A DNA stretch of 64,000 bases from Aureimonas mangrovi (GTDB lineage: Bacteria > Pseudomonadota > Alphaproteobacteria > Rhizobiales > Rhizobiaceae). The translations under genes and the position numbers were made by a program. The DNA lies in assembly GCF_014058705.1 (NCBI RefSeq), contig NZ_CP059692.1, positions 62,001 through 126,000 of the forward strand. The letters are read 5' to 3'. Positions 1 to 64,000 of this stretch are shown piece by piece. The notes under the pieces were generated by a model, which saw only the letters and a program-made list of their open reading frames with translations, did not search any database and was not told the DNA's origin. Positions within the stretch are counted from its first letter, which is position 1. Every line of letters starts with the position of its first letter.

Positions 1-131
1 GGGCGGATCGACTGGGCGGCTGGGAACTTCGCGCGGATATCGTCGGAGGACATGCGGCGCAGATAGGCCAGATGCCCCTCGCCGAGCGCGGCGAAGTCCG
101 TCTTGGAAAGGTCGTTGTGTGCGTCGAACAT
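1..131 (-). CDS. DUF1150 family protein (3' end cut by window)
   Basis: The minus-strand frame opens with ATG at 131 and stays open to the window edge (43 codons seen, beginning MFDAHNDLSKTDFAALG). The segment ALGEGHLAYLRRMSSDDIRAKFP matches my memory of the DUF1150 family: roughly 75-residue alphaproteobacterial proteins of unknown function that typically lie directly downstream of an hsp20 gene. That is the arrangement here, 39 bp after the hsp20 stop on the same strand, so the two probably share a heat-shock transcript. The C-terminal part lies outside the window. Confidence 0.72.
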   Translation of the reverse strand, partial: MFDAHNDLSKTDFAALGEGHLAYLRRMSSDDIRAKFPAAQSIR

Positions 132-170
132 CTCTAGGCTCCTTATCGAGCATCGGCGAGCTTCGCGGGT

Positions 171-608
171 TCAGTCCGAAACCGCGATCTCGATCTTCTT
201 CACCACTCGCTCGGGCCTCGGTCTTGCCAGATCGATCATGAGAAGACCGGTCTTCAGTTCGGCACCGAGGATGCGCATTCCGTCCGCGAAGAGAAAGCTC
301 TTCTGGAACTGACGTGCGGCGATCCCGCGATGCAGGAATTCCCGGTCCTTCGCCTCGCTCTGCGCACCGCGGATGGTCAGCTGGTTCTCCTCGGTCGTGA
401 TCTCGAGGTCTTCCGGCCTGAATCCCGCAACGGCCAGCGTGATCCGGATGATCTGCTCCTCCTGCCCGCCATCGGCGTCCCGCATGCGGACACGCTCGAT
501 ATTGTAGGGAGGATAGCCATCGGCGCCTTTCCCGATCCTTTCGAGCGTGCGTTCCACGCTGTCGAAGCCCAAGAGTAGCGGGCTGGAGAAGGGCGACAAC
601 CGGCTCAT
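171..608 (-). CDS. Small heat-shock protein Hsp20 (IbpA-like)
   Basis: A 145-residue alpha-crystallin-domain holdase that binds unfolding proteins and passes them to DnaK/ClpB. The N-terminus (MSRLSPFSSPLLLGFDSVE) and YPPYNIER are typical of the rhizobial class A IbpA group. The crystallin core follows at about residues 35-130, including LAVAGFRPEDLEI, the HRGIAARQFQKSF block and the G-x-L segment GAELKTGLL. I chose the ATG at 608 because AAGGA lies 10 nt upstream; a TTG at 617 would sit almost on that ribosome-binding site. The 5' leader carries a ROSE-like hairpin and a candidate RpoH promoter. It is followed by a DUF1150 gene. Confidence 0.9.
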   Translation of the reverse strand: MSRLSPFSSPLLLGFDSVERTLERIGKGADGYPPYNIERVRMRDADGGQEEQIIRITLAVAGFRPEDLEITTEENQLTIRGAQSEAKDREFLHRGIAARQFQKSFLFADGMRILGAELKTGLLMIDLARPRPERVVKKIEIAVSD

Positions 609-684
609 CGGCGACAAGTCCTTGTTACAAGCGACTTTCAGAAAAGCGACCCGTCTATCGGCATCGCCCTTCCTTGTCGGCTTG
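609..684 (-). promoter_or_regulatory. ROSE-type RNA thermometer in the hsp20 leader
   Basis: In the minus-strand leader, GUCGCUUG (635-628) can pair with CAAGGAC (624-618) around a UAA loop, leaving one unpaired G in the 5' arm. The 3' arm contains the AAGGA ribosome-binding site (623-619). A UYGCU box (here UCGCU) facing the Shine-Dalgarno with a bulged G is the hallmark of ROSE elements, known from rhizobial small heat-shock genes. A second weak CUUU/AAAG hairpin lies just upstream. Expected behaviour: translation blocked at low temperature and opened on heating. Pairing is seen in the sequence; function is inferred. Confidence 0.6.
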
Positions 685-713
685 ATATGGCCCCGTCACG
701 GTTCGCCTTCAAT
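685..713 (-). promoter_or_regulatory. Candidate RpoH promoter of hsp20
   Basis: Reading the minus strand, TTGAA (712-708) is followed after 17 nt by CCATAT (690-685). This resembles alphaproteobacterial RpoH promoters (CTTGAA, then a CCATAT/CTATNT-type -10). The placement leaves a leader of about 70 nt, which suits a ROSE element. The match is imperfect and no start site is known. Confidence 0.35.
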
Positions 714-750
714 GGCATGCGCCGTCCCCTTCACGAGGGCGTGCGAAGCA

Positions 751-1266
751 TCATCCGAGCGTCGCGGCTCCGGGCGTGAATGCCATCGCCACGCCGTTGA
801 TGCAGTGCCGCTTGCCGGTCGGCTGCGGTCCATCGTCGAAGATATGGCCGAGATGGCCGCCGCAATTGGCGCAGTGCACCTCCGTGCGCGGATAGACGAG
901 CACGTAGTCCGTCTGGGTGCCGATGCGGCTCTGGTCGATCGCCTCGTAGAAGCTCGGCCAGCCGGTGCGCGAATCGTACTTCGCCTGCGAGGAATAGAGC
1001 GGGTTGTCGCATCCGGCGCAGTGGAAGATGCCGGCGCGCTTTTCCTCGTTGAGGGCACTCGTGTAGGGGCGCTCGGTCGATTCCTGCCGCAGGACGGCAA
1101 AGGCGTCGGGCGACAGCCTTGCGCGCCACTCATCCTCGCTCATCGAAACGGGGAAGCTGCCCGTCGCCGCCTGCGCCACGGCCGCAGGGCCGAAGCCGAA
1201 GCGCCAGCCGATCAGACCGATGGCGGCGAGCGCCACACCGCCCAGAAGAAACTCGCGTCTGCGCAT
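751..1266 (-). CDS. msrB: Tat-exported peptide-methionine (R)-S-oxide reductase MsrB
   Basis: A 171-residue MsrB that reduces methionine-R-sulfoxide in proteins. The N-terminus MRRREFLLGGVALAAIGLIG is a twin-arginine (Tat) signal, so the enzyme should act in the periplasm, unlike the usual cytoplasmic MsrB. The catalytic cysteine is in RHCINGVAMAF (C155). Zinc cysteines are C83/C86 and C132/C135 (HCAGCDNPL, HCANCGGHLGH), and the substrate motif GWPSF is present. I chose the ATG at 1266 because GGAGGA precedes it by about 7 nt and it begins directly with the signal peptide. No partner quinone oxidoreductase is nearby. Confidence 0.92.
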   Translation of the reverse strand: MRRREFLLGGVALAAIGLIGWRFGFGPAAVAQAATGSFPVSMSEDEWRARLSPDAFAVLRQESTERPYTSALNEEKRAGIFHCAGCDNPLYSSQAKYDSRTGWPSFYEAIDQSRIGTQTDYVLVYPRTEVHCANCGGHLGHIFDDGPQPTGKRHCINGVAMAFTPGAATLG

Positions 1267-1389
1267 CTCGTCATCCTCCGCTTTCGGCCGACGGCCAGCC
1301 TCCAATGTCGATCTCGCACACCGTGCGCGCAAGGCCGCGACGTGCGTCATAAAGGTGTCTGAGCGAAGGATCGCCCCGGCACCGCGCCG

Positions 1390-1652
1390 TCAGTTCGCGG
1401 GCATCCGGGCGGCATCGATCACACGCACGGCGCCGTTGGACTGCATGACGTCGGCTTGCGTGACCGTCGCGACGTTGCCTTGGGTGTCGGTGACGGTCAG
1501 GTCGTCGCCGTCCATCGCGAGCGTGAGGGCCTCTCCCGCCCTCGACGGTGATGACTTCGTGGCTGCCGCCGTCGTCCGCGATCATCTGCATGGGGGCCGC
1601 TGACGTCGCCTCGGCCGGCACCACGTGATCATCATCGTTTCCTCACCAACGG
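1390..1652 (-). pseudogene. Remnant of a fasciclin-domain protein
   Basis: The minus strand encodes the C-terminal half of a fasciclin (FAS1) domain in two frames. The upstream frame gives HVVPAEATSAAPMQMIADDGG followed by SHEVITVE. After a shift near 1535-1545 another frame gives LTLAMDGDDLTVTD, then VMQSNGAVRVIDAARMP and a stop at 1390. HVVP and the terminal SNG-V-VID block are the conserved H2 and C-terminal fasciclin motifs. An in-frame TGA directly upstream and the absence of the first half of the domain indicate a truncated, frameshifted relic. A sequencing error could explain the shift but not the missing 5' half. Confidence 0.62.
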
Positions 1653-1754
1653 AAGGCCCGCATCACGGGCGTCCGGGAGGAAATACGGATCGCGATGTCC
1701 CAGGATGCGAAATCACCGATTCACGGCCGCGTGATGATGCGCGGGCGAGCTCCG

Positions 1755-2198
1755 TCAGTCCTCGACGCGGCCGCGCATGCGCTTGATGCCCGAGCGGCCC
1801 TTCTTCTCCTTCAGGCGCCGCTCCACCGCTCCGCGCGAGGGCCGCGTCTTCTTTCGCGGCGGCGGGGGCGGCACGAGGGCTCGGCGCACGAGGACCGCGA
1901 GGCGCTCGCGCGCATCCTCGCGGTTGCGTTCCTGCGTACGGAAGCGCGAGGCCTCGATCAGCACCTCGCCCTCCTTCGTGGCGCGCGCACCGGCAAGCTT
2001 CAGGAGCCGATCGATCGCCTCGGGTGACAACACCGCCGAGCGCGCGGCGAAGAAGCGCAGCTGGACCGCCGTCGAGACCTTGTTGACGTTCTGCCCGCCG
2101 GGTCCGGAGGCGCGCACGAAGCTCTCTTCGAGTTCGCCCTCGGGGATCGTGACGCGCGAGGAGACGATCACGCCGTCGAAGGGCTTCGTCGTCACCAT
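1755..2198 (-). CDS. arfB: Alternative ribosome-rescue factor ArfB (YaeJ)
   Basis: A 147-residue peptidyl-tRNA hydrolase that releases nascent chains from ribosomes stalled on mRNAs without a stop codon. The class I release-factor catalytic motif is at residues 30-37 (ASGPGGQN, with GGQ at 34-36). The C-terminal 50 residues are very basic (PPRKKTRPSRGAVERR, KEKKGRSGIKRMRGR), matching the tail that enters the empty mRNA channel. There is no codon-recognition domain, so it is not RF1/RF2. The start at 2198 follows an AAGGAAAGG ribosome-binding site. It lies behind pckA but is separated from it by a terminator. Confidence 0.93.
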   Translation of the reverse strand: MVTTKPFDGVIVSSRVTIPEGELEESFVRASGPGGQNVNKVSTAVQLRFFAARSAVLSPEAIDRLLKLAGARATKEGEVLIEASRFRTQERNREDARERLAVLVRRALVPPPPPRKKTRPSRGAVERRLKEKKGRSGIKRMRGRVED

Positions 2199-2260
2199 CG
2201 CCTTTCCTTTCCCGCCAGCCTGCACAGGCCGAGGGATAAAGGGAGGCAGCCGTGCGCGCA

Positions 2261-2296
2261 ACGAAAAGCCCCGCGCCGGGCTGCCGGCGCGGGGCT
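2261..2296 (-). terminator. Rho-independent terminator of pckA
   Basis: A perfect 13-bp inverted repeat (2267-2279 with 2284-2296, loop GCTG) reads into a T run on the minus strand (the A run at 2264-2267 on plus). It lies 26 bp after the pckA stop. Confidence 0.88.
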
Positions 2297-2322
2297 CTCC
2301 AGGAATGCTCGCGATGCCGATG

Positions 2323-3933
<1,611 letters not shown>

Positions 3934-4221
3934 GTCGACGACACTCCGTGACTCAAAGTCGTTTTTGACGCGAGGGCCGCGCAGATACGGTGAACCAGCG
4001 GGCGCGGCAAGCCAAAATCGAGCAATTTACTTCGCGCGTCCAGTATTCAATCGTTTAAATCTGAAACGCCCGACTTTTAATCGTTTTGCACTGCGTTGCG
4101 CTCTTGCCGAGGCATCGCGCCATGCCCACGCGAAGCTTCGGCACCTTTCGCGCGCCCGAGCGTTTGCAGGATCGAAGCGGGCGCACGAGCCCGCCACCGC
4201 AATCGCATGGAAGGACGCGAC

Positions 4222-4701
4222 ATGACCGACAATTCGCCCGAGGCTTTCTGGGAGCTCGTCGACGGATACGACACGTGCATGGTGACGACGCGCGACGGCA
4301 ATTCCCTCCGCGCCCGGCCCATGGCGCCCAAGGTCTCGAAGGACCGGCGCGAAATCCTCTTCGTGACGGATCGCTCGTCGCACAAGGTCGATGAGATCGA
4401 GGCGAACCCGAGCGTTGCCTGCGCCTTTGCCAAGCACGGCGAATATCTTTCGGTGACGGGGACCGCGAGAGTCTCGACCGACCGAGCGCTTATCGACACG
4501 GCCTGGGACGCGGAGGTCGAGGCCTGGATGCCGGACGGCAAGGATGGGCCGAACGTCGCGATCCTCGCCGTCACGCCCGAGGCGGCCGAGATCTGGGACG
4601 TGAAGACCAACAAGATCGCGCGGGCCTACGAACTCGCCAAGGCGTATCTCGGCGACAAGGACCGCCCCGACGTCGGCGATCACGCCAAGGTCCGTCTCTG
4701 A
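4222..4701 (+). CDS. Pyridoxamine 5'-phosphate oxidase-related (general stress protein 26-like) protein
   Basis: A 159-residue split-barrel flavin-binding protein of the PNPOx-like superfamily (general stress protein 26 branch). The N-terminal motif YDTCMVTTRDGNSLRARPM and the central ILFVTDRSSHKVDEI with VACAFAKHGEYLSVTG follow the family pattern. It is likely a cytoplasmic FMN- or F420-type flavin binder; the substrate is unknown. AAGGA lies 7 nt before the ATG at 4222; the frame is open further upstream but without family similarity. Transcribed divergently from pckA and followed by a terminator, so probably monocistronic. Confidence 0.85.
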   Translation: MTDNSPEAFWELVDGYDTCMVTTRDGNSLRARPMAPKVSKDRREILFVTDRSSHKVDEIEANPSVACAFAKHGEYLSVTGTARVSTDRALIDTAWDAEVEAWMPDGKDGPNVAILAVTPEAAEIWDVKTNKIARAYELAKAYLGDKDRPDVGDHAKVRL

Positions 4702-4748
4702 TCGCGCCGCCCGTCGATTCGTTCGGCGGGCTCGCTGGAGCCGTTTTC

Positions 4749-4781
4749 GCCGCCGGGGGGTGGGCTCCCGGCGGCATTTTT
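4749..4781 (+). terminator. Terminator after the PPOX gene
   Basis: A 9-bp G+C stem (4749-4757 with 4767-4775) is followed by ATTTTTA. It separates the PPOX gene from chvI. Confidence 0.8.
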
Positions 4782-4953
4782 ACGTGCAATTTCGGGGGCC
4801 TTCGCCCGAAAACTTTGCATTCGTGTGTAAAATGCCACATTTGAGAGGAGAATGCCGGCGCGAAAGATCGGCGGAGCCCTCGGGTTCGCGTCGACGAAGA
4901 GCGCCGAGGGGCGGTATCCAACCGCCCGCGGCCAAGCGGAGCACGGAAAACGA

Positions 4954-5655
4954 ATGGCAACGATCGCCTTGGTGGACGACGACCGGAATATCCTGACGTC
5001 GGTTTCGATCGCGCTGGAAAACGAGGGATACCGCGTCGAGACCTACACGGATGGCGCGTCGGCCCTCGAAGGCCTGTCCGCCCGGCCTCCGCATCTGGCG
5101 ATCTTCGACATCAAGATGCCGCGCATGGACGGGATGGAGCTCCTGCGTCGGCTGCGCCAGAAGTCGGACCTGCCGGTGATCTTCCTCACCTCGAAGGACG
5201 AGGAGATCGACGAGCTGTTCGGCCTCAAGATGGGCGCCGACGACTACATCCGCAAACCCTTCTCGCAGCGCCTGCTCGTGGAGCGCGTTCGCGCCATCCT
5301 TCGACGCGGCGCGGCACGCGAAGCCGGCGTGAAGACGGGGCCTGCCCCGGAATCCTCGCTGGAGCGCGGCCAGCTCGTGATGGATCAGGAGCGCCACACC
5401 TGCACCTGGACCGGCATGCCGGTGACGCTGACCGTCACCGAGTTCCTGATCCTGCATGCGCTTGCCCAGCGGCCCGGCGTCGTGAAGAGCCGCGACGCGC
5501 TGATGGACGCGGCCTATGACGAACAGGTCTATGTCGACGACCGCACGATCGACAGCCACATCAAGCGGCTTCGCAAGAAGTTCAAGGCGATCGACGACGA
5601 CTTCGATATGATCGAGACGCTCTACGGGGTAGGATATCGCTTCCGCGAGGTCTGA
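4954..5655 (+). CDS. chvI: Response regulator ChvI
   Basis: A 233-residue OmpR/PhoB-type regulator. The receiver domain (1-120) shows the acidic pocket (VDDD at 7-10), phospho-acceptor D52 in [11 protein letters not shown] and K101 in RKPFS. A winged-helix DNA-binding domain occupies about 140-230 ([15 protein letters not shown], then YGVGYRF). In rhizobia, Agrobacterium and Brucella the ChvI/ChvG (ExoS) pair responds to acid and envelope stress, controls exopolysaccharide and motility genes, and is essential for host interaction. The ATG at 4954 starts at the family N-terminus. The cognate kinase follows by 56 bp. Confidence 0.95.
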
Positions 5656-5711
5656 CGCCCCGTATCCGTCCGGCCGGCCTCGGCCGGCATGACGCAGACG
5701 AAAGCGCCGAT

Positions 5712-7526
5712 TTGGTTTCGACAACGCACACGCACACCGGCGAGGGGAACCGTCCGAAGCGGACCTTCACCGCGCGCGTGCGAAGGCGCTGGCGGCGCGT
5801 GCCGATGCTGCGCCGCCTGGTGCTGCGCGGCCGCTGGCTCCTCGGCCACTCGATCTTCTCTTCGCTGACACGGCGCATTGTCTTCCTTAACCTCGTCGCG
5901 CTGATCGTTCTCGTCTCCGGCATCCTCTATCTCAACCAGTTCCGCGCCGGACTGATCGACGCGCGCGTCGAAAGCCTTCTCACGCAGGGCGAGATCATCG
6001 CCAGCGCCATCGCCTCCTCGGCGACGGTCGAGACGAACTCGATCTCGCTCGACCCCGAGCGCCTCCTGGAACTCCAGGCCGGGTCGACGCTGCAACCGGG
6101 CGCCGAACTCAACGACAATCTCGACTTCCCGATCAACCCGGAACAGGTCGCGCCCCTCTTGCGCCGCCTGATCTCCCCGACACGCACGCGCGCACGGATC
6201 TACGACCGCGACGCCAACCTGATCCTCGATTCGCGCCATCTCTACTCACGCGGCCAGATCCTTCGCTACAATCTGCCGCCGCTGGAGGAGGAGCCGCAGA
6301 ACGTCTTCGAGTGGATGGGAGACGAGGTGGGCAAGCTCTTCCGGAACAACTCGCTGCCGGTCTATCGCGAGACGCCAGGCGGCTCGGGCACGACCTATCC
6401 CGAAGTGATGAGCGCGCTGACGGGGGGCCCCTCCACCGTCGTGCGCGCCACCGAAAACGGCGAACTCATCGTCTCGGTCGCCGTGCCGATCCAGCGCTTC
6501 CGGGCCGTGCTCGGCGTCCTGATGCTGTCGACGCAGGGCGGCGACATCGACAAGATCGTGCAGGCCGAGCGCATGGCGATCGTGCGCGTCTTCGCGGTCG
6601 CCGCTCTCGTCGTCATCGTGCTGTCGACGCTTCTGGCCTCAACCATCGCCAACCCGCTGCGGCGCCTGTCGGCGGCCGCCATCCGCGTGCGACGCTCGGT
6701 CAACGCGCGCGAGGAAATCCCGGACTTCGGCGACCGGACCGACGAGGTCGGCAATCTCGCCTCGGCCCTTCGCGGCATGACCAACGCGCTTTACGCGCGC
6801 ATGGACGCGATCGAGAGCTTCGCGGCCGATGTCAGCCACGAGCTCAAGAACCCGCTGACCTCCCTGCGGTCGGCCGTGGAGACGCTGCCGCTCGCGCGCA
6901 ACGACGATTCGCGCGAGCGGCTGCTCGCCATCATCCAGCACGACGTGAAGCGGCTGGACCGCCTCATCACCGACATCTCGGACGCCTCGCGCCTCGATGC
7001 GGAGCTTTCGCGCGAGGTCACGCATCGTGTCGATCTGGCAGCGCTCGTCTCCTCCGTGATCGACGGCGCGCGCGCCCATGAGCGCGAAGGGCAGACGATC
7101 CGCTTCGACTTCGCCACCATTCCGGCGCCCGCCGGCGGGCCGAAGGGCTTTCGCGTGGCCGGACACGACCTGCGCCTCAGCCAGGTCTTCACCAACCTCA
7201 TCGAGAACGCGCGCTCCTTCGTGCCGCAGGACAACGGGATCATCACCGTGCGCATGCGCCGGCTCGCCAAACGCGTCGCCGTCACCATCGAGGACAACGG
7301 CCCGGGCATCCAGGCCGAGAAGATCGAGCGCATCTTCGAGCGCTTCTACACCGACCGTCCGGCCGGGGAGGCCTTCGGCCAGAATTCCGGCCTCGGCCTG
7401 TCGATCTCGCGCCAGATCATCGAGGCGCACGGTGGCACGGTCTTCGCCGAGAACGTCTTCGATCCGAAGCAGCCCACGAGAATCCTCGGCGCGCGCTTCA
7501 CGGTGCATCTGCCGGCTGAGGACTGA
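5712..7526 (+). CDS. chvG: Sensor histidine kinase ChvG (ExoS)
   Basis: A 604-residue membrane kinase for ChvI. A basic N-terminal stretch precedes TM1 (about 52-76, RRIVFLNLVALIVLVSGILY), then a periplasmic sensor region (about 77-280), TM2 (about 285-310), a HAMP linker, the H-box ADVSHELKNPLTSLRSA (H376), N-box LIENARSF, G1 EDNGPGI, F-box and G2 NSGLGLSIS. In relatives the periplasmic repressor ExoR restrains this kinase; exoR is not in the window. The start is uncertain: TTG at 5712 gives the family length, but no strong ribosome-binding site is visible and the nearby ATG at 5689 is out of frame. Confidence 0.95.
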   Translation: MVSTTHTHTGEGNRPKRTFTARVRRRWRRVPMLRRLVLRGRWLLGHSIFSSLTRRIVFLNLVALIVLVSGILYLNQFRAGLIDARVESLLTQGEIIASAIASSATVETNSISLDPERLLELQAGSTLQPGAELNDNLDFPINPEQVAPLLRRLISPTRTRARIYDRDANLILDSRHLYSRGQILRYNLPPLEEEPQNVFEWMGDEVGKLFRNNSLPVYRETPGGSGTTYPEVMSALTGGPSTVVRATENGELIVSVAVPIQRFRAVLGVLMLSTQGGDIDKIVQAERMAIVRVFAVAALVVIVLSTLLASTIANPLRRLSAAAIRVRRSVNAREEIPDFGDRTDEVGNLASALRGMTNALYARMDAIESFAADVSHELKNPLTSLRSAVETLPLARNDDSRERLLAIIQHDVKRLDRLITDISDASRLDAELSREVTHRVDLAALVSSVIDGARAHEREGQTIRFDFATIPAPAGGPKGFRVAGHDLRLSQVFTNLIENARSFVPQDNGIITVRMRRLAKRVAVTIEDNGPGIQAEKIERIFERFYTDRPAGEAFGQNSGLGLSISRQIIEAHGGTVFAENVFDPKQPTRILGARFTVHLPAED

Positions 7527-7528
7527 GC

Positions 7529-7999
7529 TTGACCGAGACGGTGCACGCCTCGCTGATCGCCATCGACAGAAAAGGCGTCTTCATCCTCGGCGCATCGGGG
7601 AGCGGCAAGTCGTCGCTCGCGCTCTCGCTCCTGCGCGCGGCCCGCCGCGAGGGGATGGAAGCCGCGCTCGTCGCCGACGACCGAGTGGTGGTCGAGAGGC
7701 GGGACGGCTTGCTGAGCGGACGCGCGCCGGAGGTCCTTTCCGGCCTCGTCGAAATCCGCGGGATCGGCATCCTGCGCCTGCCCGTCGCGCCGCAGGCGTC
7801 CCTCACGCTTGTCGTCGAACTCGTGCCTGTGCCGGAGCGCATGCCCGATTGCGCGGAGATTGCGATTTCAGGTGTGCGCCTGCGCCGCATCCTTCTGCCC
7901 GAGCGCCAGGCGCCGTTCGGTGCCGATCTCGTGCTGACGCTGCTTCTGGCCGACGGCCCGGCAGTGCAAAATGACCGAGACGTGAGAAGGCGTCCATAA
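7529..7999 (+). CDS. hprK: HPr kinase/phosphorylase, short alphaproteobacterial form
   Basis: A 156-residue protein equivalent to only the C-terminal catalytic domain of Firmicute HprK, as is usual in alphaproteobacteria. It phosphorylates HPr on serine in response to metabolic state. Walker A is GASGSGKSS (about 19-27), followed by LVADDRVVVERRDG and the HprK signature region VEIRGIGIL. It begins with TTG two bases after the chvG stop, so it is translationally coupled. Its target HPr and an EIIA(Man) follow, placing the nitrogen/carbon phosphotransfer system under the ChvG/ChvI transcription unit. Confidence 0.9.
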   Translation: MTETVHASLIAIDRKGVFILGASGSGKSSLALSLLRAARREGMEAALVADDRVVVERRDGLLSGRAPEVLSGLVEIRGIGILRLPVAPQASLTLVVELVPVPERMPDCAEIAISGVRLRRILLPERQAPFGADLVLTLLLADGPAVQNDRDVRRRP

Positions 8000-8003
8000 G
8001 ATC

Positions 8004-8022
8004 GCGGCATTCTTGCCGCTTT
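8004..8022 (+). terminator. Weak hairpin after hprK
   Basis: A 6-bp stem (GCGGCA 8004-8009 with TGCCGC 8014-8019) is followed by only TTT. It may attenuate rather than end transcription into the EIIA gene, which starts 111 bp further on. Confidence 0.3.
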
Positions 8023-8132
8023 CTGGAATAATTCCGCATCGCACGCTGGCGGGCCTTGTGGCGCTCAACACAGCAGCGCAGTATCGCGCCGTTTTCACCA
8101 TTTTCCGGATTGCGGATGGAGTTTGTGCCTTC

Positions 8133-8534
8133 ATGATCGGCCTCGTGCTCGTTACCCACGGTCAACTCGCACGCGAGTTCAAGGCGGCCGTGGAGCATGT
8201 CGTCGGACCGCAGGAGGCTTTCGAGACTGTCTCGATCGGGCCCGAAGACGACATGGAGCAGCGCCGCGAGGACATCGTCGCCTCGGTGCGGCGGGCCGAT
8301 CGCGGCCGCGGCGTCATCATCCTGACGGACATGTTCGGCGGCACGCCCTCCAACCTCGCTATCTCGGTGATGGAAGCGCAGTCGGTGGACGTGCTGGCCG
8401 GCGTGAACCTTCCGATGCTCATCAAGCTCGCCAGCGTGCGCGCGGAGCGCCCGATGGAGCAGGCGCTGGTCGAGGCGCAGGAGGCCGGGCGCAAGTACAT
8501 CACCGTGGCCAGCCGCGTTCTTTCCGGACAATAG
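8133..8534 (+). CDS. PTS system fructose/mannose-type EIIA component
   Basis: A 133-residue EIIA of the mannose family. The phosphorylated histidine is in LVLVTHGQLAREF (H9), and TDMFGGTPSN plus VLAGVNLPML are the conserved EIIA(Man) blocks. There are no EIIB/EIIC permease genes nearby, so it is regulatory: in alphaproteobacteria it receives phosphate from HPr in a PTS lacking sugar transport. The ATG at 8133 fits the family N-terminus; the frame is open about 120 bp upstream without homology. Four bases separate its stop from ptsH. Confidence 0.92.
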   Translation: MIGLVLVTHGQLAREFKAAVEHVVGPQEAFETVSIGPEDDMEQRREDIVASVRRADRGRGVIILTDMFGGTPSNLAISVMEAQSVDVLAGVNLPMLIKLASVRAERPMEQALVEAQEAGRKYITVASRVLSGQ

Positions 8535-8538
8535 AGCG

Positions 8539-8865
8539 ATGAACGATCACGTTCCCTCTTCCGACTGCGCGCGCGACGCCGGCACGGGGGCGGAACCCGG
8601 ACCGCGCACCCTGACCATCGTCAACCGTCGCGGCCTACACGCTCGGGCCTCCGCCAAGTTCGTCCAGACCGCCGAGGCCTTCGACGCCGAACTGACGATC
8701 GGGCGCGACGGGCTGTGCGTCGGCGGTCAGTCGATCATGGGACTGATGATGCTGGCGGCCGCGCAGGGAACCACGATCGAGGTCAGCGCCGCCGGCCCGC
8801 AGGCAAAGGAAGCGCTCGACGCGATCGAGGCTCTGGTCCGCGGCGGCTTCGGCGAGGAGTGCTAA
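8539..8865 (+). CDS. ptsH: Phosphocarrier protein HPr
   Basis: A 108-residue HPr/NPr. The active-site histidine is in NRRGLHARASAKFV and the serine targeted by HprK is in GGQSIMGLMML. The first 22 residues form an extra hydrophilic extension relative to an 85-88-residue HPr. It accepts phosphate from EI(Ntr) (ptsP, not in the window) and passes it to EIIA proteins. Last gene of the chvI-chvG-hprK-EIIA-ptsH run; a palindrome and ahcY follow. Confidence 0.93.
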   Translation: MNDHVPSSDCARDAGTGAEPGPRTLTIVNRRGLHARASAKFVQTAEAFDAELTIGRDGLCVGGQSIMGLMMLAAAQGTTIEVSAAGPQAKEALDAIEALVRGGFGEEC

Positions 8866-8895
8866 GGCGCCCGCGAGTCCGGCTCCGTCGCCAAG

Positions 8896-8923
8896 GCGGA
8901 TATAAAGGAATGTTTATATCCGC
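8896..8923. promoter_or_regulatory. Palindromic operator candidate upstream of ahcY
   Basis: A perfect 11-bp inverted repeat, GCGGATATAAA (8896-8906) with TTTATATCCGC (8913-8923), has a 6-nt centre. It lies 71 bp before the ahcY ATG. Its A/T-rich core is unusual in this G+C-rich DNA, and its symmetry suits a dimeric repressor. SahR (ArsR family, S-adenosylhomocysteine-responsive) is known to control ahcY in many Proteobacteria and is the obvious candidate; the regulator gene is not in the window. A short RNA hairpin is the alternative, but no T run follows. Confidence 0.6.
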
Positions 8924-8994
8924 TTGTCGCATAGCCCCGGCGTTGGTAGACAACGGCTGAATGCCTTTTCTCCCACGATAGCGGATCGCAATTC

Positions 8995-10395
8995 ATGGCC
9001 GACGCCACGGACTACATCGTCAAGGACATCGCGCTTGCGGACTGGGGCCGCAAGGAAATCGAAATCGCAGAGACCGAGATGCCGGGCCTGATGGCCTGCC
9101 GCGAGGAGTTCGGTACCGAAAAGCCGCTCCAGGGCGCGCGCATCACCGGCTCGCTGCACATGACCATCCAGACGGCGGTGCTCATCGAGACGCTGCAGGC
9201 GCTGGGCGCCGAGGTCCGCTGGGCCTCGTGCAACATCTTCTCCACGCAGGACCACGCCGCGGCCGCGATCGCCGCGACGGGCACCCCGGTCTTCGCCGTG
9301 AAGGGCGAGAGCCTCGAGGAATACTGGACCTATACCGACCGCATCTTCCAATGGGCCGACGGCCAGCCCTCCAACATGATCCTCGACGATGGCGGCGACG
9401 CCACGATGTACATCCTGATCGGCGCGCGGGCGGAAGCAGGCGAGGATGTCCTGTCGAACCCCGAGAGCGAGGAAGAGGAAATCCTCTTCGCGCAGATCAA
9501 GAAGCGCATGGGTGAGACGCCGGGATTCTTCGCCCGGCAGCGCGACGCCATCCGGGGCGTGACCGAGGAGACGACGACCGGCGTCAACCGGCTTTATCAG
9601 TTGCAGAAGAAGGGCCTCCTGCCTTTCCCCGCGATCAACGTGAACGATTCGGTCACCAAGTCGAAGTTCGACAACAAGTATGGCTGCAAGGAATCGCTCG
9701 TCGACGGCATCCGCCGCGGCACCGACGTGATGATGGCGGGCAAGGTCGCGGTCGTGTGCGGCTACGGCGATGTCGGCAAGGGCTCGGCCGCCTCGCTCGC
9801 GGGCGCCGGCGCACGCGTCAAGGTGACGGAGGTCGATCCGATCTGCGCCCTGCAGGCGGCGATGGACGGCTTCGAGGTCGTCACGCTCGAGGATGCGGCC
9901 CCCACCGCCGACATCGTCATCACCACGACAGGCAACAAGGACGTCGTCACGCTCGACACGATGCGGTCGCTGAAGGACATGGCGATCGTCGGCAATATCG
10001 GCCATTTCGACAACGAGATTCAGGTCGCCAGCCTGAAGAACCTCAAATGGACGAACATCAAGCCGCAGGTGGACATGGTCACCTTCGCTGACGGCAAGCG
10101 GATGATCCTCCTGTCGGAAGGGCGCCTTCTCAATCTCGGCAACGCCACGGGCCACCCCTCCTTCGTGATGAGCGCCTCCTTCACCAACCAGACGCTGGCG
10201 CAGATCGAGCTCTTCACCAAGGGCGAGAAGTACGCCAACGAGGTCTACGTCCTGCCCAAGCACCTCGACGAGAAGGTCGCGCGGCTGCATCTGGCCAAGC
10301 TCGGCGCCAAGCTCTCGGTCCTGTCCGACGAGCAGGCCGCCTATATCGGCGTCACGCCGCAGGGGCCGTTCAAGAGCGACCAGTACCGCTACTGA
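8995..10395 (+). CDS. ahcY: Adenosylhomocysteinase (S-adenosyl-L-homocysteine hydrolase)
   Basis: A 466-residue NAD-dependent enzyme that splits S-adenosylhomocysteine into adenosine and homocysteine, keeping methyltransferases free of product inhibition. Seen are the N-terminal [15 protein letters not shown] and [14 protein letters not shown] blocks, the NAD-binding [12 protein letters not shown], and the C-terminal KSDQYRY tail that completes the partner subunit's cofactor site. The length includes the roughly 35-residue internal insertion typical of proteobacterial enzymes. Expressed alone: palindrome upstream, strong terminator downstream. The two PmtA-like methyltransferases at 51.5-52.8 kb generate its substrate. 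Confidence 0.97.
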
Positions 10396-10423
10396 TCCGG
10401 CGGCCTCTCCCGCGATCGCAAGA

Positions 10424-10462
10424 GCCTCGGCCGACAATCCGTCGGCCGAGGCTTTTCTTTTT
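10424..10462 (+). terminator. Terminator of ahcY
   Basis: A perfect 12-bp stem (10424-10435 with 10441-10452, 5-nt loop) is followed by TTTTCTTTTT. Confidence 0.92.
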
Positions 10463-10573
10463 CGCAACACTGTTGCCTTCGGCGCTTTGCCTTATCCGGC
10501 CAGACGTTTAGTCTGCGCGCGTCGCGGCCGGAAACGAGGCCGGTCGTGACGTAGGGGCAGTTTTGCAAACATC

Positions 10574-10679
10574 AGAGCGCCGTGCATCCGTTCGGACGCA
10601 CAAAGGTCGCTCTAACACTTTGGAGTCTACGCATCTGGCCTTTCGGAAACCCAACTCGGTTTTCGGGCCGATGCTGTAA
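10574..10679 (+). repeat. Dispersed intergenic repeat, copy A
   Basis: Copy A of a roughly 105-bp element seen three times in the window (B 48973-49077, C 52907-53004). Order of parts: AGAGCGCC, a small hairpin GTGCATCC-GTTC-GGACGCAC, AAAGGTCGCTCTA (CGCTCT closes on AGAGCG), a spacer with CACTTTGGAGTCTAC, and a second imperfect hairpin from GCATCTGGCC to GGGCCGATGC. It fills the ahcY-divL interval (10396-10703) together with the ahcY terminator; nothing else is recognised there. I recall very similar mosaics in rhizobial intergenic regions but cannot name the family with certainty. Confidence 0.82.
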
Positions 10680-10703
10680 TCGCGGCGGCGGAGAGACGGG
10701 GGA

Positions 10704-13202
10704 ATGGGCAAAGACCGGCACCGGGGGGCGTCCGGACGGATTTCGGCGTCGTGCGCTGATCATGGCGCGGCGGCGGGGGCGATGGTCCTCGCCTGCCTCG
10801 TGGCAACGCCCGCGCGCGCCCAGCTCATGGACCGCGCGATGGCGCCCGAGACCATCTGGACCCTCGCGCTTCTTGCTCTTCTCCTCGGGGCGGCGATGAT
10901 CGCGGCCGTCTGGCTCATCCGCGCCCGCACCGCAGCCGACGCGCAGAACGAGCAGTTGCGCGCCGAACTGGCCGACGCGCGAAACGAAGCCGAAACGCGC
11001 TCGGCGATCCTGTCGGCAGAGGGCCACCGCGTCGTCGTCTATCGCGGACAGGCCGAGCCGGAGGTCGCGGGCACCTTGCCGCCCGAACTCGGCGCCCCGT
11101 CGGACCAGGGGCGGTTCCTGCGCTTTTCGGCCTGGATGCCGGCCGTGGACGCGGCCCGCGTCACGGCCGACATCGAACGCCTGCGCCGCTCCGCCGAGCC
11201 GTTCCGCCGCGAGATCGAGATCGAGCCTGGGCGCCCGATGGAGGTCTCCGGGCGCACCGCAGGCGCGCTCGCGCTGGTGCGTTTCTCGCCGCTCGGCGGG
11301 CTGCGCGAGGAGATCGCGCATCTGCGCATCGAGAACGAACGCGCCGTCGCGACCATCGAGACGCTCCAGACCCTTTTCGACGCAGCACCCATGCCCCTCT
11401 GGCTGCGCGGTACGGATGGCGGGCTCGTCTGGGCGAACGCCGCCTACGCGCGGGCGGTCGAGGCGAGCGACGTCGAGGACGCGATCGAGCGACGGCTGGA
11501 GCTCTTTGCCGAGCAGGACCGCGCCGGTATCGACGCCATGCTGCGCGCGCAGGGGATTTTCGAGGGCCAGCTCAATGCCGTGGTCGAGGCCGACAGGCGC
11601 AATTTCGCCGTCGTCGATGCGCGCGGCACCTTCGGCTCGGCAGGCCTTGCGGTGGACGTCTCGGCCGTCGAGGCCGTGCGCCTCGAACTGCGCGAGACGA
11701 TCCGCTCGCATTCGGAGACGCTGGATCATCTGACAACCGCCGTCGCGCGCTTCGACGAGAAGACCCTTCTCGTCTATCACAACGCTGCCTTCGCGCGCCT
11801 CTTCGGCCTGCCGGACGTCTATCTGGAGACGGGACCGGACCACATCGCCATCATGGACCGGCTTCGTTCGGGCGGCGTCCTGCCGGACGACCGGCCCCTG
11901 CGCGACGTGAAGGCCGAGATCCTCGCCGCCTATCGCGCACCGCAGGCGACGGACGCGATCTGGCATCTGGCAGACGGACGCACCCTGCGGGTCCTCGCAA
12001 ACCCCGTGCCGCAGGGCGGCGCGACCTGGGTCTTCGAGGATCTGACCGAGAAGTTCGAGCTGGAGAGCCGCCTCAATGCGCTGGTTCGCCTCCAGGGCGA
12101 GACGCTGGACAGCCTCAACGAGGCCGTCGCCGTTTTCGGGCAGGACGGACGCCTGCGCCTCTCGAACCCGATCTTCTGCGAGATGTGGGGGCTTTCGGCC
12201 GAGTTCGTCGCCGCCAAGCCGCACATCCGCGCCTTCGCCGACACGGTGTCGGTGCAGACGCGCCCGAACGCGGCGGGCACGAGCTGGGCGAGCTTCGCCA
12301 GCGCCGTCACCGCCTTCGACGAGGGCCCGCGCGACGTGGAAGGCGGCGAGATCGAGCTGTCGGACGGGCGGGTGCAGACCTTCGCCGTGGTGCCGCTGCC
12401 GAACGGCCAGACGATGCTGACCTTCACCGATATCTCCGACGCCAAGGCCGCCGAGCGCATGCTGCGCGAGCGCAACGAGGCGCTGGAAGCGGCGGACCGC
12501 GTGAAGTCCGACTTCGTCCAGCACGTGAACTACGAGCTGCGCTCGCCGCTGACGAACATCATCGGCTTCTCCGCACTCCTTCGCGCCGACGAGACCGGCC
12601 CGCTCAACGCGCGCCAGGCCGAATATCTCGACTACATCTCCACCTCGACCAACACGCTCCTGACCATCGTCAACGACATTCTCGACCTTGCGACGATTGA
12701 CGCGGGCATCATGGATCTCGATCTTTCCGAGGTCGACATCGCCAAGGTCGCCGGGCACGCGGCGCAAGCCGTTCAGGAGCGCATGCGCGACAGCGAGGTG
12801 CGCCTTCTCGTCGACGTGTCGAACGCGGGCACGAGCTTCATGGCCGACGAGCACCGCGTCACCCAGGTGCTGTTCAACCTTCTCTCGAACGCGGCGAACT
12901 TCGCGCCGTCGGGCTCGACCGTCTCCCTGCGCGCCACACGCCTCGGCAACGAGATCGCCTTCACCGTCACCGACGAGGGACCGGGCATCGCGCCGCAGGA
13001 TGTCGCGAAGGCCTTCCAGCGCTTCGAGAGCAATCCCGCCGGGGGGCGCCAGTCGGGCGCCGGGCTGGGGCTGTCGATCGTCAAGAGCTTCGTCGAACTG
13101 CATGAGGGCAGCGTGGAGATCGTCACGCCGCCCAAGGGAGGCACGGTCGTCACCTGCCGCTTCCCCCTCGCACGCCAGGAAATCGATAGGGCTGCCGAAT
13201 GA
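10704..13202 (+). CDS. divL: DivL-type PAS-domain pseudokinase (tyrosine in place of the phospho-histidine)
   Basis: An 832-residue membrane protein: hydrophobic segments at about 25-42 and 48-70, a coiled-coil stretch, three PAS-like regions (about 215-330, 345-455, 460-590), HisKA (about 600-670) and HATPase (about 715-825). The H-box reads DFVQHVNYELRSPLTNIIGF: tyrosine (Y610) replaces the phospho-acceptor histidine while the N, G1 (TDEGPGI) and G2 (SGAGLGLSIVK) boxes stay intact. This is the defining feature of Caulobacter DivL, which binds phosphorylated DivK and tunes CckA and hence CtrA. The stop overlaps the next ATG by 4 nt, the tsaE neighbour. Confidence 0.85.
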   Translation: MGKDRHRGASGRISASCADHGAAAGAMVLACLVATPARAQLMDRAMAPETIWTLALLALLLGAAMIAAVWLIRARTAADAQNEQLRAELADARNEAETRSAILSAEGHRVVVYRGQAEPEVAGTLPPELGAPSDQGRFLRFSAWMPAVDAARVTADIERLRRSAEPFRREIEIEPGRPMEVSGRTAGALALVRFSPLGGLREEIAHLRIENERAVATIETLQTLFDAAPMPLWLRGTDGGLVWANAAYARAVEASDVEDAIERRLELFAEQDRAGIDAMLRAQGIFEGQLNAVVEADRRNFAVVDARGTFGSAGLAVDVSAVEAVRLELRETIRSHSETLDHLTTAVARFDEKTLLVYHNAAFARLFGLPDVYLETGPDHIAIMDRLRSGGVLPDDRPLRDVKAEILAAYRAPQATDAIWHLADGRTLRVLANPVPQGGATWVFEDLTEKFELESRLNALVRLQGETLDSLNEAVAVFGQDGRLRLSNPIFCEMWGLSAEFVAAKPHIRAFADTVSVQTRPNAAGTSWASFASAVTAFDEGPRDVEGGEIELSDGRVQTFAVVPLPNGQTMLTFTDISDAKAAERMLRERNEALEAADRVKSDFVQHVNYELRSPLTNIIGFSALLRADETGPLNARQAEYLDYISTSTNTLLTIVNDILDLATIDAGIMDLDLSEVDIAKVAGHAAQAVQERMRDSEVRLLVDVSNAGTSFMADEHRVTQVLFNLLSNAANFAPSGSTVSLRATRLGNEIAFTVTDEGPGIAPQDVAKAFQRFESNPAGGRQSGAGLGLSIVKSFVELHEGSVEIVTPPKGGTVVTCRFPLARQEIDRAAE

Positions 13203-14740
13203 GCACCACCCGGCCGGCCGACGTCTTCACCGACGTCTTCGCGCTCGACCTGCCCGACGACGAGGCGAGCCGCGTCTTCGCCGAAGATCTGGCGATCATC
13301 CTGCGCGTCGGCGATACGGTGGCGCTCTCCGGCGACCTCGGCGCCGGCAAGACGACGCTTGCGCGTTCGGTCCTGCGCTATCTGGCCGACGACGATGCGC
13401 TGGAAGTGCCCTCGCCCACCTACACGCTGGTGCAGACCTACGAAACGCGCCCCAAAGCGACGCATTTCGACCTGTACCGGATCGGCTCGCAGGACGAGCT
13501 GGAGGAGCTCGGCTTCGAGGAGGCCGCCGAGACCGGGATCGTCCTCGTCGAGTGGCCCGAGCGCGTGGCGCTGGTGGCCGCCGAGGCGAACATCCATCTG
13601 CATCTCGATCTTGCACCCGGAGGCGGGCGCCGTCTCGTCGTGCGCGCCACCGCCGAGAGCATGCGGCGCCTGTCGCGCTCGCTTTCGGCCCGTCGCTTCC
13701 TCGAGGCCGCGGGCGCGGGCGCGGCCACCGCGCGTCGCAGGCCGTTTCCGGGCGATGCTTCGGCGCGCCGCTACGAGCACATCCAACGCGACGGGGAGCC
13801 GAGCCTCGTGCTGATGGACGCCCCGCGCATGCCAGCCGGGCCGCCCGTTCGCGGCAGTCTCAGCTATGCCGAGATCGCGCACACGGCGCTCGACATCCTG
13901 CCCTTCGTGGCCATCGCCGAGACGCTGCACGCCGCCGGCTTCTCCGTCCCGCAGGTCCATGCGAGCGACATCACGCACGGCTTCGTGCTTCTGGAGGATC
14001 TTGGCGCCGAAGGCATCGTGGACGCCGAGGGCCGCCCGATCGCCGAGCGCTACGAGGCGGTGGCCGAGTGTCTCGCGGACCTGCACGCCGCCGACATCGC
14101 GGCGGAGCTGACCACCACAGCCGGCGAGCATCACAAGGTGCCCTTCTTCGACTTCGAGGCGATGGCGATCGAGGTCGATCTCCTGCCCTCCTGGTTCCTG
14201 CCGCGCGCCCGCGGGCGTCGCACGCACCCGCAGGAGGCCGGCGCCTTCGCCGCCGAATGGCGCAAGCTCTTCGAGGCGATCGCGGGGGGTGAGACGCGGC
14301 TTCTGCTGCGTGACATCCACTCGCCCAACATCCTGTGGCAGGAGAACCGCAAGGGCTGCCGGCGCATCGGCATCCTCGACTTCCAGGACGCGATGATCGG
14401 CCCGACGGCCTACGACCTCGCCTCGCTCGCGCAGGACGCGCGGGTCGACATCCCGGCCGCACTCGAGGCGGATATCGTCGCCGCCTATCACCGCTCGCGC
14501 GCGGACGACCCCGATTTCGACGCCGAGGCGTTCTCGCGCGACTATGCGGTCATGGCGGCCCAGCGCGCGAGCAAGATCCTCGGCATCTTCGTGCGGCTGC
14601 ACGAGCGCGACGGCAAGCCGCAATATCTGCGACACATCCCGCGGATACAGGGCTATCTGAAGCGCACGCTGGAGCATCCCGCGCTCGCCGGCCTGAAGGC
14701 CCTCTACGAGGGCTGGGGCGTCTTCGACCCCCTGCCCTGA
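13199..14740 (+). CDS. Fusion of TsaE (t6A ATPase) and AmgK-like sugar kinase
   Basis: A 513-residue two-domain protein. Residues about 1-165 are TsaE, the ATPase of the tRNA threonylcarbamoyladenosine (t6A37) machinery: Walker A GDLGAGKTTLARS, SPTYTLVQTYE, HFDLYRIG and EWPER. Residues about 175-513 are an aminoglycoside-phosphotransferase-fold kinase with catalytic D372 (LLLRDIHSPNILW) and metal-binding D394 (ILDFQDAM), matching AmgK, the anomeric kinase for N-acetylmuramate/N-acetylglucosamine. The MurU-like uridylyltransferase directly downstream supports the AmgK assignment. This fusion is known from alphaproteobacteria. ATGA overlap with divL. Confidence 0.9.
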   Translation: MSTTRPADVFTDVFALDLPDDEASRVFAEDLAIILRVGDTVALSGDLGAGKTTLARSVLRYLADDDALEVPSPTYTLVQTYETRPKATHFDLYRIGSQDELEELGFEEAAETGIVLVEWPERVALVAAEANIHLHLDLAPGGGRRLVVRATAESMRRLSRSLSARRFLEAAGAGAATARRRPFPGDASARRYEHIQRDGEPSLVLMDAPRMPAGPPVRGSLSYAEIAHTALDILPFVAIAETLHAAGFSVPQVHASDITHGFVLLEDLGAEGIVDAEGRPIAERYEAVAECLADLHAADIAAELTTTAGEHHKVPFFDFEAMAIEVDLLPSWFLPRARGRRTHPQEAGAFAAEWRKLFEAIAGGETRLLLRDIHSPNILWQENRKGCRRIGILDFQDAMIGPTAYDLASLAQDARVDIPAALEADIVAAYHRSRADDPDFDAEAFSRDYAVMAAQRASKILGIFVRLHERDGKPQYLRHIPRIQGYLKRTLEHPALAGLKALYEGWGVFDPLP

Positions 14741-14774
14741 CGCGGCAAGTGAAGAAAGAACGGACACTCCTGAC

Positions 14775-15524
14775 ATGACGGGCCCCAAGATCACGGGCGG
14801 GGGCTTTTCGCCCCATACGGCGATGGTGCTGGCCGCAGGCCTCGGCAAGCGCATGCGGCCGATCACCTCGACCATCCCCAAGCCGCTGGTCGAAGTCGGC
14901 GGACGCGCGCTGATCGACTACGGGCTCGATGCGCTGGAGCGTGCCGGCGTCACCCGCACCGTCGTCAATGTCCACTACATGGCAGACCTGATGCGCGCGC
15001 ATCTGCGCCGCCGCAAGGGTCGTCTGGAGATCGTCGTCTCCGACGAGAGCGACGCTCTCCTGGAATCGGGCGGGGGTGTGGTGAAGGCGCTGCCCGAGCT
15101 TGGAACGGACCCCTTCTTCCTGCTGAACTCCGATACGTTCTGGATCGAAGGTTATCGCGACAACCTTCCGCTGATGGCCGAAATCTGGAATCCGGAACGG
15201 ATGGACGCGCTGCTATTGATCGCGGACATGAAACGCGCGACCGGCTACGAGGGGCGCGGCGACTTCTCGATGGACGTCACCGGGCGCTTGGCGCGCGTCG
15301 CCGAGCGGGACATGAGCCCTTTCATCTATGCAGGCGCGGCGATCCTCTCGCCCAAGCTCTTCGAGGGACTGGCGGAGGAGCGCTTCTCTCTGAACCGCGT
15401 CTTTGACCGCGCCATCGAGGCCGATCGCCTCTACGGGGTGCGGCTCGACGGGCTGTGGCTCACTGTCGGCACGCCCGCCGCCATCGCCGAGGCGGAGAGC
15501 GTCGTGCAGGCGAGCGCCGCCTGA
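14775..15524 (+). CDS. murU: MurNAc-1-phosphate uridylyltransferase MurU-like
   Basis: A 249-residue nucleotidyltransferase with the signature MVLAAGLGKRMRPIT-STIPKPLVEVGG, a GGGVVKALP segment and LLNSDTFW, where the Asp would bind metal. With AmgK it makes UDP-MurNAc from recycled MurNAc, bypassing de novo MurA/MurB synthesis, which gives intrinsic fosfomycin tolerance in Pseudomonas. It follows the AmgK-containing fusion by 34 bp on the same strand. A general sugar-1-phosphate nucleotidyltransferase is the alternative; the neighbour makes MurU more likely. Confidence 0.85.
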   Translation: MTGPKITGGGFSPHTAMVLAAGLGKRMRPITSTIPKPLVEVGGRALIDYGLDALERAGVTRTVVNVHYMADLMRAHLRRRKGRLEIVVSDESDALLESGGGVVKALPELGTDPFFLLNSDTFWIEGYRDNLPLMAEIWNPERMDALLLIADMKRATGYEGRGDFSMDVTGRLARVAERDMSPFIYAGAAILSPKLFEGLAEERFSLNRVFDRAIEADRLYGVRLDGLWLTVGTPAAIAEAESVVQASAA

Positions 15525-15643
15525 AGTACCGTCCGACGACCGCGGTCTTCGGACGGCCCGAGGCGGGTTCAGAGTTTCCGGGTGACCTCGAAGCTTCGGC
15601 GGACGGTGGCGCGCCGCCCGCCCGACCTGTAGATTCGCGGGGT

Positions 15644-18600
15644 ATGGCGCCGCGAATCCTCACCATCCCGCCTGGCCTTCCGTTTCTGCCGACGCTCGCG
15701 CGCGGCATCCTGTCGGGCCGCGTCGTGCCGGGCTTTGCGCTCGGTGACGATCCTTTGGCGCTCGCAGACGTGACGGTCTTCGTGCCGACGCGCCGCGCCG
15801 CGCTCTCGCTCACCGCGGCCTTCGCGCATGCCATCGGCGGCGAGGCCGCGATCCTGCCGCGCATCCGCCCCCTGAGCGAGCGCGACGAGGCCGATGCCTT
15901 CACCGGCGCGCCGGACGGGGCGGCGGCGCTCACCCGCACCGTCGATCCACTGCGGCGGCGGCTGGAGCTCGCACGGCTCGTGCGGTTCTGGAAGTCTCGG
16001 GTCGAGGCGGGCGCGGCCTCGGCGCTGGCCGGTCGCGAGATCGTGCTGCCGGCCTCGGCGGCCGACGCGCTCTGGCTCGCGGGCGACCTCGGCACGCTGC
16101 TCGACGAGGCGGGCGACGAGGAGATCGACCTGTCGGCCCTCGCGAAGCTCGACGTCGAGGACAGGCTCGCCGAATGGTGGCAGTTGACCCTCGCCTTCCT
16201 GGCCATCCTCACGCAGGAATGGCCGCGCCATCTGGAGGAAACCGGGTTCACGGAAGCGGCAGCCGCCCGCAATCTGTGGGCGCGCGAGGCCGCCGGGCGC
16301 TACCGCCGGGAGGGCTCGCGGGGGCCGGTGGTCATCGCCGGATCGACAGCCGCCGCGCCAGCGACGCTGGAACTGATGCGAGCCGTCGCCGATCTCGAGA
16401 ACGGCGCGCTCGTCCTGCCGGGCCTCGACACCGACCTCGATGCGCCAAGCTTCGCGGCGATCGACCGCGCGGCTTCGGCCGCCGCCGCCGGCCATCCGCA
16501 ATACGGCCTGCGCCGCGTTCTCGCCGGCCTCGGAGCGACCCGCGAGGATGTGGAGGCCTTCGCCCCGGAGATACCGGCGCTCGCTGCGCGCCAACGCTTC
16601 CTGTCGAACGCCCTGCGCCCGGCCGAAACCACAGACCTCTGGGCAAGCGGCGCGGAGCATCCCGCGCAGGCTCTCGACGGCTTGGCATTGGTGGAGGCGG
16701 CCGACGAGGGGGAAGAGGCGCGGGCGATCGCGGTCGCCATGCGCGATGCCCTGTCGGACCCGCAGGCGCGGGTCGCGTTGACGACACCCGATCGCAAGCT
16801 CGCCCGGCGCGTCGTCGTCGAGCTTTCGCGCTTCGGCATCGCAGCCAACGATTCCGCCGGCCGCCCGCTCCACGCGACGGCGCCTGGCACGCTGGCGCGT
16901 CTGGCGCTTGAGGCCGCGCTCTCACCCGGCGATCCCGTCACGCTCGTCTCGCTTCTGAAGCATCCGCTGACGCGGCTCGGCCTCGGCGCGGCCGAGGCGC
17001 GGCGCGCGGCCCGCACGGTGGAGATGATCGGCCTGCGCGGCGGCAGCGGGCGTGCGGGCGCCGAGACACTCGCCGTGCTCTATGCGGAGCGTCGGGCAGC
17101 GCTCGCCAAGGGCGGACGGGTCGCGCGGCCGGTGCATCTTCTCGGCGAGAAAGATCGCGATCTCGGCGAACGGGCCGCCGCCGCGCTGGCCGAGGCGCTG
17201 TCGCCTCTCACCGCTCTACGCCGCGCCCCCGCGCAGGAGATCGCTCCGCTGGCGCTCGCGCTGACGCAGGCGCTCGAGGCCCTGGCGCGCGACGAGACCG
17301 GCTCCTTCGCGCCGCTGTATGCCGAAGAAGCCGGAGCCGCCCTCTCCGCGCTCCTTTCGGAGCTGATCGCCGCGCCCGAAGTCGGATTTGCGGTCGAGCC
17401 GGCCGAGTGGCCGGACGTCTTCGCCGCGCTCGGCGCCGGGGCCGCGGCAAGGCCGCGCGCGGGCCTTTCGCAACGCGCCTTCGTCTGGGGCGCGCTGGAA
17501 GCGCGGCTTCAGAATGTCGACGTGATGATCGTCGGCGGGCTGAACGAGGGCACATGGCCGCAAGGGGCACGGTCGGATGCGTTCCTATCGCGGCTGATGC
17601 GCGCCGAGATCCTGCTCGATCCGCCCGAGCGCCGCATCGGCCTTGCCGCTCACGACATCTGGATGGCGCTCGGCAGCCCGCGCGTGGTGATGACGCGGGC
17701 CAAGCGCGCGGAAGGCGCGCCGTCGATCCCCTCGCGCTGGCTCCAGCGCATCCTGGCGCTGGCCGGCGAGGACGGTGCGCAGCGCCTGCGGGACGCCGGA
17801 GTGCCCTTCCTCGAGGCCGCGCGCTCACTCGATGACGCAGCCGCCGAGCCGCGCGCCAGCCGGCCCGAGCCGCGCCCGCCGCTGGAGCGCCGGCCGCGCC
17901 AGTTCTCGGTCACCGAGGTCGAGCGCCTGGTGCGCGACCCCTATGCGGTCCACGCGAAACGCATCCTCCATCTGGAGCCGATGGACCCGCTCATCCGCGC
18001 GCCGGGCGTCACCGAGCGCGGCACGCTCTTCCACGACATCCTCGCCGCCTTTACCCGCGAGGTGCCGGACCCGCAGGTGCCGGACGCACATGAGCGCCTG
18101 ATCGCGATCGCGCGCGAGGCCTTCGCCCGCGAGGCGCTGCCGCCCGAGATCGCCGCCGTCTGGTGGCCGCGCATGGAAGGGCTCGCGACACGCTTCCTCG
18201 AATGGGAGCACGCCCGCTCACCGCGCGTCCGGCGCCGCCACGCCGAGAGCAGGGGCCGCCTCGACGTCTCCGATATCGCCGTGACGCTGACCGGCTACGC
18301 CGACCGCATCGACGAGATGGGCGATGGGCGGCTGGAGATCTTCGACTACAAGACCGGCACGCAGCCGAGCGCCAAACAGGCTCGCACGCTGCTGGCCCCG
18401 CAGCTTCCGCTGGAAGCGGCGATGGCGAGGGAGGGCGGCTTCAAGGGCATTGCAGCCGCGCCGGTCGGGGAACTCTCCTATGTGCGCCTGCGCGAGAACG
18501 AGGTGCGCGAGGACCGCCTTTCGCAGAGCGCGACACCGACGCGCGAGGCCGTCAGCGCCGAAGGGCTCGCCGACGAGGCGCTGGCCCGCTTCCGGGCGCT

Positions 18601-18754
18601 GGCCGCCGCCAGTCTCGATCCGGGGCGCGGGTACCGTTCGCGCGCCCGCCCGGCCCTTTCGGGCGATTTCTCCGGCCCCTACGACCATCTCGCCCGCGCC
18701 CGCGAATGGTCGATCGGCGACGACGAGGACGGCGCTTCGGGAGAGGACGCATGA
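15644..18754 (+). CDS. addB: Double-strand break repair protein AddB
   Basis: A 1036-residue subunit of the AddAB helicase-nuclease, the alphaproteobacterial counterpart of RecBCD for recombinational repair. The C-terminus carries a PD-(D/E)XK nuclease: RQFSVTEVERLVRDPYAVHAK, RGTLFHDIL and IFDYKTGTQPS (catalytic D-x-K). The N-terminal part is helicase-like without a canonical Walker A, as is usual for AddB of this class. I chose the ATG at 15644 (MAPRILTIPPGLPFLPTLA); the 63 upstream codons overlap murU and have no family similarity. Its stop overlaps the addA start (ATGA). Confidence 0.93.
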   Translation: MAPRILTIPPGLPFLPTLARGILSGRVVPGFALGDDPLALADVTVFVPTRRAALSLTAAFAHAIGGEAAILPRIRPLSERDEADAFTGAPDGAAALTRTVDPLRRRLELARLVRFWKSRVEAGAASALAGREIVLPASAADALWLAGDLGTLLDEAGDEEIDLSALAKLDVEDRLAEWWQLTLAFLAILTQEWPRHLEETGFTEAAAARNLWAREAAGRYRREGSRGPVVIAGSTAAAPATLELMRAVADLENGALVLPGLDTDLDAPSFAAIDRAASAAAAGHPQYGLRRVLAGLGATREDVEAFAPEIPALAARQRFLSNALRPAETTDLWASGAEHPAQALDGLALVEAADEGEEARAIAVAMRDALSDPQARVALTTPDRKLARRVVVELSRFGIAANDSAGRPLHATAPGTLARLALEAALSPGDPVTLVSLLKHPLTRLGLGAAEARRAARTVEMIGLRGGSGRAGAETLAVLYAERRAALAKGGRVARPVHLLGEKDRDLGERAAAALAEALSPLTALRRAPAQEIAPLALALTQALEALARDETGSFAPLYAEEAGAALSALLSELIAAPEVGFAVEPAEWPDVFAALGAGAAARPRAGLSQRAFVWGALEARLQNVDVMIVGGLNEGTWPQGARSDAFLSRLMRAEILLDPPERRIGLAAHDIWMALGSPRVVMTRAKRAEGAPSIPSRWLQRILALAGEDGAQRLRDAGVPFLEAARSLDDAAAEPRASRPEPRPPLERRPRQFSVTEVERLVRDPYAVHAKRILHLEPMDPLIRAPGVTERGTLFHDILAAFTREVPDPQVPDAHERLIAIAREAFAREALPPEIAAVWWPRMEGLATRFLEWEHARSPRVRRRHAESRGRLDVSDIAVTLTGYADRIDEMGDGRLEIFDYKTGTQPSAKQARTLLAPQLPLEAAMAREGGFKGIAAAPVGELSYVRLRENEVREDRLSQSATPTREAVSAEGLADEALARFRALAAASLDPGRGYRSRARPALSGDFSGPYDHLARAREWSIGDDEDGASGEDA

Positions 18755-21700
18755 GCGGGCTCCTCATCTCGGCCGGCACCAAGGCCGCGCAGGCGCTCGC
18801 CTCCGATCCCTCGCGCTCGGTCTTCGTCGCGGCCAATGCCGGCTCCGGCAAGACGTTCGTGCTCGCGCGCCGGGTCGTGCGGCTGCTCATCGCGGGCACC
18901 GCGCCGAGCCGCATCCTGTGCCTCACCTACACCAAGGCCGCCGCCGCCGAGATGCAGGGCCGCATCTTCGCGCTTCTGGCCGAATGGACGCGTCTGTCGG
19001 ACGAGGCCCTGGCCGGGCGCCTCGCCGAACTCGGCGGCGAGGATACGAGCACCGCCGACCTCGCCCGCGCGCGCCGCCTCTTCGCCACCGCGCTGGAGAC
19101 GCCGGGCGGCCTGAAGATCCAGACGATCCACGCCTTCTGCGAATCGCTCCTGCACCTCTTCCCGCTGGAAGCGCAGGTTCCGGCCCATTTCACCGTGATG
19201 GACGACGCCGAGAGCGCGCTCCTCCTCGCCGAGGCCCGCCGCCGCTTCATCGTGGCGGCCGATGCCGGCGCCGAGGGCGACGAGGCGCTGGCCGAGAGCT
19301 TCGCCGAGGCGCTGACGCTCGGCGGCGAGAAGGGCCTCGACGACCTCCTCGCCGAGATCGTCCAGCGGCGGGACGCGATCGGCGCGCATATGGCGTCCGT
19401 GGGCGGCGTCGAGGGCGCCGTCTCGGCCCTCGCCCGCGCGCTGGGCCTCGACCCGCGCGCCGACGAGGACGGCGTCGTCGCCGCCGCGATCGACCCGCCG
19501 GGCTTCGACGACGATTTCCGCGAGAGGCTGGCCGAGGCGCTTCAGCGCTCCAGCGCCGTGACCGACGGCAAGCTCGCCGCCAAGCTCGCCGCCGTCGAGG
19601 CGGCAACGGGCATGCCGGAGCGATTCGACGCGCTGCGCGCGATCTGCCTGAAATCAGATGGCGGGCGCTACAAGTCGACGAGCGTCGCGACCAAGAGCGT
19701 CGCCTCGCAGTTCGACGACTTCGCCGAGCGACTGGAGGAACTGGCCGACTTCGTCGAGGAGACGTCCGAACGCCTCGCCACCGTGCGCCTGTTCCGCGCA
19801 AGCCGCGCCGCGCTCGTCATCGCCGAGCGGCTGGAGCGCGACTACACCCTCCTCAAGCGCGCGCGCGCCCGGCTCGACTTCGAGGATCTCATCGTGCGCG
19901 CGGCCGACCTTCTGACGCGCGCCGAGGCTTCGGCCTGGGTGCACTACAAGCTCGACCAGGGCATCGACCACGTCCTCGTCGACGAGGCGCAGGACACCAG
20001 CGCGCGCCAGTGGCAGGTGGTGCGCTCGCTGGTCGAGGAGTTCTTCGAGGGCGAGCCTGAGCGCGTCCGAACCGTCTTCGCCGTCGGCGACGAGAAGCAG
20101 TCCATCTATTCCTTCCAGGGCGCTTCGCCCGCGATGTTCGCGGATGAGCGCCGCCGCATGGAGGCGCGCGCGACGGCCGTCGGCGCGCCCTTCTCGCGCG
20201 TCGCCCTGCAGCAGTCCTTCCGCTCCTCGGCCGACATCCTGCGCGCCGTCGACGGCGCGTTCGAGACCGAGGACGACCGGCGCGGCCTCTCGGCCGAGGG
20301 CGAAAAGCCCGTCCACGAAACGGCGCGCGGTCAGGCGCCGGGCCTCGTCGAGATCTGGCCGCCCTACGAGAAGGAGGCGGTGCCTCAGAGCGACGACTGG
20401 CTGACGCCGATCGACGAGGAGCCCCGCTCCTCGCCGCTGGTGCGCCTCGCGACCCGCATCGCCGGGACGATCGAGGACTGGATCGGCACCGCAATCGAAC
20501 ATCGCGGTGAGACGCGTGCGCTCCATGCCGGCGACGTCATCGTTCTGGTGCGCAAGCGCTCAGCCTTCGTCGGCGCCATGAGCGCCGCGCTGCGCGAGCG
20601 CGGCATCGCGGTGGCGGGCGCCGACCGCCTCGTCCTGACCGACCACATCGCCGTGCAGGATCTCGTCGCGCTCGGCCGCGTCCTCGCCAATGCCGAGGAC
20701 GAACTGTCGCTCGCCGCCGTCCTGAAGAGCCCGCTCTTCGGTTTCTCCGACGACGAGCTGATGGCGCTTGCCTTGACGCGCCAGCCGCGCGGAGCCGAGG
20801 CGCTGCGCCTTGCCCTGTCGCGCTTTGCCGAACCCGGAGCCGCCGCACGCCTGCCCGCCTCTATGGCCGATCGGGAGAGCCTCGCCGAGCGCCTCGGCGC
20901 CGCGCATTCGCGCATCGAGGCGCTGCGGGCGCGCGCCGGCTTTGCGGGCGTCTTCGACCTCTACGCCCGCATCCTCGGCCCGGAGGGCGGACGGGCGCGC
21001 CTCACCGCACGGCTCGGCCGTGACGCGGGCGAGGTGATCGACGCCTTCCTCGATCTCGCCCTCGCCTTCGAGGCGGAGGGTGGCGCCGATCTCGATGCCT
21101 TCCTCGCGAATCTCGACGCCGCCCCGCCGACAATCAAGCGCGAGACGGGCCGCGCCGGCGGAGAAGTGCGGATCATGACCGCGCACGCGGCCAAGGGCCT
21201 CGAAGCGCCCGCCGTCTTTCTCGTCGATCCGGGCTCGGCGCCCTTCGTCCATTCGCACGGCGCCCGGCTCGTCGCCTTCGCCGACATGCCCGGCCTGCCA
21301 CCGCTGTCACCGCCCGGTTTTCTCTGGTGCCCGACCAAGGCTCTTGCCAATGCCGATGTCGAACGCCTGCGCGAGGCCGAGCAGGCGCGCGCCGAGGAGG
21401 AGTATCGCCGGCTTCTCTATGTCGGCATGACGCGCGCCGCCGATCGGCTGGTCGTATGCGGCCATGCGGGCGTGCGCGGGGCGCATGAGAAAAGCTGGCT
21501 TTCGCGTGTCCAGGCGAGCCTCGAAGGCCGCTGCGAGCGCATAACGGCACCGGACGGTTCGCTGACGGCCCTGCGCTGGGGGAGCGCCGATTTTGCCCGC
21601 GCGCCGTCCGAAGCGCCGAAGGAAGGCGAGCGACCAGTCCGCGCCATCGACCTTTCGAAGCTCGCGCCCGAACCGCTGCCACCGCGCCCGCTCGTGCCGT

Positions 21701-22341
21701 CCGATCCGACGGGGGCGTTGCGCGTCGCCAAGGAGGAAGAGCAGGCCGCCGGCTCGCCTGTCGCCGCATCGCCTGGCGCGACCGCTGTCCCGTCCGCCGC
21801 CATCGCGCGCGGCATCGCCATCCACAAGCTCCTGCAGGTGCTGCCGGACATGGCACCCGACGAGCGCGAGGCAGCCGCCCGGCGCTACCTCGCGCTTTCG
21901 GAGATCACCGAGGCGCCCGCGCGCGAGGCGATGCTCGCTTCGGCGCTGGCCGTTCTGGACGATGCACGCTTTGCGCCGCTCTTTGCGCCCGGCAGCCGAG
22001 CCGAGGTCGGCGTGCGCGGCACGGTGACGGTCGCCGGACGGCCCTATCCGGTTTCGGGCACGATCGACCGGCTCGCGGTATCGGCGGAGAGTGTGCTCCT
22101 CGTCGACTACAAGACCAACCGGCCGCCCGCGAGGAGCGCGGCGGATCTGCCGGCCGCATATGTCCTGCAGCTCGCGCTCTATCGTGCGCTTCTCGCCCCC
22201 CTCTATCCGGGCCGCGAGATTCGCGCGGCGCTCCTCTACACGGAGGCTCCCGCGCTGATCGAGCCGGGCGAGGCCGCCCTGGATGCCTCGCTCGAAGGGC
22301 TCGCCTTGCGGCGGGCTGGAGACGACGCGCGCGCGTCTTGA
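18751..22341 (+). CDS. addA: Double-strand break repair helicase AddA
   Basis: A 1196-residue UvrD/Rep-family helicase-nuclease. Visible motifs: I ANAGSGKTFVLARRVV, Ia LCLTYTKAAAAEM, II LVDEAQDTSARQW, III VGDEKQSIYSFQGA, later RIMTAHAAKGLEAPAVFL and LLYVGMTRAADRLVV. A C-terminal RecB-like nuclease holds LLVDYKTNRPP. It partners AddB to unwind and resect DNA ends for RecA loading. The start is fixed by the 4-nt overlap with addB; frame similarity begins exactly at MSGLLISAGTKAAQALASDP. trxA follows 120 bp downstream. Confidence 0.96.
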   Translation: MSGLLISAGTKAAQALASDPSRSVFVAANAGSGKTFVLARRVVRLLIAGTAPSRILCLTYTKAAAAEMQGRIFALLAEWTRLSDEALAGRLAELGGEDTSTADLARARRLFATALETPGGLKIQTIHAFCESLLHLFPLEAQVPAHFTVMDDAESALLLAEARRRFIVAADAGAEGDEALAESFAEALTLGGEKGLDDLLAEIVQRRDAIGAHMASVGGVEGAVSALARALGLDPRADEDGVVAAAIDPPGFDDDFRERLAEALQRSSAVTDGKLAAKLAAVEAATGMPERFDALRAICLKSDGGRYKSTSVATKSVASQFDDFAERLEELADFVEETSERLATVRLFRASRAALVIAERLERDYTLLKRARARLDFEDLIVRAADLLTRAEASAWVHYKLDQGIDHVLVDEAQDTSARQWQVVRSLVEEFFEGEPERVRTVFAVGDEKQSIYSFQGASPAMFADERRRMEARATAVGAPFSRVALQQSFRSSADILRAVDGAFETEDDRRGLSAEGEKPVHETARGQAPGLVEIWPPYEKEAVPQSDDWLTPIDEEPRSSPLVRLATRIAGTIEDWIGTAIEHRGETRALHAGDVIVLVRKRSAFVGAMSAALRERGIAVAGADRLVLTDHIAVQDLVALGRVLANAEDELSLAAVLKSPLFGFSDDELMALALTRQPRGAEALRLALSRFAEPGAAARLPASMADRESLAERLGAAHSRIEALRARAGFAGVFDLYARILGPEGGRARLTARLGRDAGEVIDAFLDLALAFEAEGGADLDAFLANLDAAPPTIKRETGRAGGEVRIMTAHAAKGLEAPAVFLVDPGSAPFVHSHGARLVAFADMPGLPPLSPPGFLWCPTKALANADVERLREAEQARAEEEYRRLLYVGMTRAADRLVVCGHAGVRGAHEKSWLSRVQASLEGRCERITAPDGSLTALRWGSADFARAPSEAPKEGERPVRAIDLSKLAPEPLPPRPLVPSDPTGALRVAKEEEQAAGSPVAASPGATAVPSAAIARGIAIHKLLQVLPDMAPDEREAAARRYLALSEITEAPAREAMLASALAVLDDARFAPLFAPGSRAEVGVRGTVTVAGRPYPVSGTIDRLAVSAESVLLVDYKTNRPPARSAADLPAAYVLQLALYRALLAPLYPGREIRAALLYTEAPALIEPGEAALDASLEGLALRRAGDDARAS

Positions 22342-22461
22342 AGTCGGTCGCCCGCGCTTCTACCTTCGAGCCAACGGGGCCGGAACAGTCCGGCCCGTGC
22401 GCCCCGGCGCGATCGCGAAGAACGCGGCGCTTCCAAGGGGCTTCAACGGAGCCTTCGTCCC

Positions 22462-22785
22462 ATGAGCACCAAGAAGATCGACAAGAGCAATTTCGAATCC
22501 GACGTCCTGAACGCGTCGAACCCGGTGGTCGTCGACTTCTGGGCCGAGTGGTGCGGCCCCTGCAAGATGATCGCGCCGAGCCTGGAGGAAATCTCGCAGG
22601 AGATGCCGAACGTCGACGTGGTGAAGATCAACATCGACGAAAACCCGGACCTCGCCGCCCAGTTCGGCGTGCGCTCGATCCCGACGCTCATGCTGTTCAA
22701 GGACGGCCAGCAGGCCTCCGTGCAGGTCGGCGCGGCGCCGAAGTCCAAGCTCGTCTCGTGGATCAACGAGAACACCGGCGCCTGA
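22462..22785 (+). CDS. trxA: Thioredoxin
   Basis: A 107-residue cytoplasmic thioredoxin with the active site [11 protein letters not shown] (C31/C34) and the conserved cis-proline segment [10 protein letters not shown]. General dithiol reductant for ribonucleotide reductase, Msr enzymes and peroxiredoxins. It starts at 22462 ([16 protein letters not shown]), the normal family length. The addA-trxA order is standard in Hyphomicrobiales; transcription ends at a hairpin shared with convergent folC. Confidence 0.97.
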
Positions 22786-22807
22786 TCCCGGCAGCCTGAA
22801 CCCGTGA

Positions 22808-22840
22808 AAGGCCCGGACGGTGACGTCCGGGCCTTTTCTT
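22808..22840. terminator. Bidirectional terminator between trxA and folC
   Basis: AAGGCCCGGAC (22808-22818) pairs with GTCCGGGCCTT (22825-22835) and is followed by TTCTT on plus, with AAA on the other side. It serves the convergent trxA (+) and folC (-). Confidence 0.85.
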
Positions 22841-24206
22841 ATTCAGGGGCGAGATCGCTCTCGGCCAGCACTTCGCCGACGAGGTAGAGCGATCCGCAGA
22901 TCAGGAAGCGCGGCGCCGGCTCGCTCCGCCAGCCGGTCGACACGAGGCGGATGGCCTCCGCTACCGAATCGCAGGGCTCGGCGTCGAGCCCCGCCTCGAT
23001 CGCGGCGTCGGCCAGATCGTCCGGCGACATGCCGGCATTCGAGGATGCGATCGGCACAGTGAAGACACGCCGTGCCATGCCCGCGAAGGCCTCGAAGAAG
23101 CCGACCGGCTCCTTGGTCGAGAGCATGCCGGAAATCAGGAAGAGCGGCCGCTGGACGCGGTCCTCCATGTCGGCAATCGCCTCGGCGACGACGACGCCCG
23201 CGCCGGGATTGTGGCCGCCGTCGATCCAGATCTCGGAGCCGGGCGCGGCGAGCGCGTGCAGCGCGCCGCTCGTCAGCCCCTGCAGACGGCCCGGCCAGCG
23301 CGCCGTCTGGAGCCCCGTCTCGACTGCGTCAGGCGAGGGATCGAAGCCGGCCGCGCGCAAGGTCGCGATGGCGAGCGCCGCATTGGCGATCTGGTGTCTT
23401 CCGGGCAGCTTGGGCAACGGGAGATCGAGGAGGCCGCGATCGTCCTGATACACGAAGCGCCCGTGCTCCTCGAAGGCGAAGAAGTCCTCGCCGAAGACCG
23501 TCGCCGGCGCGCCGACGCGTTGGGCGTTCGTGCGCAGCACATCCAGCGCGACAGCTTCGCTCTGCGCGCCGATGACGGCCGGCGCGCCCCGCTTGAAGAT
23601 GCCGGCCTTCTCGGCCGCGATCAGTTCCACCCGGTCGCCCAGATAGGATTGATGGTCGAGCGAGATAGCGCTCACGGCGGTGGCGACCGGTGCCTCCACG
23701 ACGTTCGTCGCATCGAAGCGCCCGCCGAGTCCGACCTCGAGCAGCACCGCTTCGGCCGGGTTCTCCGAAAACAGGAGGAAGGCAACCGCCGTGAGAATCT
23801 CGAAGACCGTGATCGGCTCCTCGCCGGCCGCGCGCGCCGCGCGCTCCACGGCTTCGACCAGCATCGCGTCCTCGACGAGCCGCCCGCCGCCCGTATGGGC
23901 CAGCCGGTAGCGCTCGTGCCAGCGCACGAGATGCGGGGAGGTGTGGACGTGGACGCCCGTTCCCGCAGCTTCGAGGATCGCGCGAGAGAAGGCGACGACC
24001 GAGCCCTTGCCGTTCGTGCCCGCAACATGGACCAGCGGCGGCAGGCGCTTCTGCGGCTCGCCGAGCGCCGTCAGAACGCGCCGGATCCGGTCGAGCGCGA
24101 GGTCGAAGCCCTTCGGATGGCGTGCCATCAGGGCCTCGATGGCGGCGTCGGCCGAACCGGCGACGCTCACCGGACGCGGCGTTCCGGGAAAGGGCGCGCC
24201 GGCCAA
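22839..24206 (-). CDS. folC: Bifunctional dihydrofolate synthase / folylpolyglutamate synthase
   Basis: A 455-residue Mur-ligase-fold enzyme that adds glutamate to dihydropteroate and then to folates. The ATP P-loop is HVAGTNGKGSVVAF, the folate-loop segment HTSPHLVRWHERY, and LLEVGLGGRFDATNV and ISLDHQSYLGD are family signatures. The ATG at 24206 lies 4 bp after the accD stop, so the two are coupled; the same order occurs in relatives. No sign of truncation. Confidence 0.95.
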   Translation of the reverse strand: MAGAPFPGTPRPVSVAGSADAAIEALMARHPKGFDLALDRIRRVLTALGEPQKRLPPLVHVAGTNGKGSVVAFSRAILEAAGTGVHVHTSPHLVRWHERYRLAHTGGGRLVEDAMLVEAVERAARAAGEEPITVFEILTAVAFLLFSENPAEAVLLEVGLGGRFDATNVVEAPVATAVSAISLDHQSYLGDRVELIAAEKAGIFKRGAPAVIGAQSEAVALDVLRTNAQRVGAPATVFGEDFFAFEEHGRFVYQDDRGLLDLPLPKLPGRHQIANAALAIATLRAAGFDPSPDAVETGLQTARWPGRLQGLTSGALHALAAPGSEIWIDGGHNPGAGVVVAEAIADMEDRVQRPLFLISGMLSTKEPVGFFEAFAGMARRVFTVPIASSNAGMSPDDLADAAIEAGLDAEPCDSVAEAIRLVSTGWRSEPAPRFLICGSLYLVGEVLAESDLAPE

Positions 24207-24210
24207 GGGC

Positions 24211-25110
24211 TCAGGCCGCCTCGCCGGCGGGCTCCGGCTCGGCCGGCGCGGTGTCGTTGGCGGGGGCGCGCGTCAGCACCTTGAGGAGCCGCGCGATGGT
24301 GCCCTTCAGCTCGTGGCGGTGGACGACCATGTCGACCATGCCGTGATCCATCAGATATTCCGAGCGCTGGAAGCCTTCCGGCAGCTTCTCGCGGATCGTC
24401 TGCTCGATGACGCGCGCGCCTGCAAAGCCGATCAACGCGCCGGGCTCTGCGATGTGGACATCGCCCAGCATGGCATAGGACGCCGTCACGCCGCCCGTCG
24501 TCGGGTTGGTGAGGACGACGATGTAGGGAAGGCCCGCATCCTTCACCTCCTCAACCGCGACGGTGGTGCGCGGAAGCTGCATGAGCGACAGGATGCCCTC
24601 CTGCATGCGCGCACCGCCCGAGCCCGCGAAGAGGACGAGCGGGCGGTGGAGCTCGACCGCCTTCTCTGCGGCCGTGACGATCGCCTCGCCCGCGGCCATG
24701 CCGAGCGACCCGCCCATGAAGGCGAAGTCCTGCACGGCGGCGACGATGGGCAGCGCCTCGATCTCGCCAGTCGCCACCAGCACCGAGTCCTCCATCGAGG
24801 TCTTGGAGCGGTACTCCTTCAGGCGGTCGACATAGCGCTTGGAATCGCGGAACTTCAGCGGATCGATGGGCACCTTCGGCAGGTCCACCAGCGCGTACTG
24901 CCCGCCGTCGAAGAAGGTCGCGAGACGATCGCGCGCGCCGATCTTCATGTGGACGCCGGACGAGGGCACCACCCACTGGTTGGCCTCGAGGTCCTTGTGG
25001 AAGACCATCTCGCCGGTCTCGGGATCCTTGATCCAGAGGTTTTCCGGCACTTCGCGCGGGCCGAGAAGGCTCGTGAGCTTGGGCCGCACGTAATTGGTGA
25101 TCCAGTTCAC
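24211..25110 (-). CDS. accD: Acetyl-CoA carboxylase carboxyltransferase subunit beta (zinc ribbon without cysteines)
   Basis: A 299-residue AccD, partner of AccA in transferring carboxyl from biotin to acetyl-CoA, the first step of fatty-acid synthesis. The crotonase-like core is intact ([46 protein letters not shown]). The N-terminal zinc ribbon keeps its framework but lacks all four cysteines: [10 protein letters not shown] has D29 and T32, and WVVPSSGVH has V48 and S51. GTG at 25110, with GAGGAG upstream, gives the standard [12 protein letters not shown] start. It lies between trpA and folC. Confidence 0.95.
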
Positions 25111-25178
25111 GAAGCCTGGCTCCTCGATGGTTCGATGTTGGTGCGCACGTCGTGCATCCCCGTCACATGGACCGGCTA

Positions 25179-26012
25179 TCAGGCATCCGCAAGGCGGCTT
25201 GCGCGAACGCCGGCCGCAAGATCGCGCACGACGGACAGGATCGCGTTCGGCGTGCCGGGCGCGGCGCGCCCGTCGACGAGCGAGTCCTCGATGGCGCCGA
25301 CGAGCGCGGACCCGACGACGACGCCCTCGGCATGGCGGCCGAGCGCGCGCGCCTGCTCGGCCGTGCGAACGCCGAACCCGATGCATACGGGGAGGTCTGT
25401 CTTGTCCTTGATGCGAGCGACGGCGGCGCTGACCTTGCCCGCATCCGGCGCGGCGGTGCCCGTGATGCCGGTGATGGAGACGTAGTAGACGAAGCCCGAC
25501 GTGTTCCTAAGGACGGCAGGCAGCCGCTTCTCGTCCGTGGTGGGCGTCGCGAGGCGGATGAAGTTCAGCCCGGCCTCAACGGCCGGCAGGCAGAGCTCGT
25601 CATCCATCTCGGGTGGCAGGTCGACGACGATCAGCCCGTCCACGCCGTTCTCGCGCGCGTCCGCGACGAAGCGATCGACGCCGTAGATGTAGATCGGGTT
25701 GAAATAGCCCATCAGGATGACGGGCGTCTTCGCGTCGCCCTCGCGGAAGCGCTTCACGGTGGCAAGGGTCTTCGTCAGCGTCTCGCCAGCCTGCAGGGCG
25801 CGACGTCCGGCCTTCTGGACGGCGGGGCCGTCGGCCATCGGGTCGGAGAAGGGCATGCCGAGTTCGATCAGGTCCGCGCCCGCTTCCGGCAGTGCCTTCA
25901 TGATCTCGAAGGCCGTCTCGCCGTCCGGGTCGCCCGCCATCAGGAAGGTGACGAGCGCGGGCCGTCCCTCGGCCTTCAAGCTCGCGAAGCGATCTTCGAT
26001 GCGGGTGGTCAT
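25179..26012 (-). CDS. trpA: Tryptophan synthase alpha subunit
   Basis: A 277-residue TIM barrel that cleaves indole-3-glycerol phosphate to indole and passes it to TrpB through the intersubunit tunnel. Catalytic E50 is in [13 protein letters not shown] and D61 follows (MADG); the phosphate-binding [13 protein letters not shown] is present. The ATG at 26012 gives the family start [19 protein letters not shown]. It normally follows trpB directly; here a toxin-antitoxin pair lies between them, so trpA may depend partly on read-through or on its own promoter in the 128 bp upstream. Confidence 0.95.
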
Positions 26013-26140
26013 GTCGGTCGTGCCTTCCGGGTGTCGTGCGGGGCGGATGCCCTCATGGCCATGCGCGGGGCCGGGCGTGCGCGAAAGCCATCGGCGAGCG
26101 ATACAGGCCCGCGCCGCCGGCCTCAAGTCACGCGCGCCGC

Positions 26141-26419
26141 TCAATCTTCGCGCAGCGCCCTTTCGTCGATCACGCGCATGATTTCGATGCGATCCTCGCG
26201 CAGTCTACAGAGGATCGCGAAAGGTGTCCGCGGGATCGAGAACTCGCGGACGTCGCCGAAGGGCGTCGGGTGGCCGATGTGCGGCATCGTCTCGAGGGCC
26301 TGAAGCGCCTTCCTGTAGTGGTCGCCTGCGCGGCGCGCGCCGTCGCGGAATATCTCCTCGTAGTAGCGCCTGAACCAGCAAAGATCGCGGACGGCACCGG
26401 GAAGAAAGACGACCTTCAA
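26141..26419 (-). CDS. RelE/ParE-family toxin
   Basis: A 92-residue small basic protein of the RelE/ParE superfamily: [21 protein letters not shown] at the N-terminus, [16 protein letters not shown] in the middle, and the C-terminal strand block [30 protein letters not shown]. Such toxins block gyrase (ParE) or cleave mRNA on ribosomes (RelE); I cannot tell which. It starts with TTG overlapping the antitoxin stop (TTGA), so synthesis is coupled to and limited by the antitoxin. A longer upstream frame exists but is a shadow of trpB. Confidence 0.8.
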
Positions 26420-26694
26420 CTGGCCGTCTTGAATATGTCCGGCGCCGGTTCGGGAAGCTCGCCGGGCGTTCCCCAGGACGTGACCCAGCGATCGACCGCC
26501 TCCTTGGAGACGAAACGGCCTTCCTCCGCCTCGGCTGTCGCCTCCTCGATCGCACGGCGCTTGGCGGTGCGGAGCCGGAGATAGGCCTCGATCGCCGCCT
26601 GCGCGACGGAAGACGCCGTCGAACCGCTGAGGGAAGCCTCGCGCTCGAGGTCGCCCTTCACGTCGTCGTCGATCAGGATCGGTGCCTTGCCCAT
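26416..26694 (-). CDS. Ribbon-helix-helix antitoxin of the ParE/RelE pair
   Basis: A 92-residue acidic protein beginning MGKAPILIDDDVKGDLERE, a short beta strand followed by two predicted helices as in CopG/ParD-like ribbon-helix-helix DNA-binding antitoxins. The remaining part (about 45-92, rich in E, A and W) would wrap the toxin. It precedes the toxin and overlaps it by 4 nt, the usual order for ParDE-type modules. GGAGG precedes the ATG. A perfect 13-bp palindrome 15 bp upstream may be its autoregulatory operator. Confidence 0.75.
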   Translation of the reverse strand: MGKAPILIDDDVKGDLEREASLSGSTASSVAQAAIEAYLRLRTAKRRAIEEATAEAEEGRFVSKEAVDRWVTSWGTPGELPEPAPDIFKTAS

Positions 26695-26708
26695 GCGAAG
26701 CCTCCTGC

Positions 26709-26721
26709 GCTCGGACCGAGC
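26709..26721. promoter_or_regulatory. Palindrome upstream of the antitoxin gene
   Basis: GCTCGGACCGAGC is a perfect 6+1+6 inverted repeat in the 48-bp gap between the trpB stop and the antitoxin ATG. The position fits a ribbon-helix-helix antitoxin operator. It could also be a short hairpin after trpB, but no T run follows. Confidence 0.45.
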
Positions 26722-26742
26722 TTAGCCGAAACGCGTGTCCGC

Positions 26743-27963
26743 CTAAAGCTCCACGCCCAGATGCTTGGCCGCCGTGAAGACGTCCTTGTCGCCGCGGCCG
26801 CAGAGGTTCATCACGATGATCTGGTCGCGGTCCATCTTCGGCGCGCGCTTGATCACCTCGGCCAGCGCGTGCGCCGGCTCCAGTGCCGGGATGATGCCCT
26901 CCACGCGCGTCAGCATCTGGAAGGCGTCCAGCGCCTCGCGGTCCATGATCGGTACGTATTCGACGCGGCCCTGGTCCTTCAGCCAGGAATGCTCCGGCCC
27001 GATGCCGGGATAGTCGAGGCCGGCCGAGATCGAATGGCCTTCCTTGATCTGCCCGTCGCCGTCCTGAAGGAGGTAGGTGCGGTTGCCGTGCAGGACGCCC
27101 GGCGACCCGGCGGTCAGCGAGGCGCAATGCTCCTCGCCGTCGAGCCCCCTGCCGCCCGCCTCGACGCCGACGATCTTCACGTCACGGTCGTCGAGGAAGG
27201 GGTGGAACAGGCCGATGGCGTTGGAGCCGCCGCCGACGGCGGCGACCAGCATGTCCGGCAGGCGCCCTTCGGCGGCCATGATCTGCTCGCGCACCTCCTT
27301 GCCGATCACCGACTGGAACTCGCGCACGAGCTCCGGATAGGGGTGCGGGCCGGCCGCGGTGCCGATCAGGTAGTAGGTGCTGTCGACATTGGTCACCCAG
27401 TCGCGCAGCGCCTCGTTCATCGCGTCCTTGAGCGTGCCGTGGCCGGCCGTCACCGGGACGACCTCAGCGCCGAGAAGCTTCATGCGGAAGACGTTCGGCG
27501 CCTGCCGCTCGACGTCCGTCGCGCCCATGTAGACGACGCAGGGAAGACCGAAGCGCGCGCAGACCGTCGCGGTCGCGACGCCGTGCTGGCCGGCGCCCGT
27601 CTCTGCGATGATGCGCGTCTTGCCCATGCGCTTGGCCAAAAGGATCTGGCCGAGGCAGTTGTTGATCTTGTGCGAGCCGGTGTGATTCAGCTCGTCGCGT
27701 TTGAAGTAGACCTTGGCGCCGCCGAGTTCCTCGGTCAGCCGCTCGGCGAAATAGAGCGGCGAAGGCCGGCCGGTGTAATGCGTGTTGAGGTTCTCGAGCT
27801 CGGCCTTGAAGACCGCATCCGAGCGCGCCTGCGTCCACGCGTCCTGCAGGTCGAGGATCAGCGGCATCAGCGTCTCGGCGACGAAGCGGCCGCCGAACAG
27901 GCCGAAACGTCCCTCCTCGTCGGGGCCGGAACGGAAGGAGTTAGGGTTCGGGTTCTCGGTCAT
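26743..27963 (-). CDS. trpB: Tryptophan synthase beta subunit
   Basis: A 406-residue PLP enzyme condensing indole with serine. The PLP lysine is K99 in [36 protein letters not shown] and the phosphate-binding [14 protein letters not shown] are visible. The ATG at 27963 overlaps the trpF stop by 4 nt, giving coupled translation. Full length with no sign of damage despite the adjoining toxin-antitoxin insertion, which lies after its stop. Confidence 0.97.
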
Positions 27964-28679
27964 GGGGCTCGCCGTTCGCTAGCTGGATCAAGGGACGCGG
28001 CATCGAGCGCGTCGAAGAACTGGTGGATGCGGCCGGCATCCTTCACGCCGGGCGCGCTTTCGACGCCGGAGGAGACGTCGAGGCCCCACGGGCGCAACCG
28101 CCGCACGGCTTCGCCGACATTCTCCGCCGACAGGCCGCCGGACAGCATGTAGTCGAGCCCGGCCGGGAGCGCGGAGAGCAGCGACCAGTCGAAGGAGACG
28201 CCGTTGCCGCCGGGCAGCGCCGCGCCCTTCGGCGCTTTGGCGTCGAGGAGAATGCGGTGCGCGACCGGCACGTAGCGCGCGATCTTCTCCAAATCGGCGG
28301 CGTCCGCCACCGAAAACGCCTTCGTGGTCTTCAGGCCGGTGCGCACGGCGATCTCTTCGACACGCTCCGGCGTCTCGGCGCCGTGGAGCTGAATGATGTG
28401 GGGACGCACCCTTTCGACAATCTGGCCGATCAGCCTGTCGTCCGCGTCCACGGTCACGACCGAGACGAGCGCGCGCTCACCGACATGGGCCGTCAGGCGT
28501 GCCATTTCCTCGAGGGAAAGATGTCTCGGGCTCCTGGCGAAATGAATGAACCCGACATCGCTCGCCCCGCGCGAGAGGGCGACGTCGATCATCGCCTCGT
28601 CGCTGAGACCGCAGATCTTCACATGCGGGCCTCTTTGCGCCGCCGCGCGATAGGCCGTCTGGTCGGTCATGTCGTTCAT
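27960..28679 (-). CDS. trpF: Phosphoribosylanthranilate isomerase
   Basis: A 239-residue TIM barrel for the Amadori rearrangement of PRA to CdRP in tryptophan synthesis. Catalytic Cys is in [12 protein letters not shown] and the Asp in the [10 protein letters not shown] strand region; [13 protein letters not shown] and [16 protein letters not shown] bind phosphate. First gene of the minus-strand trpF-trpB-(TA)-trpA-accD-folC run. ATG at 28679 or 28670; the upstream one has a weak AGCGAG. Confidence 0.94.
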
Positions 28680-28724
28680 CGCTCGCTTATCGCGCCGGGG
28701 CAGGTCTTCTGTAAAGCGAGCGCG

Positions 28725-29486
28725 TCAGCCGAAATCGACGGCATGCAGCGCCGTGCCGTTGGCCTTGAGCCAGGCGCGCGCTTCGTCCGAGCGCGGGTAC
28801 AGGCTCTCGCAAAGCGCCCAGAAACGCGGCCCGTGGTTCATTTCCTTCAGATGCGCCACCTCGTGCGCGGCGAGATAGTCGAGCACGAAAGGCGGCGCCA
28901 TCACCAGCCGAAAGGAGAAGGACAGGCGCCGCGCCGAGGAGCAGGAGCCCCAGCGGCTCGTCGTGTCCTTCACAGAAAGCCCGGCCGGCTTCACGTTTGC
29001 CGCCCGCGCATGGCGCTCGACCGCCTCTTCGAGGTCGCGACGCGCCTCGCGCACGAGCATGTCGCGCACGCGGCGCCTGAGATGCGTCGGCTCGCCGCCG
29101 AGAAGGAGAACGGCCGGACCTTCCGGTGTCGCCGGCAGGAGACGCGCCTGCCGGCGCCCGGGCTCATGGCGCAATTCCAGTTCACCGCCGCGAAAGGGAA
29201 GGCGGCGGCCGTCGGCGACCTCGATGCGGCCAGGCACCGCCGCCATCCGCGCCTCGACCCAGCCGCTGTAGCGCTCGATAAACTCGGCCACGCGCCGCGC
29301 GGAGGTGCGCTTGGGCACCGTCAGGCGCACGATGCCGCCGCAGGGGGAAAGGCGCATGACGATGCGCCGGGCGGTGGCATGCTCACGCACCGCAAGCGCC
29401 ATCGTACGCCCCCCGATCTCGACGCTTTCGGGAAAGGCCGGGCGGCGCCCGACGATTCTCAAAAGAGCGGAAACCGGTCCCGTCAT
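28725..29486 (-). CDS. YgjP-like (SprT-fold, DUF45) metal-dependent hydrolase
   Basis: A 253-residue protein of the M48/DUF45 family. The zinc motif is in LDYLAAHEVAHLKEMNHGPRFW (HExxH with a downstream His), preceded by the family signature TTSRWGSCSSARRLSFSFRLV. Cytoplasmic: no signal peptide or membrane segment. The E. coli homologue is YgjP; physiological substrates are unknown. The ATG at 29486 was chosen because family-like sequence starts there; the longer upstream frame lies opposite the DUF2852 gene and its terminator. Confidence 0.86.
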   Translation of the reverse strand: MTGPVSALLRIVGRRPAFPESVEIGGRTMALAVREHATARRIVMRLSPCGGIVRLTVPKRTSARRVAEFIERYSGWVEARMAAVPGRIEVADGRRLPFRGGELELRHEPGRRQARLLPATPEGPAVLLLGGEPTHLRRRVRDMLVREARRDLEEAVERHARAANVKPAGLSVKDTTSRWGSCSSARRLSFSFRLVMAPPFVLDYLAAHEVAHLKEMNHGPRFWALCESLYPRSDEARAWLKANGTALHAVDFG

Positions 29487-29495
29487 TGCATGCCC

Positions 29496-29534
29496 AAAAA
29501 CGATTCGTCGCGGCGCAGGATGCGCGCCGCGACG
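29496..29534 (-). terminator. Terminator after the DUF2852 gene
   Basis: A perfect 11-bp stem (29506-29516 with 29524-29534, 7-nt loop) leads on the minus strand into AATCG followed by a T run (A run at 29496-29500 on plus). Confidence 0.85.
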
Positions 29535-29559
29535 GCTTTCACGCAAGAAGAGCGACGCT

Positions 29560-29976
29560 TCAGTTCGGGTCGACGACGCTGGTGCGGCGCGAACGCTCGG
29601 CCATGAAGCGGTCGAACTCTTCCTTGTCCTTGGCGCGGCGCAGTTCACGCGCATAGGCTGCGAACTCGGCGCTCGCCTCGGCGAGCCGGCGGCGTTCCTC
29701 ATCGAGGCGCGCCAACTCGGCGTCACGCCAGTCGTCGAAGGCCACGTTGCCGGTGCGCTCCGCACCGAAGGGCATGTTGGCCCCCGAGCGCCGCAGACCG
29801 CTCATGACACGGTCCGTCGAGCGCGAGACGTCGCGGCGGAATGTCTCCAACCGGTCGCCCCAGAGAATGTAAGCGAGAACGGCGAGGCCGAGCGGCCAGT
29901 AGACGATGAAGCCGAGCACCATCAGGGCGATGGTACCGGGGGTCCAGGCCGGGCGGATCAGAGCCTGCGATGTCAT
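29560..29976 (-). CDS. DUF2852 family membrane protein
   Basis: A 138-residue alphaproteobacterial protein of unknown function. One or two hydrophobic segments occur at about 13-40 (GTIALMVLGFIVYWPLGLAVLAYILW), then a cytoplasmic part that is strongly charged and probably coiled coil (about 85-125, ELARLDEERRRLAEASAEF). This matches DUF2852 as I know it. The ATG at 29976 has AAAGGG at 6-7 nt; an ATG two codons earlier sits on that site. Monocistronic, with a terminator behind it. Confidence 0.82.
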   Translation of the reverse strand: MTSQALIRPAWTPGTIALMVLGFIVYWPLGLAVLAYILWGDRLETFRRDVSRSTDRVMSGLRRSGANMPFGAERTGNVAFDDWRDAELARLDEERRRLAEASAEFAAYARELRRAKDKEEFDRFMAERSRRTSVVDPN

Positions 29977-30103
29977 GGGCATCCCTTTCGTGCCAGAGAG
30001 GTCGCCCGCCGCGGAATGCGCGGGCCATCAACCCCGATGTGGGATGGGTCGGGTGGCCCTTCAATAAGCCTTTGGCACGATTGCGAAACAGCGCCGAACC
30101 CGG

Positions 30104-31510
30104 TCAGGCGCCACGCGGCTTTCGCAGTCGCCGTGCGGCACCGACCTTGGCGGCGACGGCGACAGCGATCGGCCCGGCGACCGCGTCCGATTCCACCGCC
30201 ACGGGCGCGTCGTCTGTCAGCGTGTCGGATCGTCTGCCCTTCGGCGCGGGCGCCGCTTTTGCCGCCTGCGCCTTGTTCGCATCACGACCATGCGTCAACG
30301 CGAAATCGATAATGCGCGGGGCGATCTCGGATCGAAAGCGAGAGCCGTTGAAGACACCGTAATGGCCGACGCCCTTCTGGAGGTAGTGCACGCGCTTGTC
30401 GTCGGACAGCGAGGAGCAGAGACGATGGGCGGCCTCGGTCTGGCCGACACCGGAGATGTCGTCGTTCTCGCCCTCGACCGTCAGAAGCGCGGTGCGCGTG
30501 ATCTTCGAGCAGTCGACCGGGCGGCCACGATGCATCATCGTGCCTTTCGGCAGCGCGTGCTCGATGAAGACCTGCTCCACCGTCTGCAGGTAGAATTCGG
30601 CGGTGAGGTCCATCACCGCGTTGTACTCGTCGTAGAAGGCGCGGTGCTTGTCGGCGCTGTCGCCGTCGCCCTTCACGAGATGCCAGAAGAAGTCCTTATG
30701 GGCGATGAGGTGGCGATCGAGATTCATCGACATGAACCCCGAAAGCTGCAGGAAGCCCGGATAGACCGGCCGCATGAAGCCCGGCTGCGGATAGGGCACA
30801 TGCATGATGACATTGTCGCGGAACCACTCGATGCCGTGGTCCTCGGCCAGTTTGTTGACGGCCGTGGGGTTGATGCGCGTGTCGATCGGCCCGCCCATCA
30901 GCGTCATGGAGGAGGGCGCGCAGTCCTCGCCGTCCTCCTCCATCCGTGCGACCGCCATCAGGACGGGCACCGCCGGCTGGCAGACGGCCACGACATGCGT
31001 GTCCGGCCCGAGGAACCGCAGCATCTCGATGACGTGGTCGGTGTAGTCCTCGAGATCGAACCGCCCATCCGAGAGCGGAACCTTGCGGGCGTCCGTCCAG
31101 TCGGTGATGTAGACCTCTGCGTAGGGCAGCAGCGCTTCGACCGTGCCGCGAAGGAGCGTGGCGTAATGGCCCGACATCGGCGCCACGATCAGGATTCGCG
31201 GATCGGGCTGGCGGCCTTTCGGCAGCGCGCGCTCGAAATGCAGAAGCCGGCAAAACGGCCGCTCCCACACCGGCTTGTCGGCGACGGGCACGCGCTGGCC
31301 ACCGAGGCTCGTCTCGTCGAGCCCGAATTCAGGCTTGGCGTACATGCGCGTCGTGCGCTCGAACAGTTCGGCCATCGCCGCGACGGAGCGGCCGAACTCG
31401 GTCTGCGACACCGGGTTCAGCGGGCTGGAATAGAGGGAGCGGGTGGCTTCCGCGACCGCGCGCAGCGGCGCCATCGCGGCGTGGTTCCATTCGAAGAACT
31501 GGTACAACAT
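30104..31510 (-). CDS. phaZ: Intracellular polyhydroxyalkanoate (PHB) depolymerase
   Basis: A 468-residue alpha/beta hydrolase that mobilises stored polyhydroxybutyrate. Signature parts: N-terminal MLYQFFEWNHAAMAPLRAVAE, ILIVAPMSGHYATLLRGTVE, and the nucleophile-elbow region VVAVCQPAVPVLMA, where the Cys takes the place of the usual lipase Ser. The catalytic Asp/His candidates lie in TVEGENDDISG and KGVGHYGVFNG. The C-terminal 60 residues are A/K/R-rich and low-complexity. No signal peptide, consistent with granule-associated intracellular action. No phaC or phaP genes are in the window. Confidence 0.9.
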   Translation of the reverse strand: MLYQFFEWNHAAMAPLRAVAEATRSLYSSPLNPVSQTEFGRSVAAMAELFERTTRMYAKPEFGLDETSLGGQRVPVADKPVWERPFCRLLHFERALPKGRQPDPRILIVAPMSGHYATLLRGTVEALLPYAEVYITDWTDARKVPLSDGRFDLEDYTDHVIEMLRFLGPDTHVVAVCQPAVPVLMAVARMEEDGEDCAPSSMTLMGGPIDTRINPTAVNKLAEDHGIEWFRDNVIMHVPYPQPGFMRPVYPGFLQLSGFMSMNLDRHLIAHKDFFWHLVKGDGDSADKHRAFYDEYNAVMDLTAEFYLQTVEQVFIEHALPKGTMMHRGRPVDCSKITRTALLTVEGENDDISGVGQTEAAHRLCSSLSDDKRVHYLQKGVGHYGVFNGSRFRSEIAPRIIDFALTHGRDANKAQAAKAAPAPKGRRSDTLTDDAPVAVESDAVAGPIAVAVAAKVGAARRLRKPRGA

Positions 31511-31661
31511 CTGCTCCCATTCTCTCCGGGGCGGCCTGCGCCATGACGCGCCGCAGCATCAGAAACGTCGGTGCGGCCCGACCGGTTTCACGGCGCGCCG
31601 CGTTCCCCCGTGGTGCAACCTGCGCCTCGCGCAATGCGCGAGGCTGGCGGGACGCCTGTCG

Positions 31662-31949
31662 TCAGACGCCCTCGACGATCACGATGTCGCCCTCGGCCAC
31701 CTCCTCACGGATCTGCTTGGCGGCCTGATACTGCGGGCTCTGATGGCAGGCGAGCGCCTTCTCCATCGTCTCGAACTCGATGACGACGTTGCGGGTGCGG
31801 GCGACGCCCTCCATCTCGCGGAACGGGCCGCCGCGCACGATGAACTTGGCCCCGAACTCCTCGAAGGCGGGCGCCGCCGTCGCGACATAATCCTTGTAGC
31901 GCTCGGGGTCGTGAACGTCGACGCGCGCGATCCAGTAGGCCTTGGCCAT
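31662..31949 (-). CDS. DUF1330 family protein
   Basis: A 95-residue ferredoxin-like-fold protein: MAKAYWIARVDVHDPERYKDY, KFIVRGGPFREMEG, VVIEFETMEKALACHQSPQYQAAK and DIVIVEGV are the typical DUF1330 blocks. It probably dimerises as in the dimeric alpha-beta barrel superfamily; function is unknown. It follows pyrF by 14 bp, a common pairing in rhizobia, so the two are likely cotranscribed. Confidence 0.9.
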   Translation of the reverse strand: MAKAYWIARVDVHDPERYKDYVATAAPAFEEFGAKFIVRGGPFREMEGVARTRNVVIEFETMEKALACHQSPQYQAAKQIREEVAEGDIVIVEGV

Positions 31950-31963
31950 TTCTCGTCTCCCTC

Positions 31964-32674
31964 TCAGGCGGCCCGTCGCGAGCCGCTCATCTCTTCCAGA
32001 ATCGCGAGCGCCGCCGCCTTCGGTTCGCTCGCGGCGACGATCGGGCGCGCGACCACCAGATGCGAGGCGCCTGCGGCAAGTGCGTCGCCGGGGGTCATCA
32101 CGCGTTTCTGGTCGCCCGCCTCGCCACCGGCCGGGCGGATGCCGGGCGTGACGATGGCCGGGTCCGGCCCGACGATCGCGCGGATCGCGCGCGCCTCGGC
32201 GGCGGAGGCGACGAGGCCGGTGCCGATCTCGCGCGCCTGTTCGGCGCGGCGGCGCACCAGCGCCTCGACGCTCATCTCGTAGCCCGCTTCCGCCAGCCCC
32301 GCCTCGTCGAGCGAGGTGAGGACGGTGACGGCGAGCACCGTCAGGTCGCTGCCCCTGGCCGCGCGCATCGCGGCGCGCATCGCATGCGGATAGGCGTGGA
32401 CCGTCAGCATCGAGGCGCCGAGGCGCATGACGCTCTCGACCCCCTTCTCTACCGTGTTGTCGATGTCGAGGAGCTTCAGGTCGAGGAAGACACGCTTGCC
32501 GCTCGCCGCAAGGTCGGACACGAGTTCGAGCCCGCCCTTCGAATAGGCGAGCTGGTAGCCGATCTTGTAGAAGGTGACGGCATCGCCGAGCCGCTCCACC
32601 ATTGCTTCGGCGGCCTCGCGGCCGGGCACGTCGAGCCCGACGATCAGGCGCTCGCGCATGTCGTCATCCGCCAT
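31964..32674 (-). CDS. pyrF: Orotidine 5'-phosphate decarboxylase
   Basis: A 236-residue OMP decarboxylase for the last step of UMP synthesis. The catalytic Lys-Asp array is [10 protein letters not shown] (K67, D70); [13 protein letters not shown] at the start, VTPGIRP and [11 protein letters not shown] (phosphate loop) match the family. Its ATG shares one base with the polA stop (TGATG), so the two are translationally coupled. DUF1330 follows. Confidence 0.95.
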
Positions 32675-35598
32675 CAGTGAGCCTCTTCCCAGTTCTTCGC
32701 CGCCCGCGCTTCCACTTCGAGCGGCACTTTCAGATCGACCACCGGGTCGGCGGCCGTCTCCATCACGGTGCGAATGACCGGGATGGCGGCCTCCACCTCT
32801 TCCTCGGGAACCTCGAAGACGAGTTCGTCGTGCACCTGCAGAAGCATGCGGGCGTTGAGCCCCTCGGAGCGCAGCGCGTCCTCCATGCGGATCATCGCGC
32901 GGCGGATGACGTCCGCCGCCGTGCCCTGGATCGGCGCGTTGATCGCCGCGCGCTCCACTGCCGCGCGAACGCTCGGATTGGAATGGCGGATGTCCGGGTA
33001 ATGCGCGCGGCGCCCGAACAGCGTCTCGACATAGCCGGTCTCGCGGCAGGTGGCCTTGGTGCGGTCCATGTAGTCTCGGATGCCGGGGAAGCGCTCGAAG
33101 TAGCGCTTGATGTAGGCGCCGGCCTCCTCGCGCGGGATGGAGAGCTGGGCCGCGAGGCCGAAGGCCGAGATGCCGTAGACGATGCCGAAATTGATCGCCT
33201 TGGCGCGGCGGCGCACGTCCGACGGCATGCCCTCGATCGGCACGCCGAACATCTCGGAGGCGGTCGTCGCGTGGATGTCCTGGCCTGCGCGAAACGCCTC
33301 CACGAGCTGCGGAATCTCAGCCATGTGGGCCAGGATGCGCAGCTCGATCTGGCTGTAGTCGGCCGAGACGAGCTGGAAGCCCGACGGCGCGACGAAGGCG
33401 GAGCGGATGGCGCGGCCTTCCTCGGTGCGGATCGGAATGTTCTGCAGGTTCGGCTCGGTTGAGGAGAGCCGCCCCGTCGTCGTCGAGGCCATCGAGAACG
33501 AGGTGTGGATGCGGTCCTGCCCGTCCATGTGGAGCGGCAGCGCGTCGGTATAGGTGCCCTTCAGCTTGGTGAGCTGGCGCCAGTCGACAATGCGGCGCGG
33601 CAGATCGTGGCCGTCCACGGCCAGTTCCTCCAGCGTGCGCGCGTCGGTCGACCACTGGCCGGTCTTGGTCTTCTTGCCGCCCGGCAGGCCGAGCTTGCCG
33701 AACAGGATTTCGCCGAGCTGCTTGGGGCTGCCGGGGTTGAAGGGCTCGCCCGCCATGGCGTGAATGTCGAATTCGAGACTCGCCGCCTTCTGCGCGAAGC
33801 GGCCCGACAGGCGCGACAGGATCTGCCGGTCGGCCTTGATGCCGGCGAATTCCATACGCGCGAGCACCGGCACCAGCGGGCGCTCCAGCCGTTCGTAGAC
33901 ATGGGCGAGGCCTTCGGCGGCGAGGCGCGGCTTCATCGCCAGCCACAGGCGCAGCGTCACGTCCGCGTCCTCGGCGGCGTATTCCGTCACCTTCTCCACG
34001 GTGCAGGCGGCGATGGCCTTGGCGCCCTTGCCCGAGCCGCACAGCTCCTTGAACGAGATCGGCTTGTGGCCGAGCAGGCGCTCGGACAGCTCGTCCATGC
34101 CGTGCCCCTCCAGCGAGGACGAGGCGTCCAACGCGTAGGAGATCAGCATCGTGTCGTCGAAGGGCTCCACCGCCACGTCGTGGCGCAGGAGCACGAGATA
34201 GTCGTACTTGAAGTTCTGGCCGACCTTGAGAAGCGAGAAATCCTCCAGCGCGGGCTTGAGAATGGCAAGCGCGTCTGCGAGCGCGATCTGCTCGCCCGGG
34301 CCCTCCCCTTCGCCGCCGCCCAGAAGATCGCCCGCGCCCTCGGCCACATGGCCGATCGGCACGTAAGCCGCCTCGTTCGGCGCCACGCACAGCGCGATGC
34401 CGACGATTTCGGCATTCATCGCGTCGAGCGCCGTGGTCTCTATATCGACGGACAGGACGCCGGTCTCGTAGGCGCGCGCGATCCAGCGAGACAGCGTCTG
34501 GCCGTCGCGGATCGTGGCATAGGCCGCGCGGTCGAAGACCGAGGCCGCCATCTCGCCGGCGCGCTTGGTCGCGAGCGCGCGGGGCGTGAAGGGAAGCGCG
34601 GCGCCCGGCTCGGCAACCGCCGGCGCAGGGGAAGCGGCGGGGTCGAGATCGGGCCCGCGCGCCGGCACGGTGACGTCGATCGCGGCCGCCTCGACATCGG
34701 CCGCCTCGGTGCCGAGCGCCGCAGAGACGCGCCGCGTCAGCGTCGTGAACTCCATGGCCTTCAGATAGGAGACCAGCTTCTGCCCGTCCGGCTCGTGCAG
34801 CACGAGTTCGTCCAGCTCGACGTCCAGCGGGGTGTTCTGATCGAGCGTCACCAGTCTGTGCGAGAGCCGCGCCTGTTCGGCGAACTGCACGATGTTCTCG
34901 CGGCGCTTGGCCTGCTTTATTTCGCCGGCGCGCGCGAGCAGCGTCTCGAGATCTCCGAAGGTCGCCAGAAGCTCGGCCGCCGTCTTCGGGCCGATGCCGG
35001 GAATGCCCGGCACGTTGTCGGAACTGTCGCCGACGAGCGCCTGAAGGTCGATCATCTTCTCTGGGTAGACGCCGAACTTGTCGAACACCTCCTGCGGCCC
35101 GAGGCGCTTGTCCTTCATCTGATCGTAGAGCGTCACGCAAGGGCCGACGAGCTGCATCAGGTCCTTGTCGGAGGAGACGATCGTCACGTCGCCGCCCGCC
35201 TCCAGCGCCAGGCGCGTGTAGGTGGCGATCAGGTCGTCCGCCTCGAAACCCTGCTTTTCGATGCAGGGCAGGTCGAACGCGCGCACCGCTTCGCGGATCA
35301 GCGAGAACTGGGGCACGAGGTCTTCCGGCGGGGCCTGCCGGTTGGCCTTGTACTGGTCGTAGAGCGCATTGCGGAAGGTCGTCGAGGAATGATCGAAGAT
35401 CACCGCGAAATGCGTCGGCACGACGCCGACCGAAGTGTCGCGCGCTTCCTGGATCAGCTTCCAGAGCATGTTGCAGAAGCCGGAAACGGCGCCGACCGGC
35501 AGTCCGTCCGACTTGCGTGTCAGCGGCGGCAGCGCGTGGTAGGCCCGGAAGATGTAGGCCGAGCCGTCGACGAGGAAGAGGTGATCGCCCTTTTGCAT
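32674..35598 (-). CDS. polA: DNA polymerase I
   Basis: A 974-residue Pol I with three domains: the 5' nuclease (1-about 290; [45 protein letters not shown]), the 3'-5' exonuclease (about 375-560) with Exo [10 protein letters not shown], Exo [12 protein letters not shown] and Exo [13 protein letters not shown] all retained, so proofreading should be active, and the polymerase (about 600-974; [39 protein letters not shown]). Upstream is the 593-bp hairpin-rich interval. pyrF follows with a one-base overlap. Confidence 0.98.
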
Positions 35599-35867
35599 GG
35601 GCTAGGTCGTATCCGCAGCCGCACGCTTAGTCCATCCGCAACGCGTGCCGCTGGCTGCGGCACGGCTGCCCCGGCGCCGCCACAGTTGAACCTTGCGGGA
35701 AGACGAAAAAATCAAGCTGAAGCATTAAAATCTGCACGCGTCATCTTGACGCGATGACGCTGATTTCACAGGGCTTTCGGGAAGATAACAAAGAGTTAAG
35801 GTGCGTTCTCACGCAAGCGTGAGCCGAAGGGCTTGAACCCATTCGGCGTCGAGCGCATTTATGGTTC

Positions 35868-36025
35868 AACGACGCGACGATATTGCGTCGTGTTCGGCGC
35901 AAAGCTCGTCCCCCGCTTTCGACGCCGAATTGAGAAGCGGACAGTCCCATCCCCCCTCTCGGGACCTCCGCTTTACCAGAAAGGGCCGTCGCGACAATCC
36001 CCCTCCAGTCCGCGGCGGCCTTTTT
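35868..36025 (+). ncRNA. Candidate trans-acting small RNA with C-rich anti-Shine-Dalgarno loops
   Basis: Successive hairpins: ACGACGC/GCGTCGT (35869-35891), CCGCTT/AAGCGG (35913-35940), GTCCC/GGGAC with loop ATCCCCCCTCTC (35944-35965), and a terminator stem 35984-35993/36011-36020 (10 bp, one G-U) with loop ACAATCCCCCTCCAGTC followed by TTTTTCTGTTTTT. Exposed CCCCYUC loops complementary to ribosome-binding sites are typical of alphaproteobacterial families such as ar14 and the CuckooS RNAs. A possible promoter is TTGAAC (35833-35838), 17 nt, CATTTA (35856-35861). The 5' end is a guess; the terminator is the firmest part. Confidence 0.45.
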
Positions 36026-36033
36026 CTGTTTTT
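35984..36033 (+). terminator. Terminator with C-rich loop in the polA-peptidase interval
   Basis: GGCCGTCGCG (35984-35993) pairs with CGCGGCGGCC (36011-36020), followed by TTTTTCTGTTTTT. No protein-coding gene on the plus strand ends upstream of it (polA is on minus), so it implies a non-coding transcript. Confidence 0.75.
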
Positions 36034-36191
36034 AAGCTTCACTCGATTTGCATCTGTTGCAGCGCTGCCATACCAGCGGCTGTCGAGCCGGCCTTTCGCG
36101 AACGCCCGTCCGGCTGACGGTGGCGCGTTGTCTTGGCCGCTTTCGATGCTGTAGACCGAGCGGCGACCCGACCGTTTCAAGGGAACCGCCC

Positions 36192-37592
36192 ATGCCCGGC
36201 CTCGACAGCGTCCTTTCCTGCCTCGATCTCAATCTCGATCGCTCCGTCGAGCGCCTGCAGGAGCTCCTGCGGATCCCGTCGATCTCGACCGATCCGGCCT
36301 ATGCCCCGGACGTGCGTCGCGCGGCCGAGTGGCTGAAGGGCGATCTGGAGGCGATCGGCTTCTCGGCGCGCGTCGCCGAGACGGTCGGGCACCCGATGGT
36401 GGTCGCCCATCATGGCGGGGCCGGCGAGGGCAAGCCGCAGGTCCTCTTCTACGGCCATTACGACGTGCAGCCCGTCGATCCGATCGAGCTGTGGGACGCC
36501 GATCCCTTCGATCCAAAGGTCATCGCCATGCCGGACGGCACGAAGCGCATCACCGGGCGCGGCTCGGCTGATGACAAGGGCCAGCTCATGACTTTCGTGG
36601 AGGCCTGCCGCGCCTTTATCGCCGAGACGGGCAGCCTGCCCTGCCGCGTCACCATCTTCCTCGAGGGCGAGGAGGAATCCGGCTCGCCCTCGCTCCTGCC
36701 GTTCCTGAAGGAGAACGCCGAGGAGTTGAAGGCCGACGTCGCGCTCGTCTGCGACACCAACATGTGGGACCGCGAGACGCCGGCGATCTCGACGGGCCTG
36801 CGTGGCCTCGTCGGCGAGGAGATCACGCTGACCGCCGCATCGATGGACCTGCATTCGGGCTATTTCGGCGGGGCGGCGGCCAATCCGATCACGATCCTCG
36901 CCCGCATCCTCGGCGCGATGCACGACGCGGACGGCCGCGTGACGATCCCCGGCTTCTACGACGGCGTGCCGGAGCTGCCCGCCGACGTGCGGAAAGTCTG
37001 GGACGGGCTCGGTTTCGACGATGCCGCCTTCCTCGGCGCCGTCGATCTCTCGGTTCCCTTCGGCGAAAAGGGCCGCTCGGTTCTCGAACAGACCTGGGCG
37101 CGCCCGACCGCCGAGGTAAACGGCATCGAGGGCGGCTACACCGGCCAGGGCTTCAAGACGGTGATCGCCTCCAAGGCGCACGCCAAGGTCTCGTTCCGTC
37201 TCGTTTTCGACCAGGATCCGGACGCGATCCGCGAAAACTTCCGCCAGTTCGTGCGCGAGCGCCTGCCGGCGGACGTCTCCGTGGAGTTCCACGCACATGG
37301 CGGCTCGGCGGCGATCCAGCTTCCTTTCGATTCGCCGGTCCTGGAGACGGCCCGGCAGGCTCTATCCGACGAGTGGCCAAAACCCGCCGTGATGATCGGC
37401 ATGGGCGGCTCGATCCCGGTCGTCGGTCAGTTCAAGGACACGCTCGGCATGCCTTCGCTTCTCATCGGCTTCGGCCACGGCGACGACCGCATCCACTCGC
37501 CCAACGAGAAGTACGAGATGACCTCCTTCGCCAAGGGCCAGCGTTCCTGGGCGCGGGTGCTGGAGGCACTCGGCGAGAAGGGTGCGGCGTAG
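36192..37592 (+). CDS. M20-family dipeptidase / carboxypeptidase
   Basis: A 466-residue zinc peptidase of the ArgE/DapE/ACY1/CPG2 group. Metal ligands lie in FYGHYDVQPVD, GRGSADDKGQL and the Glu pair of LEGEEESGSPSL; the C-terminal metal His is in GFGHGDDRIHSPNEKYE. A dimerisation domain occupies about 200-350. No signal peptide, so it acts in the cytoplasm, probably on small peptides; the exact substrate is unknown. The ATG at 36192 is where family sequence begins; the 48 upstream in-frame codons are not conserved in style. Confidence 0.9.
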   Translation: MPGLDSVLSCLDLNLDRSVERLQELLRIPSISTDPAYAPDVRRAAEWLKGDLEAIGFSARVAETVGHPMVVAHHGGAGEGKPQVLFYGHYDVQPVDPIELWDADPFDPKVIAMPDGTKRITGRGSADDKGQLMTFVEACRAFIAETGSLPCRVTIFLEGEEESGSPSLLPFLKENAEELKADVALVCDTNMWDRETPAISTGLRGLVGEEITLTAASMDLHSGYFGGAAANPITILARILGAMHDADGRVTIPGFYDGVPELPADVRKVWDGLGFDDAAFLGAVDLSVPFGEKGRSVLEQTWARPTAEVNGIEGGYTGQGFKTVIASKAHAKVSFRLVFDQDPDAIRENFRQFVRERLPADVSVEFHAHGGSAAIQLPFDSPVLETARQALSDEWPKPAVMIGMGGSIPVVGQFKDTLGMPSLLIGFGHGDDRIHSPNEKYEMTSFAKGQRSWARVLEALGEKGAA

Positions 37593-37693
37593 CGACCGAT
37601 GTCCGGCCGCCCCGTGCTTCGTGCGCGGCGGCCGCTATCGACCCCTTTCAGACCTTTGCTCATAAGAAAGCTGGCCCTCTAAGCAGACATTCA

Positions 37694-38971
37694 TCAACCG
37701 TCGGTCGGGGTCCCAAGGTTTCTGATTGCCCGGGAAAACAGTCCCAGCAAACAGATGACGCCACTAAGCAAGCCCATTCCCACAAAGAGCCATCTGACAC
37801 CGATGAGTTCCCCAAGCGGGGTGACTATGGCGAGCCCGATCGGCGCCGACAGCGCGATCACGGTGCTCAGGAGTGAGAGGGCGCGCCCCTGCAGATGATT
37901 TGGCACGATGGTCTGCATCAACGTCATCAATGGCGCGTTGCCCATGATGAAGGCGATGCTGCTGACGCCCCACCAGGCAATGCCGAGCCAAAACTGATCA
38001 GCCGGTGCCAGCGCGACAAAAGCAAGCGTCAGAGAAGATACGCCGAATCCTAGAATGACCCAAAGGATCAGCCGCTTGGGAGCGAGCACCGTAATCAGAA
38101 CGCCGCCGGCGATCATTGCCATGCCACCAATAGCTTCCAACAGGGCCACCTGCGGTGCACCACCGCTGAAATGCTCCCGCACCAGCAATGGCACCAGGGT
38201 GAAGCTAGGCATGATGACGAGTACGGTAGCCGTCACGAGGGCGTAAAGGCGCCGTAGTCCACCATTGTCCCACACAAGCGCTAGGCCTTCGCGGAACTCA
38301 CGCCAGAGACCAACCCGATCTTGCTTGGCGACAAACAGTTGGGGGATGCTGAAGAGCAGCAACGGCACCACACCCAGCAGCGCCGTGAAGACGTCGATGC
38401 TCAGCGCCCATCCGATGGGCATGAGCGAGATCGCAAGTGCGCCAAGCGGGGCTGCTGCCACCGTCATAATGCCGATCATAGTCTGGTTAAGACCTGCCGC
38501 GCGCGGGAGGAAGCTGCGGGGCACCAGCATGGCAATGCTCGCCGACGCGGCGGGCCCCTGGAACGCTTGCATGGAGCTGCGTATCGCCATCATGGTGTAG
38601 AGGTGCCAAAGCTCGATCGCGTTGGTCAGGAAGAGCCAGATCAACACTGACATGCACAGCGCGCTGATCACGTCAGCGACGATCATGATCAATCGGCGGC
38701 TGTAGCGATCAGCCAGCGTACCGCCCAACGGGCCCAGCAGCGCTTGTGGCAGCAGTGCGAACATGCCGGCCGTCGCAAGGGCCGAAATGCTTCCGGTAGC
38801 GTCGGTGATCCACCAAAGCAGGACGAACTGGGTCATCGCGGAGCCGATCATCGACAAGGCCTGCCCGCTAAAGATTAGGCCATAACGCCACTGCCAACCG
38901 GGACCAGGGTCAACATGGCTTTGAGGGATCGACGATAGATCATCCTGCGACGGCAAATTTGGTACGGACAC
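37694..38971 (-). CDS. MFS exporter, macrolide-efflux/EntS-like group
   Basis: A 425-residue permease with about 12 hydrophobic helices. The first helix pair holds QFVLLWWITDATGS and the loop-2 motif GPLGGTLADRYSRRLIMI is the MFS signature A. It most resembles the DHA3 drug/siderophore exporters. The GTG start at 38971 has AAGAAAGGGA at about 6 nt; a 25-codon upstream extension would run into the divergent TetR gene. G+C is about 55-60% in the lines I counted against 65-73% elsewhere, suggesting acquisition. Paired with the divergent TetR regulator. Confidence 0.88.
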   Translation of the reverse strand: MSVPNLPSQDDLSSIPQSHVDPGPGWQWRYGLIFSGQALSMIGSAMTQFVLLWWITDATGSISALATAGMFALLPQALLGPLGGTLADRYSRRLIMIVADVISALCMSVLIWLFLTNAIELWHLYTMMAIRSSMQAFQGPAASASIAMLVPRSFLPRAAGLNQTMIGIMTVAAAPLGALAISLMPIGWALSIDVFTALLGVVPLLLFSIPQLFVAKQDRVGLWREFREGLALVWDNGGLRRLYALVTATVLVIMPSFTLVPLLVREHFSGGAPQVALLEAIGGMAMIAGGVLITVLAPKRLILWVILGFGVSSLTLAFVALAPADQFWLGIAWWGVSSIAFIMGNAPLMTLMQTIVPNHLQGRALSLLSTVIALSAPIGLAIVTPLGELIGVRWLFVGMGLLSGVICLLGLFSRAIRNLGTPTDG

Positions 38972-39035
38972 AAGAAATCCCTTTCTTACAAACCAACCGT
39001 CCGGTATCTTTTGTTGAAGAAGGAGTCTAGTCGCC
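38972..39035. promoter_or_regulatory. Shared divergent promoter/operator region of the MFS-TetR pair
   Basis: A 64-bp gap between divergent GTG starts. It contains ACCGTCCGGT (38996-39005), an inverted repeat ACCG/CGGT flanked by CCAA and ATCT, the sort of motif bound by TetR-family dimers between divergently transcribed genes. The repeat is short, so this is a candidate only. Confidence 0.4.
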
Positions 39036-39602
39036 GTGGATGCCATTGGCTTGAAGAGGAAGAAGCAGCCTGATGCTGTTCGTCGAGCTCTACTCGAGGC
39101 CGCCCTGCAGCTCGGTTATGAGCAGGGCCTGGCTGCGGTCACGGTCCAAGCGGTCGCGCAACGTGCCGGTGTCACCAAGGGGGGGCTTTTTCACCACTTC
39201 CCGAGCAAAGAGGCATTATTCGAAGGTCTCTTTGTGGACATCATCGAACAGCTGGACAGCGAGATCGACAAGATAATTGCCGAGGATCCAGAGCCTTACG
39301 GCTCTTTCACCCGCGCCTATATCGCGGTCATGCTCCGGAACGGCGAATTTGCTGGTGACCACCAATGGGCAGGACTGTCGGCCGCCTTCATGGCCGATCC
39401 TTTGATCAACCAACATTGGATGGTGTGGCTAGAGGGAAGGCTCACCCGACACGCCGACACGGACGCTCACTCCACACTGGAAATCGTGCGCTACGCCGTC
39501 GACGGCGCCTGGTACGCGTTTGCCGCACGCGTCCCGGATAGTGGGAAGATTGAGGGTCTCACAACTCGACTTGTTGCTTTGACGCGAACGAGTGGCCTCT
39601 GA
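39036..39602 (+). CDS. TetR/AcrR-family transcriptional regulator
   Basis: A 188-residue repressor. The N-terminal helix-turn-helix (about 20-60) contains VTVQAVAQRAGVTKGGLFHHFPSKEALFEGLF, the standard TetR recognition region; the C-terminal ligand-binding domain is divergent and its ligand unknown. GTG at 39036 with AAGGAG 10 nt upstream. It is divergent from the MFS exporter, 64 bp apart, and shares its lower G+C, so it most likely represses that exporter and releases on binding an exported compound. Confidence 0.9.
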   Translation: MDAIGLKRKKQPDAVRRALLEAALQLGYEQGLAAVTVQAVAQRAGVTKGGLFHHFPSKEALFEGLFVDIIEQLDSEIDKIIAEDPEPYGSFTRAYIAVMLRNGEFAGDHQWAGLSAAFMADPLINQHWMVWLEGRLTRHADTDAHSTLEIVRYAVDGAWYAFAARVPDSGKIEGLTTRLVALTRTSGL

Positions 39603-39714
39603 ACCGAGTCAGAAGATCAAAGCTTGTGCAGCTACCTCAACCGACGTCCGTCCAGGCGGGCGGTCCAACAAAACTCGCCGGTCCGCTTCCCACCCTTCTA
39701 CGATGCTCGACACC

Positions 39715-40062
39715 TCAGCCGAGGGCTGTCTCAAACACGTCGGGCTTGAAGCCGACGAGGATGTCCGCGCTCGTCTCCACGACCGGTCGCTTGATCATCG
39801 AGGGCTGCGCCAGCATCAGCGCGATGGCCCTCTCGGCATCCAGTCCCGCCTTGTCCTCGTCTGACAGCTTGCGGAAGGTGGTGCCGGCGCGGTTGAGCAA
39901 CGTCTCCCAACCCTTCGCGGAGCACCAGCGCTCCAGGTGCTCCCGGTCGATCCCCTCGGCCTTGTAGTCGTGGAAGCGATAGGCGACGACGTGCTCGTCG
40001 AGCCAGGCCCGCGCCTTCTTCATCGTGTCGCAGTTCCGGATGCCGTAGATCGTGACGCTCAT
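39715..40062 (-). CDS. ArsC/Spx-family thioredoxin-fold protein (YffB-like)
   Basis: A 115-residue protein with VTIYGIRNCDTMKKARAWLDEH, a single N-terminal active-site-like cysteine (C11) with no CxxC, and the conserved KRPVVE segment (SMIKRPVVETS). That pattern fits the YffB/ArsC-like reductase family rather than true arsenate reductase, which needs extra Arg residues I do not see arranged in the same way; there are no arsenic genes nearby. Function is unclear. It begins immediately after the atypical MFS/TetR segment, on the opposite strand. Confidence 0.85.
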   Translation of the reverse strand: MSVTIYGIRNCDTMKKARAWLDEHVVAYRFHDYKAEGIDREHLERWCSAKGWETLLNRAGTTFRKLSDEDKAGLDAERAIALMLAQPSMIKRPVVETSADILVGFKPDVFETALG

Positions 40063-40129
40063 GCCCGTCCCATGAAAAAGGGCGAGGCCTTCGCGCCCCG
40101 CCCCTCCTCTCTATCCGCGTGAAACGGCG

Positions 40130-41101
40130 TCAGTCCATGCGTGCGCCGGCCTGCTCCACCACCGGGCGCCAGCGCTCGACCTCCGAGCGCACATGCTCGC
40201 CGAGCACGTCCGCTCCCTCGCCGACGACGATGGCGCCGACCTCCTCGAGACGCTGGGCGACGGCCGGGTCCGCCACCGCGGCGAGCGCGGCTTCCGAGAG
40301 CCTCGCGACCACTTCCGGCGGAGTGCCGGCCGGTGCGAAGAGCGCGTTCCACGAATTCGTCTCGTAGCCCGGCACGCCCGCTTCCTGCATGGTCGGCAGA
40401 TCCGGGAAGACCGGCGAGCGCTCGGCCGTCGTCACCGCCAGCGCGCGGAGCTGGCCGCTCCGGATGGGCTCGGTGGACGAGGGGAGATTGTCGAAGATGA
40501 TCGGCACCTGGCCGCCGATGACGTCGACCAGCGCCGGACCGGAGCCCTGATAGGGCACGTGCACCATCTCGACTTCCGCCAGCGCCTTGAAGAGCTCGCC
40601 CGAAAGATGCAGCGGCGAGCCGTTGCCGGAGGAGGCGTAGGAGTATTCGTCCGGATTTTCCTTCAGGAGCGCGATCAGCTCCTCGACGGTCTGCGCCGGG
40701 AAATTCGGATTCACCGACATCACGTTCGGCACTGTCACGAGCCAGGCGATCGGCTCGAAATCCTCCACCGCGTCGAAGGGCGGGTTGGCGTAGAGCGAGG
40801 CGGACAAGGCGTGCGTGGCGATCGTGCCCATCAGGATCGTGTAGCCGTCGGGCGCGGCCTGGGCGACGACCTGCGCGCCGAGATTGCCGCCCGCACCGCC
40901 GCGATTGTCGACCAGCACCTGTTGGCCCAGCTCCTGGCTCATGCGCTGCGCGACGACGCGCGCGACGAGATCGGTCGAGCCGCCCGCCGCGAAGGGCACG
41001 ATCAGCGTGATCGGCTGGGTGGGAAAGTCGGTCTGGGCAACGACCGGCGCTGCGGTCAGCGCGGCGACACCCATGACGGCGGCTGCGAACACACTCTTCA
41101 T
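40130..41101 (-). CDS. Tripartite tricarboxylate transporter substrate-binding protein (Bug family)
   Basis: A 323-residue periplasmic binding protein. Signal peptide MKSVFAAAVMGVAALTAAPVVAQ with cleavage after AQ. The mature start DFPTQPITLIVPFAAGGSTD, then NRGGAGGNLGAQ and GHV-like VHVPYQGSGPALVDVIGGQVP are Bug/TctC hallmarks. The ligand is unknown (carboxylates are usual). GGAGGAATT precedes the ATG at 41101. No TctA/TctB membrane genes are in the window, so it is an orphan receptor, as many Bug proteins are. Confidence 0.92.
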   Translation of the reverse strand: MKSVFAAAVMGVAALTAAPVVAQTDFPTQPITLIVPFAAGGSTDLVARVVAQRMSQELGQQVLVDNRGGAGGNLGAQVVAQAAPDGYTILMGTIATHALSASLYANPPFDAVEDFEPIAWLVTVPNVMSVNPNFPAQTVEELIALLKENPDEYSYASSGNGSPLHLSGELFKALAEVEMVHVPYQGSGPALVDVIGGQVPIIFDNLPSSTEPIRSGQLRALAVTTAERSPVFPDLPTMQEAGVPGYETNSWNALFAPAGTPPEVVARLSEAALAAVADPAVAQRLEEVGAIVVGEGADVLGEHVRSEVERWRPVVEQAGARMD

Positions 41102-41330
41102 CGTCAATTCCTCCCAAGCGGCCTCCTGCCGCACCGGAAAGGACGGTAGCGACCGGACCGCGGCGCCGCAAGCTCTGCCGCCCGCCGGCTCCCGCGTGTC
41201 CTGCGGGCAACGAACGGACGCCAAACCGACCCCTTCTCCTGCCTTGCGATTGAAGCCGCGCGGGCATTGCGGCAAACGATAGGCCACGAAGGTCGGGCGC
41301 GCCCCGGCCGCGCCAGAGGAGCCTCGTATC

Positions 41331-42170
41331 GTGTCCGTTCTTCTTCGCCCGCTCGCCGCCCTCGCCTTTCTCACGCCCCTCGCGGCCCATGCGGCCGATA
41401 CCTACGACGCCGGCGCGTACACGCCCGACACCAGCGAGGTCGCGATCGCCAACAACGCCGATCTCGTGATCGAGCTCGGCATCGGCGGCACGGTCCAGCC
41501 GCGCTATCTCGGCTCGGACGACTACATCCTTTCGCCCTCGCCCATCGTCGCGGTGTCCTATCTTCGCCTCCCGGGTCTCCTGGAAGTCGGCGGCGGCCCG
41601 GAGACGGCCTTCTCCATCGGCCCGTCCTTCCGCTTCATCGGCGAGCGCGACCCGGACGACGATTCCGACCTCGAGGGGCTGCGCTCGCTCGACCGCACCT
41701 ACGAGGCGGGCCTTCGCGCCGGCTACGAGGTCGATTTCGACCAGATGTGGGGAGGCGAGATCTACGGCGAGGCGCGCTATGCCTTCGGGGAGGCGGAAGG
41801 CTTCGTCGGCGGCTTCGGGGTCAACGCCATCGTCCGTCCGAACGAGGTCGTCGAGCTGAGGTTCGGCCCGCGTGCCGAGCTCGCCTCCTCGGAATACATG
41901 CAGACCTACTTCTCGATCTCGCCCGACGAGAGCATCGCATCGGGCGGGCGGCTCTCTGCCTTCGAGGCCGATGGCGGCTTCTATTCCGTCGGTGTCGAGG
42001 CCGAAGCCCGCTACGAATTCCGGAGCAACTGGTTCCTGACGGCCGAGGCCGGCTACCAGCGCCTCGTCGGCGACGCGAAGGATTCGCCCATCGTGTCCGA
42101 GGCCGGCAGCGCCGACCAGTTCACCGCCGGGCTCGGGATTTCCCGCCGCTTCTCGCTGGACCTCTTCTGA
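41331..42170 (+). CDS. MipA/OmpV-family outer-membrane protein
   Basis: A 279-residue protein with signal peptide MSVLLRPLAALAFLTPLAAHA, then a beta-barrel pattern: GGTVQPRYLGSDDYILSPSPIVAVSY near the start, alternating strands, and the C-terminal GLGISRRFSLDLF ending in Phe as outer-membrane barrels do. MipA proteins scaffold murein hydrolases and synthases in E. coli; others affect antibiotic uptake. The GTG at 41331 gives the signal peptide directly. Divergent from the Bug gene across 229 bp. Confidence 0.85.
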   Translation: MSVLLRPLAALAFLTPLAAHAADTYDAGAYTPDTSEVAIANNADLVIELGIGGTVQPRYLGSDDYILSPSPIVAVSYLRLPGLLEVGGGPETAFSIGPSFRFIGERDPDDDSDLEGLRSLDRTYEAGLRAGYEVDFDQMWGGEIYGEARYAFGEAEGFVGGFGVNAIVRPNEVVELRFGPRAELASSEYMQTYFSISPDESIASGGRLSAFEADGGFYSVGVEAEARYEFRSNWFLTAEAGYQRLVGDAKDSPIVSEAGSADQFTAGLGISRRFSLDLF

Positions 42171-42284
42171 GGACGTGCCCCCGGGCGGGGGCTTTCTCAT
42201 CGACCTCCCTTACTGACGCTCGCCGCGCCGCTATCTGACATTTTCGTCATGCGCCGCATTCCCGCGACGATCAGGGGACCGCCG

Positions 42285-43730
42285 ATGAGCGATATCACGC
42301 GAAGCGAGGCCGCGGGCAGCGGCGCCAGTGGCCAGGCCGAGCTCGAGCCGAGCCTGCACCGGGTCATGGGGCCGGGGCTCCTCCTCCTCTTCATCGTCGG
42401 CGATGTGCTGGGCACCGGCATCTACGCGCTGACGGGCCAGGTCGCCAACGAGGTCGGCGGCATCGTCTGGCTGCCCTTCCTCGTCGCCTTCGCCGTCGCC
42501 ATGCTCACGGCCTTCTCCTACCTCGAGCTCGTGACGAAATATCCCCGCGCCGCCGGTGCCGCCCTCTACACGCACAAGGCCTTCGGCATCCACTTCATCA
42601 CCTTCATCGTCGCGTTCGCGGTGATGTGCTCCGGCATCACGTCTGCCTCGACGGCGAGCCGGGCCTTCGCCGCCAACTTCTCGGAAGGTTTCGGGCTCGG
42701 CATCGAGGGCTTCGGGATCACGGCGATCGGCCTTGCCTTCATGGCGCTGGTGGCCGTCGTCAATTTCCGGGGCGTCGGCGAGAGCGTGAAGGCCAACGTC
42801 GTCCTCACCTGCGTGGAACTGACGGGGCTTCTCATCATCATCTTCATCGGCTTCTGGGCGATCTTCGGCGGCCAGGGCGATGTCTCGCGCGCCTTCACCT
42901 TCACGCCCTCCGACGAGCGCGGCATGTTCTTCTCGGTCGTTGCGGCCACGACGCTCGCCTTCTTCGCGATGGTCGGCTTCGAGGATTCCGTGAACATGGC
43001 CGAGGAGACGAAGGACCCGACGAAAATCTTTCCGAAGGTGCTTCTGCTCGGTCTGTCGATCACGGGGGTGATCTACGTCCTCGTCTCGATCTCGGCGATC
43101 ACGCTCGTACCGGCCGAGCGGCTCGGCGAAGGCGACACGCCGCTCCTGCAGGTGGTGGAAGCGGGCGCGCCGAACTTCCCGCTCGGCGTCTTCGGCGTCA
43201 TCACCATGTTCGCGGTGGCCAACTCGGCGCTCATCAACATGCTGATGGCTTCGCGCCTCGTCTACGGCATGAGCCGCGAGGGCGTCCTGCCGCGCGTGCT
43301 CGGTCGCGTCCACGCCGCGCGGCGGACGCCCTGGATCGCCATCGTGTTCACCTCGCTCCTCGCCTTCGGGCTGATCTCCTTCGTCGGCGCGGTGCCGGCG
43401 CTCGGCGGCACGACGGCCCTGCTCCTCCTCGGCGTCTTCACCGTGGTCAACGTCGCCGTCCTCGTCCTGCGCAAGGACAAGGTCGAGCACGCCCACTTCC
43501 GCACGCCCACCATTCTGCCGATCCTCGGCGCCCTCACATCCGCCTTCCTCGTCGGCCCCTGGACGGGGCGCGACCCGGTCCAGTACTCGATCGCCGGAAT
43601 TCTCCTGGCCATCGGTGTCGTCCTGTGGGCGGTCACTCATGTGTTCATGCGCCGCGACGGACAGGACGGCGGCACGTCCGACGACCCGCACCGTACGGTC
43701 CGCGATCGGCACACCGGCGCGGTGAACTGA
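42285..43730 (+). CDS. APC-superfamily amino-acid permease
   Basis: A 481-residue inner-membrane transporter with about 12 helices. The first helix holds the unwound binding motif DVLGTGIYALTGQVA, followed by AFSYLELVTKYPRAAGAALY and the helix-6 stretch FFAMVGFEDSVNMAEETKDP, both typical of APC transporters. Substrate not predictable. AGGGGA lies 6-7 nt before the ATG at 42285; an in-frame ATG 12 codons upstream is less well placed. Transcribed with MipA but 114 bp apart. Confidence 0.88.
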   Translation: MSDITRSEAAGSGASGQAELEPSLHRVMGPGLLLLFIVGDVLGTGIYALTGQVANEVGGIVWLPFLVAFAVAMLTAFSYLELVTKYPRAAGAALYTHKAFGIHFITFIVAFAVMCSGITSASTASRAFAANFSEGFGLGIEGFGITAIGLAFMALVAVVNFRGVGESVKANVVLTCVELTGLLIIIFIGFWAIFGGQGDVSRAFTFTPSDERGMFFSVVAATTLAFFAMVGFEDSVNMAEETKDPTKIFPKVLLLGLSITGVIYVLVSISAITLVPAERLGEGDTPLLQVVEAGAPNFPLGVFGVITMFAVANSALINMLMASRLVYGMSREGVLPRVLGRVHAARRTPWIAIVFTSLLAFGLISFVGAVPALGGTTALLLLGVFTVVNVAVLVLRKDKVEHAHFRTPTILPILGALTSAFLVGPWTGRDPVQYSIAGILLAIGVVLWAVTHVFMRRDGQDGGTSDDPHRTVRDRHTGAVN

Positions 43731-43804
43731 TCCGCACGCGTTTGCCCTACCGCATGGCTGCCATGCAGGTGGGCCGATTGCTGCATCTGCGAAGAACACC
43801 TAGT

Positions 43805-43827
43805 TTCTCCTTGTAACTCAAGGAGAA
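43805..43827 (+). promoter_or_regulatory. Hairpin masking the DUF3563 ribosome-binding site
   Basis: TTCTCCTT (43805-43812) is exactly complementary to AAGGAGAA (43820-43827) across a 7-nt loop. The 3' arm is the Shine-Dalgarno of the small gene starting at 43834. In the mRNA this 8-bp A/U-rich stem would sequester the ribosome-binding site, as in simple RNA thermometers or translational switches. Confidence 0.6.
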
Positions 43828-43833
43828 TTGAAG

Positions 43834-43992
43834 ATGGGCATTGTCGGCGGACTGCGCCGCATCCTGCGCGCGCGTACACAGAGCGAAATCGAGCTGGATT
43901 ATCTGAACCAGTCGGTCTCCCACACCGATCTCGAGCGTCGCCAGCGCGAGATCGATCGCGGCTACCTGCGCCAGCGCCGCATCAACTACTAG
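43834..43992 (+). CDS. DUF3563-like small protein
   Basis: A 52-residue basic protein (MGIVGGLRRILRARTQSEIE, then LDYLNQSVSHTDLERRQREI and a basic tail). The central YLNQSV-DLERRQREIDRG block matches the rhizobial DUF3563 family of unknown function. A perfect AAGGAG lies upstream of the ATG and is enclosed in a hairpin. It sits between the APC permease and the PBP1A gene, both on the same strand but more than 90 bp away. Confidence 0.78.
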   Translation: MGIVGGLRRILRARTQSEIELDYLNQSVSHTDLERRQREIDRGYLRQRRINY

Positions 43993-44186
43993 GACCGATC
44001 CCACAACTCCTCAAATCGCCGCATTCGCGCGTCAACTCCGTGTTCGTGGGGACGCTCGCCGGAATACCTCCCGCTATTCAGTATCGATTCAGGCTGAACC
44101 GATAGGATTGACGGCGATGGCCGGCTGTCTGGACGCGACGACGCGGGACCGGGCACCCGACGGCAGACGATATGAGGGGATTGCCG

Positions 44187-46688
44187 ATGGCGCTCCAGCG
44201 CAGGCAGACGACGCGGATCGAACCGAGCTTCGGCGGCGAGCGCGCCACCGACGAGGACGATTTCAGCGTCTCGGCCGACGACAGGGCGGCCCCCGCGACG
44301 GCACAGGCCGTGCGCGGCAACCGGCGTTCGCGTGACGAAGGCGACCGTGGACAGGCGCGACGCCGCGCCGATCTGAGGGATTCCGGCGGCGGCTCGGGCG
44401 GTCGGGGCAACGGCGGTGGCGGCGGAGGCTTCTTCGGCCGACGCCCGAAACGACGCCGCTCCTTCTTTGGCCATCTCGTGCGGCTCGGCGTTATCATGGC
44501 CTTCTGGGGCTTCATCGCCGTGGCGGTCGTCGTCGGCTATTTCGCCATGACGCTGCCGCAGGAAGCCTGGGTCGTGCCGGACCGGCCGCCCAACGTGAAG
44601 ATCGTTTCCTTCGACGGCGAACTTCTGGCCGATCGCGGCCTCACCGGCGGCCAGGCCGTTTCCCTCGACCAGATGAGCCCCTACATCCCGCAGGCTGTGA
44701 TCGCCATCGAGGATAGGCGCTTCTACGATCATTTCGGCGTCGATCCGATCGGCATCGCCCGTGCCTTCTTCGAGAACGTCTCCGCCGGCGACACGGTGCA
44801 GGGCGGCTCCACGCTCACACAGCAGCTCGCCAAGAACGTCTTCCTGACGCCCGACCAGACCATCCAGCGCAAGATCCAGGAAGCGATCCTCTCGCTCTGG
44901 CTGGAACAGCGCTTCTCGAAGGACCAGATCCTCGAGATGTATCTGAACCGGGTCTATTTCGGCTCGGGCGCGACCGGCATCCAGGCCGCCGCGCGGCGCT
45001 ATTTCGACAAGAACGCCGAGGACATCACGCTGAACGAGGCGGCGACGCTCGCCGGCCTTCTCGTCGCGCCCTCCCGCCTTTCGCCGGTGCGCAATCCCGA
45101 GGGCGCTCAGGCGCGCGCCCAGATCGTCCTGCAGGCCATGCGCGCCGAGGGCTTCATCACCGATCAGGAACTGACGGCCGCGCGCGCCGCCGAGACCACG
45201 ACCGCCCGCGCCTACTGGACGGGCGGCGAACATTACGCCGCCGACATGGTGATGCGCGACCTGCGCAACCTCGTGCCCGACATCGCGCAGGACGTCGTGG
45301 TGGAAACCACGATCGACCTGAACCTCGAGAAGGAGGCCGAAACGGTCATCCGCGAGACGATCGACGGCGCGACGCAGAACGTCACGCAGGGCGCGCTAGT
45401 CGCCCTCGACGGCACCGGCGCGATCCGCGCCATCGTCGGCGGGCGCGACTACAACGAAAGCCAGTTCAACCGCGCCGTCGACGCCAAGCGCCAGCCCGGC
45501 TCGGCGTTCAAGCCCTTCGTCTACGAGACGGCGATGGAATACGGCTGGCGGCCGGAGAACGTCGTCAACGACGCCCCGACGCGCATCGGCAACTGGTCTC
45601 CGTCCAATTACGACAACAAGTTCCGCGGCCCCGTGACGATCGCCGACGCCGTCGCCTCCTCGCTGAACACCATCGCCGCGCAGCTCACCGCCGAGGTCGG
45701 CCCCGCTGCCGTCATCGACACGGCCAAGCGCATGGGCATCACCTCGCCGCTCGCCGACAACGCATCGATCGCGCTCGGCACGTCGGAGGTCTCGCTCCTG
45801 GAGCTGACGGGCGCCTTCGCCCCCTTCGCCAATGGCGGCTACCAGGCGACTCCGCATCTGGTGAACCGCGTCACGACCGCGTCCGGCGAAGTGCTCTACG
45901 AGCGCGGCGCCGAGGTTCCGCCCGTGATCCTCACAGCCGACATCGCCGGCATGATGAACGCCATGCTGACACGCGTCGTCACATCGGGCACCGGCCGGCG
46001 CGCGGCCCTGCCGGACTGGCAGGCGGCGGGCAAGACCGGCACGACGCAGGACTTCAAGGACGCCTGGTTCGTCGGCTACACGGCCAATCTCACCACCGGC
46101 GTCTGGTTCGGCAACGACAACGGCGCCCCGATGCGCCAGGTGACGGGCGGCGGACTGCCGGCGCAGGCCTGGCAGACCTTCATGGTCGCCGCGCACGAGG
46201 ATCTGCCTCCGGTCCCGCTGCCGGGCGACTACCAGATCGGCGGCGGCGAGCAGCAGGCGCCGCAGGAGCCCGTGCAGGTCTATGTCGATCAGTGGGGCAA
46301 CTACGTCGATCAATACGGCAACCCGCTCGACCAGTACGGCCGCCCGCTCGACGGCGGCGGCATGGTCTCGAACCAGCCGCAGAACCAGCAGCAGCTGCCG
46401 ACCATGCGCGGCGGGCAGGACGAGGGCTACGCGGCGCTGCCGCAGGAGCAGCAGCAGCCCTACGAGCCCGTTCCGCAGAACGGCGGCTATGCCGGTGCGC
46501 CGAACGACCCTTATGGCGACGGCAACTATGGCGGGCCTCCGCCGGAGTACGGCGTCCAGCCCGGCTACGAGCCGCCGGCCCGCGTCGTGCGCCAGGACCA
46601 GCTCCCGCCGGACGCCGTGCTGGAGGGGCCGGCCAATGGCGGCCGCTCGATCGACCGTTCGCTTTTCCGCGGCCTGTTCGGCGGCTGA
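44187..46688 (+). CDS. Penicillin-binding protein 1A (bifunctional transglycosylase/transpeptidase)
   Basis: An 833-residue class A PBP. Order: disordered basic/Gly-rich cytoplasmic tail (1-95), TM (about 97-121), GT51 glycosyltransferase with E175 in EDRRFYDHFG and GGSTLTQQLAKN, then transpeptidase with S439-x-x-K (RQPGSAFKPF), SSLN and K616-T-G. A roughly 155-residue periplasmic tail rich in Q, P, G and Y includes tandem DQWGNYV-DQYGNPL-DQYGRPL units (about 700-722). It polymerises and cross-links peptidoglycan at the inner membrane. The ATG at 44187 follows GAGGGG; an ATG 5 codons earlier is less well placed. Confidence 0.93.
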   Translation: MALQRRQTTRIEPSFGGERATDEDDFSVSADDRAAPATAQAVRGNRRSRDEGDRGQARRRADLRDSGGGSGGRGNGGGGGGFFGRRPKRRRSFFGHLVRLGVIMAFWGFIAVAVVVGYFAMTLPQEAWVVPDRPPNVKIVSFDGELLADRGLTGGQAVSLDQMSPYIPQAVIAIEDRRFYDHFGVDPIGIARAFFENVSAGDTVQGGSTLTQQLAKNVFLTPDQTIQRKIQEAILSLWLEQRFSKDQILEMYLNRVYFGSGATGIQAAARRYFDKNAEDITLNEAATLAGLLVAPSRLSPVRNPEGAQARAQIVLQAMRAEGFITDQELTAARAAETTTARAYWTGGEHYAADMVMRDLRNLVPDIAQDVVVETTIDLNLEKEAETVIRETIDGATQNVTQGALVALDGTGAIRAIVGGRDYNESQFNRAVDAKRQPGSAFKPFVYETAMEYGWRPENVVNDAPTRIGNWSPSNYDNKFRGPVTIADAVASSLNTIAAQLTAEVGPAAVIDTAKRMGITSPLADNASIALGTSEVSLLELTGAFAPFANGGYQATPHLVNRVTTASGEVLYERGAEVPPVILTADIAGMMNAMLTRVVTSGTGRRAALPDWQAAGKTGTTQDFKDAWFVGYTANLTTGVWFGNDNGAPMRQVTGGGLPAQAWQTFMVAAHEDLPPVPLPGDYQIGGGEQQAPQEPVQVYVDQWGNYVDQYGNPLDQYGRPLDGGGMVSNQPQNQQQLPTMRGGQDEGYAALPQEQQQPYEPVPQNGGYAGAPNDPYGDGNYGGPPPEYGVQPGYEPPARVVRQDQLPPDAVLEGPANGGRSIDRSLFRGLFGG

Positions 46689-46729
46689 AAAACGCTGTTG
46701 GAGAAGGGCTGCGAGACGGCCCAAATCGC

Positions 46730-46758
46730 CTTGCGTGCCCGCAGACCCGTTCATATAT
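46730..46758 (+). promoter_or_regulatory. Candidate RpoH heat-shock promoter of dnaK
   Basis: CTTG (46730-46733), 18 nt, CATATAT (46752-46758), resembling the alphaproteobacterial RpoH pattern CTTG-N17/18-CYTATNT. It would give a 5' leader of about 125 nt before the dnaK ATG. Confidence 0.4.
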
Positions 46759-46892
46759 AGCCGCAGAGCTTAGAGCCGACGGTTTGCGCCGGCGCGGCAT
46801 CACATTATCTGAATGCTTTGAAGGGCTCGCCTTCCGGAACGCCTCGTCGCGGGGGTCCTGGCGGGTCGCTAACATCGAAGGAGATTTCGCAT

Positions 46893-48827
<1,935 letters not shown>

Positions 48828-48852
48828 CCCCTTCTACAGACCGCCGATGACG

Positions 48853-48879
48853 AAGGCCGGGCTCATGCCCGGCCTTTTT
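48853..48879 (+). terminator. Terminator of dnaK
   Basis: AAGGCCGGGC (48853-48862) pairs with GCCCGGCCTT (48867-48876) across a TCAT loop, followed by TTT. It lies 26 bp after the dnaK stop. Confidence 0.9.
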
Positions 48880-48972
48880 CGTTGGGCATGAAGCGTTAAC
48901 CGGCTTCGCGAAAAGTGCCGTTTCCGGTAGGGATTGGGTCGTCGATCGCGGTCATGATGCCGGGTGCCTGAT

Positions 48973-49077
48973 GACAGCATCGGTCTGAAAGCCCTGTCCG
49001 GTTCTCGGAAAACCGTGATGTGTAGAATAAAGTGTTAGAGCGACCCGTTGTGCGTCCAGTAGGATGCACGGCGCTCC
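48973..49077 (-). repeat. Dispersed intergenic repeat, copy B (inverted orientation)
   Basis: Read on the minus strand it gives GAGCGCCGTGCATCC, GGACGCAC, GTCGCTCTAACACTTT and a final GACCGATGC, paralleling copy A (10574-10679) part by part. It fills most of the dnaK-acyltransferase gap and supplies the spurious in-frame codons upstream of the acyltransferase start. Confidence 0.82.
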
Positions 49078-49109
49078 AGGACGTGTCGGCGATGGCTGCG
49101 GGGGCAGGC

Positions 49110-50180
49110 ATGCATTACCGAATTTTCGAGCTCTGGCGCTTTTCCGCTGCCCTCCTCGTGATGGGCTACCACTATCTGCACGCCGCTCCGGCCGACCTCT
49201 GGCACGCACTCGCTCCGGCGATCGAGCGTGGCTACGCGCTGCTCGACCTGTTCTTCATGATCTCCGGCTTTCTCGTCCTGTCACGCTACCGCGACCGCAT
49301 GGGCAGCGTGGCGGACTATTTGCACTTCCTGCGCCGGCGGGTGGCGGTGCTCTATCCGCTGCACCTCTTCACGCTCGCCTTCTTCGTCGCCGTGGCGCTC
49401 GCGGCGGCGGCCGGGCTCTTCCAGCCTGCCGCTCCCGAGCGCTGGGATCTCGGCGACCTGCCCGCCCATCTCCTTCTCGTCCATGCCTGGGGTGCGAGCG
49501 ACAAGCTCACCTTCAACATCGTTTCCTGGTCGATCAGCGCGGAATTCTTCGCATATGCGCTGTTCCCGCTGGTGCTTCTTGTCGCAAGGCGCGGCCTGCC
49601 GGCGCTTCTCCTCGCGCTCTGCGCCTATGTGGCACTTCTGGAGATGCTCTTTGCCGCCGGGCATCTCGGGCCGGTCCACTGGACGAAGGCCGACGTTTTC
49701 GGCGCCTGGCGAGCGCTCGCGAGCTTCACCATCGGCGCGGCGGCCTTCATGGCGAGCGAGCGGTTCGCGGTCGCACCGCGCAGCCTGTGGCCCGCCTTCC
49801 TGCTCCTGACGCTCGCCATCGCCGCGATGCTCGCCGGCGCCAGTCCCTATCTCCCGCTCGCCGCCTTCGCCCTCGCGATCATCCTCGGCGCCGCAGCCGA
49901 GCGCGCCCATCCGCAGATCACCGCGCGGCTCGCGCCGCTGATGCCGCTCCTTCGCCTCTCCTTCGGCATCTATCTGTGGCACATGGTCTTCGATCTTCTG
50001 TTCAACTCGATCCTTTGGCGCCGCGTCCTCGACGGTGACGATCCGCTCCTGTTCCTGGCCTTCCAGTTCCTTCCGGTGGTCGCCACGATCGCCGCGGCGG
50101 CGCTTTCGCGCCCCTTCGAGAAGCGACTTGCGGACCGACTGTGCGCGCGCCCGGCGCCCGGCGCGCCCGTTCCCGCCTGA
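49110..50180 (+). CDS. Acyltransferase 3 family (OafA/YrhL-like) membrane protein
   Basis: A 356-residue integral membrane acyltransferase with about 10 hydrophobic helices. Family marks: MHYRIFELWRFSAALLVMGYHYLH at the start, DLFFMISGFLVLSRYRDRM, and RRRVAVLYPLHLFTL with the conserved Arg/Tyr-Pro. Such enzymes O-acetylate or otherwise acylate exopolysaccharide, lipopolysaccharide or peptidoglycan; the substrate here is unknown. The start is either ATG 49110 (GGGGGCAGG upstream) or ATG 49092; codons further upstream are repeat copy B. Its position between dnaK and dnaJ is unusual. Confidence 0.87.
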   Translation: MHYRIFELWRFSAALLVMGYHYLHAAPADLWHALAPAIERGYALLDLFFMISGFLVLSRYRDRMGSVADYLHFLRRRVAVLYPLHLFTLAFFVAVALAAAAGLFQPAAPERWDLGDLPAHLLLVHAWGASDKLTFNIVSWSISAEFFAYALFPLVLLVARRGLPALLLALCAYVALLEMLFAAGHLGPVHWTKADVFGAWRALASFTIGAAAFMASERFAVAPRSLWPAFLLLTLAIAAMLAGASPYLPLAAFALAIILGAAAERAHPQITARLAPLMPLLRLSFGIYLWHMVFDLLFNSILWRRVLDGDDPLLFLAFQFLPVVATIAAAALSRPFEKRLADRLCARPAPGAPVPA

Positions 50181-50344
50181 AAGCGACGCGGTCCGCGCGC
50201 TTGTGAGCGCGGCAAGGCCTATGGTAACGGCGCGGACAGCTTCCCATATCGTGCGACAGGCGGGGCGCGCACCGGCGCTCGCCCGGCTCGTCCGCCCCAA
50301 CGCTCCGCCCGCTCGAACGCCGACGACAAGACGAAGAGAGATCC

Positions 50345-51499
50345 GTGTCCGTTAAGGCTGACTATTACGAGATGCTCGGCGTCGCCCGAGGCTGCGACGA
50401 GAAGACCCTGAAGGCGTCCTTCCGCAAGCTGGCGATGCAGTACCACCCGGACCGCAATCCCGGAGACGAGGCCGCCGAAATCCGCTTCAAGGAGATCGGC
50501 GAGGCCTACGAGGTTCTGAAGGACCCGCAGAAGCGCGCCGCCTACGACCGTTTCGGGCACGCCGCCTTCCAGAATGGCGGTGCCGGCGGCGCAGGCTTTC
50601 GCGGCGACTTCTCCTCCTCGATGGCCGACATCTTCGACGACATCTTCGGCGAGATGATGGGCCAGCGACGCGGGAGGGCTGCCGGCGGCGCTTCGGGCCG
50701 CGAGCGCGGCTCCGACCTCCGCTACAACATGGAGATCAGCCTCGAGGAGGCGTTCAACGGCAAGACCGCCGAGATCGGGGTGCCGACGACGATCCAGTGC
50801 GATGCCTGCACGGGCACCGGCGCGAAGGCCGGCACCGCGCCGCGCGCCTGCCCGACCTGCGGCGGCGCCGGCCGCGTGCGCGCCGCGCAAGGGTTCTTCT
50901 CTGTCGAGCGCACCTGCCCCACCTGCCACGGGCGCGGCCAGATGATCGCCGACCCGTGCGACAAGTGCGGCGGCGACGGGCGCCTGCCCGAGGAGCGCGA
51001 CCTTTCGGTGAACATTCCGGCCGGCATCGAAGACGGCACGCGCATCCGACTTGCCGGCGAGGGCGAGGCTGGGCTTCGCGGCGGGCCGGCGGGCGATCTC
51101 TACATCTTTCTTTCCGTGCGACCGCACGAGTTTTTCCAGCGCGACGGTGCGGACCTTTACTGCAAGGTGCCCGTCTCGATGACGACGGCGGCGCTCGGCG
51201 GAGCCTTCGAGGTGACGACGCTCGACGGCGCCTCAACGCGCGTGAAGGTTCCCGAAGGCACGCAGAGCGGCAAGCAGTTCCGCGTGCGCGGCAAGGGCAT
51301 GCCGGTGCTGCGCTCCAACCAGACGGGCGACCTCTTCATCCAGGTGGCCATCGAGACCCCGCAGAGCCTCTCGCGGCGCCAACGCGAGCTTCTCGAGGAA
51401 TTCGAGGAGATTTCCTCGTCTGAAAATTCGCCGCAATGTTCCGGGTTCTTCTCGCGTATGCGAGAATTCTTCGAGGGCTTCGGCGAAAGCCGTACCTGA
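50345..51499 (+). CDS. dnaJ: Chaperone DnaJ (Hsp40)
   Basis: A 384-residue type I DnaJ: J domain (1-70; [23 protein letters not shown] at 34-36), Gly-rich linker (about 75-120), zinc finger of four CxxCxGxG modules ([32 protein letters not shown]) and C-terminal peptide-binding domains. It delivers clients to DnaK and stimulates its ATPase. The GTG at 50345 is preceded by GAGAGAT. A phospholipid methyltransferase-like gene follows by 52 bp. Confidence 0.96.
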
Positions 51500-51551
51500 G
51501 GGGTACGAAGGTCCTTTGCACGGCCGATCAGTTGAAGGGAGGCGACTGCCG

Positions 51552-52172
51552 ATGCCGTTGGGGACCCGCCTGAAACGCCGCGCCTGTGGCGAGCCCTCGT
51601 CGCAAGCGCGTTTCGTCCGCAACTGGCTGCGCAACCCCTTGACCACCGGCGCCGTGTTTCCGTCCTCGCGCGCGCTCGGCTCCACGATGGCCCGGCAGGT
51701 GCCGCTGGGCGATGAGGGCGTCGTCGTCGAGCTCGGCCCCGGCACCGGCGTCGTCACGCAGTGCCTGCTCGATCACGGCGTGCCCGCTTCCCGGCTCCTG
51801 CTTCTCGAATATTCGCAGGAATTCTGCGCGATGCTGGCAAGCCGTTTTCCCGGTGTCGCCGTCCTGCGCGGAGACGCCTACCAGCCAGGGGAGGCGTTCC
51901 GCCAGGCACTCGGCGGGCGCCCGATCGCGGCCGTCGTCTCCAGCCTCCCGCTGATGGCGCGCGGCGAGGCGGACCGCGAGGCGGCGCTCTCGCACCACCT
52001 CTCCGCCATGCCCGCTGGCGCCCCCTTCATCCAGTTCACCTATTCGCCGACCCTGCCGGTGCGCCCCGAGCGTATCTCGGCCGATGTGGAGACGCTGCCC
52101 TGGGTGCTCCTCAACCTGCCGCCCGCCCGCGTCCTCGTGTATCGGCGCGCTGCCACTGAAGTGCGCGAATAG
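51552..52172 (+). CDS. PmtA-like phospholipid N-methyltransferase, copy 1
   Basis: A 206-residue SAM-dependent methyltransferase of the Sinorhizobium PmtA type, which methylates phosphatidylethanolamine towards phosphatidylcholine. N-terminal FVRNWLRNPLTTGAVFPSSRALGSTMA is the lipid-site segment; SAM motif I is VVELGPGTGVVTQCLL; SSLPLM and FIQFTYSP follow. GGAGG lies about 10 nt before the ATG at 51552. A similar gene follows at 52237; which of the two is the main PmtA cannot be told from sequence alone. Confidence 0.85.
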   Translation: MPLGTRLKRRACGEPSSQARFVRNWLRNPLTTGAVFPSSRALGSTMARQVPLGDEGVVVELGPGTGVVTQCLLDHGVPASRLLLLEYSQEFCAMLASRFPGVAVLRGDAYQPGEAFRQALGGRPIAAVVSSLPLMARGEADREAALSHHLSAMPAGAPFIQFTYSPTLPVRPERISADVETLPWVLLNLPPARVLVYRRAATEVRE

Positions 52173-52236
52173 TCTTCCAACCGTCGCAGTCGCGCCCTAG
52201 ACTCCTGTAAACGCGAGGCAATTCGAGGGGACGGCG

Positions 52237-52836
52237 ATGACGGGCGGGCAGGCGGATATTCAGGCACGGAGCGGCGAGCGCGGCGACTGGCTGCGGTTCT
52301 TCGCGACCTGGGTGCGCAGCCCGCTGAAGGTCGGCGCGATCGCTGCCTCCTCGCCGGCCTATTGCGCCGCGATGGTCGAGCATTCGACGGTCCATCTGCC
52401 GGGCCGTGTCCTGGAACTGGGCGCCGGCACCGGCGTCGTCACCCGCGCGCTTCTCGAGGCCGGCGTCCCGCCCGAGCGTATCACCTCGGTGGAATACGAC
52501 CCCGCCTTCGCCAAGGCGCTCGTGCGCCGCTTTCCGGGCGTCGATGTGATCTGCGGCGACGGGCTGGACCTGACCGACACGCTCGCCGGGCGCGAAGACG
52601 AGAAGTTCGCGAGCGTCCTCCTTGCGATCCCCATCGTCCGTTATCCGCAGGAAGAGCGGCGACGTCTGCTTTCGGCGTATTTCGACCGCGTGGTCGAGGG
52701 CGGCAACGTCACCCAGCTCTCCTACTCTCTGGTGCCGCCCATCAAGCCTGACCCCGCCCTTTTCACCGTGCGCTCCTCGGCGGTCGTGTGGGCCAACATT
52801 CCGCCCGCGCGTATCTGGATCTACGAGCGCGCCTGA
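52237..52836 (+). CDS. PmtA-like phospholipid N-methyltransferase, copy 2
   Basis: A 199-residue paralogue of the preceding gene: FFATWVRSPLKVGAIAASSPAYCAAM parallels the lipid-site segment, LELGAGTGVVTRALLEAGVP is SAM motif I, and VTQLSYSLVPPIKP with ANIPPARIWIYER ends the fold. It diverges from copy 1 across much of the middle, so the duplication is old or one copy was acquired separately. It may prefer a different methylation step or substrate. Spacing of 64 bp from copy 1 suggests one transcript with dnaJ. Confidence 0.82.
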   Translation: MTGGQADIQARSGERGDWLRFFATWVRSPLKVGAIAASSPAYCAAMVEHSTVHLPGRVLELGAGTGVVTRALLEAGVPPERITSVEYDPAFAKALVRRFPGVDVICGDGLDLTDTLAGREDEKFASVLLAIPIVRYPQEERRRLLSAYFDRVVEGGNVTQLSYSLVPPIKPDPALFTVRSSAVVWANIPPARIWIYERA

Positions 52837-52906
52837 ACGCGAGCCCAGGCGGAGGTGAGACGGGAACCTGTCGGGCTCCAACCGGTTCATCGGGGATAGA
52901 ACCCCT

Positions 52907-53004
52907 GGAGCGCCGCGTCCTCGCGCGAAGGTCGTTCTATTACCGTGAATCCACGCGTCGCGCGTTTCGGAAACCCAGCACGGTTTTTCGCGCCTGCGCT
53001 GTAG
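52907..53004 (+). repeat. Dispersed intergenic repeat, copy C (diverged)
   Basis: Same part order as copy A: GGAGCGCCGCGTCC, GAAGGTCGTTCTA, a spacer, then CGCGTTTCGGAAACCCAGCA, CGGTTTTTCG and GCGCTGTA. The first small hairpin is shortened to GCGTCC-TC-GCGCGA, so it is the most degenerate copy. It lies just upstream of the hdeD-like gene, ending 13 bp before its ATG. Confidence 0.7.
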
Positions 53005-53017
53005 GGGGACCGCATCG

Positions 53018-53590
53018 ATGACGACGAGTGCCGAACAGGACTGGAACGCGGCCGCGAACGAAGCGCGACGCGAATTGCGCGAGCGCTGGAAATCCTTCGC
53101 CTTTCAAGGCGCGCTGATGCTTGTGATCGGCTTCCTCGCCATCGTGATGCCCTTCGCGGCGACCTTCGCAACCGTTCTCTTCTTCGGCTGGCTCCTGCTC
53201 ATCGGCGGTATCTTCGCCGTCATCGGCGCCTTCTCCATGCGTCGGCGCCGCGGCTTCGGCTCGCAGCTCGCCATCGCAGTCGCCTCGATCCTGCTCGGCC
53301 TCGTCATGCTGTTCGATCCGTTCGCCGGTGCCGTCGCGCTCACCTGGCTGCTGGCGCTGTTCTTCCTCATCTCGGCCTATTCGAGCTGGGCGCTTTCGCG
53401 CGAGATGAAGGCGCACGGTCTCAGCAGCTGGCCGCTGATTCTCTCGGCGGCGGTGAACGTGATCCTCGCTCTCTACATCGTCATCGGCCTGCCGCAGACC
53501 GCCGTCATCGCGGTCGGTCTGTTCATCGGCATTTCCTTCGCGATGTCGGGCGCGACACTGCTGATCGCCGCGCTGGAAGCGCGGCGTTAG
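53018..53590 (+). CDS. HdeD-family (DUF308) membrane protein
   Basis: A 190-residue inner-membrane protein with six hydrophobic helices in three hairpins (for example GALMLVIGFLAIVMPFAATF, LLLIGGIFAVIGAFSM, GLFIGISFAMSGATLLIAAL), as in HdeD, an acid-stress membrane protein of E. coli. The charged N-terminus (AANEARRELRERWKSF) is cytoplasmic. Function outside enterobacteria is not defined. The ATG at 53018 follows GGGGG; repeat copy C occupies its upstream region, so it may contribute the promoter or leader. Confidence 0.85.
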   Translation: MTTSAEQDWNAAANEARRELRERWKSFAFQGALMLVIGFLAIVMPFAATFATVLFFGWLLLIGGIFAVIGAFSMRRRRGFGSQLAIAVASILLGLVMLFDPFAGAVALTWLLALFFLISAYSSWALSREMKAHGLSSWPLILSAAVNVILALYIVIGLPQTAVIAVGLFIGISFAMSGATLLIAALEARR

Positions 53591-53653
53591 AACCTCGCCC
53601 CCGAAACCGTCTCGGTTTCCAGGACACGCAATCCGTCGATCTCGTCAAGGCAC

Positions 53654-53682
53654 CTTCGCGCGCTGCGGAAGCCCGCGCGAAG
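53654..53682. terminator. Stem-loop between convergent hdeD-like and SDR genes
   Basis: A perfect 9-bp stem, CTTCGCGCG (53654-53662) with CGCGCGAAG (53674-53682), 11-nt loop, but no T run on either side. The position between convergent genes suggests a terminator of low efficiency. Confidence 0.4.
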
Positions 53683-53698
53683 TTGGCGCTATCGTCCG

Positions 53699-54457
53699 TC
53701 AGACGTGCTGGCCGCCATTGATGTGGATTTCGGCGCCGGTCACGTAGGAGGACTGGCCCGAGCACAGGAAGTAGATGATGTCGGCGACCTCGGAGGTCAG
53801 GCCGAGCCGGCGAAGCGGGATCGTCTCGACGATCTTCTCGGTCCCGGGTGACAGGATCGCCGTGTCGATCTCGCCTGGCGCGATGGCGTTCACGCGAATG
53901 CCGTGCGGTCCGAAATCGGCCGCCATCTCCCGCGTCAGCGAGGCCAGTGCGGCTTTCGACGTCGCATAGGCCGTACCCGCGAAAGGATGGACGCGGCTGC
54001 CCACGATCGACGTGACGTTGACGATCGAGCCCTGGGCCTTCGCCAACTCCTCGTGGAGACCGCGCGCCAGCATGATCGGCGCGAAGAAGTTCACCTGGAA
54101 GACGTCGCGCCAGACATGCATCGGCGTGCGGATCGAATCCATCCGCCCGCCCTTCTCCGCCTTGGGCGAGATGGCCGCATTGTTGACGAGGGCGTGGAGG
54201 CGCGAGCCGTTCGCCTCAAGCCGCCGCCCGATCTCCGAAACGGCGTAGCCGACATCCTCGGGGTCCGAGAGATCGACCTTGATGTGATCTTCCGGTCCCG
54301 CCGGCCAGGGGCAGTCCTGCGCGAATTCCTGCCGCGAACAGGTGATGACGCGCCATCCCTCGCGCGAGAAGCGCTTCACCGTGGCATGGCCGATGCCGCG
54401 CGAGGCGCCCGTGAGGACGATCGTCCTGCGCTCGTCCTGCGTTTCCATGTCCGCCAT
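53699..54457 (-). CDS. Short-chain dehydrogenase/reductase (SDR)
   Basis: A 252-residue classical SDR. The cofactor motif is VLTGASRGIGHATVK; catalytic Ser is in NVTSIVGSRV and Tyr-Lys in AYATSKAALASL; HALVNNAAI is the NNAG-type strand. Substrate unknown: likely NAD(P)-dependent oxidoreduction of an alcohol or ketone. Start at ATG 54457 or 54448. Single gene, divergent from hrpB across about 120 bp. Confidence 0.92.
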   Translation of the reverse strand: MADMETQDERRTIVLTGASRGIGHATVKRFSREGWRVITCSRQEFAQDCPWPAGPEDHIKVDLSDPEDVGYAVSEIGRRLEANGSRLHALVNNAAISPKAEKGGRMDSIRTPMHVWRDVFQVNFFAPIMLARGLHEELAKAQGSIVNVTSIVGSRVHPFAGTAYATSKAALASLTREMAADFGPHGIRVNAIAPGEIDTAILSPGTEKIVETIPLRRLGLTSEVADIIYFLCSGQSSYVTGAEIHINGGQHV

Positions 54458-54580
54458 CGTCCGTTTCCCGCTGTGCCGCCGCCTCTCTTAGCGCACCACA
54501 TGCGAAGCGCGAAGGGCCGGGATGAACGCAGGCAGCGATTGACGCCGCGCCGCTCATCATCCTAACCCGACGCGAGATAG

Positions 54581-57046
54581 ATGACGAGCGCTCCCGACCT
54601 TCCCGACCTGCCGATCCGAGAGGTGCTGGAGCCGCTGGCAGCCGCGCTCGGGGAAACGCGCCAGGCAGTGCTCGTCGCGCCGCCCGGCGCAGGCAAGACG
54701 ACGGTCGTGCCTCTCGACCTGCTCACCCGACCCTTTCTCGACGGCAAGCGCATCATCCTCGTCGAACCGCGCCGTCTTGCCGCGCGCGCCGCCGCAAGCC
54801 GGATGGCCGATCTCCTGCGCGAAAAGGTCGGCGAGACGGTCGGCTGGCGCATGCGCCTCGATACGCGCGTCGGCCCGCGCACCCGCATCGAGGTCGTGAC
54901 CGAAGGCGTCTTCACGCGCCTGATCCTCGCCGACCCGGAGCTTTCGGGCATCGGCGCCGTCCTCTTCGACGAATTTCACGAGCGCTCGCTGGACGGCGAT
55001 TTCGGGCTCGCGCTGGCGCTCGACGTGAAGGGCGCGCTGCGTGCCGATCTCGCCATCCTCGTCATGTCGGCGACGCTCGACGGGGCGCGCGTCGCCGCGC
55101 TCCTCGACGGCGCGCCCGTCATCGAAAGCGCCGGCCGCGCCTTTCCGGTCGACATTCGTTATCGCGACAAGCCCGGCACCGAGCGCATTGAGGATGCGGT
55201 TGCCGCCGCCGTCCTCGACACGCTTAGAGAGGAGCCCGGATCCGTCCTGTGCTTCCTGCCGGGCCAGCGCGAGATCGAGCGCACGGCCGAACGCCTCACG
55301 GGACGCCTGCCGGCGAACACGGTGCTGGCACCGCTTTTCGGCGCGATGGAGGCGGGCGCGCAGGATCTCGCCGTTCGCCCCGCCCCGCCCGGCATCCGCA
55401 AGGTGGTGCTGGCCACCGCCATCGCCGAGACCTCTCTGACGATCGACGGCGTGCGCGTCGTCATCGACGCCGGGCTCTCGCGCCGTCCGGTGTTCGAGCC
55501 GGCCACCGGGCTCTCGCGTCTGGAGACGGTGCGCGCCTCGCGGGCGGCCGCAGACCAGCGCGCGGGCCGCGCGGGGCGCACCGCGCCGGGTGTCGCGATC
55601 CGGCTCTGGCGCCGCGAGGGTGAGGCGGCGATGGCCGCCTTCGATCCGCCCGAAATTCTCTCGGCCGACCTTTCCGGCCTCCTCCTCGACTGCGCGGCCT
55701 GGGGCGTCGCCGACCCCGCGAGCCTGCGCTTTCTCGACCAGCCGCCGGCGCCGGCGCTCGCGGAGGCCCGCAATCTCCTGGCAGACCTCGGCGCGCTCGA
55801 CGAAGGCGGCCGCCTGACGGCCGCCGGCGAGGCGATGCGTGTCCTGCCGCTGCCGCCGCGCCTCGCCCGCATGGTGACGGGTGCCGCGAACGGCGCTCCG
55901 CGAGGGACGGCGGCGCGGATCGCCGTCCTCCTCACCGAGCGTGGTCTCGGCGGAACGGATATCGACCTCGAAGAACGCCTGCGGCGCTGGCGCAGCGAAA
56001 ACGGCGCGCGAGCGGCCGGCGCCGACGCGCTGGCCAGGCGCCTGTCGAAGAGCGCCGGCACAGCGGGCGACACCGACAGTGCCGAGCCCGGCGCGCTGCT
56101 CGCCCTCGCCTTCCCGGACCGCATCGCGGTCGCGCGTGGCGCGCGCGGCGCCTTCGTTCTGGCGAACGGCCGAGGCGGAGTGGTGGACGAGGCGAGCCGG
56201 CTCGCCGACGCACCGATGATCGTCGTCGCCGAACTGCAGGGGCAGGCGCGCGCCGGGCGCATTCTCTCGGCCGCCGCCCTGTCGCGCGAAGGGCTGGATC
56301 TCGTCGCCGGCGACCGCATCGTCGAGGAGGAGAGCGTCGCCTTCGATGCAACGAGCCGCTCCGTGCGAGGCCGGCATGTCAGGCGCATCGGCCGCGCCAT
56401 CCTCTCCCAAGCGCCCCTTGCCGAGCCCTCGCCCGAGGCGGTCGCTTCCGCGCTCGCCGACGGCATCCGCGCGCTCGGCCTCGCTGCGCTGCCCTTCGGC
56501 AAGGAGGGAGAGGCATTCCGCGCACGACTTGCCTTCCTCCATCGCACGCTTGGCGAGCCATGGCCGGCGCAGGACAACGAGGCGCTGCTGACGGAGCTCG
56601 AGGACTGGCTGATGCCCTTCCTGCCGGGCGTCCGGCGGCTCGACGACATCGCGCCGAACACCCTGCGCGAAGCGCTCGCCGCGCGGCTTCCAGCGGGGCT
56701 CGCCGGCAGCGTGGAGGCTGCTGCGCCCTCGCACTTCACCGCGCCCACCGGCTCGCGACTGCCGATCCGCTACGAGCGCGAGGAAGCGATCCTGCCCGTG
56801 CGCGTGCAGGAACTCTTCGGCCTGACGCGCCATCCGAGCGTTGCGGGCGGGCGCCTGCCGCTGACGCTGGAGCTTCTGTCGCCGGCGCACCGGCCAATCC
56901 AGATCACCCGCGATCTGCCGGGTTTCTGGGCCGGCTCCTGGAAGGACGTGCGCGCCGATCTGCGCGGGCGCTATCCGCGCCATTCCTGGCCGGAGGACCC
57001 CGCCGCCGCCGCGCCCACCAGCCGCGCCAAACCCCGCGGCACCTGA
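54581..57046 (+). CDS. hrpB: ATP-dependent helicase HrpB
   Basis: An 821-residue DEAH-family helicase: Walker A VAPPGAGKTTVVPLDLL, motif II LFDEFHERSLDGDFG (DEFH), motif III MSATLDGARV, motif V ATAIAETSLTIDGV, motif VI QRAGRAGRTAPG, and the HrpB-specific C-terminal domain (about 680-821, LTLELLSPAHRPIQITRDL). HrpB is an accessory RNA/DNA helicase of unclear role; HrpA, involved in ribosome-collision handling, is the related paralogue. Full length. A 61-bp gap separates it from actS. Confidence 0.95.
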   Translation: MTSAPDLPDLPIREVLEPLAAALGETRQAVLVAPPGAGKTTVVPLDLLTRPFLDGKRIILVEPRRLAARAAASRMADLLREKVGETVGWRMRLDTRVGPRTRIEVVTEGVFTRLILADPELSGIGAVLFDEFHERSLDGDFGLALALDVKGALRADLAILVMSATLDGARVAALLDGAPVIESAGRAFPVDIRYRDKPGTERIEDAVAAAVLDTLREEPGSVLCFLPGQREIERTAERLTGRLPANTVLAPLFGAMEAGAQDLAVRPAPPGIRKVVLATAIAETSLTIDGVRVVIDAGLSRRPVFEPATGLSRLETVRASRAAADQRAGRAGRTAPGVAIRLWRREGEAAMAAFDPPEILSADLSGLLLDCAAWGVADPASLRFLDQPPAPALAEARNLLADLGALDEGGRLTAAGEAMRVLPLPPRLARMVTGAANGAPRGTAARIAVLLTERGLGGTDIDLEERLRRWRSENGARAAGADALARRLSKSAGTAGDTDSAEPGALLALAFPDRIAVARGARGAFVLANGRGGVVDEASRLADAPMIVVAELQGQARAGRILSAAALSREGLDLVAGDRIVEEESVAFDATSRSVRGRHVRRIGRAILSQAPLAEPSPEAVASALADGIRALGLAALPFGKEGEAFRARLAFLHRTLGEPWPAQDNEALLTELEDWLMPFLPGVRRLDDIAPNTLREALAARLPAGLAGSVEAAAPSHFTAPTGSRLPIRYEREEAILPVRVQELFGLTRHPSVAGGRLPLTLELLSPAHRPIQITRDLPGFWAGSWKDVRADLRGRYPRHSWPEDPAAAAPTSRAKPRGT

Positions 57047-57107
57047 AAGGTCTCTGCGGGAATGCGCCGCACTGTCCGTCACGCGCTGCGCATCTATCTG
57101 ATGCATC

Positions 57108-58511
57108 ATGACCGACATGCCGGACAACCAGGGATCGCGCGTCGCGCTGCCCCTCTTCGCCTCGGCGCTGCGCGAGAGCCAGCGGCTGCGCCTTGCGACG
57201 CTGACGAAGCTGCGCTGGCTTTCGGTCGCCGGTCAGGCCGCCGCCTGCATCTTCGTCGCCTGGGGCCTGTGGTTTCCCTTTCCGGTCTGGGCGTGTTTCG
57301 GCCTCATCGCGCTGTCGGTGGTGCTGAACCTGTTCTTGAGCTTCAACTACCCGCAGAGCCACCGCCTTTCCTCGCGCGCGGCGGGGCTCATCCTCACCTT
57401 CGACATCCTGCAGCCTTCGGGCCTGATGTTCCTCACCGGCGGCGTGCAGAACCCGTTCTCGATCTTCCTGATCGTGCCGGCGATGATCGCGGCGGCCACG
57501 CAGCCCGCGCGCACGGTGGTCGGTCTCGGGCTTCTCGCGATCGCCTCGGCGACCGCCCTCGTCTTCTTCCACATGCCGCTGCCGTGGTCGGGCGCCGAGC
57601 CGCTGCTGCTGCCAGGCGCGTATCTCGGCGGCATGTGGTTCGCGCTCGCGACGACCATCGTCTTCTCCACCTTCTACATCTACCGCGTCGCAGCCGAGGC
57701 GCGGGCGCTGTCCGACGCGCTCGGCGCGACGGAGCTCGTCCTTCAGCGCGAACAGCATCTGTCGGCGCTCGACGGGCTGGCCGCCGCCGCCGCGCACGAA
57801 CTCGGCACGCCGCTCGCCACCATTGCTCTGGTCGCCAAGGAGATGGGCCGCACGGTGCCGGCGGGCGATCCGCAGCGCGAGGATGTCGACCTCCTGATCG
57901 CGCAGTCCCAGCGCTGTCGCGACATACTGCGCCAGCTGACCAGCCTGTCGTCCTCCTCCGAGGTTCATCTGGCGCGCCTGCCCGTGACTTCGCTTCTCGA
58001 CGAAGTGGTGGCGCCGCATCGCGGCTTCGGCGTGGCGATCCGCGTGAACGCCCACGGCGGCGAGGAGGCCGAGCCGGTGATGCGCCGCAATGCCGGCGTC
58101 CTGTACGGCCTCGGCAACATCGTGGAGAACGCGGTGGACTTCGCCCAGAGCGAAGTGACGATCGAATGTCGCTGGAGCGCCGAGGACGTACGCCTCACCG
58201 TGATGGATGATGGCAGCGGCTTCGCGCCGGAGACGCTCTCGCGCATCGGCGATCCCTACATGGCCCAGCGTGACGGCGGCGCGCGTGAATCCGGCGGCGG
58301 CCTCGGCCTCGGCCTCTTCATCGCCAAGACCCTGCTGGAACGCTCGGGTGCGAACATCCGTTTCGCTAATCGCCCGGAGGCGGAGCGCCCGGGCGCGGTG
58401 GTCGAAGTGGTCTGGCCGCGAGAGGCCTTCAACATCGACAGAAGCAGACCTAGCTTGACGGAAGCCGAGGCAGCCCCGCCGGCGATCGCCGACGACAGGC
58501 TGCCCGCATGA
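57108..58511 (+). CDS. actS: Redox-responsive sensor kinase ActS (RegB/PrrB)
   Basis: A 467-residue membrane kinase. Six hydrophobic helices (about 30-200) include the quinone-binding loop FLTGGVQNPFSIFLI. H-box AAAAHELGTPLATI (H230) has the non-standard HELGTP of this family. The redox cysteine that forms an intermolecular disulfide in RegB is present in SQRCRDILRQL (C270). ATP-binding boxes GNIVENAVDF, DDGSGFAP and GGGLGLGLFIAK follow. It senses respiratory redox state and controls nitrogen, carbon-fixation and respiration genes. The cognate regulator follows by 16 bp. Confidence 0.94.
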   Translation: MTDMPDNQGSRVALPLFASALRESQRLRLATLTKLRWLSVAGQAAACIFVAWGLWFPFPVWACFGLIALSVVLNLFLSFNYPQSHRLSSRAAGLILTFDILQPSGLMFLTGGVQNPFSIFLIVPAMIAAATQPARTVVGLGLLAIASATALVFFHMPLPWSGAEPLLLPGAYLGGMWFALATTIVFSTFYIYRVAAEARALSDALGATELVLQREQHLSALDGLAAAAAHELGTPLATIALVAKEMGRTVPAGDPQREDVDLLIAQSQRCRDILRQLTSLSSSSEVHLARLPVTSLLDEVVAPHRGFGVAIRVNAHGGEEAEPVMRRNAGVLYGLGNIVENAVDFAQSEVTIECRWSAEDVRLTVMDDGSGFAPETLSRIGDPYMAQRDGGARESGGGLGLGLFIAKTLLERSGANIRFANRPEAERPGAVVEVVWPREAFNIDRSRPSLTEAEAAPPAIADDRLPA

Positions 58512-58527
58512 GACGAGAGGATGAGCG

Positions 58528-59118
58528 ATGATGAGCGAGACCGCGACGCAGACGCCGCACGGCGCGGGCGCGCCCGTCCACGACCTTTCCGGCCTGGAAC
58601 TGACGATGCTGCTTGTCGACGACGACCGGCCGTTCCTCAACCGGCTGGCACGCGCCTTCGAGCAACGCGGCTTCACGATCACCTCGGCCGAGAACGTCGG
58701 TGAGGGATTGGCGGCCGTTGCCTCCGCGCCGCCGGCCTTTGCCGTCGTCGACATGCGGCTGGGCACCGGCAACGGGCTGGAGATCATCGAGGCGCTGCGC
58801 CGTCGCCGCCCGGATGCGCGCATCGTGATCCTCACCGGCTACGGCAACATCGCGACGGCCGTGACCGCCGTGAAACTCGGCGCCGTGGACTATCTGGCAA
58901 AGCCCGCCGATGCCGACGAGATCATCGGCGCGCTCCTGCGCAAGGGCGATGCGCCGGCGGAACCGCCGGCCAACCCGATGTCGGCCGACCGCGTGCGATG
59001 GGAGCACATCCAGCGTGTCTACGAGATGTGCGAGCGCAACGTCTCGGAGACGGCGCGGCGGCTCTCGATGCACCGGCGGACCCTCCAGCGGATCCTCGCC
59101 AAGCGCGCCCCCCGCTGA
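58528..59118 (+). CDS. actR: Response regulator ActR (RegA/PrrA)
   Basis: A 196-residue two-domain regulator: receiver (about 25-145) with acidic pocket LLVDDDRPF, phospho-acceptor D75 (AVVDMRLGTGNG) and K of YLAKPADA; a proline linker (PAEPPANPMS); and a Fis-type helix-turn-helix (about 155-193, NVSETARRLSMHRRTLQRIL), nearly invariant in the RegA family. It activates or represses redox-regulated genes with ActS. Start at 58528 with GAGAGG at 7 nt; an ATG at 58521 is out of frame. Confidence 0.95.
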   Translation: MMSETATQTPHGAGAPVHDLSGLELTMLLVDDDRPFLNRLARAFEQRGFTITSAENVGEGLAAVASAPPAFAVVDMRLGTGNGLEIIEALRRRRPDARIVILTGYGNIATAVTAVKLGAVDYLAKPADADEIIGALLRKGDAPAEPPANPMSADRVRWEHIQRVYEMCERNVSETARRLSMHRRTLQRILAKRAPR

Positions 59119-59147
59119 AGGGCGGTTGGGGCGTCGGCTGCTGCGCG

Positions 59148-59654
59148 TCAGTCCAGCCCGGCGTCGGCGGAGGGCATAGCGAAGGGGTTGGCCGCCCACT
59201 CCGCCTGCATCAGTCGGTCCGCAGCGATGCGCGCGAAGCGCAACGTCAAGGCTTTTCGGGTGGCAGACGCCAGGCGGTGCTCAGGCGCCTCGCGCAGAAG
59301 CTCCGCGCCATAGCCGTCCGAGAGGATCAGCCCGCACTCCTCCGGGAAAATCTCGACCGGCACGCCCGGATGGGTGGCAAAATAGAGCCGGTCGCAGTGC
59401 AGCCGATATTGCGGCCATTTGCGATCGACCCGAAAGTCCTCGATCGAGGTCTTGATCTCCACGATCGAGAATTCGCCCTTCTCGCTCAGGCACAGGAGAT
59501 CGGCGCGCCGGCCCGAAACCAGCGGGATCTCCGGGAGCACCGAGACGCGCGCTGCCATCATCAGGCGTTGCACGCCGCGCCGGACCATCATCGCGCGTCC
59601 GGACTGGCGCCCGTCGACGAGCGGTTCGTCGCGGAAGGGTGAGACGATCGGCAT
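59148..59654 (-). CDS. mmcB: MmcB-family DNA repair protein
   Basis: A 168-residue protein with a PD-(D/E)XK nuclease-like core: GRRADLLCLS (the catalytic Asp), FSIVEIKTSIEDF (E-x-K) and DRKWPQYRLHCDRLYFAT. This matches the alphaproteobacterial MmcB family (mitomycin C sensitivity in Caulobacter, LexA-regulated there). It convergently faces actR with a 29-bp gap. ATG at 59654 preferred over TTG at 59660; no strong ribosome-binding site is seen for either. No SOS box was identified. Confidence 0.85.
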   Translation of the reverse strand: MPIVSPFRDEPLVDGRQSGRAMMVRRGVQRLMMAARVSVLPEIPLVSGRRADLLCLSEKGEFSIVEIKTSIEDFRVDRKWPQYRLHCDRLYFATHPGVPVEIFPEECGLILSDGYGAELLREAPEHRLASATRKALTLRFARIAADRLMQAEWAANPFAMPSADAGLD

Positions 59655-59732
59655 GGCCAACCGCTAGCCGCATTCGGCGGCGCCGATCAAGCAAAAAGAA
59701 AACAAAACGGAAACAAGACGCGGCGTGCGCCG

Positions 59733-60152
59733 TCAGATCCGGCTGGGCTGGCGCGCCACCACCGCGCCCTCGCCTGCAATCTCGTCGAGGATCGGGCAGT
59801 CCGGCCCCTCGTCTCCGGCGCATTGATCGGTCAGGGCTTCCAAGGCGCGCTTGAGGGAGTTCAGCTCCTCGATCTTGCGATCGATCTCGACCATCCGGCG
59901 CGTGGCGAGGCGGCGCACATCCTCGGAATGGCGGTGCTCGTCACCGTACAGAGACAGAAGTTTCCGTGCCTCCTCGATCGAGAAGCCGAGCGAGCGCGAG
60001 CGCTGGAGAAAGCGCAGAAGATGCACGTCGCGCTCGCCATAGTCGCGATAGCCGTTGCGGGCGCGCGACGGGCTGACGAGCCCGACCTCCTCATAGTAGC
60101 GAATCGTCTTCGGCGGCAGGCCAGAGCGCCGCGACGCCTCTCCGATGTTCAT
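59733..60152 (-). CDS. MerR-family Cu(I)-responsive regulator (CueR/HmrR-like)
   Basis: A 139-residue MerR protein: helix-turn-helix MNIGEASRRSGLPPKTIRYYEEVGL, wing and dimerisation helix, then the metal loop with C111 and C119 (CAGDEGPDC). CueR has C112 and C120 at the same spacing, and the serine at position 76 (CueR S77) marks selectivity for monovalent ions, so Cu(I) is the likely ligand. No copper ATPase, multicopper oxidase or dyad promoter is seen beside it. The ATG at 60152 follows GGGGAAA. Confidence 0.88.
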   Translation of the reverse strand: MNIGEASRRSGLPPKTIRYYEEVGLVSPSRARNGYRDYGERDVHLLRFLQRSRSLGFSIEEARKLLSLYGDEHRHSEDVRRLATRRMVEIDRKIEELNSLKRALEALTDQCAGDEGPDCPILDEIAGEGAVVARQPSRI

Positions 60153-60382
60153 TCGATTTCCCCAATGCTGCCCTTCGCGCATCGAAGCGTGGGAACGAGA
60201 TGTCGCGGGCGCGGCGAAGGTCAACTGTGCCCGTGCGGACACAAAGGATTTGTTAACCATAAGGGCGCCTAATGATGACGTTGCCACCACGGGCGCACCG
60301 GCTCTAAGACGCGATGGAGAGGAACGTCTCGCACCGCAACCGGCGCACCGTCCTCACGTCACACTCGCCGCGCGGAAGCCCG

Positions 60383-61138
60383 ATGACCATCGCCTCCATC
60401 CGATCGCCTCTTCTTGCAGTGCTCCTGGCGGGCGCGGCTCTCGCGGGTTGCACCACCTCTGGCGAGCGCGCCGCGATCGTCGGCCCCGGCGGCACGGCGA
60501 CGGCGTTTGCAGCCAACCCGCTCGGCTTCCGCTCCGGCGGCCCGCTCGGCCCCGTCGAGCTGACGGCCTATGCCGCGGTGGAGGACGGTGGCTTCTCGCT
60601 GCCGGCCATCCCGGTCCAGCGCATCGACCCGCAGTTCCTGCGCCAGCGCGTCGTCTATGACGGCCAGGGCTTCGAGCCCGGTACCGTCGTCGTCGATACG
60701 GGCAGCCACTTCCTCTACGTCGTCGAGCCGTCGGGCACGGCGATGCGCTACGGCATCGGCATCGGCAAGGCGGGCTTCGACTGGTCGGGCGAGGCGTATG
60801 TGCGCGACAAGCAGCACTGGCCGCGCTGGTTCCCGCCGAAGGAGATGATCGAGCGCCGCCCCGAACTCGCGCCTTACGGCAACGAGGTCGGCATGGATTC
60901 GGGTCTGATGAACCCGCTGGGCGCGCGCGCCCTCTACCTCTGGCAGGGCAACAAGGACACGCTCTACCGCCTGCACGGAACGCCGGAATGGTGGTCGATC
61001 GGCAAGTCGGTCTCGTCGGGCTGCATCCGCCTGATGAACCAGGACGTGATGGATCTCTACGAGCGCGTGCCGCTGAACGCCCGCGTCATCGTCCTCAACC
61101 CGGGCGAGACGCTGGCCTCCAAGGCGCGCGTTTCCTGA
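60383..61138 (+). CDS. Lipoprotein L,D-transpeptidase (YkuD domain)
   Basis: A 251-residue exported protein. The N-terminus is a lipobox signal (LLAVLLAGAALAGC, lipidated C23). The YkuD catalytic motif is HGTPEWWSIGKSVSSGCIRL (His and Cys). Such enzymes make 3-3 peptidoglycan cross-links or attach proteins to peptidoglycan, and beta-lactams other than carpenems generally spare them. Rhizobiales rely heavily on L,D-transpeptidases for polar growth. The ATG at 60383 begins the signal peptide; the frame is open 69 bp upstream. A strong terminator follows. Confidence 0.9.
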   Translation: MTIASIRSPLLAVLLAGAALAGCTTSGERAAIVGPGGTATAFAANPLGFRSGGPLGPVELTAYAAVEDGGFSLPAIPVQRIDPQFLRQRVVYDGQGFEPGTVVVDTGSHFLYVVEPSGTAMRYGIGIGKAGFDWSGEAYVRDKQHWPRWFPPKEMIERRPELAPYGNEVGMDSGLMNPLGARALYLWQGNKDTLYRLHGTPEWWSIGKSVSSGCIRLMNQDVMDLYERVPLNARVIVLNPGETLASKARVS

Positions 61139-61180
61139 ACACGCAGGCGCGTGTGACGAGTTAAAGGGCGGGGGACCGCC

Positions 61181-61217
61181 GGCCGGACGCTTCGGGGGAA
61201 GCGTCCGGCCTTTTTTT
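61181..61217 (+). terminator. Terminator of the L,D-transpeptidase gene
   Basis: A perfect 12-bp stem (61181-61192 with 61199-61210, loop CGGGGG) is followed by seven T. It lies 42 bp after the stop. Confidence 0.93.
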
Positions 61218-61309
61218 GTCGAGGGTTGGCGGACGCTTCGGGGACCGCCGGCTTTTCGTCGAGAGTTGCGGGCGCTTCGGAGGAAGCGCGCCGCCTTTCG
61301 CTCAGGGCC

Positions 61310-61636
61310 TCAGGCGGCCTTGTCGGCGGCGATCGTCTGGATCGGCTCGAAACCCTCGAATTCGGGATGGCCGAGATAGAGCGGCTTGGAGGTCGGTGCG
61401 CCGCGATGGGAGGCGCGGAAGCTTTCCGAACGCGTCCAGGCCTCGAAGTCGGCCTTGGAGCGCCACACGGTGTGGGAGGCGTAGAGCTGGTGATCCGCGC
61501 GCTCCGGCCCTTTCAGCATGTGGAACTCGACGAAGCCCTCCATGCCGGCCAGATGCGACTGGCGATTGAGCCAGACGGCCTCGAACTCCTCCTGAGAGCC
61601 GAGCGCCACCTTGAAGCGGTTCATGGCGATGAACAT
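61310..61636 (-). CDS. ABM-domain monooxygenase, IsdG/HmuQ-like
   Basis: A 108-residue dimeric alpha-beta-barrel protein: MFIAMNRFKVALGSQEEFEAVW, FVEFHMLKGPERADHQLYASHTVW and FRASHRGAPTSKPLYLGHPEF. These blocks resemble rhizobial heme-degrading monooxygenases (HmuQ/HmuD, IsdG superfamily), which open heme to release iron, though the antibiotic-biosynthesis monooxygenase family is broad. The His in ASHTVW or ASHRGA could be the heme ligand. GGAGA precedes the ATG at 61636. No heme-uptake genes or Irr/RirA sites were seen. Confidence 0.72.
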   Translation of the reverse strand: MFIAMNRFKVALGSQEEFEAVWLNRQSHLAGMEGFVEFHMLKGPERADHQLYASHTVWRSKADFEAWTRSESFRASHRGAPTSKPLYLGHPEFEGFEPIQTIAADKAA

Positions 61637-61901
61637 CGAGCCTGTCTCCTTCTGTCGGCCGAGCCTTTCTGCCTCGCTTTTCGCATGGCGCGAAAGACTT
61701 GCGAAGGGTAGCGATGGCGAAAGCGATGCCGCAAGCGTGATGACGAGGCGTCTCGCGCGCTCCGCACTGTCTTCCGCGCGCACTACGCAAACCTTTTGGT
61801 ACGGATTAGGCGGCAAGATGCGCGCCGAAGGGCGGCGCCGAAGTCTTGCAGCCGCAGCGTCGTTCCCCGGAACGGCCGACAACCGTTCGAGGAGACGTGG
61901 A

Positions 61902-62738
61902 ATGAGCATGTTCGCAAGTGGCGTTTTCGCAAGACTGGGACGCAGCGCGCTCGTCGCCGGCGCACTTCTGGCCGGCGCCGTGCCGGCGCTGGCCCAGAGC
62001 TGCGGCGACAGCGCGCAGGGCTTCGCGCCCTGGCTGGAGAGCTTCAAGCAGACCGCGCGGCAGGCCGGGATCGGCCAGAACACCATCGACACCGCGCTCG
62101 GCGGCGTGACCTACAATTCCGAGGTCATCCGCCTCGACCGCAACCAGCGCTCCTTCCGCCTGTCGCTCGACGAGTTCATGGAACGCCGCGCGCCGGCCTC
62201 CTTCGTCCAGCGCGGCAAGCGCATCATGGCCGAGAACGCCGCGCTGCTCGACCGCGTCGAGCGGCAGTACGGCGTGCCGCGCGAGATCCTTGTCGCCATC
62301 TGGGGCATGGAGACCGGCTTCGGCGCCAATTCCGGCAACATGAACATCTTTCGCTCGCTGGCGACGCTCGCCTACGACTGCCGTCGCGCCGACTTTTTCA
62401 CCAACGAGCTCTTCGCCGCGCTGCAGATCGTCGATCGCGGCGACAAGCGCGCGCAGGACATGGTCGGCGCCTGGGCGGGCGAGATCGGCCAGACGCAGTT
62501 CCTCGCCTCCAACTACCTGCGCTACGCGGTAGACGGCGATGGCGACGGGCGCCGCGACCTCATCCGCTCGCGGGCCGACGTGCTGGCTTCCACGGCCAAC
62601 TTCCTGCGCCAGCACGGCTGGCAGCCGGGCGCCGGCTACATGGAAGGCCAGCCGAACTTCGCGCGCCTGCGCGACTGGAACCGGGCCGGCGTCTACCAGC
62701 AGGCGCTGGCGCTCTTCGCCTCGCGCCTCGCCAACTGA
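61902..62738 (+). CDS. Lytic murein transglycosylase (MltB-like, GH103)
   Basis: A 278-residue exported enzyme. Signal peptide about 1-32 (SALVAGALLAGAVPALAQS). The catalytic Glu is in AIWGMETGFGANSG; GEIGQTQFLASNYLRYAVDGDGDG and DVLASTANFLRQHGW are GH103 signatures. It cleaves peptidoglycan glycan strands to 1,6-anhydro-MurNAc products, feeding the recycling pathway of AmgK/MurU at 13-15 kb. GGAGACG precedes the ATG at 61902; the long upstream frame is antisense to the monooxygenase gene. Confidence 0.93.
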   Translation: MSMFASGVFARLGRSALVAGALLAGAVPALAQSCGDSAQGFAPWLESFKQTARQAGIGQNTIDTALGGVTYNSEVIRLDRNQRSFRLSLDEFMERRAPASFVQRGKRIMAENAALLDRVERQYGVPREILVAIWGMETGFGANSGNMNIFRSLATLAYDCRRADFFTNELFAALQIVDRGDKRAQDMVGAWAGEIGQTQFLASNYLRYAVDGDGDGRRDLIRSRADVLASTANFLRQHGWQPGAGYMEGQPNFARLRDWNRAGVYQQALALFASRLAN

Positions 62739-62760
62739 CGTTCGAGCCACTTGAGTTCAA

Positions 62761-62790
62761 AAGGCCCCGGCGTTGCCGGGGCCTTTTTTC
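62761..62790. terminator. Bidirectional terminator between transglycosylase and GST genes
   Basis: AAGGCCCCGG (62761-62770) pairs with CCGGGGCCTT (62776-62785) across CGTTG, with T run on plus (62784-62789) and A residues on the left. Convergent genes on both sides. Confidence 0.9.
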
Positions 62791-63514
62791 ATTCCGCGTC
62801 CAGTTCGGGATAGTGGCGAAAGATGCCGTTCTCGTTGAAAGGCTGGCGGCGTTCGCTTTTGAGATAGGCCGAAACCCTGTCATGAGCGCGCACCGTCTCG
62901 ACGAGCGCGATGACCTTCGGATGCTCGCCCTCGATCGCCTTCATCCGGCGCGGAAAGGCGTAGCGCAGCCCCTCGACGAGCTGGAACAGGCCGAGATCGG
63001 CATAGGTCAGGCGGCCACCAATGAGGTATCCCGAGCCGTTGGCGGCGACGAGTTCCTCGTACCAGCCGACGAATTTCGGCATGCGCTCGGCCCGGAATTC
63101 CTGCGCTCTGCGAAGCGCCTCCGTCTTCTGATCCTCGTAGTAGAGCCCGGCGCCGACCGGATGGTGGACGTCGTGCGCCTCGGCGACGACATCGGCCGTC
63201 GTCATCGCGATCGAGCGCGCGAAATGGCGATCGGCTTCGCCGTCGGGCGCCAGCCCCAGCTTCTCGCCGAGATAGGCCGCGATCACGCCGGCCTGAGAGA
63301 TGATCACGTCGCCATCGACGAGAAAGGGCGGCGCGAAAGGGATTCTGCGGCCGCGCTCGCCGTCGAGGAAGGCCTGCATCGCCGCCATCCCGCCGCCCTG
63401 GCTTTCGGGCAACTGCGCCATCTCGCGATAGGGCGCCCCGGCGGCTTCCAGAACGAGGCGCGGAAATTCTCCGCGGCCGGGGATGCCCGGCCAGTACCAG
63501 AGGTCGAAGCTCAT
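62789..63514 (-). CDS. Glutathione S-transferase family protein
   Basis: A 241-residue cytoplasmic GST. N-terminal thioredoxin-like domain MSFDLWYWPGIPGRGEFPRLVLEAAG with Tyr/Ser-type active-site region, the cis-Pro substrate loop APPFLVDGDVIISQAGVIAAYLGEK, and a helical C-terminal domain with GRLTYADLGLFQLVEG. It resembles the nu/alpha-like sigma GSTs that act on reactive electrophiles. The ATG overlaps the stop of the upstream catalase-like gene by 4 nt, so the two form one detoxification operon. Confidence 0.9.
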   Translation of the reverse strand: MSFDLWYWPGIPGRGEFPRLVLEAAGAPYREMAQLPESQGGGMAAMQAFLDGERGRRIPFAPPFLVDGDVIISQAGVIAAYLGEKLGLAPDGEADRHFARSIAMTTADVVAEAHDVHHPVGAGLYYEDQKTEALRRAQEFRAERMPKFVGWYEELVAANGSGYLIGGRLTYADLGLFQLVEGLRYAFPRRMKAIEGEHPKVIALVETVRAHDRVSAYLKSERRQPFNENGIFRHYPELDAE

Positions 63515-64000
63515 GCCGCGCGCTCCTCGGCTTTGGGAGCGTCAATCTCCGCCGCGCTCGCCGGCTCGTGCATCGGACACCCGTTGAAGCGTCGTCGCTC
63601 GGTGGACGACATCTCGTAGGCCGGCTTGCGCACGCGCATCACCGAGCCGAGCGGACGGTGCGCGGCGAGCCCATGCCACGGCGCGAAGGCCAGTTCCTCG
63701 TCGAGCCGTTCGGTGCGCTTCTCGCCCCAGGACGTCTGGCGACCGACGACGATCCGCGCCACCGGCACATAGGGGCTCTTGTCCTCCGGCCAGACGACCG
63801 AGGCGTCCTCGATGGGCATCGTCTCCGGGTCGGTCAGGAGCTGGACGGAGAGTTCCCACTCCCCGCCGCCTTCGGAGAAGATCTTCGCCACCTCCTCGCG
63901 CAGCGCATCCGGCCGGCCCGCCACCTGGACGGGCTGGTCCTTCAGCGCCTTCAGACGCTCGGTGACGGGCGCGATGCGGATCTTCCCCATATAGGGGCCG
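63511..64000 (-). CDS. Catalase-like heme-domain protein (5' end cut by window)
   Basis: The minus-strand frame is open from the window edge to a stop at 63511 (163 residues seen). The C-terminal part VVWPEDKSPYVPVARIVVGRQT, then RLDEELAFAPWHGLAAHRPLGSV, and RKPAYEMSSTERR match the C-terminal region of the catalase-related heme-domain family (LAFxPW-AAHRPLGS is characteristic). True catalases continue further; these short forms are proposed peroxygenases/peroxidases. ATG at 63990 is inside the frame, and residues GPY continue upstream, so the gene begins outside the window. Coupled to the GST. Confidence 0.72.
   Translation of the reverse strand, partial: GPYMGKIRIAPVTERLKALKDQPVQVAGRPDALREEVAKIFSEGGGEWELSVQLLTDPETMPIEDASVVWPEDKSPYVPVARIVVGRQTSWGEKRTERLDEELAFAPWHGLAAHRPLGSVMRVRKPAYEMSSTERRRFNGCPMHEPASAAEIDAPKAEERAA

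Follow-up and report, generated by a model that had tools for sequence, protein, structure and literature searches.

Which RNA, if any, is specified by positions 35868-36033 of the 64,000 nt of DNA analysed here (the window)? The initial annotation proposed a small RNA (sRNA) whose terminator has no coding gene before it, placed it with the ar14/CuckooS sRNAs and suggested that it may be new. The hairpins and the terminator are present at 35868-36033, no coding gene ends ahead of them, and the features on which our analysis rests are the following:

32674..35598, minus strand: polA (DNA polymerase I), from its open reading frame; divergent neighbour with start codon at 35598, a synteny diagnostic of ar7
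35785..35800, no strand assigned: box ATAACAAAGAGTTAAG, with genus consensus ATTACAAAGGTTTAAT; conserved in 21 congeners
35809..35822, no strand assigned: dyad TCACGCAAGCGTGA, preceding the promoter; its TCACG...GTGA does not vary among 21 congeners
35833..35861, plus strand: predicted promoter, with -35 TTGAAC (35833-35838), a 17-nt spacer and -10-like CATTTA (35856-35861)
35867..36033, plus strand: predicted ar7-family sRNA gene, about 165 nt long, from the Rfam ar7 match, orthologs and fold
35869..35891, plus strand: SL1, the 5' hairpin, from the fold; 6 of its 9 pairs changed on both sides, loop not C-rich
35892..35930, plus strand: SL2, with loop TCGTCCCCC at 35906-35914; core GTCCCCCGCT invariant
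35934..35974, plus strand: SL3, with loop ATCCCCCCTCTC at 35949-35960, anti-Shine-Dalgarno-like
35977..36033, plus strand: SL4, the terminator hairpin, followed by a U-rich tail; loop AATCCCCCTCCAG at 35996-36008
36192..37592, plus strand: downstream M20-type peptidase gene, from its open reading frame and tblastn synteny
G000:C1:2453223-2453233, minus strand, outside the window: porin-like leader site GCGGGGGACGA (loci L175, L209 and L272)

A four-hairpin RNA beside polA

The sRNA lies between the divergent polA and the M20 peptidase gene, which is read in the same direction as the sRNA. The name of the latter gene reflects sequence resemblance, and the nearest named relative of its product is from Aureimonas phyllosphaerae (84% identity), which makes Aureimonas the probable genus of the window. 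Entries in the list of open reading frames that overlap the sRNA locus are mechanical overlaps only: among 30 relatives the length of the element differs by non-multiples of three, and comparison of these relatives revealed no conserved reading frame across it. We inferred the 5' end from the promoter and an invariant CAACG, and placed the 3' end at 36033, the final T of the U-rich terminator tail.

The 166-nt RNA from 35868 to 36033 folds with -76.9 kcal/mol, compared with a mean of -48.9 for shuffled sequences (z -6.8), and none of 200 dinucleotide shuffles was as stable. The loops of SL1 to SL4 are, in order, CGAUA, UCGUCCCCC, AUCCCCCCUCUC and AAUCCCCCUCCA. Both C-rich loops quoted in the initial annotation, those of SL3 and SL4, are where it had placed them and are nearly fully unpaired in the fold ensemble, with mean unpaired probabilities of 1.00 and 0.93, respectively. 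Its loop inventory was nevertheless incomplete, missing a third C-rich loop, that of SL2, which is the most conserved of the sRNA and whose core does not vary across 30 aligned relatives. The SL4 terminator was absent from the list of a mechanical terminator scan; it is supported by the Rfam model, by the fold and by a last stem that is conserved and covaries.

Covariation was examined in a MAFFT alignment of 30 homologs that was not fitted to structure. In this alignment, 29 of 55 pairs had changed on both sides; shuffling gave 17.2, and none of 500 shuffles reached as high a count. The fold of the window sequence keeps 82.9% of the alignment cells paired and six slid controls were all clearly lower, although this comparison is biased in favour of the fold because the fold derives from one of the aligned sequences. 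When homologs were folded singly, four hairpins were recovered in 58 of the 66 usable sequences, and 53 had three or more loops that contain CCC. The near-invariant loops thus persist while the stems change with compensation, matching the published description of the SmelC023 family: four hairpins, two conserved loop domains and a Rho-independent terminator, with loops kept and stems variable (PMC3927594). In the window sRNA, likewise, the middle two of the four hairpins combine conserved loops with variable, covarying stems, and the 3' end is a Rho-independent terminator formed by SL4 and the U-rich tail.

Assignment to the ar7 family

An Rfam search had been suggested as a check. The scan of the whole window at default gathering cut-offs returned zero matches, and a scan with an E-value threshold was needed to see the ar7 model (RF02342), which matched 35875-36024 with 57.7 bits (E 1.6e-10) over its full length (model positions 1-145 of 145); in a search of the whole genome the match at the locus had an E of 2.2e-10. 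The score falls 2.3 bits short of the RF02342 gathering cut-off of 60 bits, which is a curation threshold and not a biological trait. The sole other ar7-like match in the genome below E 0.01, C1:187104-187251 with 29.7 bits, was considered as a second ar7 and dismissed as chance: it lacks the loops, its fold has a z of -1.6 against shuffles, and no polA is nearby. EcpR1, weighed as another conserved Rhizobiales sRNA, was also rejected as an identity, since EcpR1 (SmelC291) lies beside divK-pleD and has different loops.

Judged from its sequence, the window sRNA is an ortholog of ar7 (RF02342; SmrC7, sra03 or SmelC023 of Sinorhizobium meliloti). We take Rfam ar7 to be SmelC023/SmrC7 from its position at polA, the number in its name and its hairpin anatomy. 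The names SmelC023, sra03 and SmrC7 are themselves equated in the literature. With this family, which also includes A. tumefaciens C2 and R. etli ReC06, the window sRNA shares the full-length model match, the polA neighbour, an own promoter, four hairpins, a single chromosomal copy, conserved C-rich loops in SL2 and SL3, and a C-rich loop in the terminator hairpin. It differs in its score below the 60-bit cut-off, in a longer terminator loop (AAUCCCCCUCCAG) on a long perfect stem, in having the M20 peptidase gene directly downstream where a MarR-type gene is reported for Rhizobiaceae, and in an 11-nt complement of SL2 that was observed, in this genus, in the leader of a porin mRNA. Overall, we consider it highly probable that the locus specifies the ar7 trans-acting sRNA of an Aureimonas-like bacterium, with the mode of action proposed below.

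Distribution and synteny

Of 121 genomes of the family, 100 had a match to the ar7 model and 79 had one above the cut-off; at E <= 0.001, 14 control genomes had none. Conservation in sister genomes, another check put forward initially, bore out the proposal: all 21 congeneric genomes contain an ortholog, in one copy each besides the weak chance match in the genome of the window. Only one of these orthologs, in G129, exceeds the cut-off (66.8 bits); the other 20 score 46-59.6 bits, so that annotation pipelines will omit ar7 in this genus, where the Rfam cut-off narrowly misses it. Among relatives reached through the downstream gene, ar7 scored 137.4 bits in Sinorhizobium glycinis, 115.8 in Agrobacterium arsenijevicii, 115.4 in Mesorhizobium sp. 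AR07, 108.8 in Brucella daejeonensis and 58.8 in Aureimonas phyllosphaerae. Searches for plasmid homologs of the sRNA found none at blastn sensitivity.

By tblastn with the PolA and peptidase of the window, polA adjoins ar7 in 45 of 50 loci, and two more carry the peptidase gene. This neighbourhood is that of the described family, in which the RFM SmelC023 members are all adjacent to the DNA polymerase I gene, one A. tumefaciens member excepted (PMC3927594), and SmrC7 of S. meliloti sits between polA and SMc02851 (PMC2780559). Genome G084 contains two ar7-like genes (L050 and L051), neither with polA in the fetched 5-kb stretch; one of the pair is devoid of the terminator-loop hairpin and the other has a degenerate SL3. 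In Agrobacterium arsenijevicii (L083), ar7 is followed by the peptidase gene and, beyond it, by consecutive matches to the ar35, cspA thermoregulator and ar14 models (2955-3878, minus strand).

These data bear on two other identities. Membership of ar14/NfeR1, a CuckooS-like multi-target sRNA, would account for several hairpins with C-rich anti-Shine-Dalgarno loops, and the ar14 model (RF02344) does match weakly at the locus (23.4 bits, E 0.028). This score is, however, far under the ar14 cut-off of 58.8 bits and under the 57.7 bits of ar7 at the same place, the locus adjoins polA, and the genome contains two genuine ar14 genes elsewhere, in tandem at G000:C1:2238889-2239131 on the plus strand (L387 and L388; 85.6 and 90.0 bits). 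Moreover, an ar14 RNA consists of three hairpins that all display the CCUCCUCCC motif in their loops (PMC3927594), whereas the window sRNA has four, of which SL1 lacks a C-rich loop and SL2 has GUCCCCCGC. Scores and synteny refute the ar14 membership initially put forward, and we regard that identity as virtually untenable. What the window sRNA has in common with the CCUCCUCCC CuckooS-like group (ar14/NfeR1/SmelA075, RF02344) is C-rich loops pairable with Shine-Dalgarno sequences and, putatively, a similar action; its model, hairpin number, loop sequences and locus are others. AbcR1/AbcR2 (ar15) are likewise alphaproteobacterial trans-sRNAs with CU-rich anti-Shine-Dalgarno motifs, but they bind Hfq, have three stem-loops, lie at a different locus and have no model match here.

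A new sRNA family merely resembling ar7 would fit the sub-threshold score and stems strongly unlike those of S. meliloti ar7. We hold this to be very improbable in view of the polA adjacency, the same order of loops, a congeneric ortholog above the cut-off, scores that form a graded series within the family from 136 to 40 bits, and a genome that offers no better ar7 locus (the next match being that of 29.7 bits). The additional proximal hairpin and the neighbours that had prompted the suggestion of novelty are the standard anatomy and polA neighbourhood of ar7, leaving that suggestion unsupported.

Promoter and upstream region

The -10-like element of the predicted ar7 promoter falls within GCGCATTTA (35853-35861). 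Neither TTGAAC nor GCGCATTT varies among 21 congeneric sequences, and CAACG at the expected transcript start is likewise constant. Further upstream, the dyad at 35809-35822 and the box at 35785-35800 may be regulator sites or elements serving polA. In S. meliloti, SmelC023 depends on RpoD and RpoH1/2 according to a review, a dependence that the CTTGAA -35 element fits. By analogy, RpoH could act on the promoter of the window sRNA, which, from its CTTGAA-type -35, is probably under stress control. We also noted that 12 nt of the promoter spacer (35841-35852) form a perfect inverted repeat with the 3' arm of SL2 (35919-35930); it is probably due to chance, the spacer arm being missing in congeners.

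A porin leader as candidate target of SL2

In the same genome, the SL2 loop has an exact complement, GCGGGGGACGA, in the leader of a gene that is porin-like by sequence resemblance; the complement lies within a hairpin, 90-100 nt ahead of the start codon. The duplex between a 13-nt SL2 segment and this leader has a predicted energy of -26.6 kcal/mol, and 986 random 150-nt stretches of the window all gave weaker ones (minimum -24.5). We then collected all exact copies of the 11-mer outside ar7 in eight congeneric genomes (60 sites) and grouped them by their flanks, in a test designed after the porin match had already been noticed. The porin leader was the only context common to all eight genomes (nine loci), a conservation within the genus that is by descent and extends to the rest of the leader. 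The next contexts span two genomes, and 46 sites were singletons, mostly inside long open frames. As a control, the SL4 complement CTGGAGGGGG gave 60 sites in six genomes, with no context in more than two of them.

In four further congeners the porin site has six Gs and not five. Sister genera retain the leader hairpin with a weaker or absent match to SL2, and the complement was absent from the porin leaders examined in more distant relatives. Compensatory change between SL2 and the porin leader was looked for across sister genera and not convincingly found; in G127 and G135 the SL2 loop reads UUGUCCCCC and some porin leaders carry GGGGGACAC, the orthology of these leaders being uncertain. Folding of the leader pairs part of the G run with CCCG, so that it is mainly GGACGA that stays exposed. 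Given the long distance between the site and the ribosome-binding site, the contact could lead to repression, to stabilisation or to the sRNA being titrated. On balance, it is possible, though we put it forward tentatively as the less probable outcome, that ar7 regulates a major porin in Aureimonas-like bacteria through loop-loop contact of SL2 (UCGUCCCCCGC) with the leader hairpin GCGGGGGACGA.

Ribosome-binding sites of pntA, homoserine dehydrogenase and enoyl-CoA hydratase genes (names from sequence resemblance only) were discarded as targets: they are single-genome matches of the kind that any G-rich Shine-Dalgarno sequence gives.

Proposed mode of action

The description of the locus as a multi-hairpin, probably trans-acting sRNA with C-rich loops suited to G-rich ribosome-binding sites appears to be right. 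The sRNA gene would yield its own, independent transcript of about 165 nt. Its exposed SL3 and SL4 loops (CCCCCUCUC and CCCCCUCCAG) would cover G-rich Shine-Dalgarno sequences and so repress several mRNAs, and the SL2 loop (UCGUCCCCC) would bind longer, specific partners. NfeR1 and AbcR are reviewed as pairing their loops with ribosome-binding sites and blocking translation, and by analogy the SL3 and SL4 loops are suited to such pairing, as predicted here. In S. meliloti, SmrC7 was mapped by RACE and northern blot as a primary RNA of 148-150 nt and a processed RNA of 106 nt, and is about 13-fold up in nodules (PMC2780559). It gave no signal in Hfq co-immunoprecipitation (PMC2848018); an Hfq-assisted mode is thus unsupported in S. 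meliloti, and we claim no Hfq dependence here.

The C-rich loops might instead titrate a protein or ribosomes, in which case the RNA would be a decoy and would not regulate specific mRNAs by antisense pairing. Repeated loops are a feature of decoy sRNAs such as CsrB, and those of the window sRNA are repeated and almost invariant; a specific target is not established, and the lack of recovery of SmrC7 with Hfq would also suit a decoy. Yet the repeated CCCC loops match complements of Shine-Dalgarno sequences and not a known protein motif, and NfeR1 and AbcR, which are related sRNAs of the anti-Shine-Dalgarno type, target mRNAs, which makes a decoy improbable in our view.

Our search of the literature found no verified target of the ar7 family. 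As the sRNA family is already known, the one fresh element here is a computational hint of pairing between an ar7 loop and a porin mRNA in this genus. If the pairing is real, ar7, which was described in 2007 and has no established function in the literature examined, would gain its first named, conserved target and would be an outer-membrane regulator. The porin lead provides a concrete and inexpensive test for a widely conserved sRNA family that includes members in Brucella and Agrobacterium.
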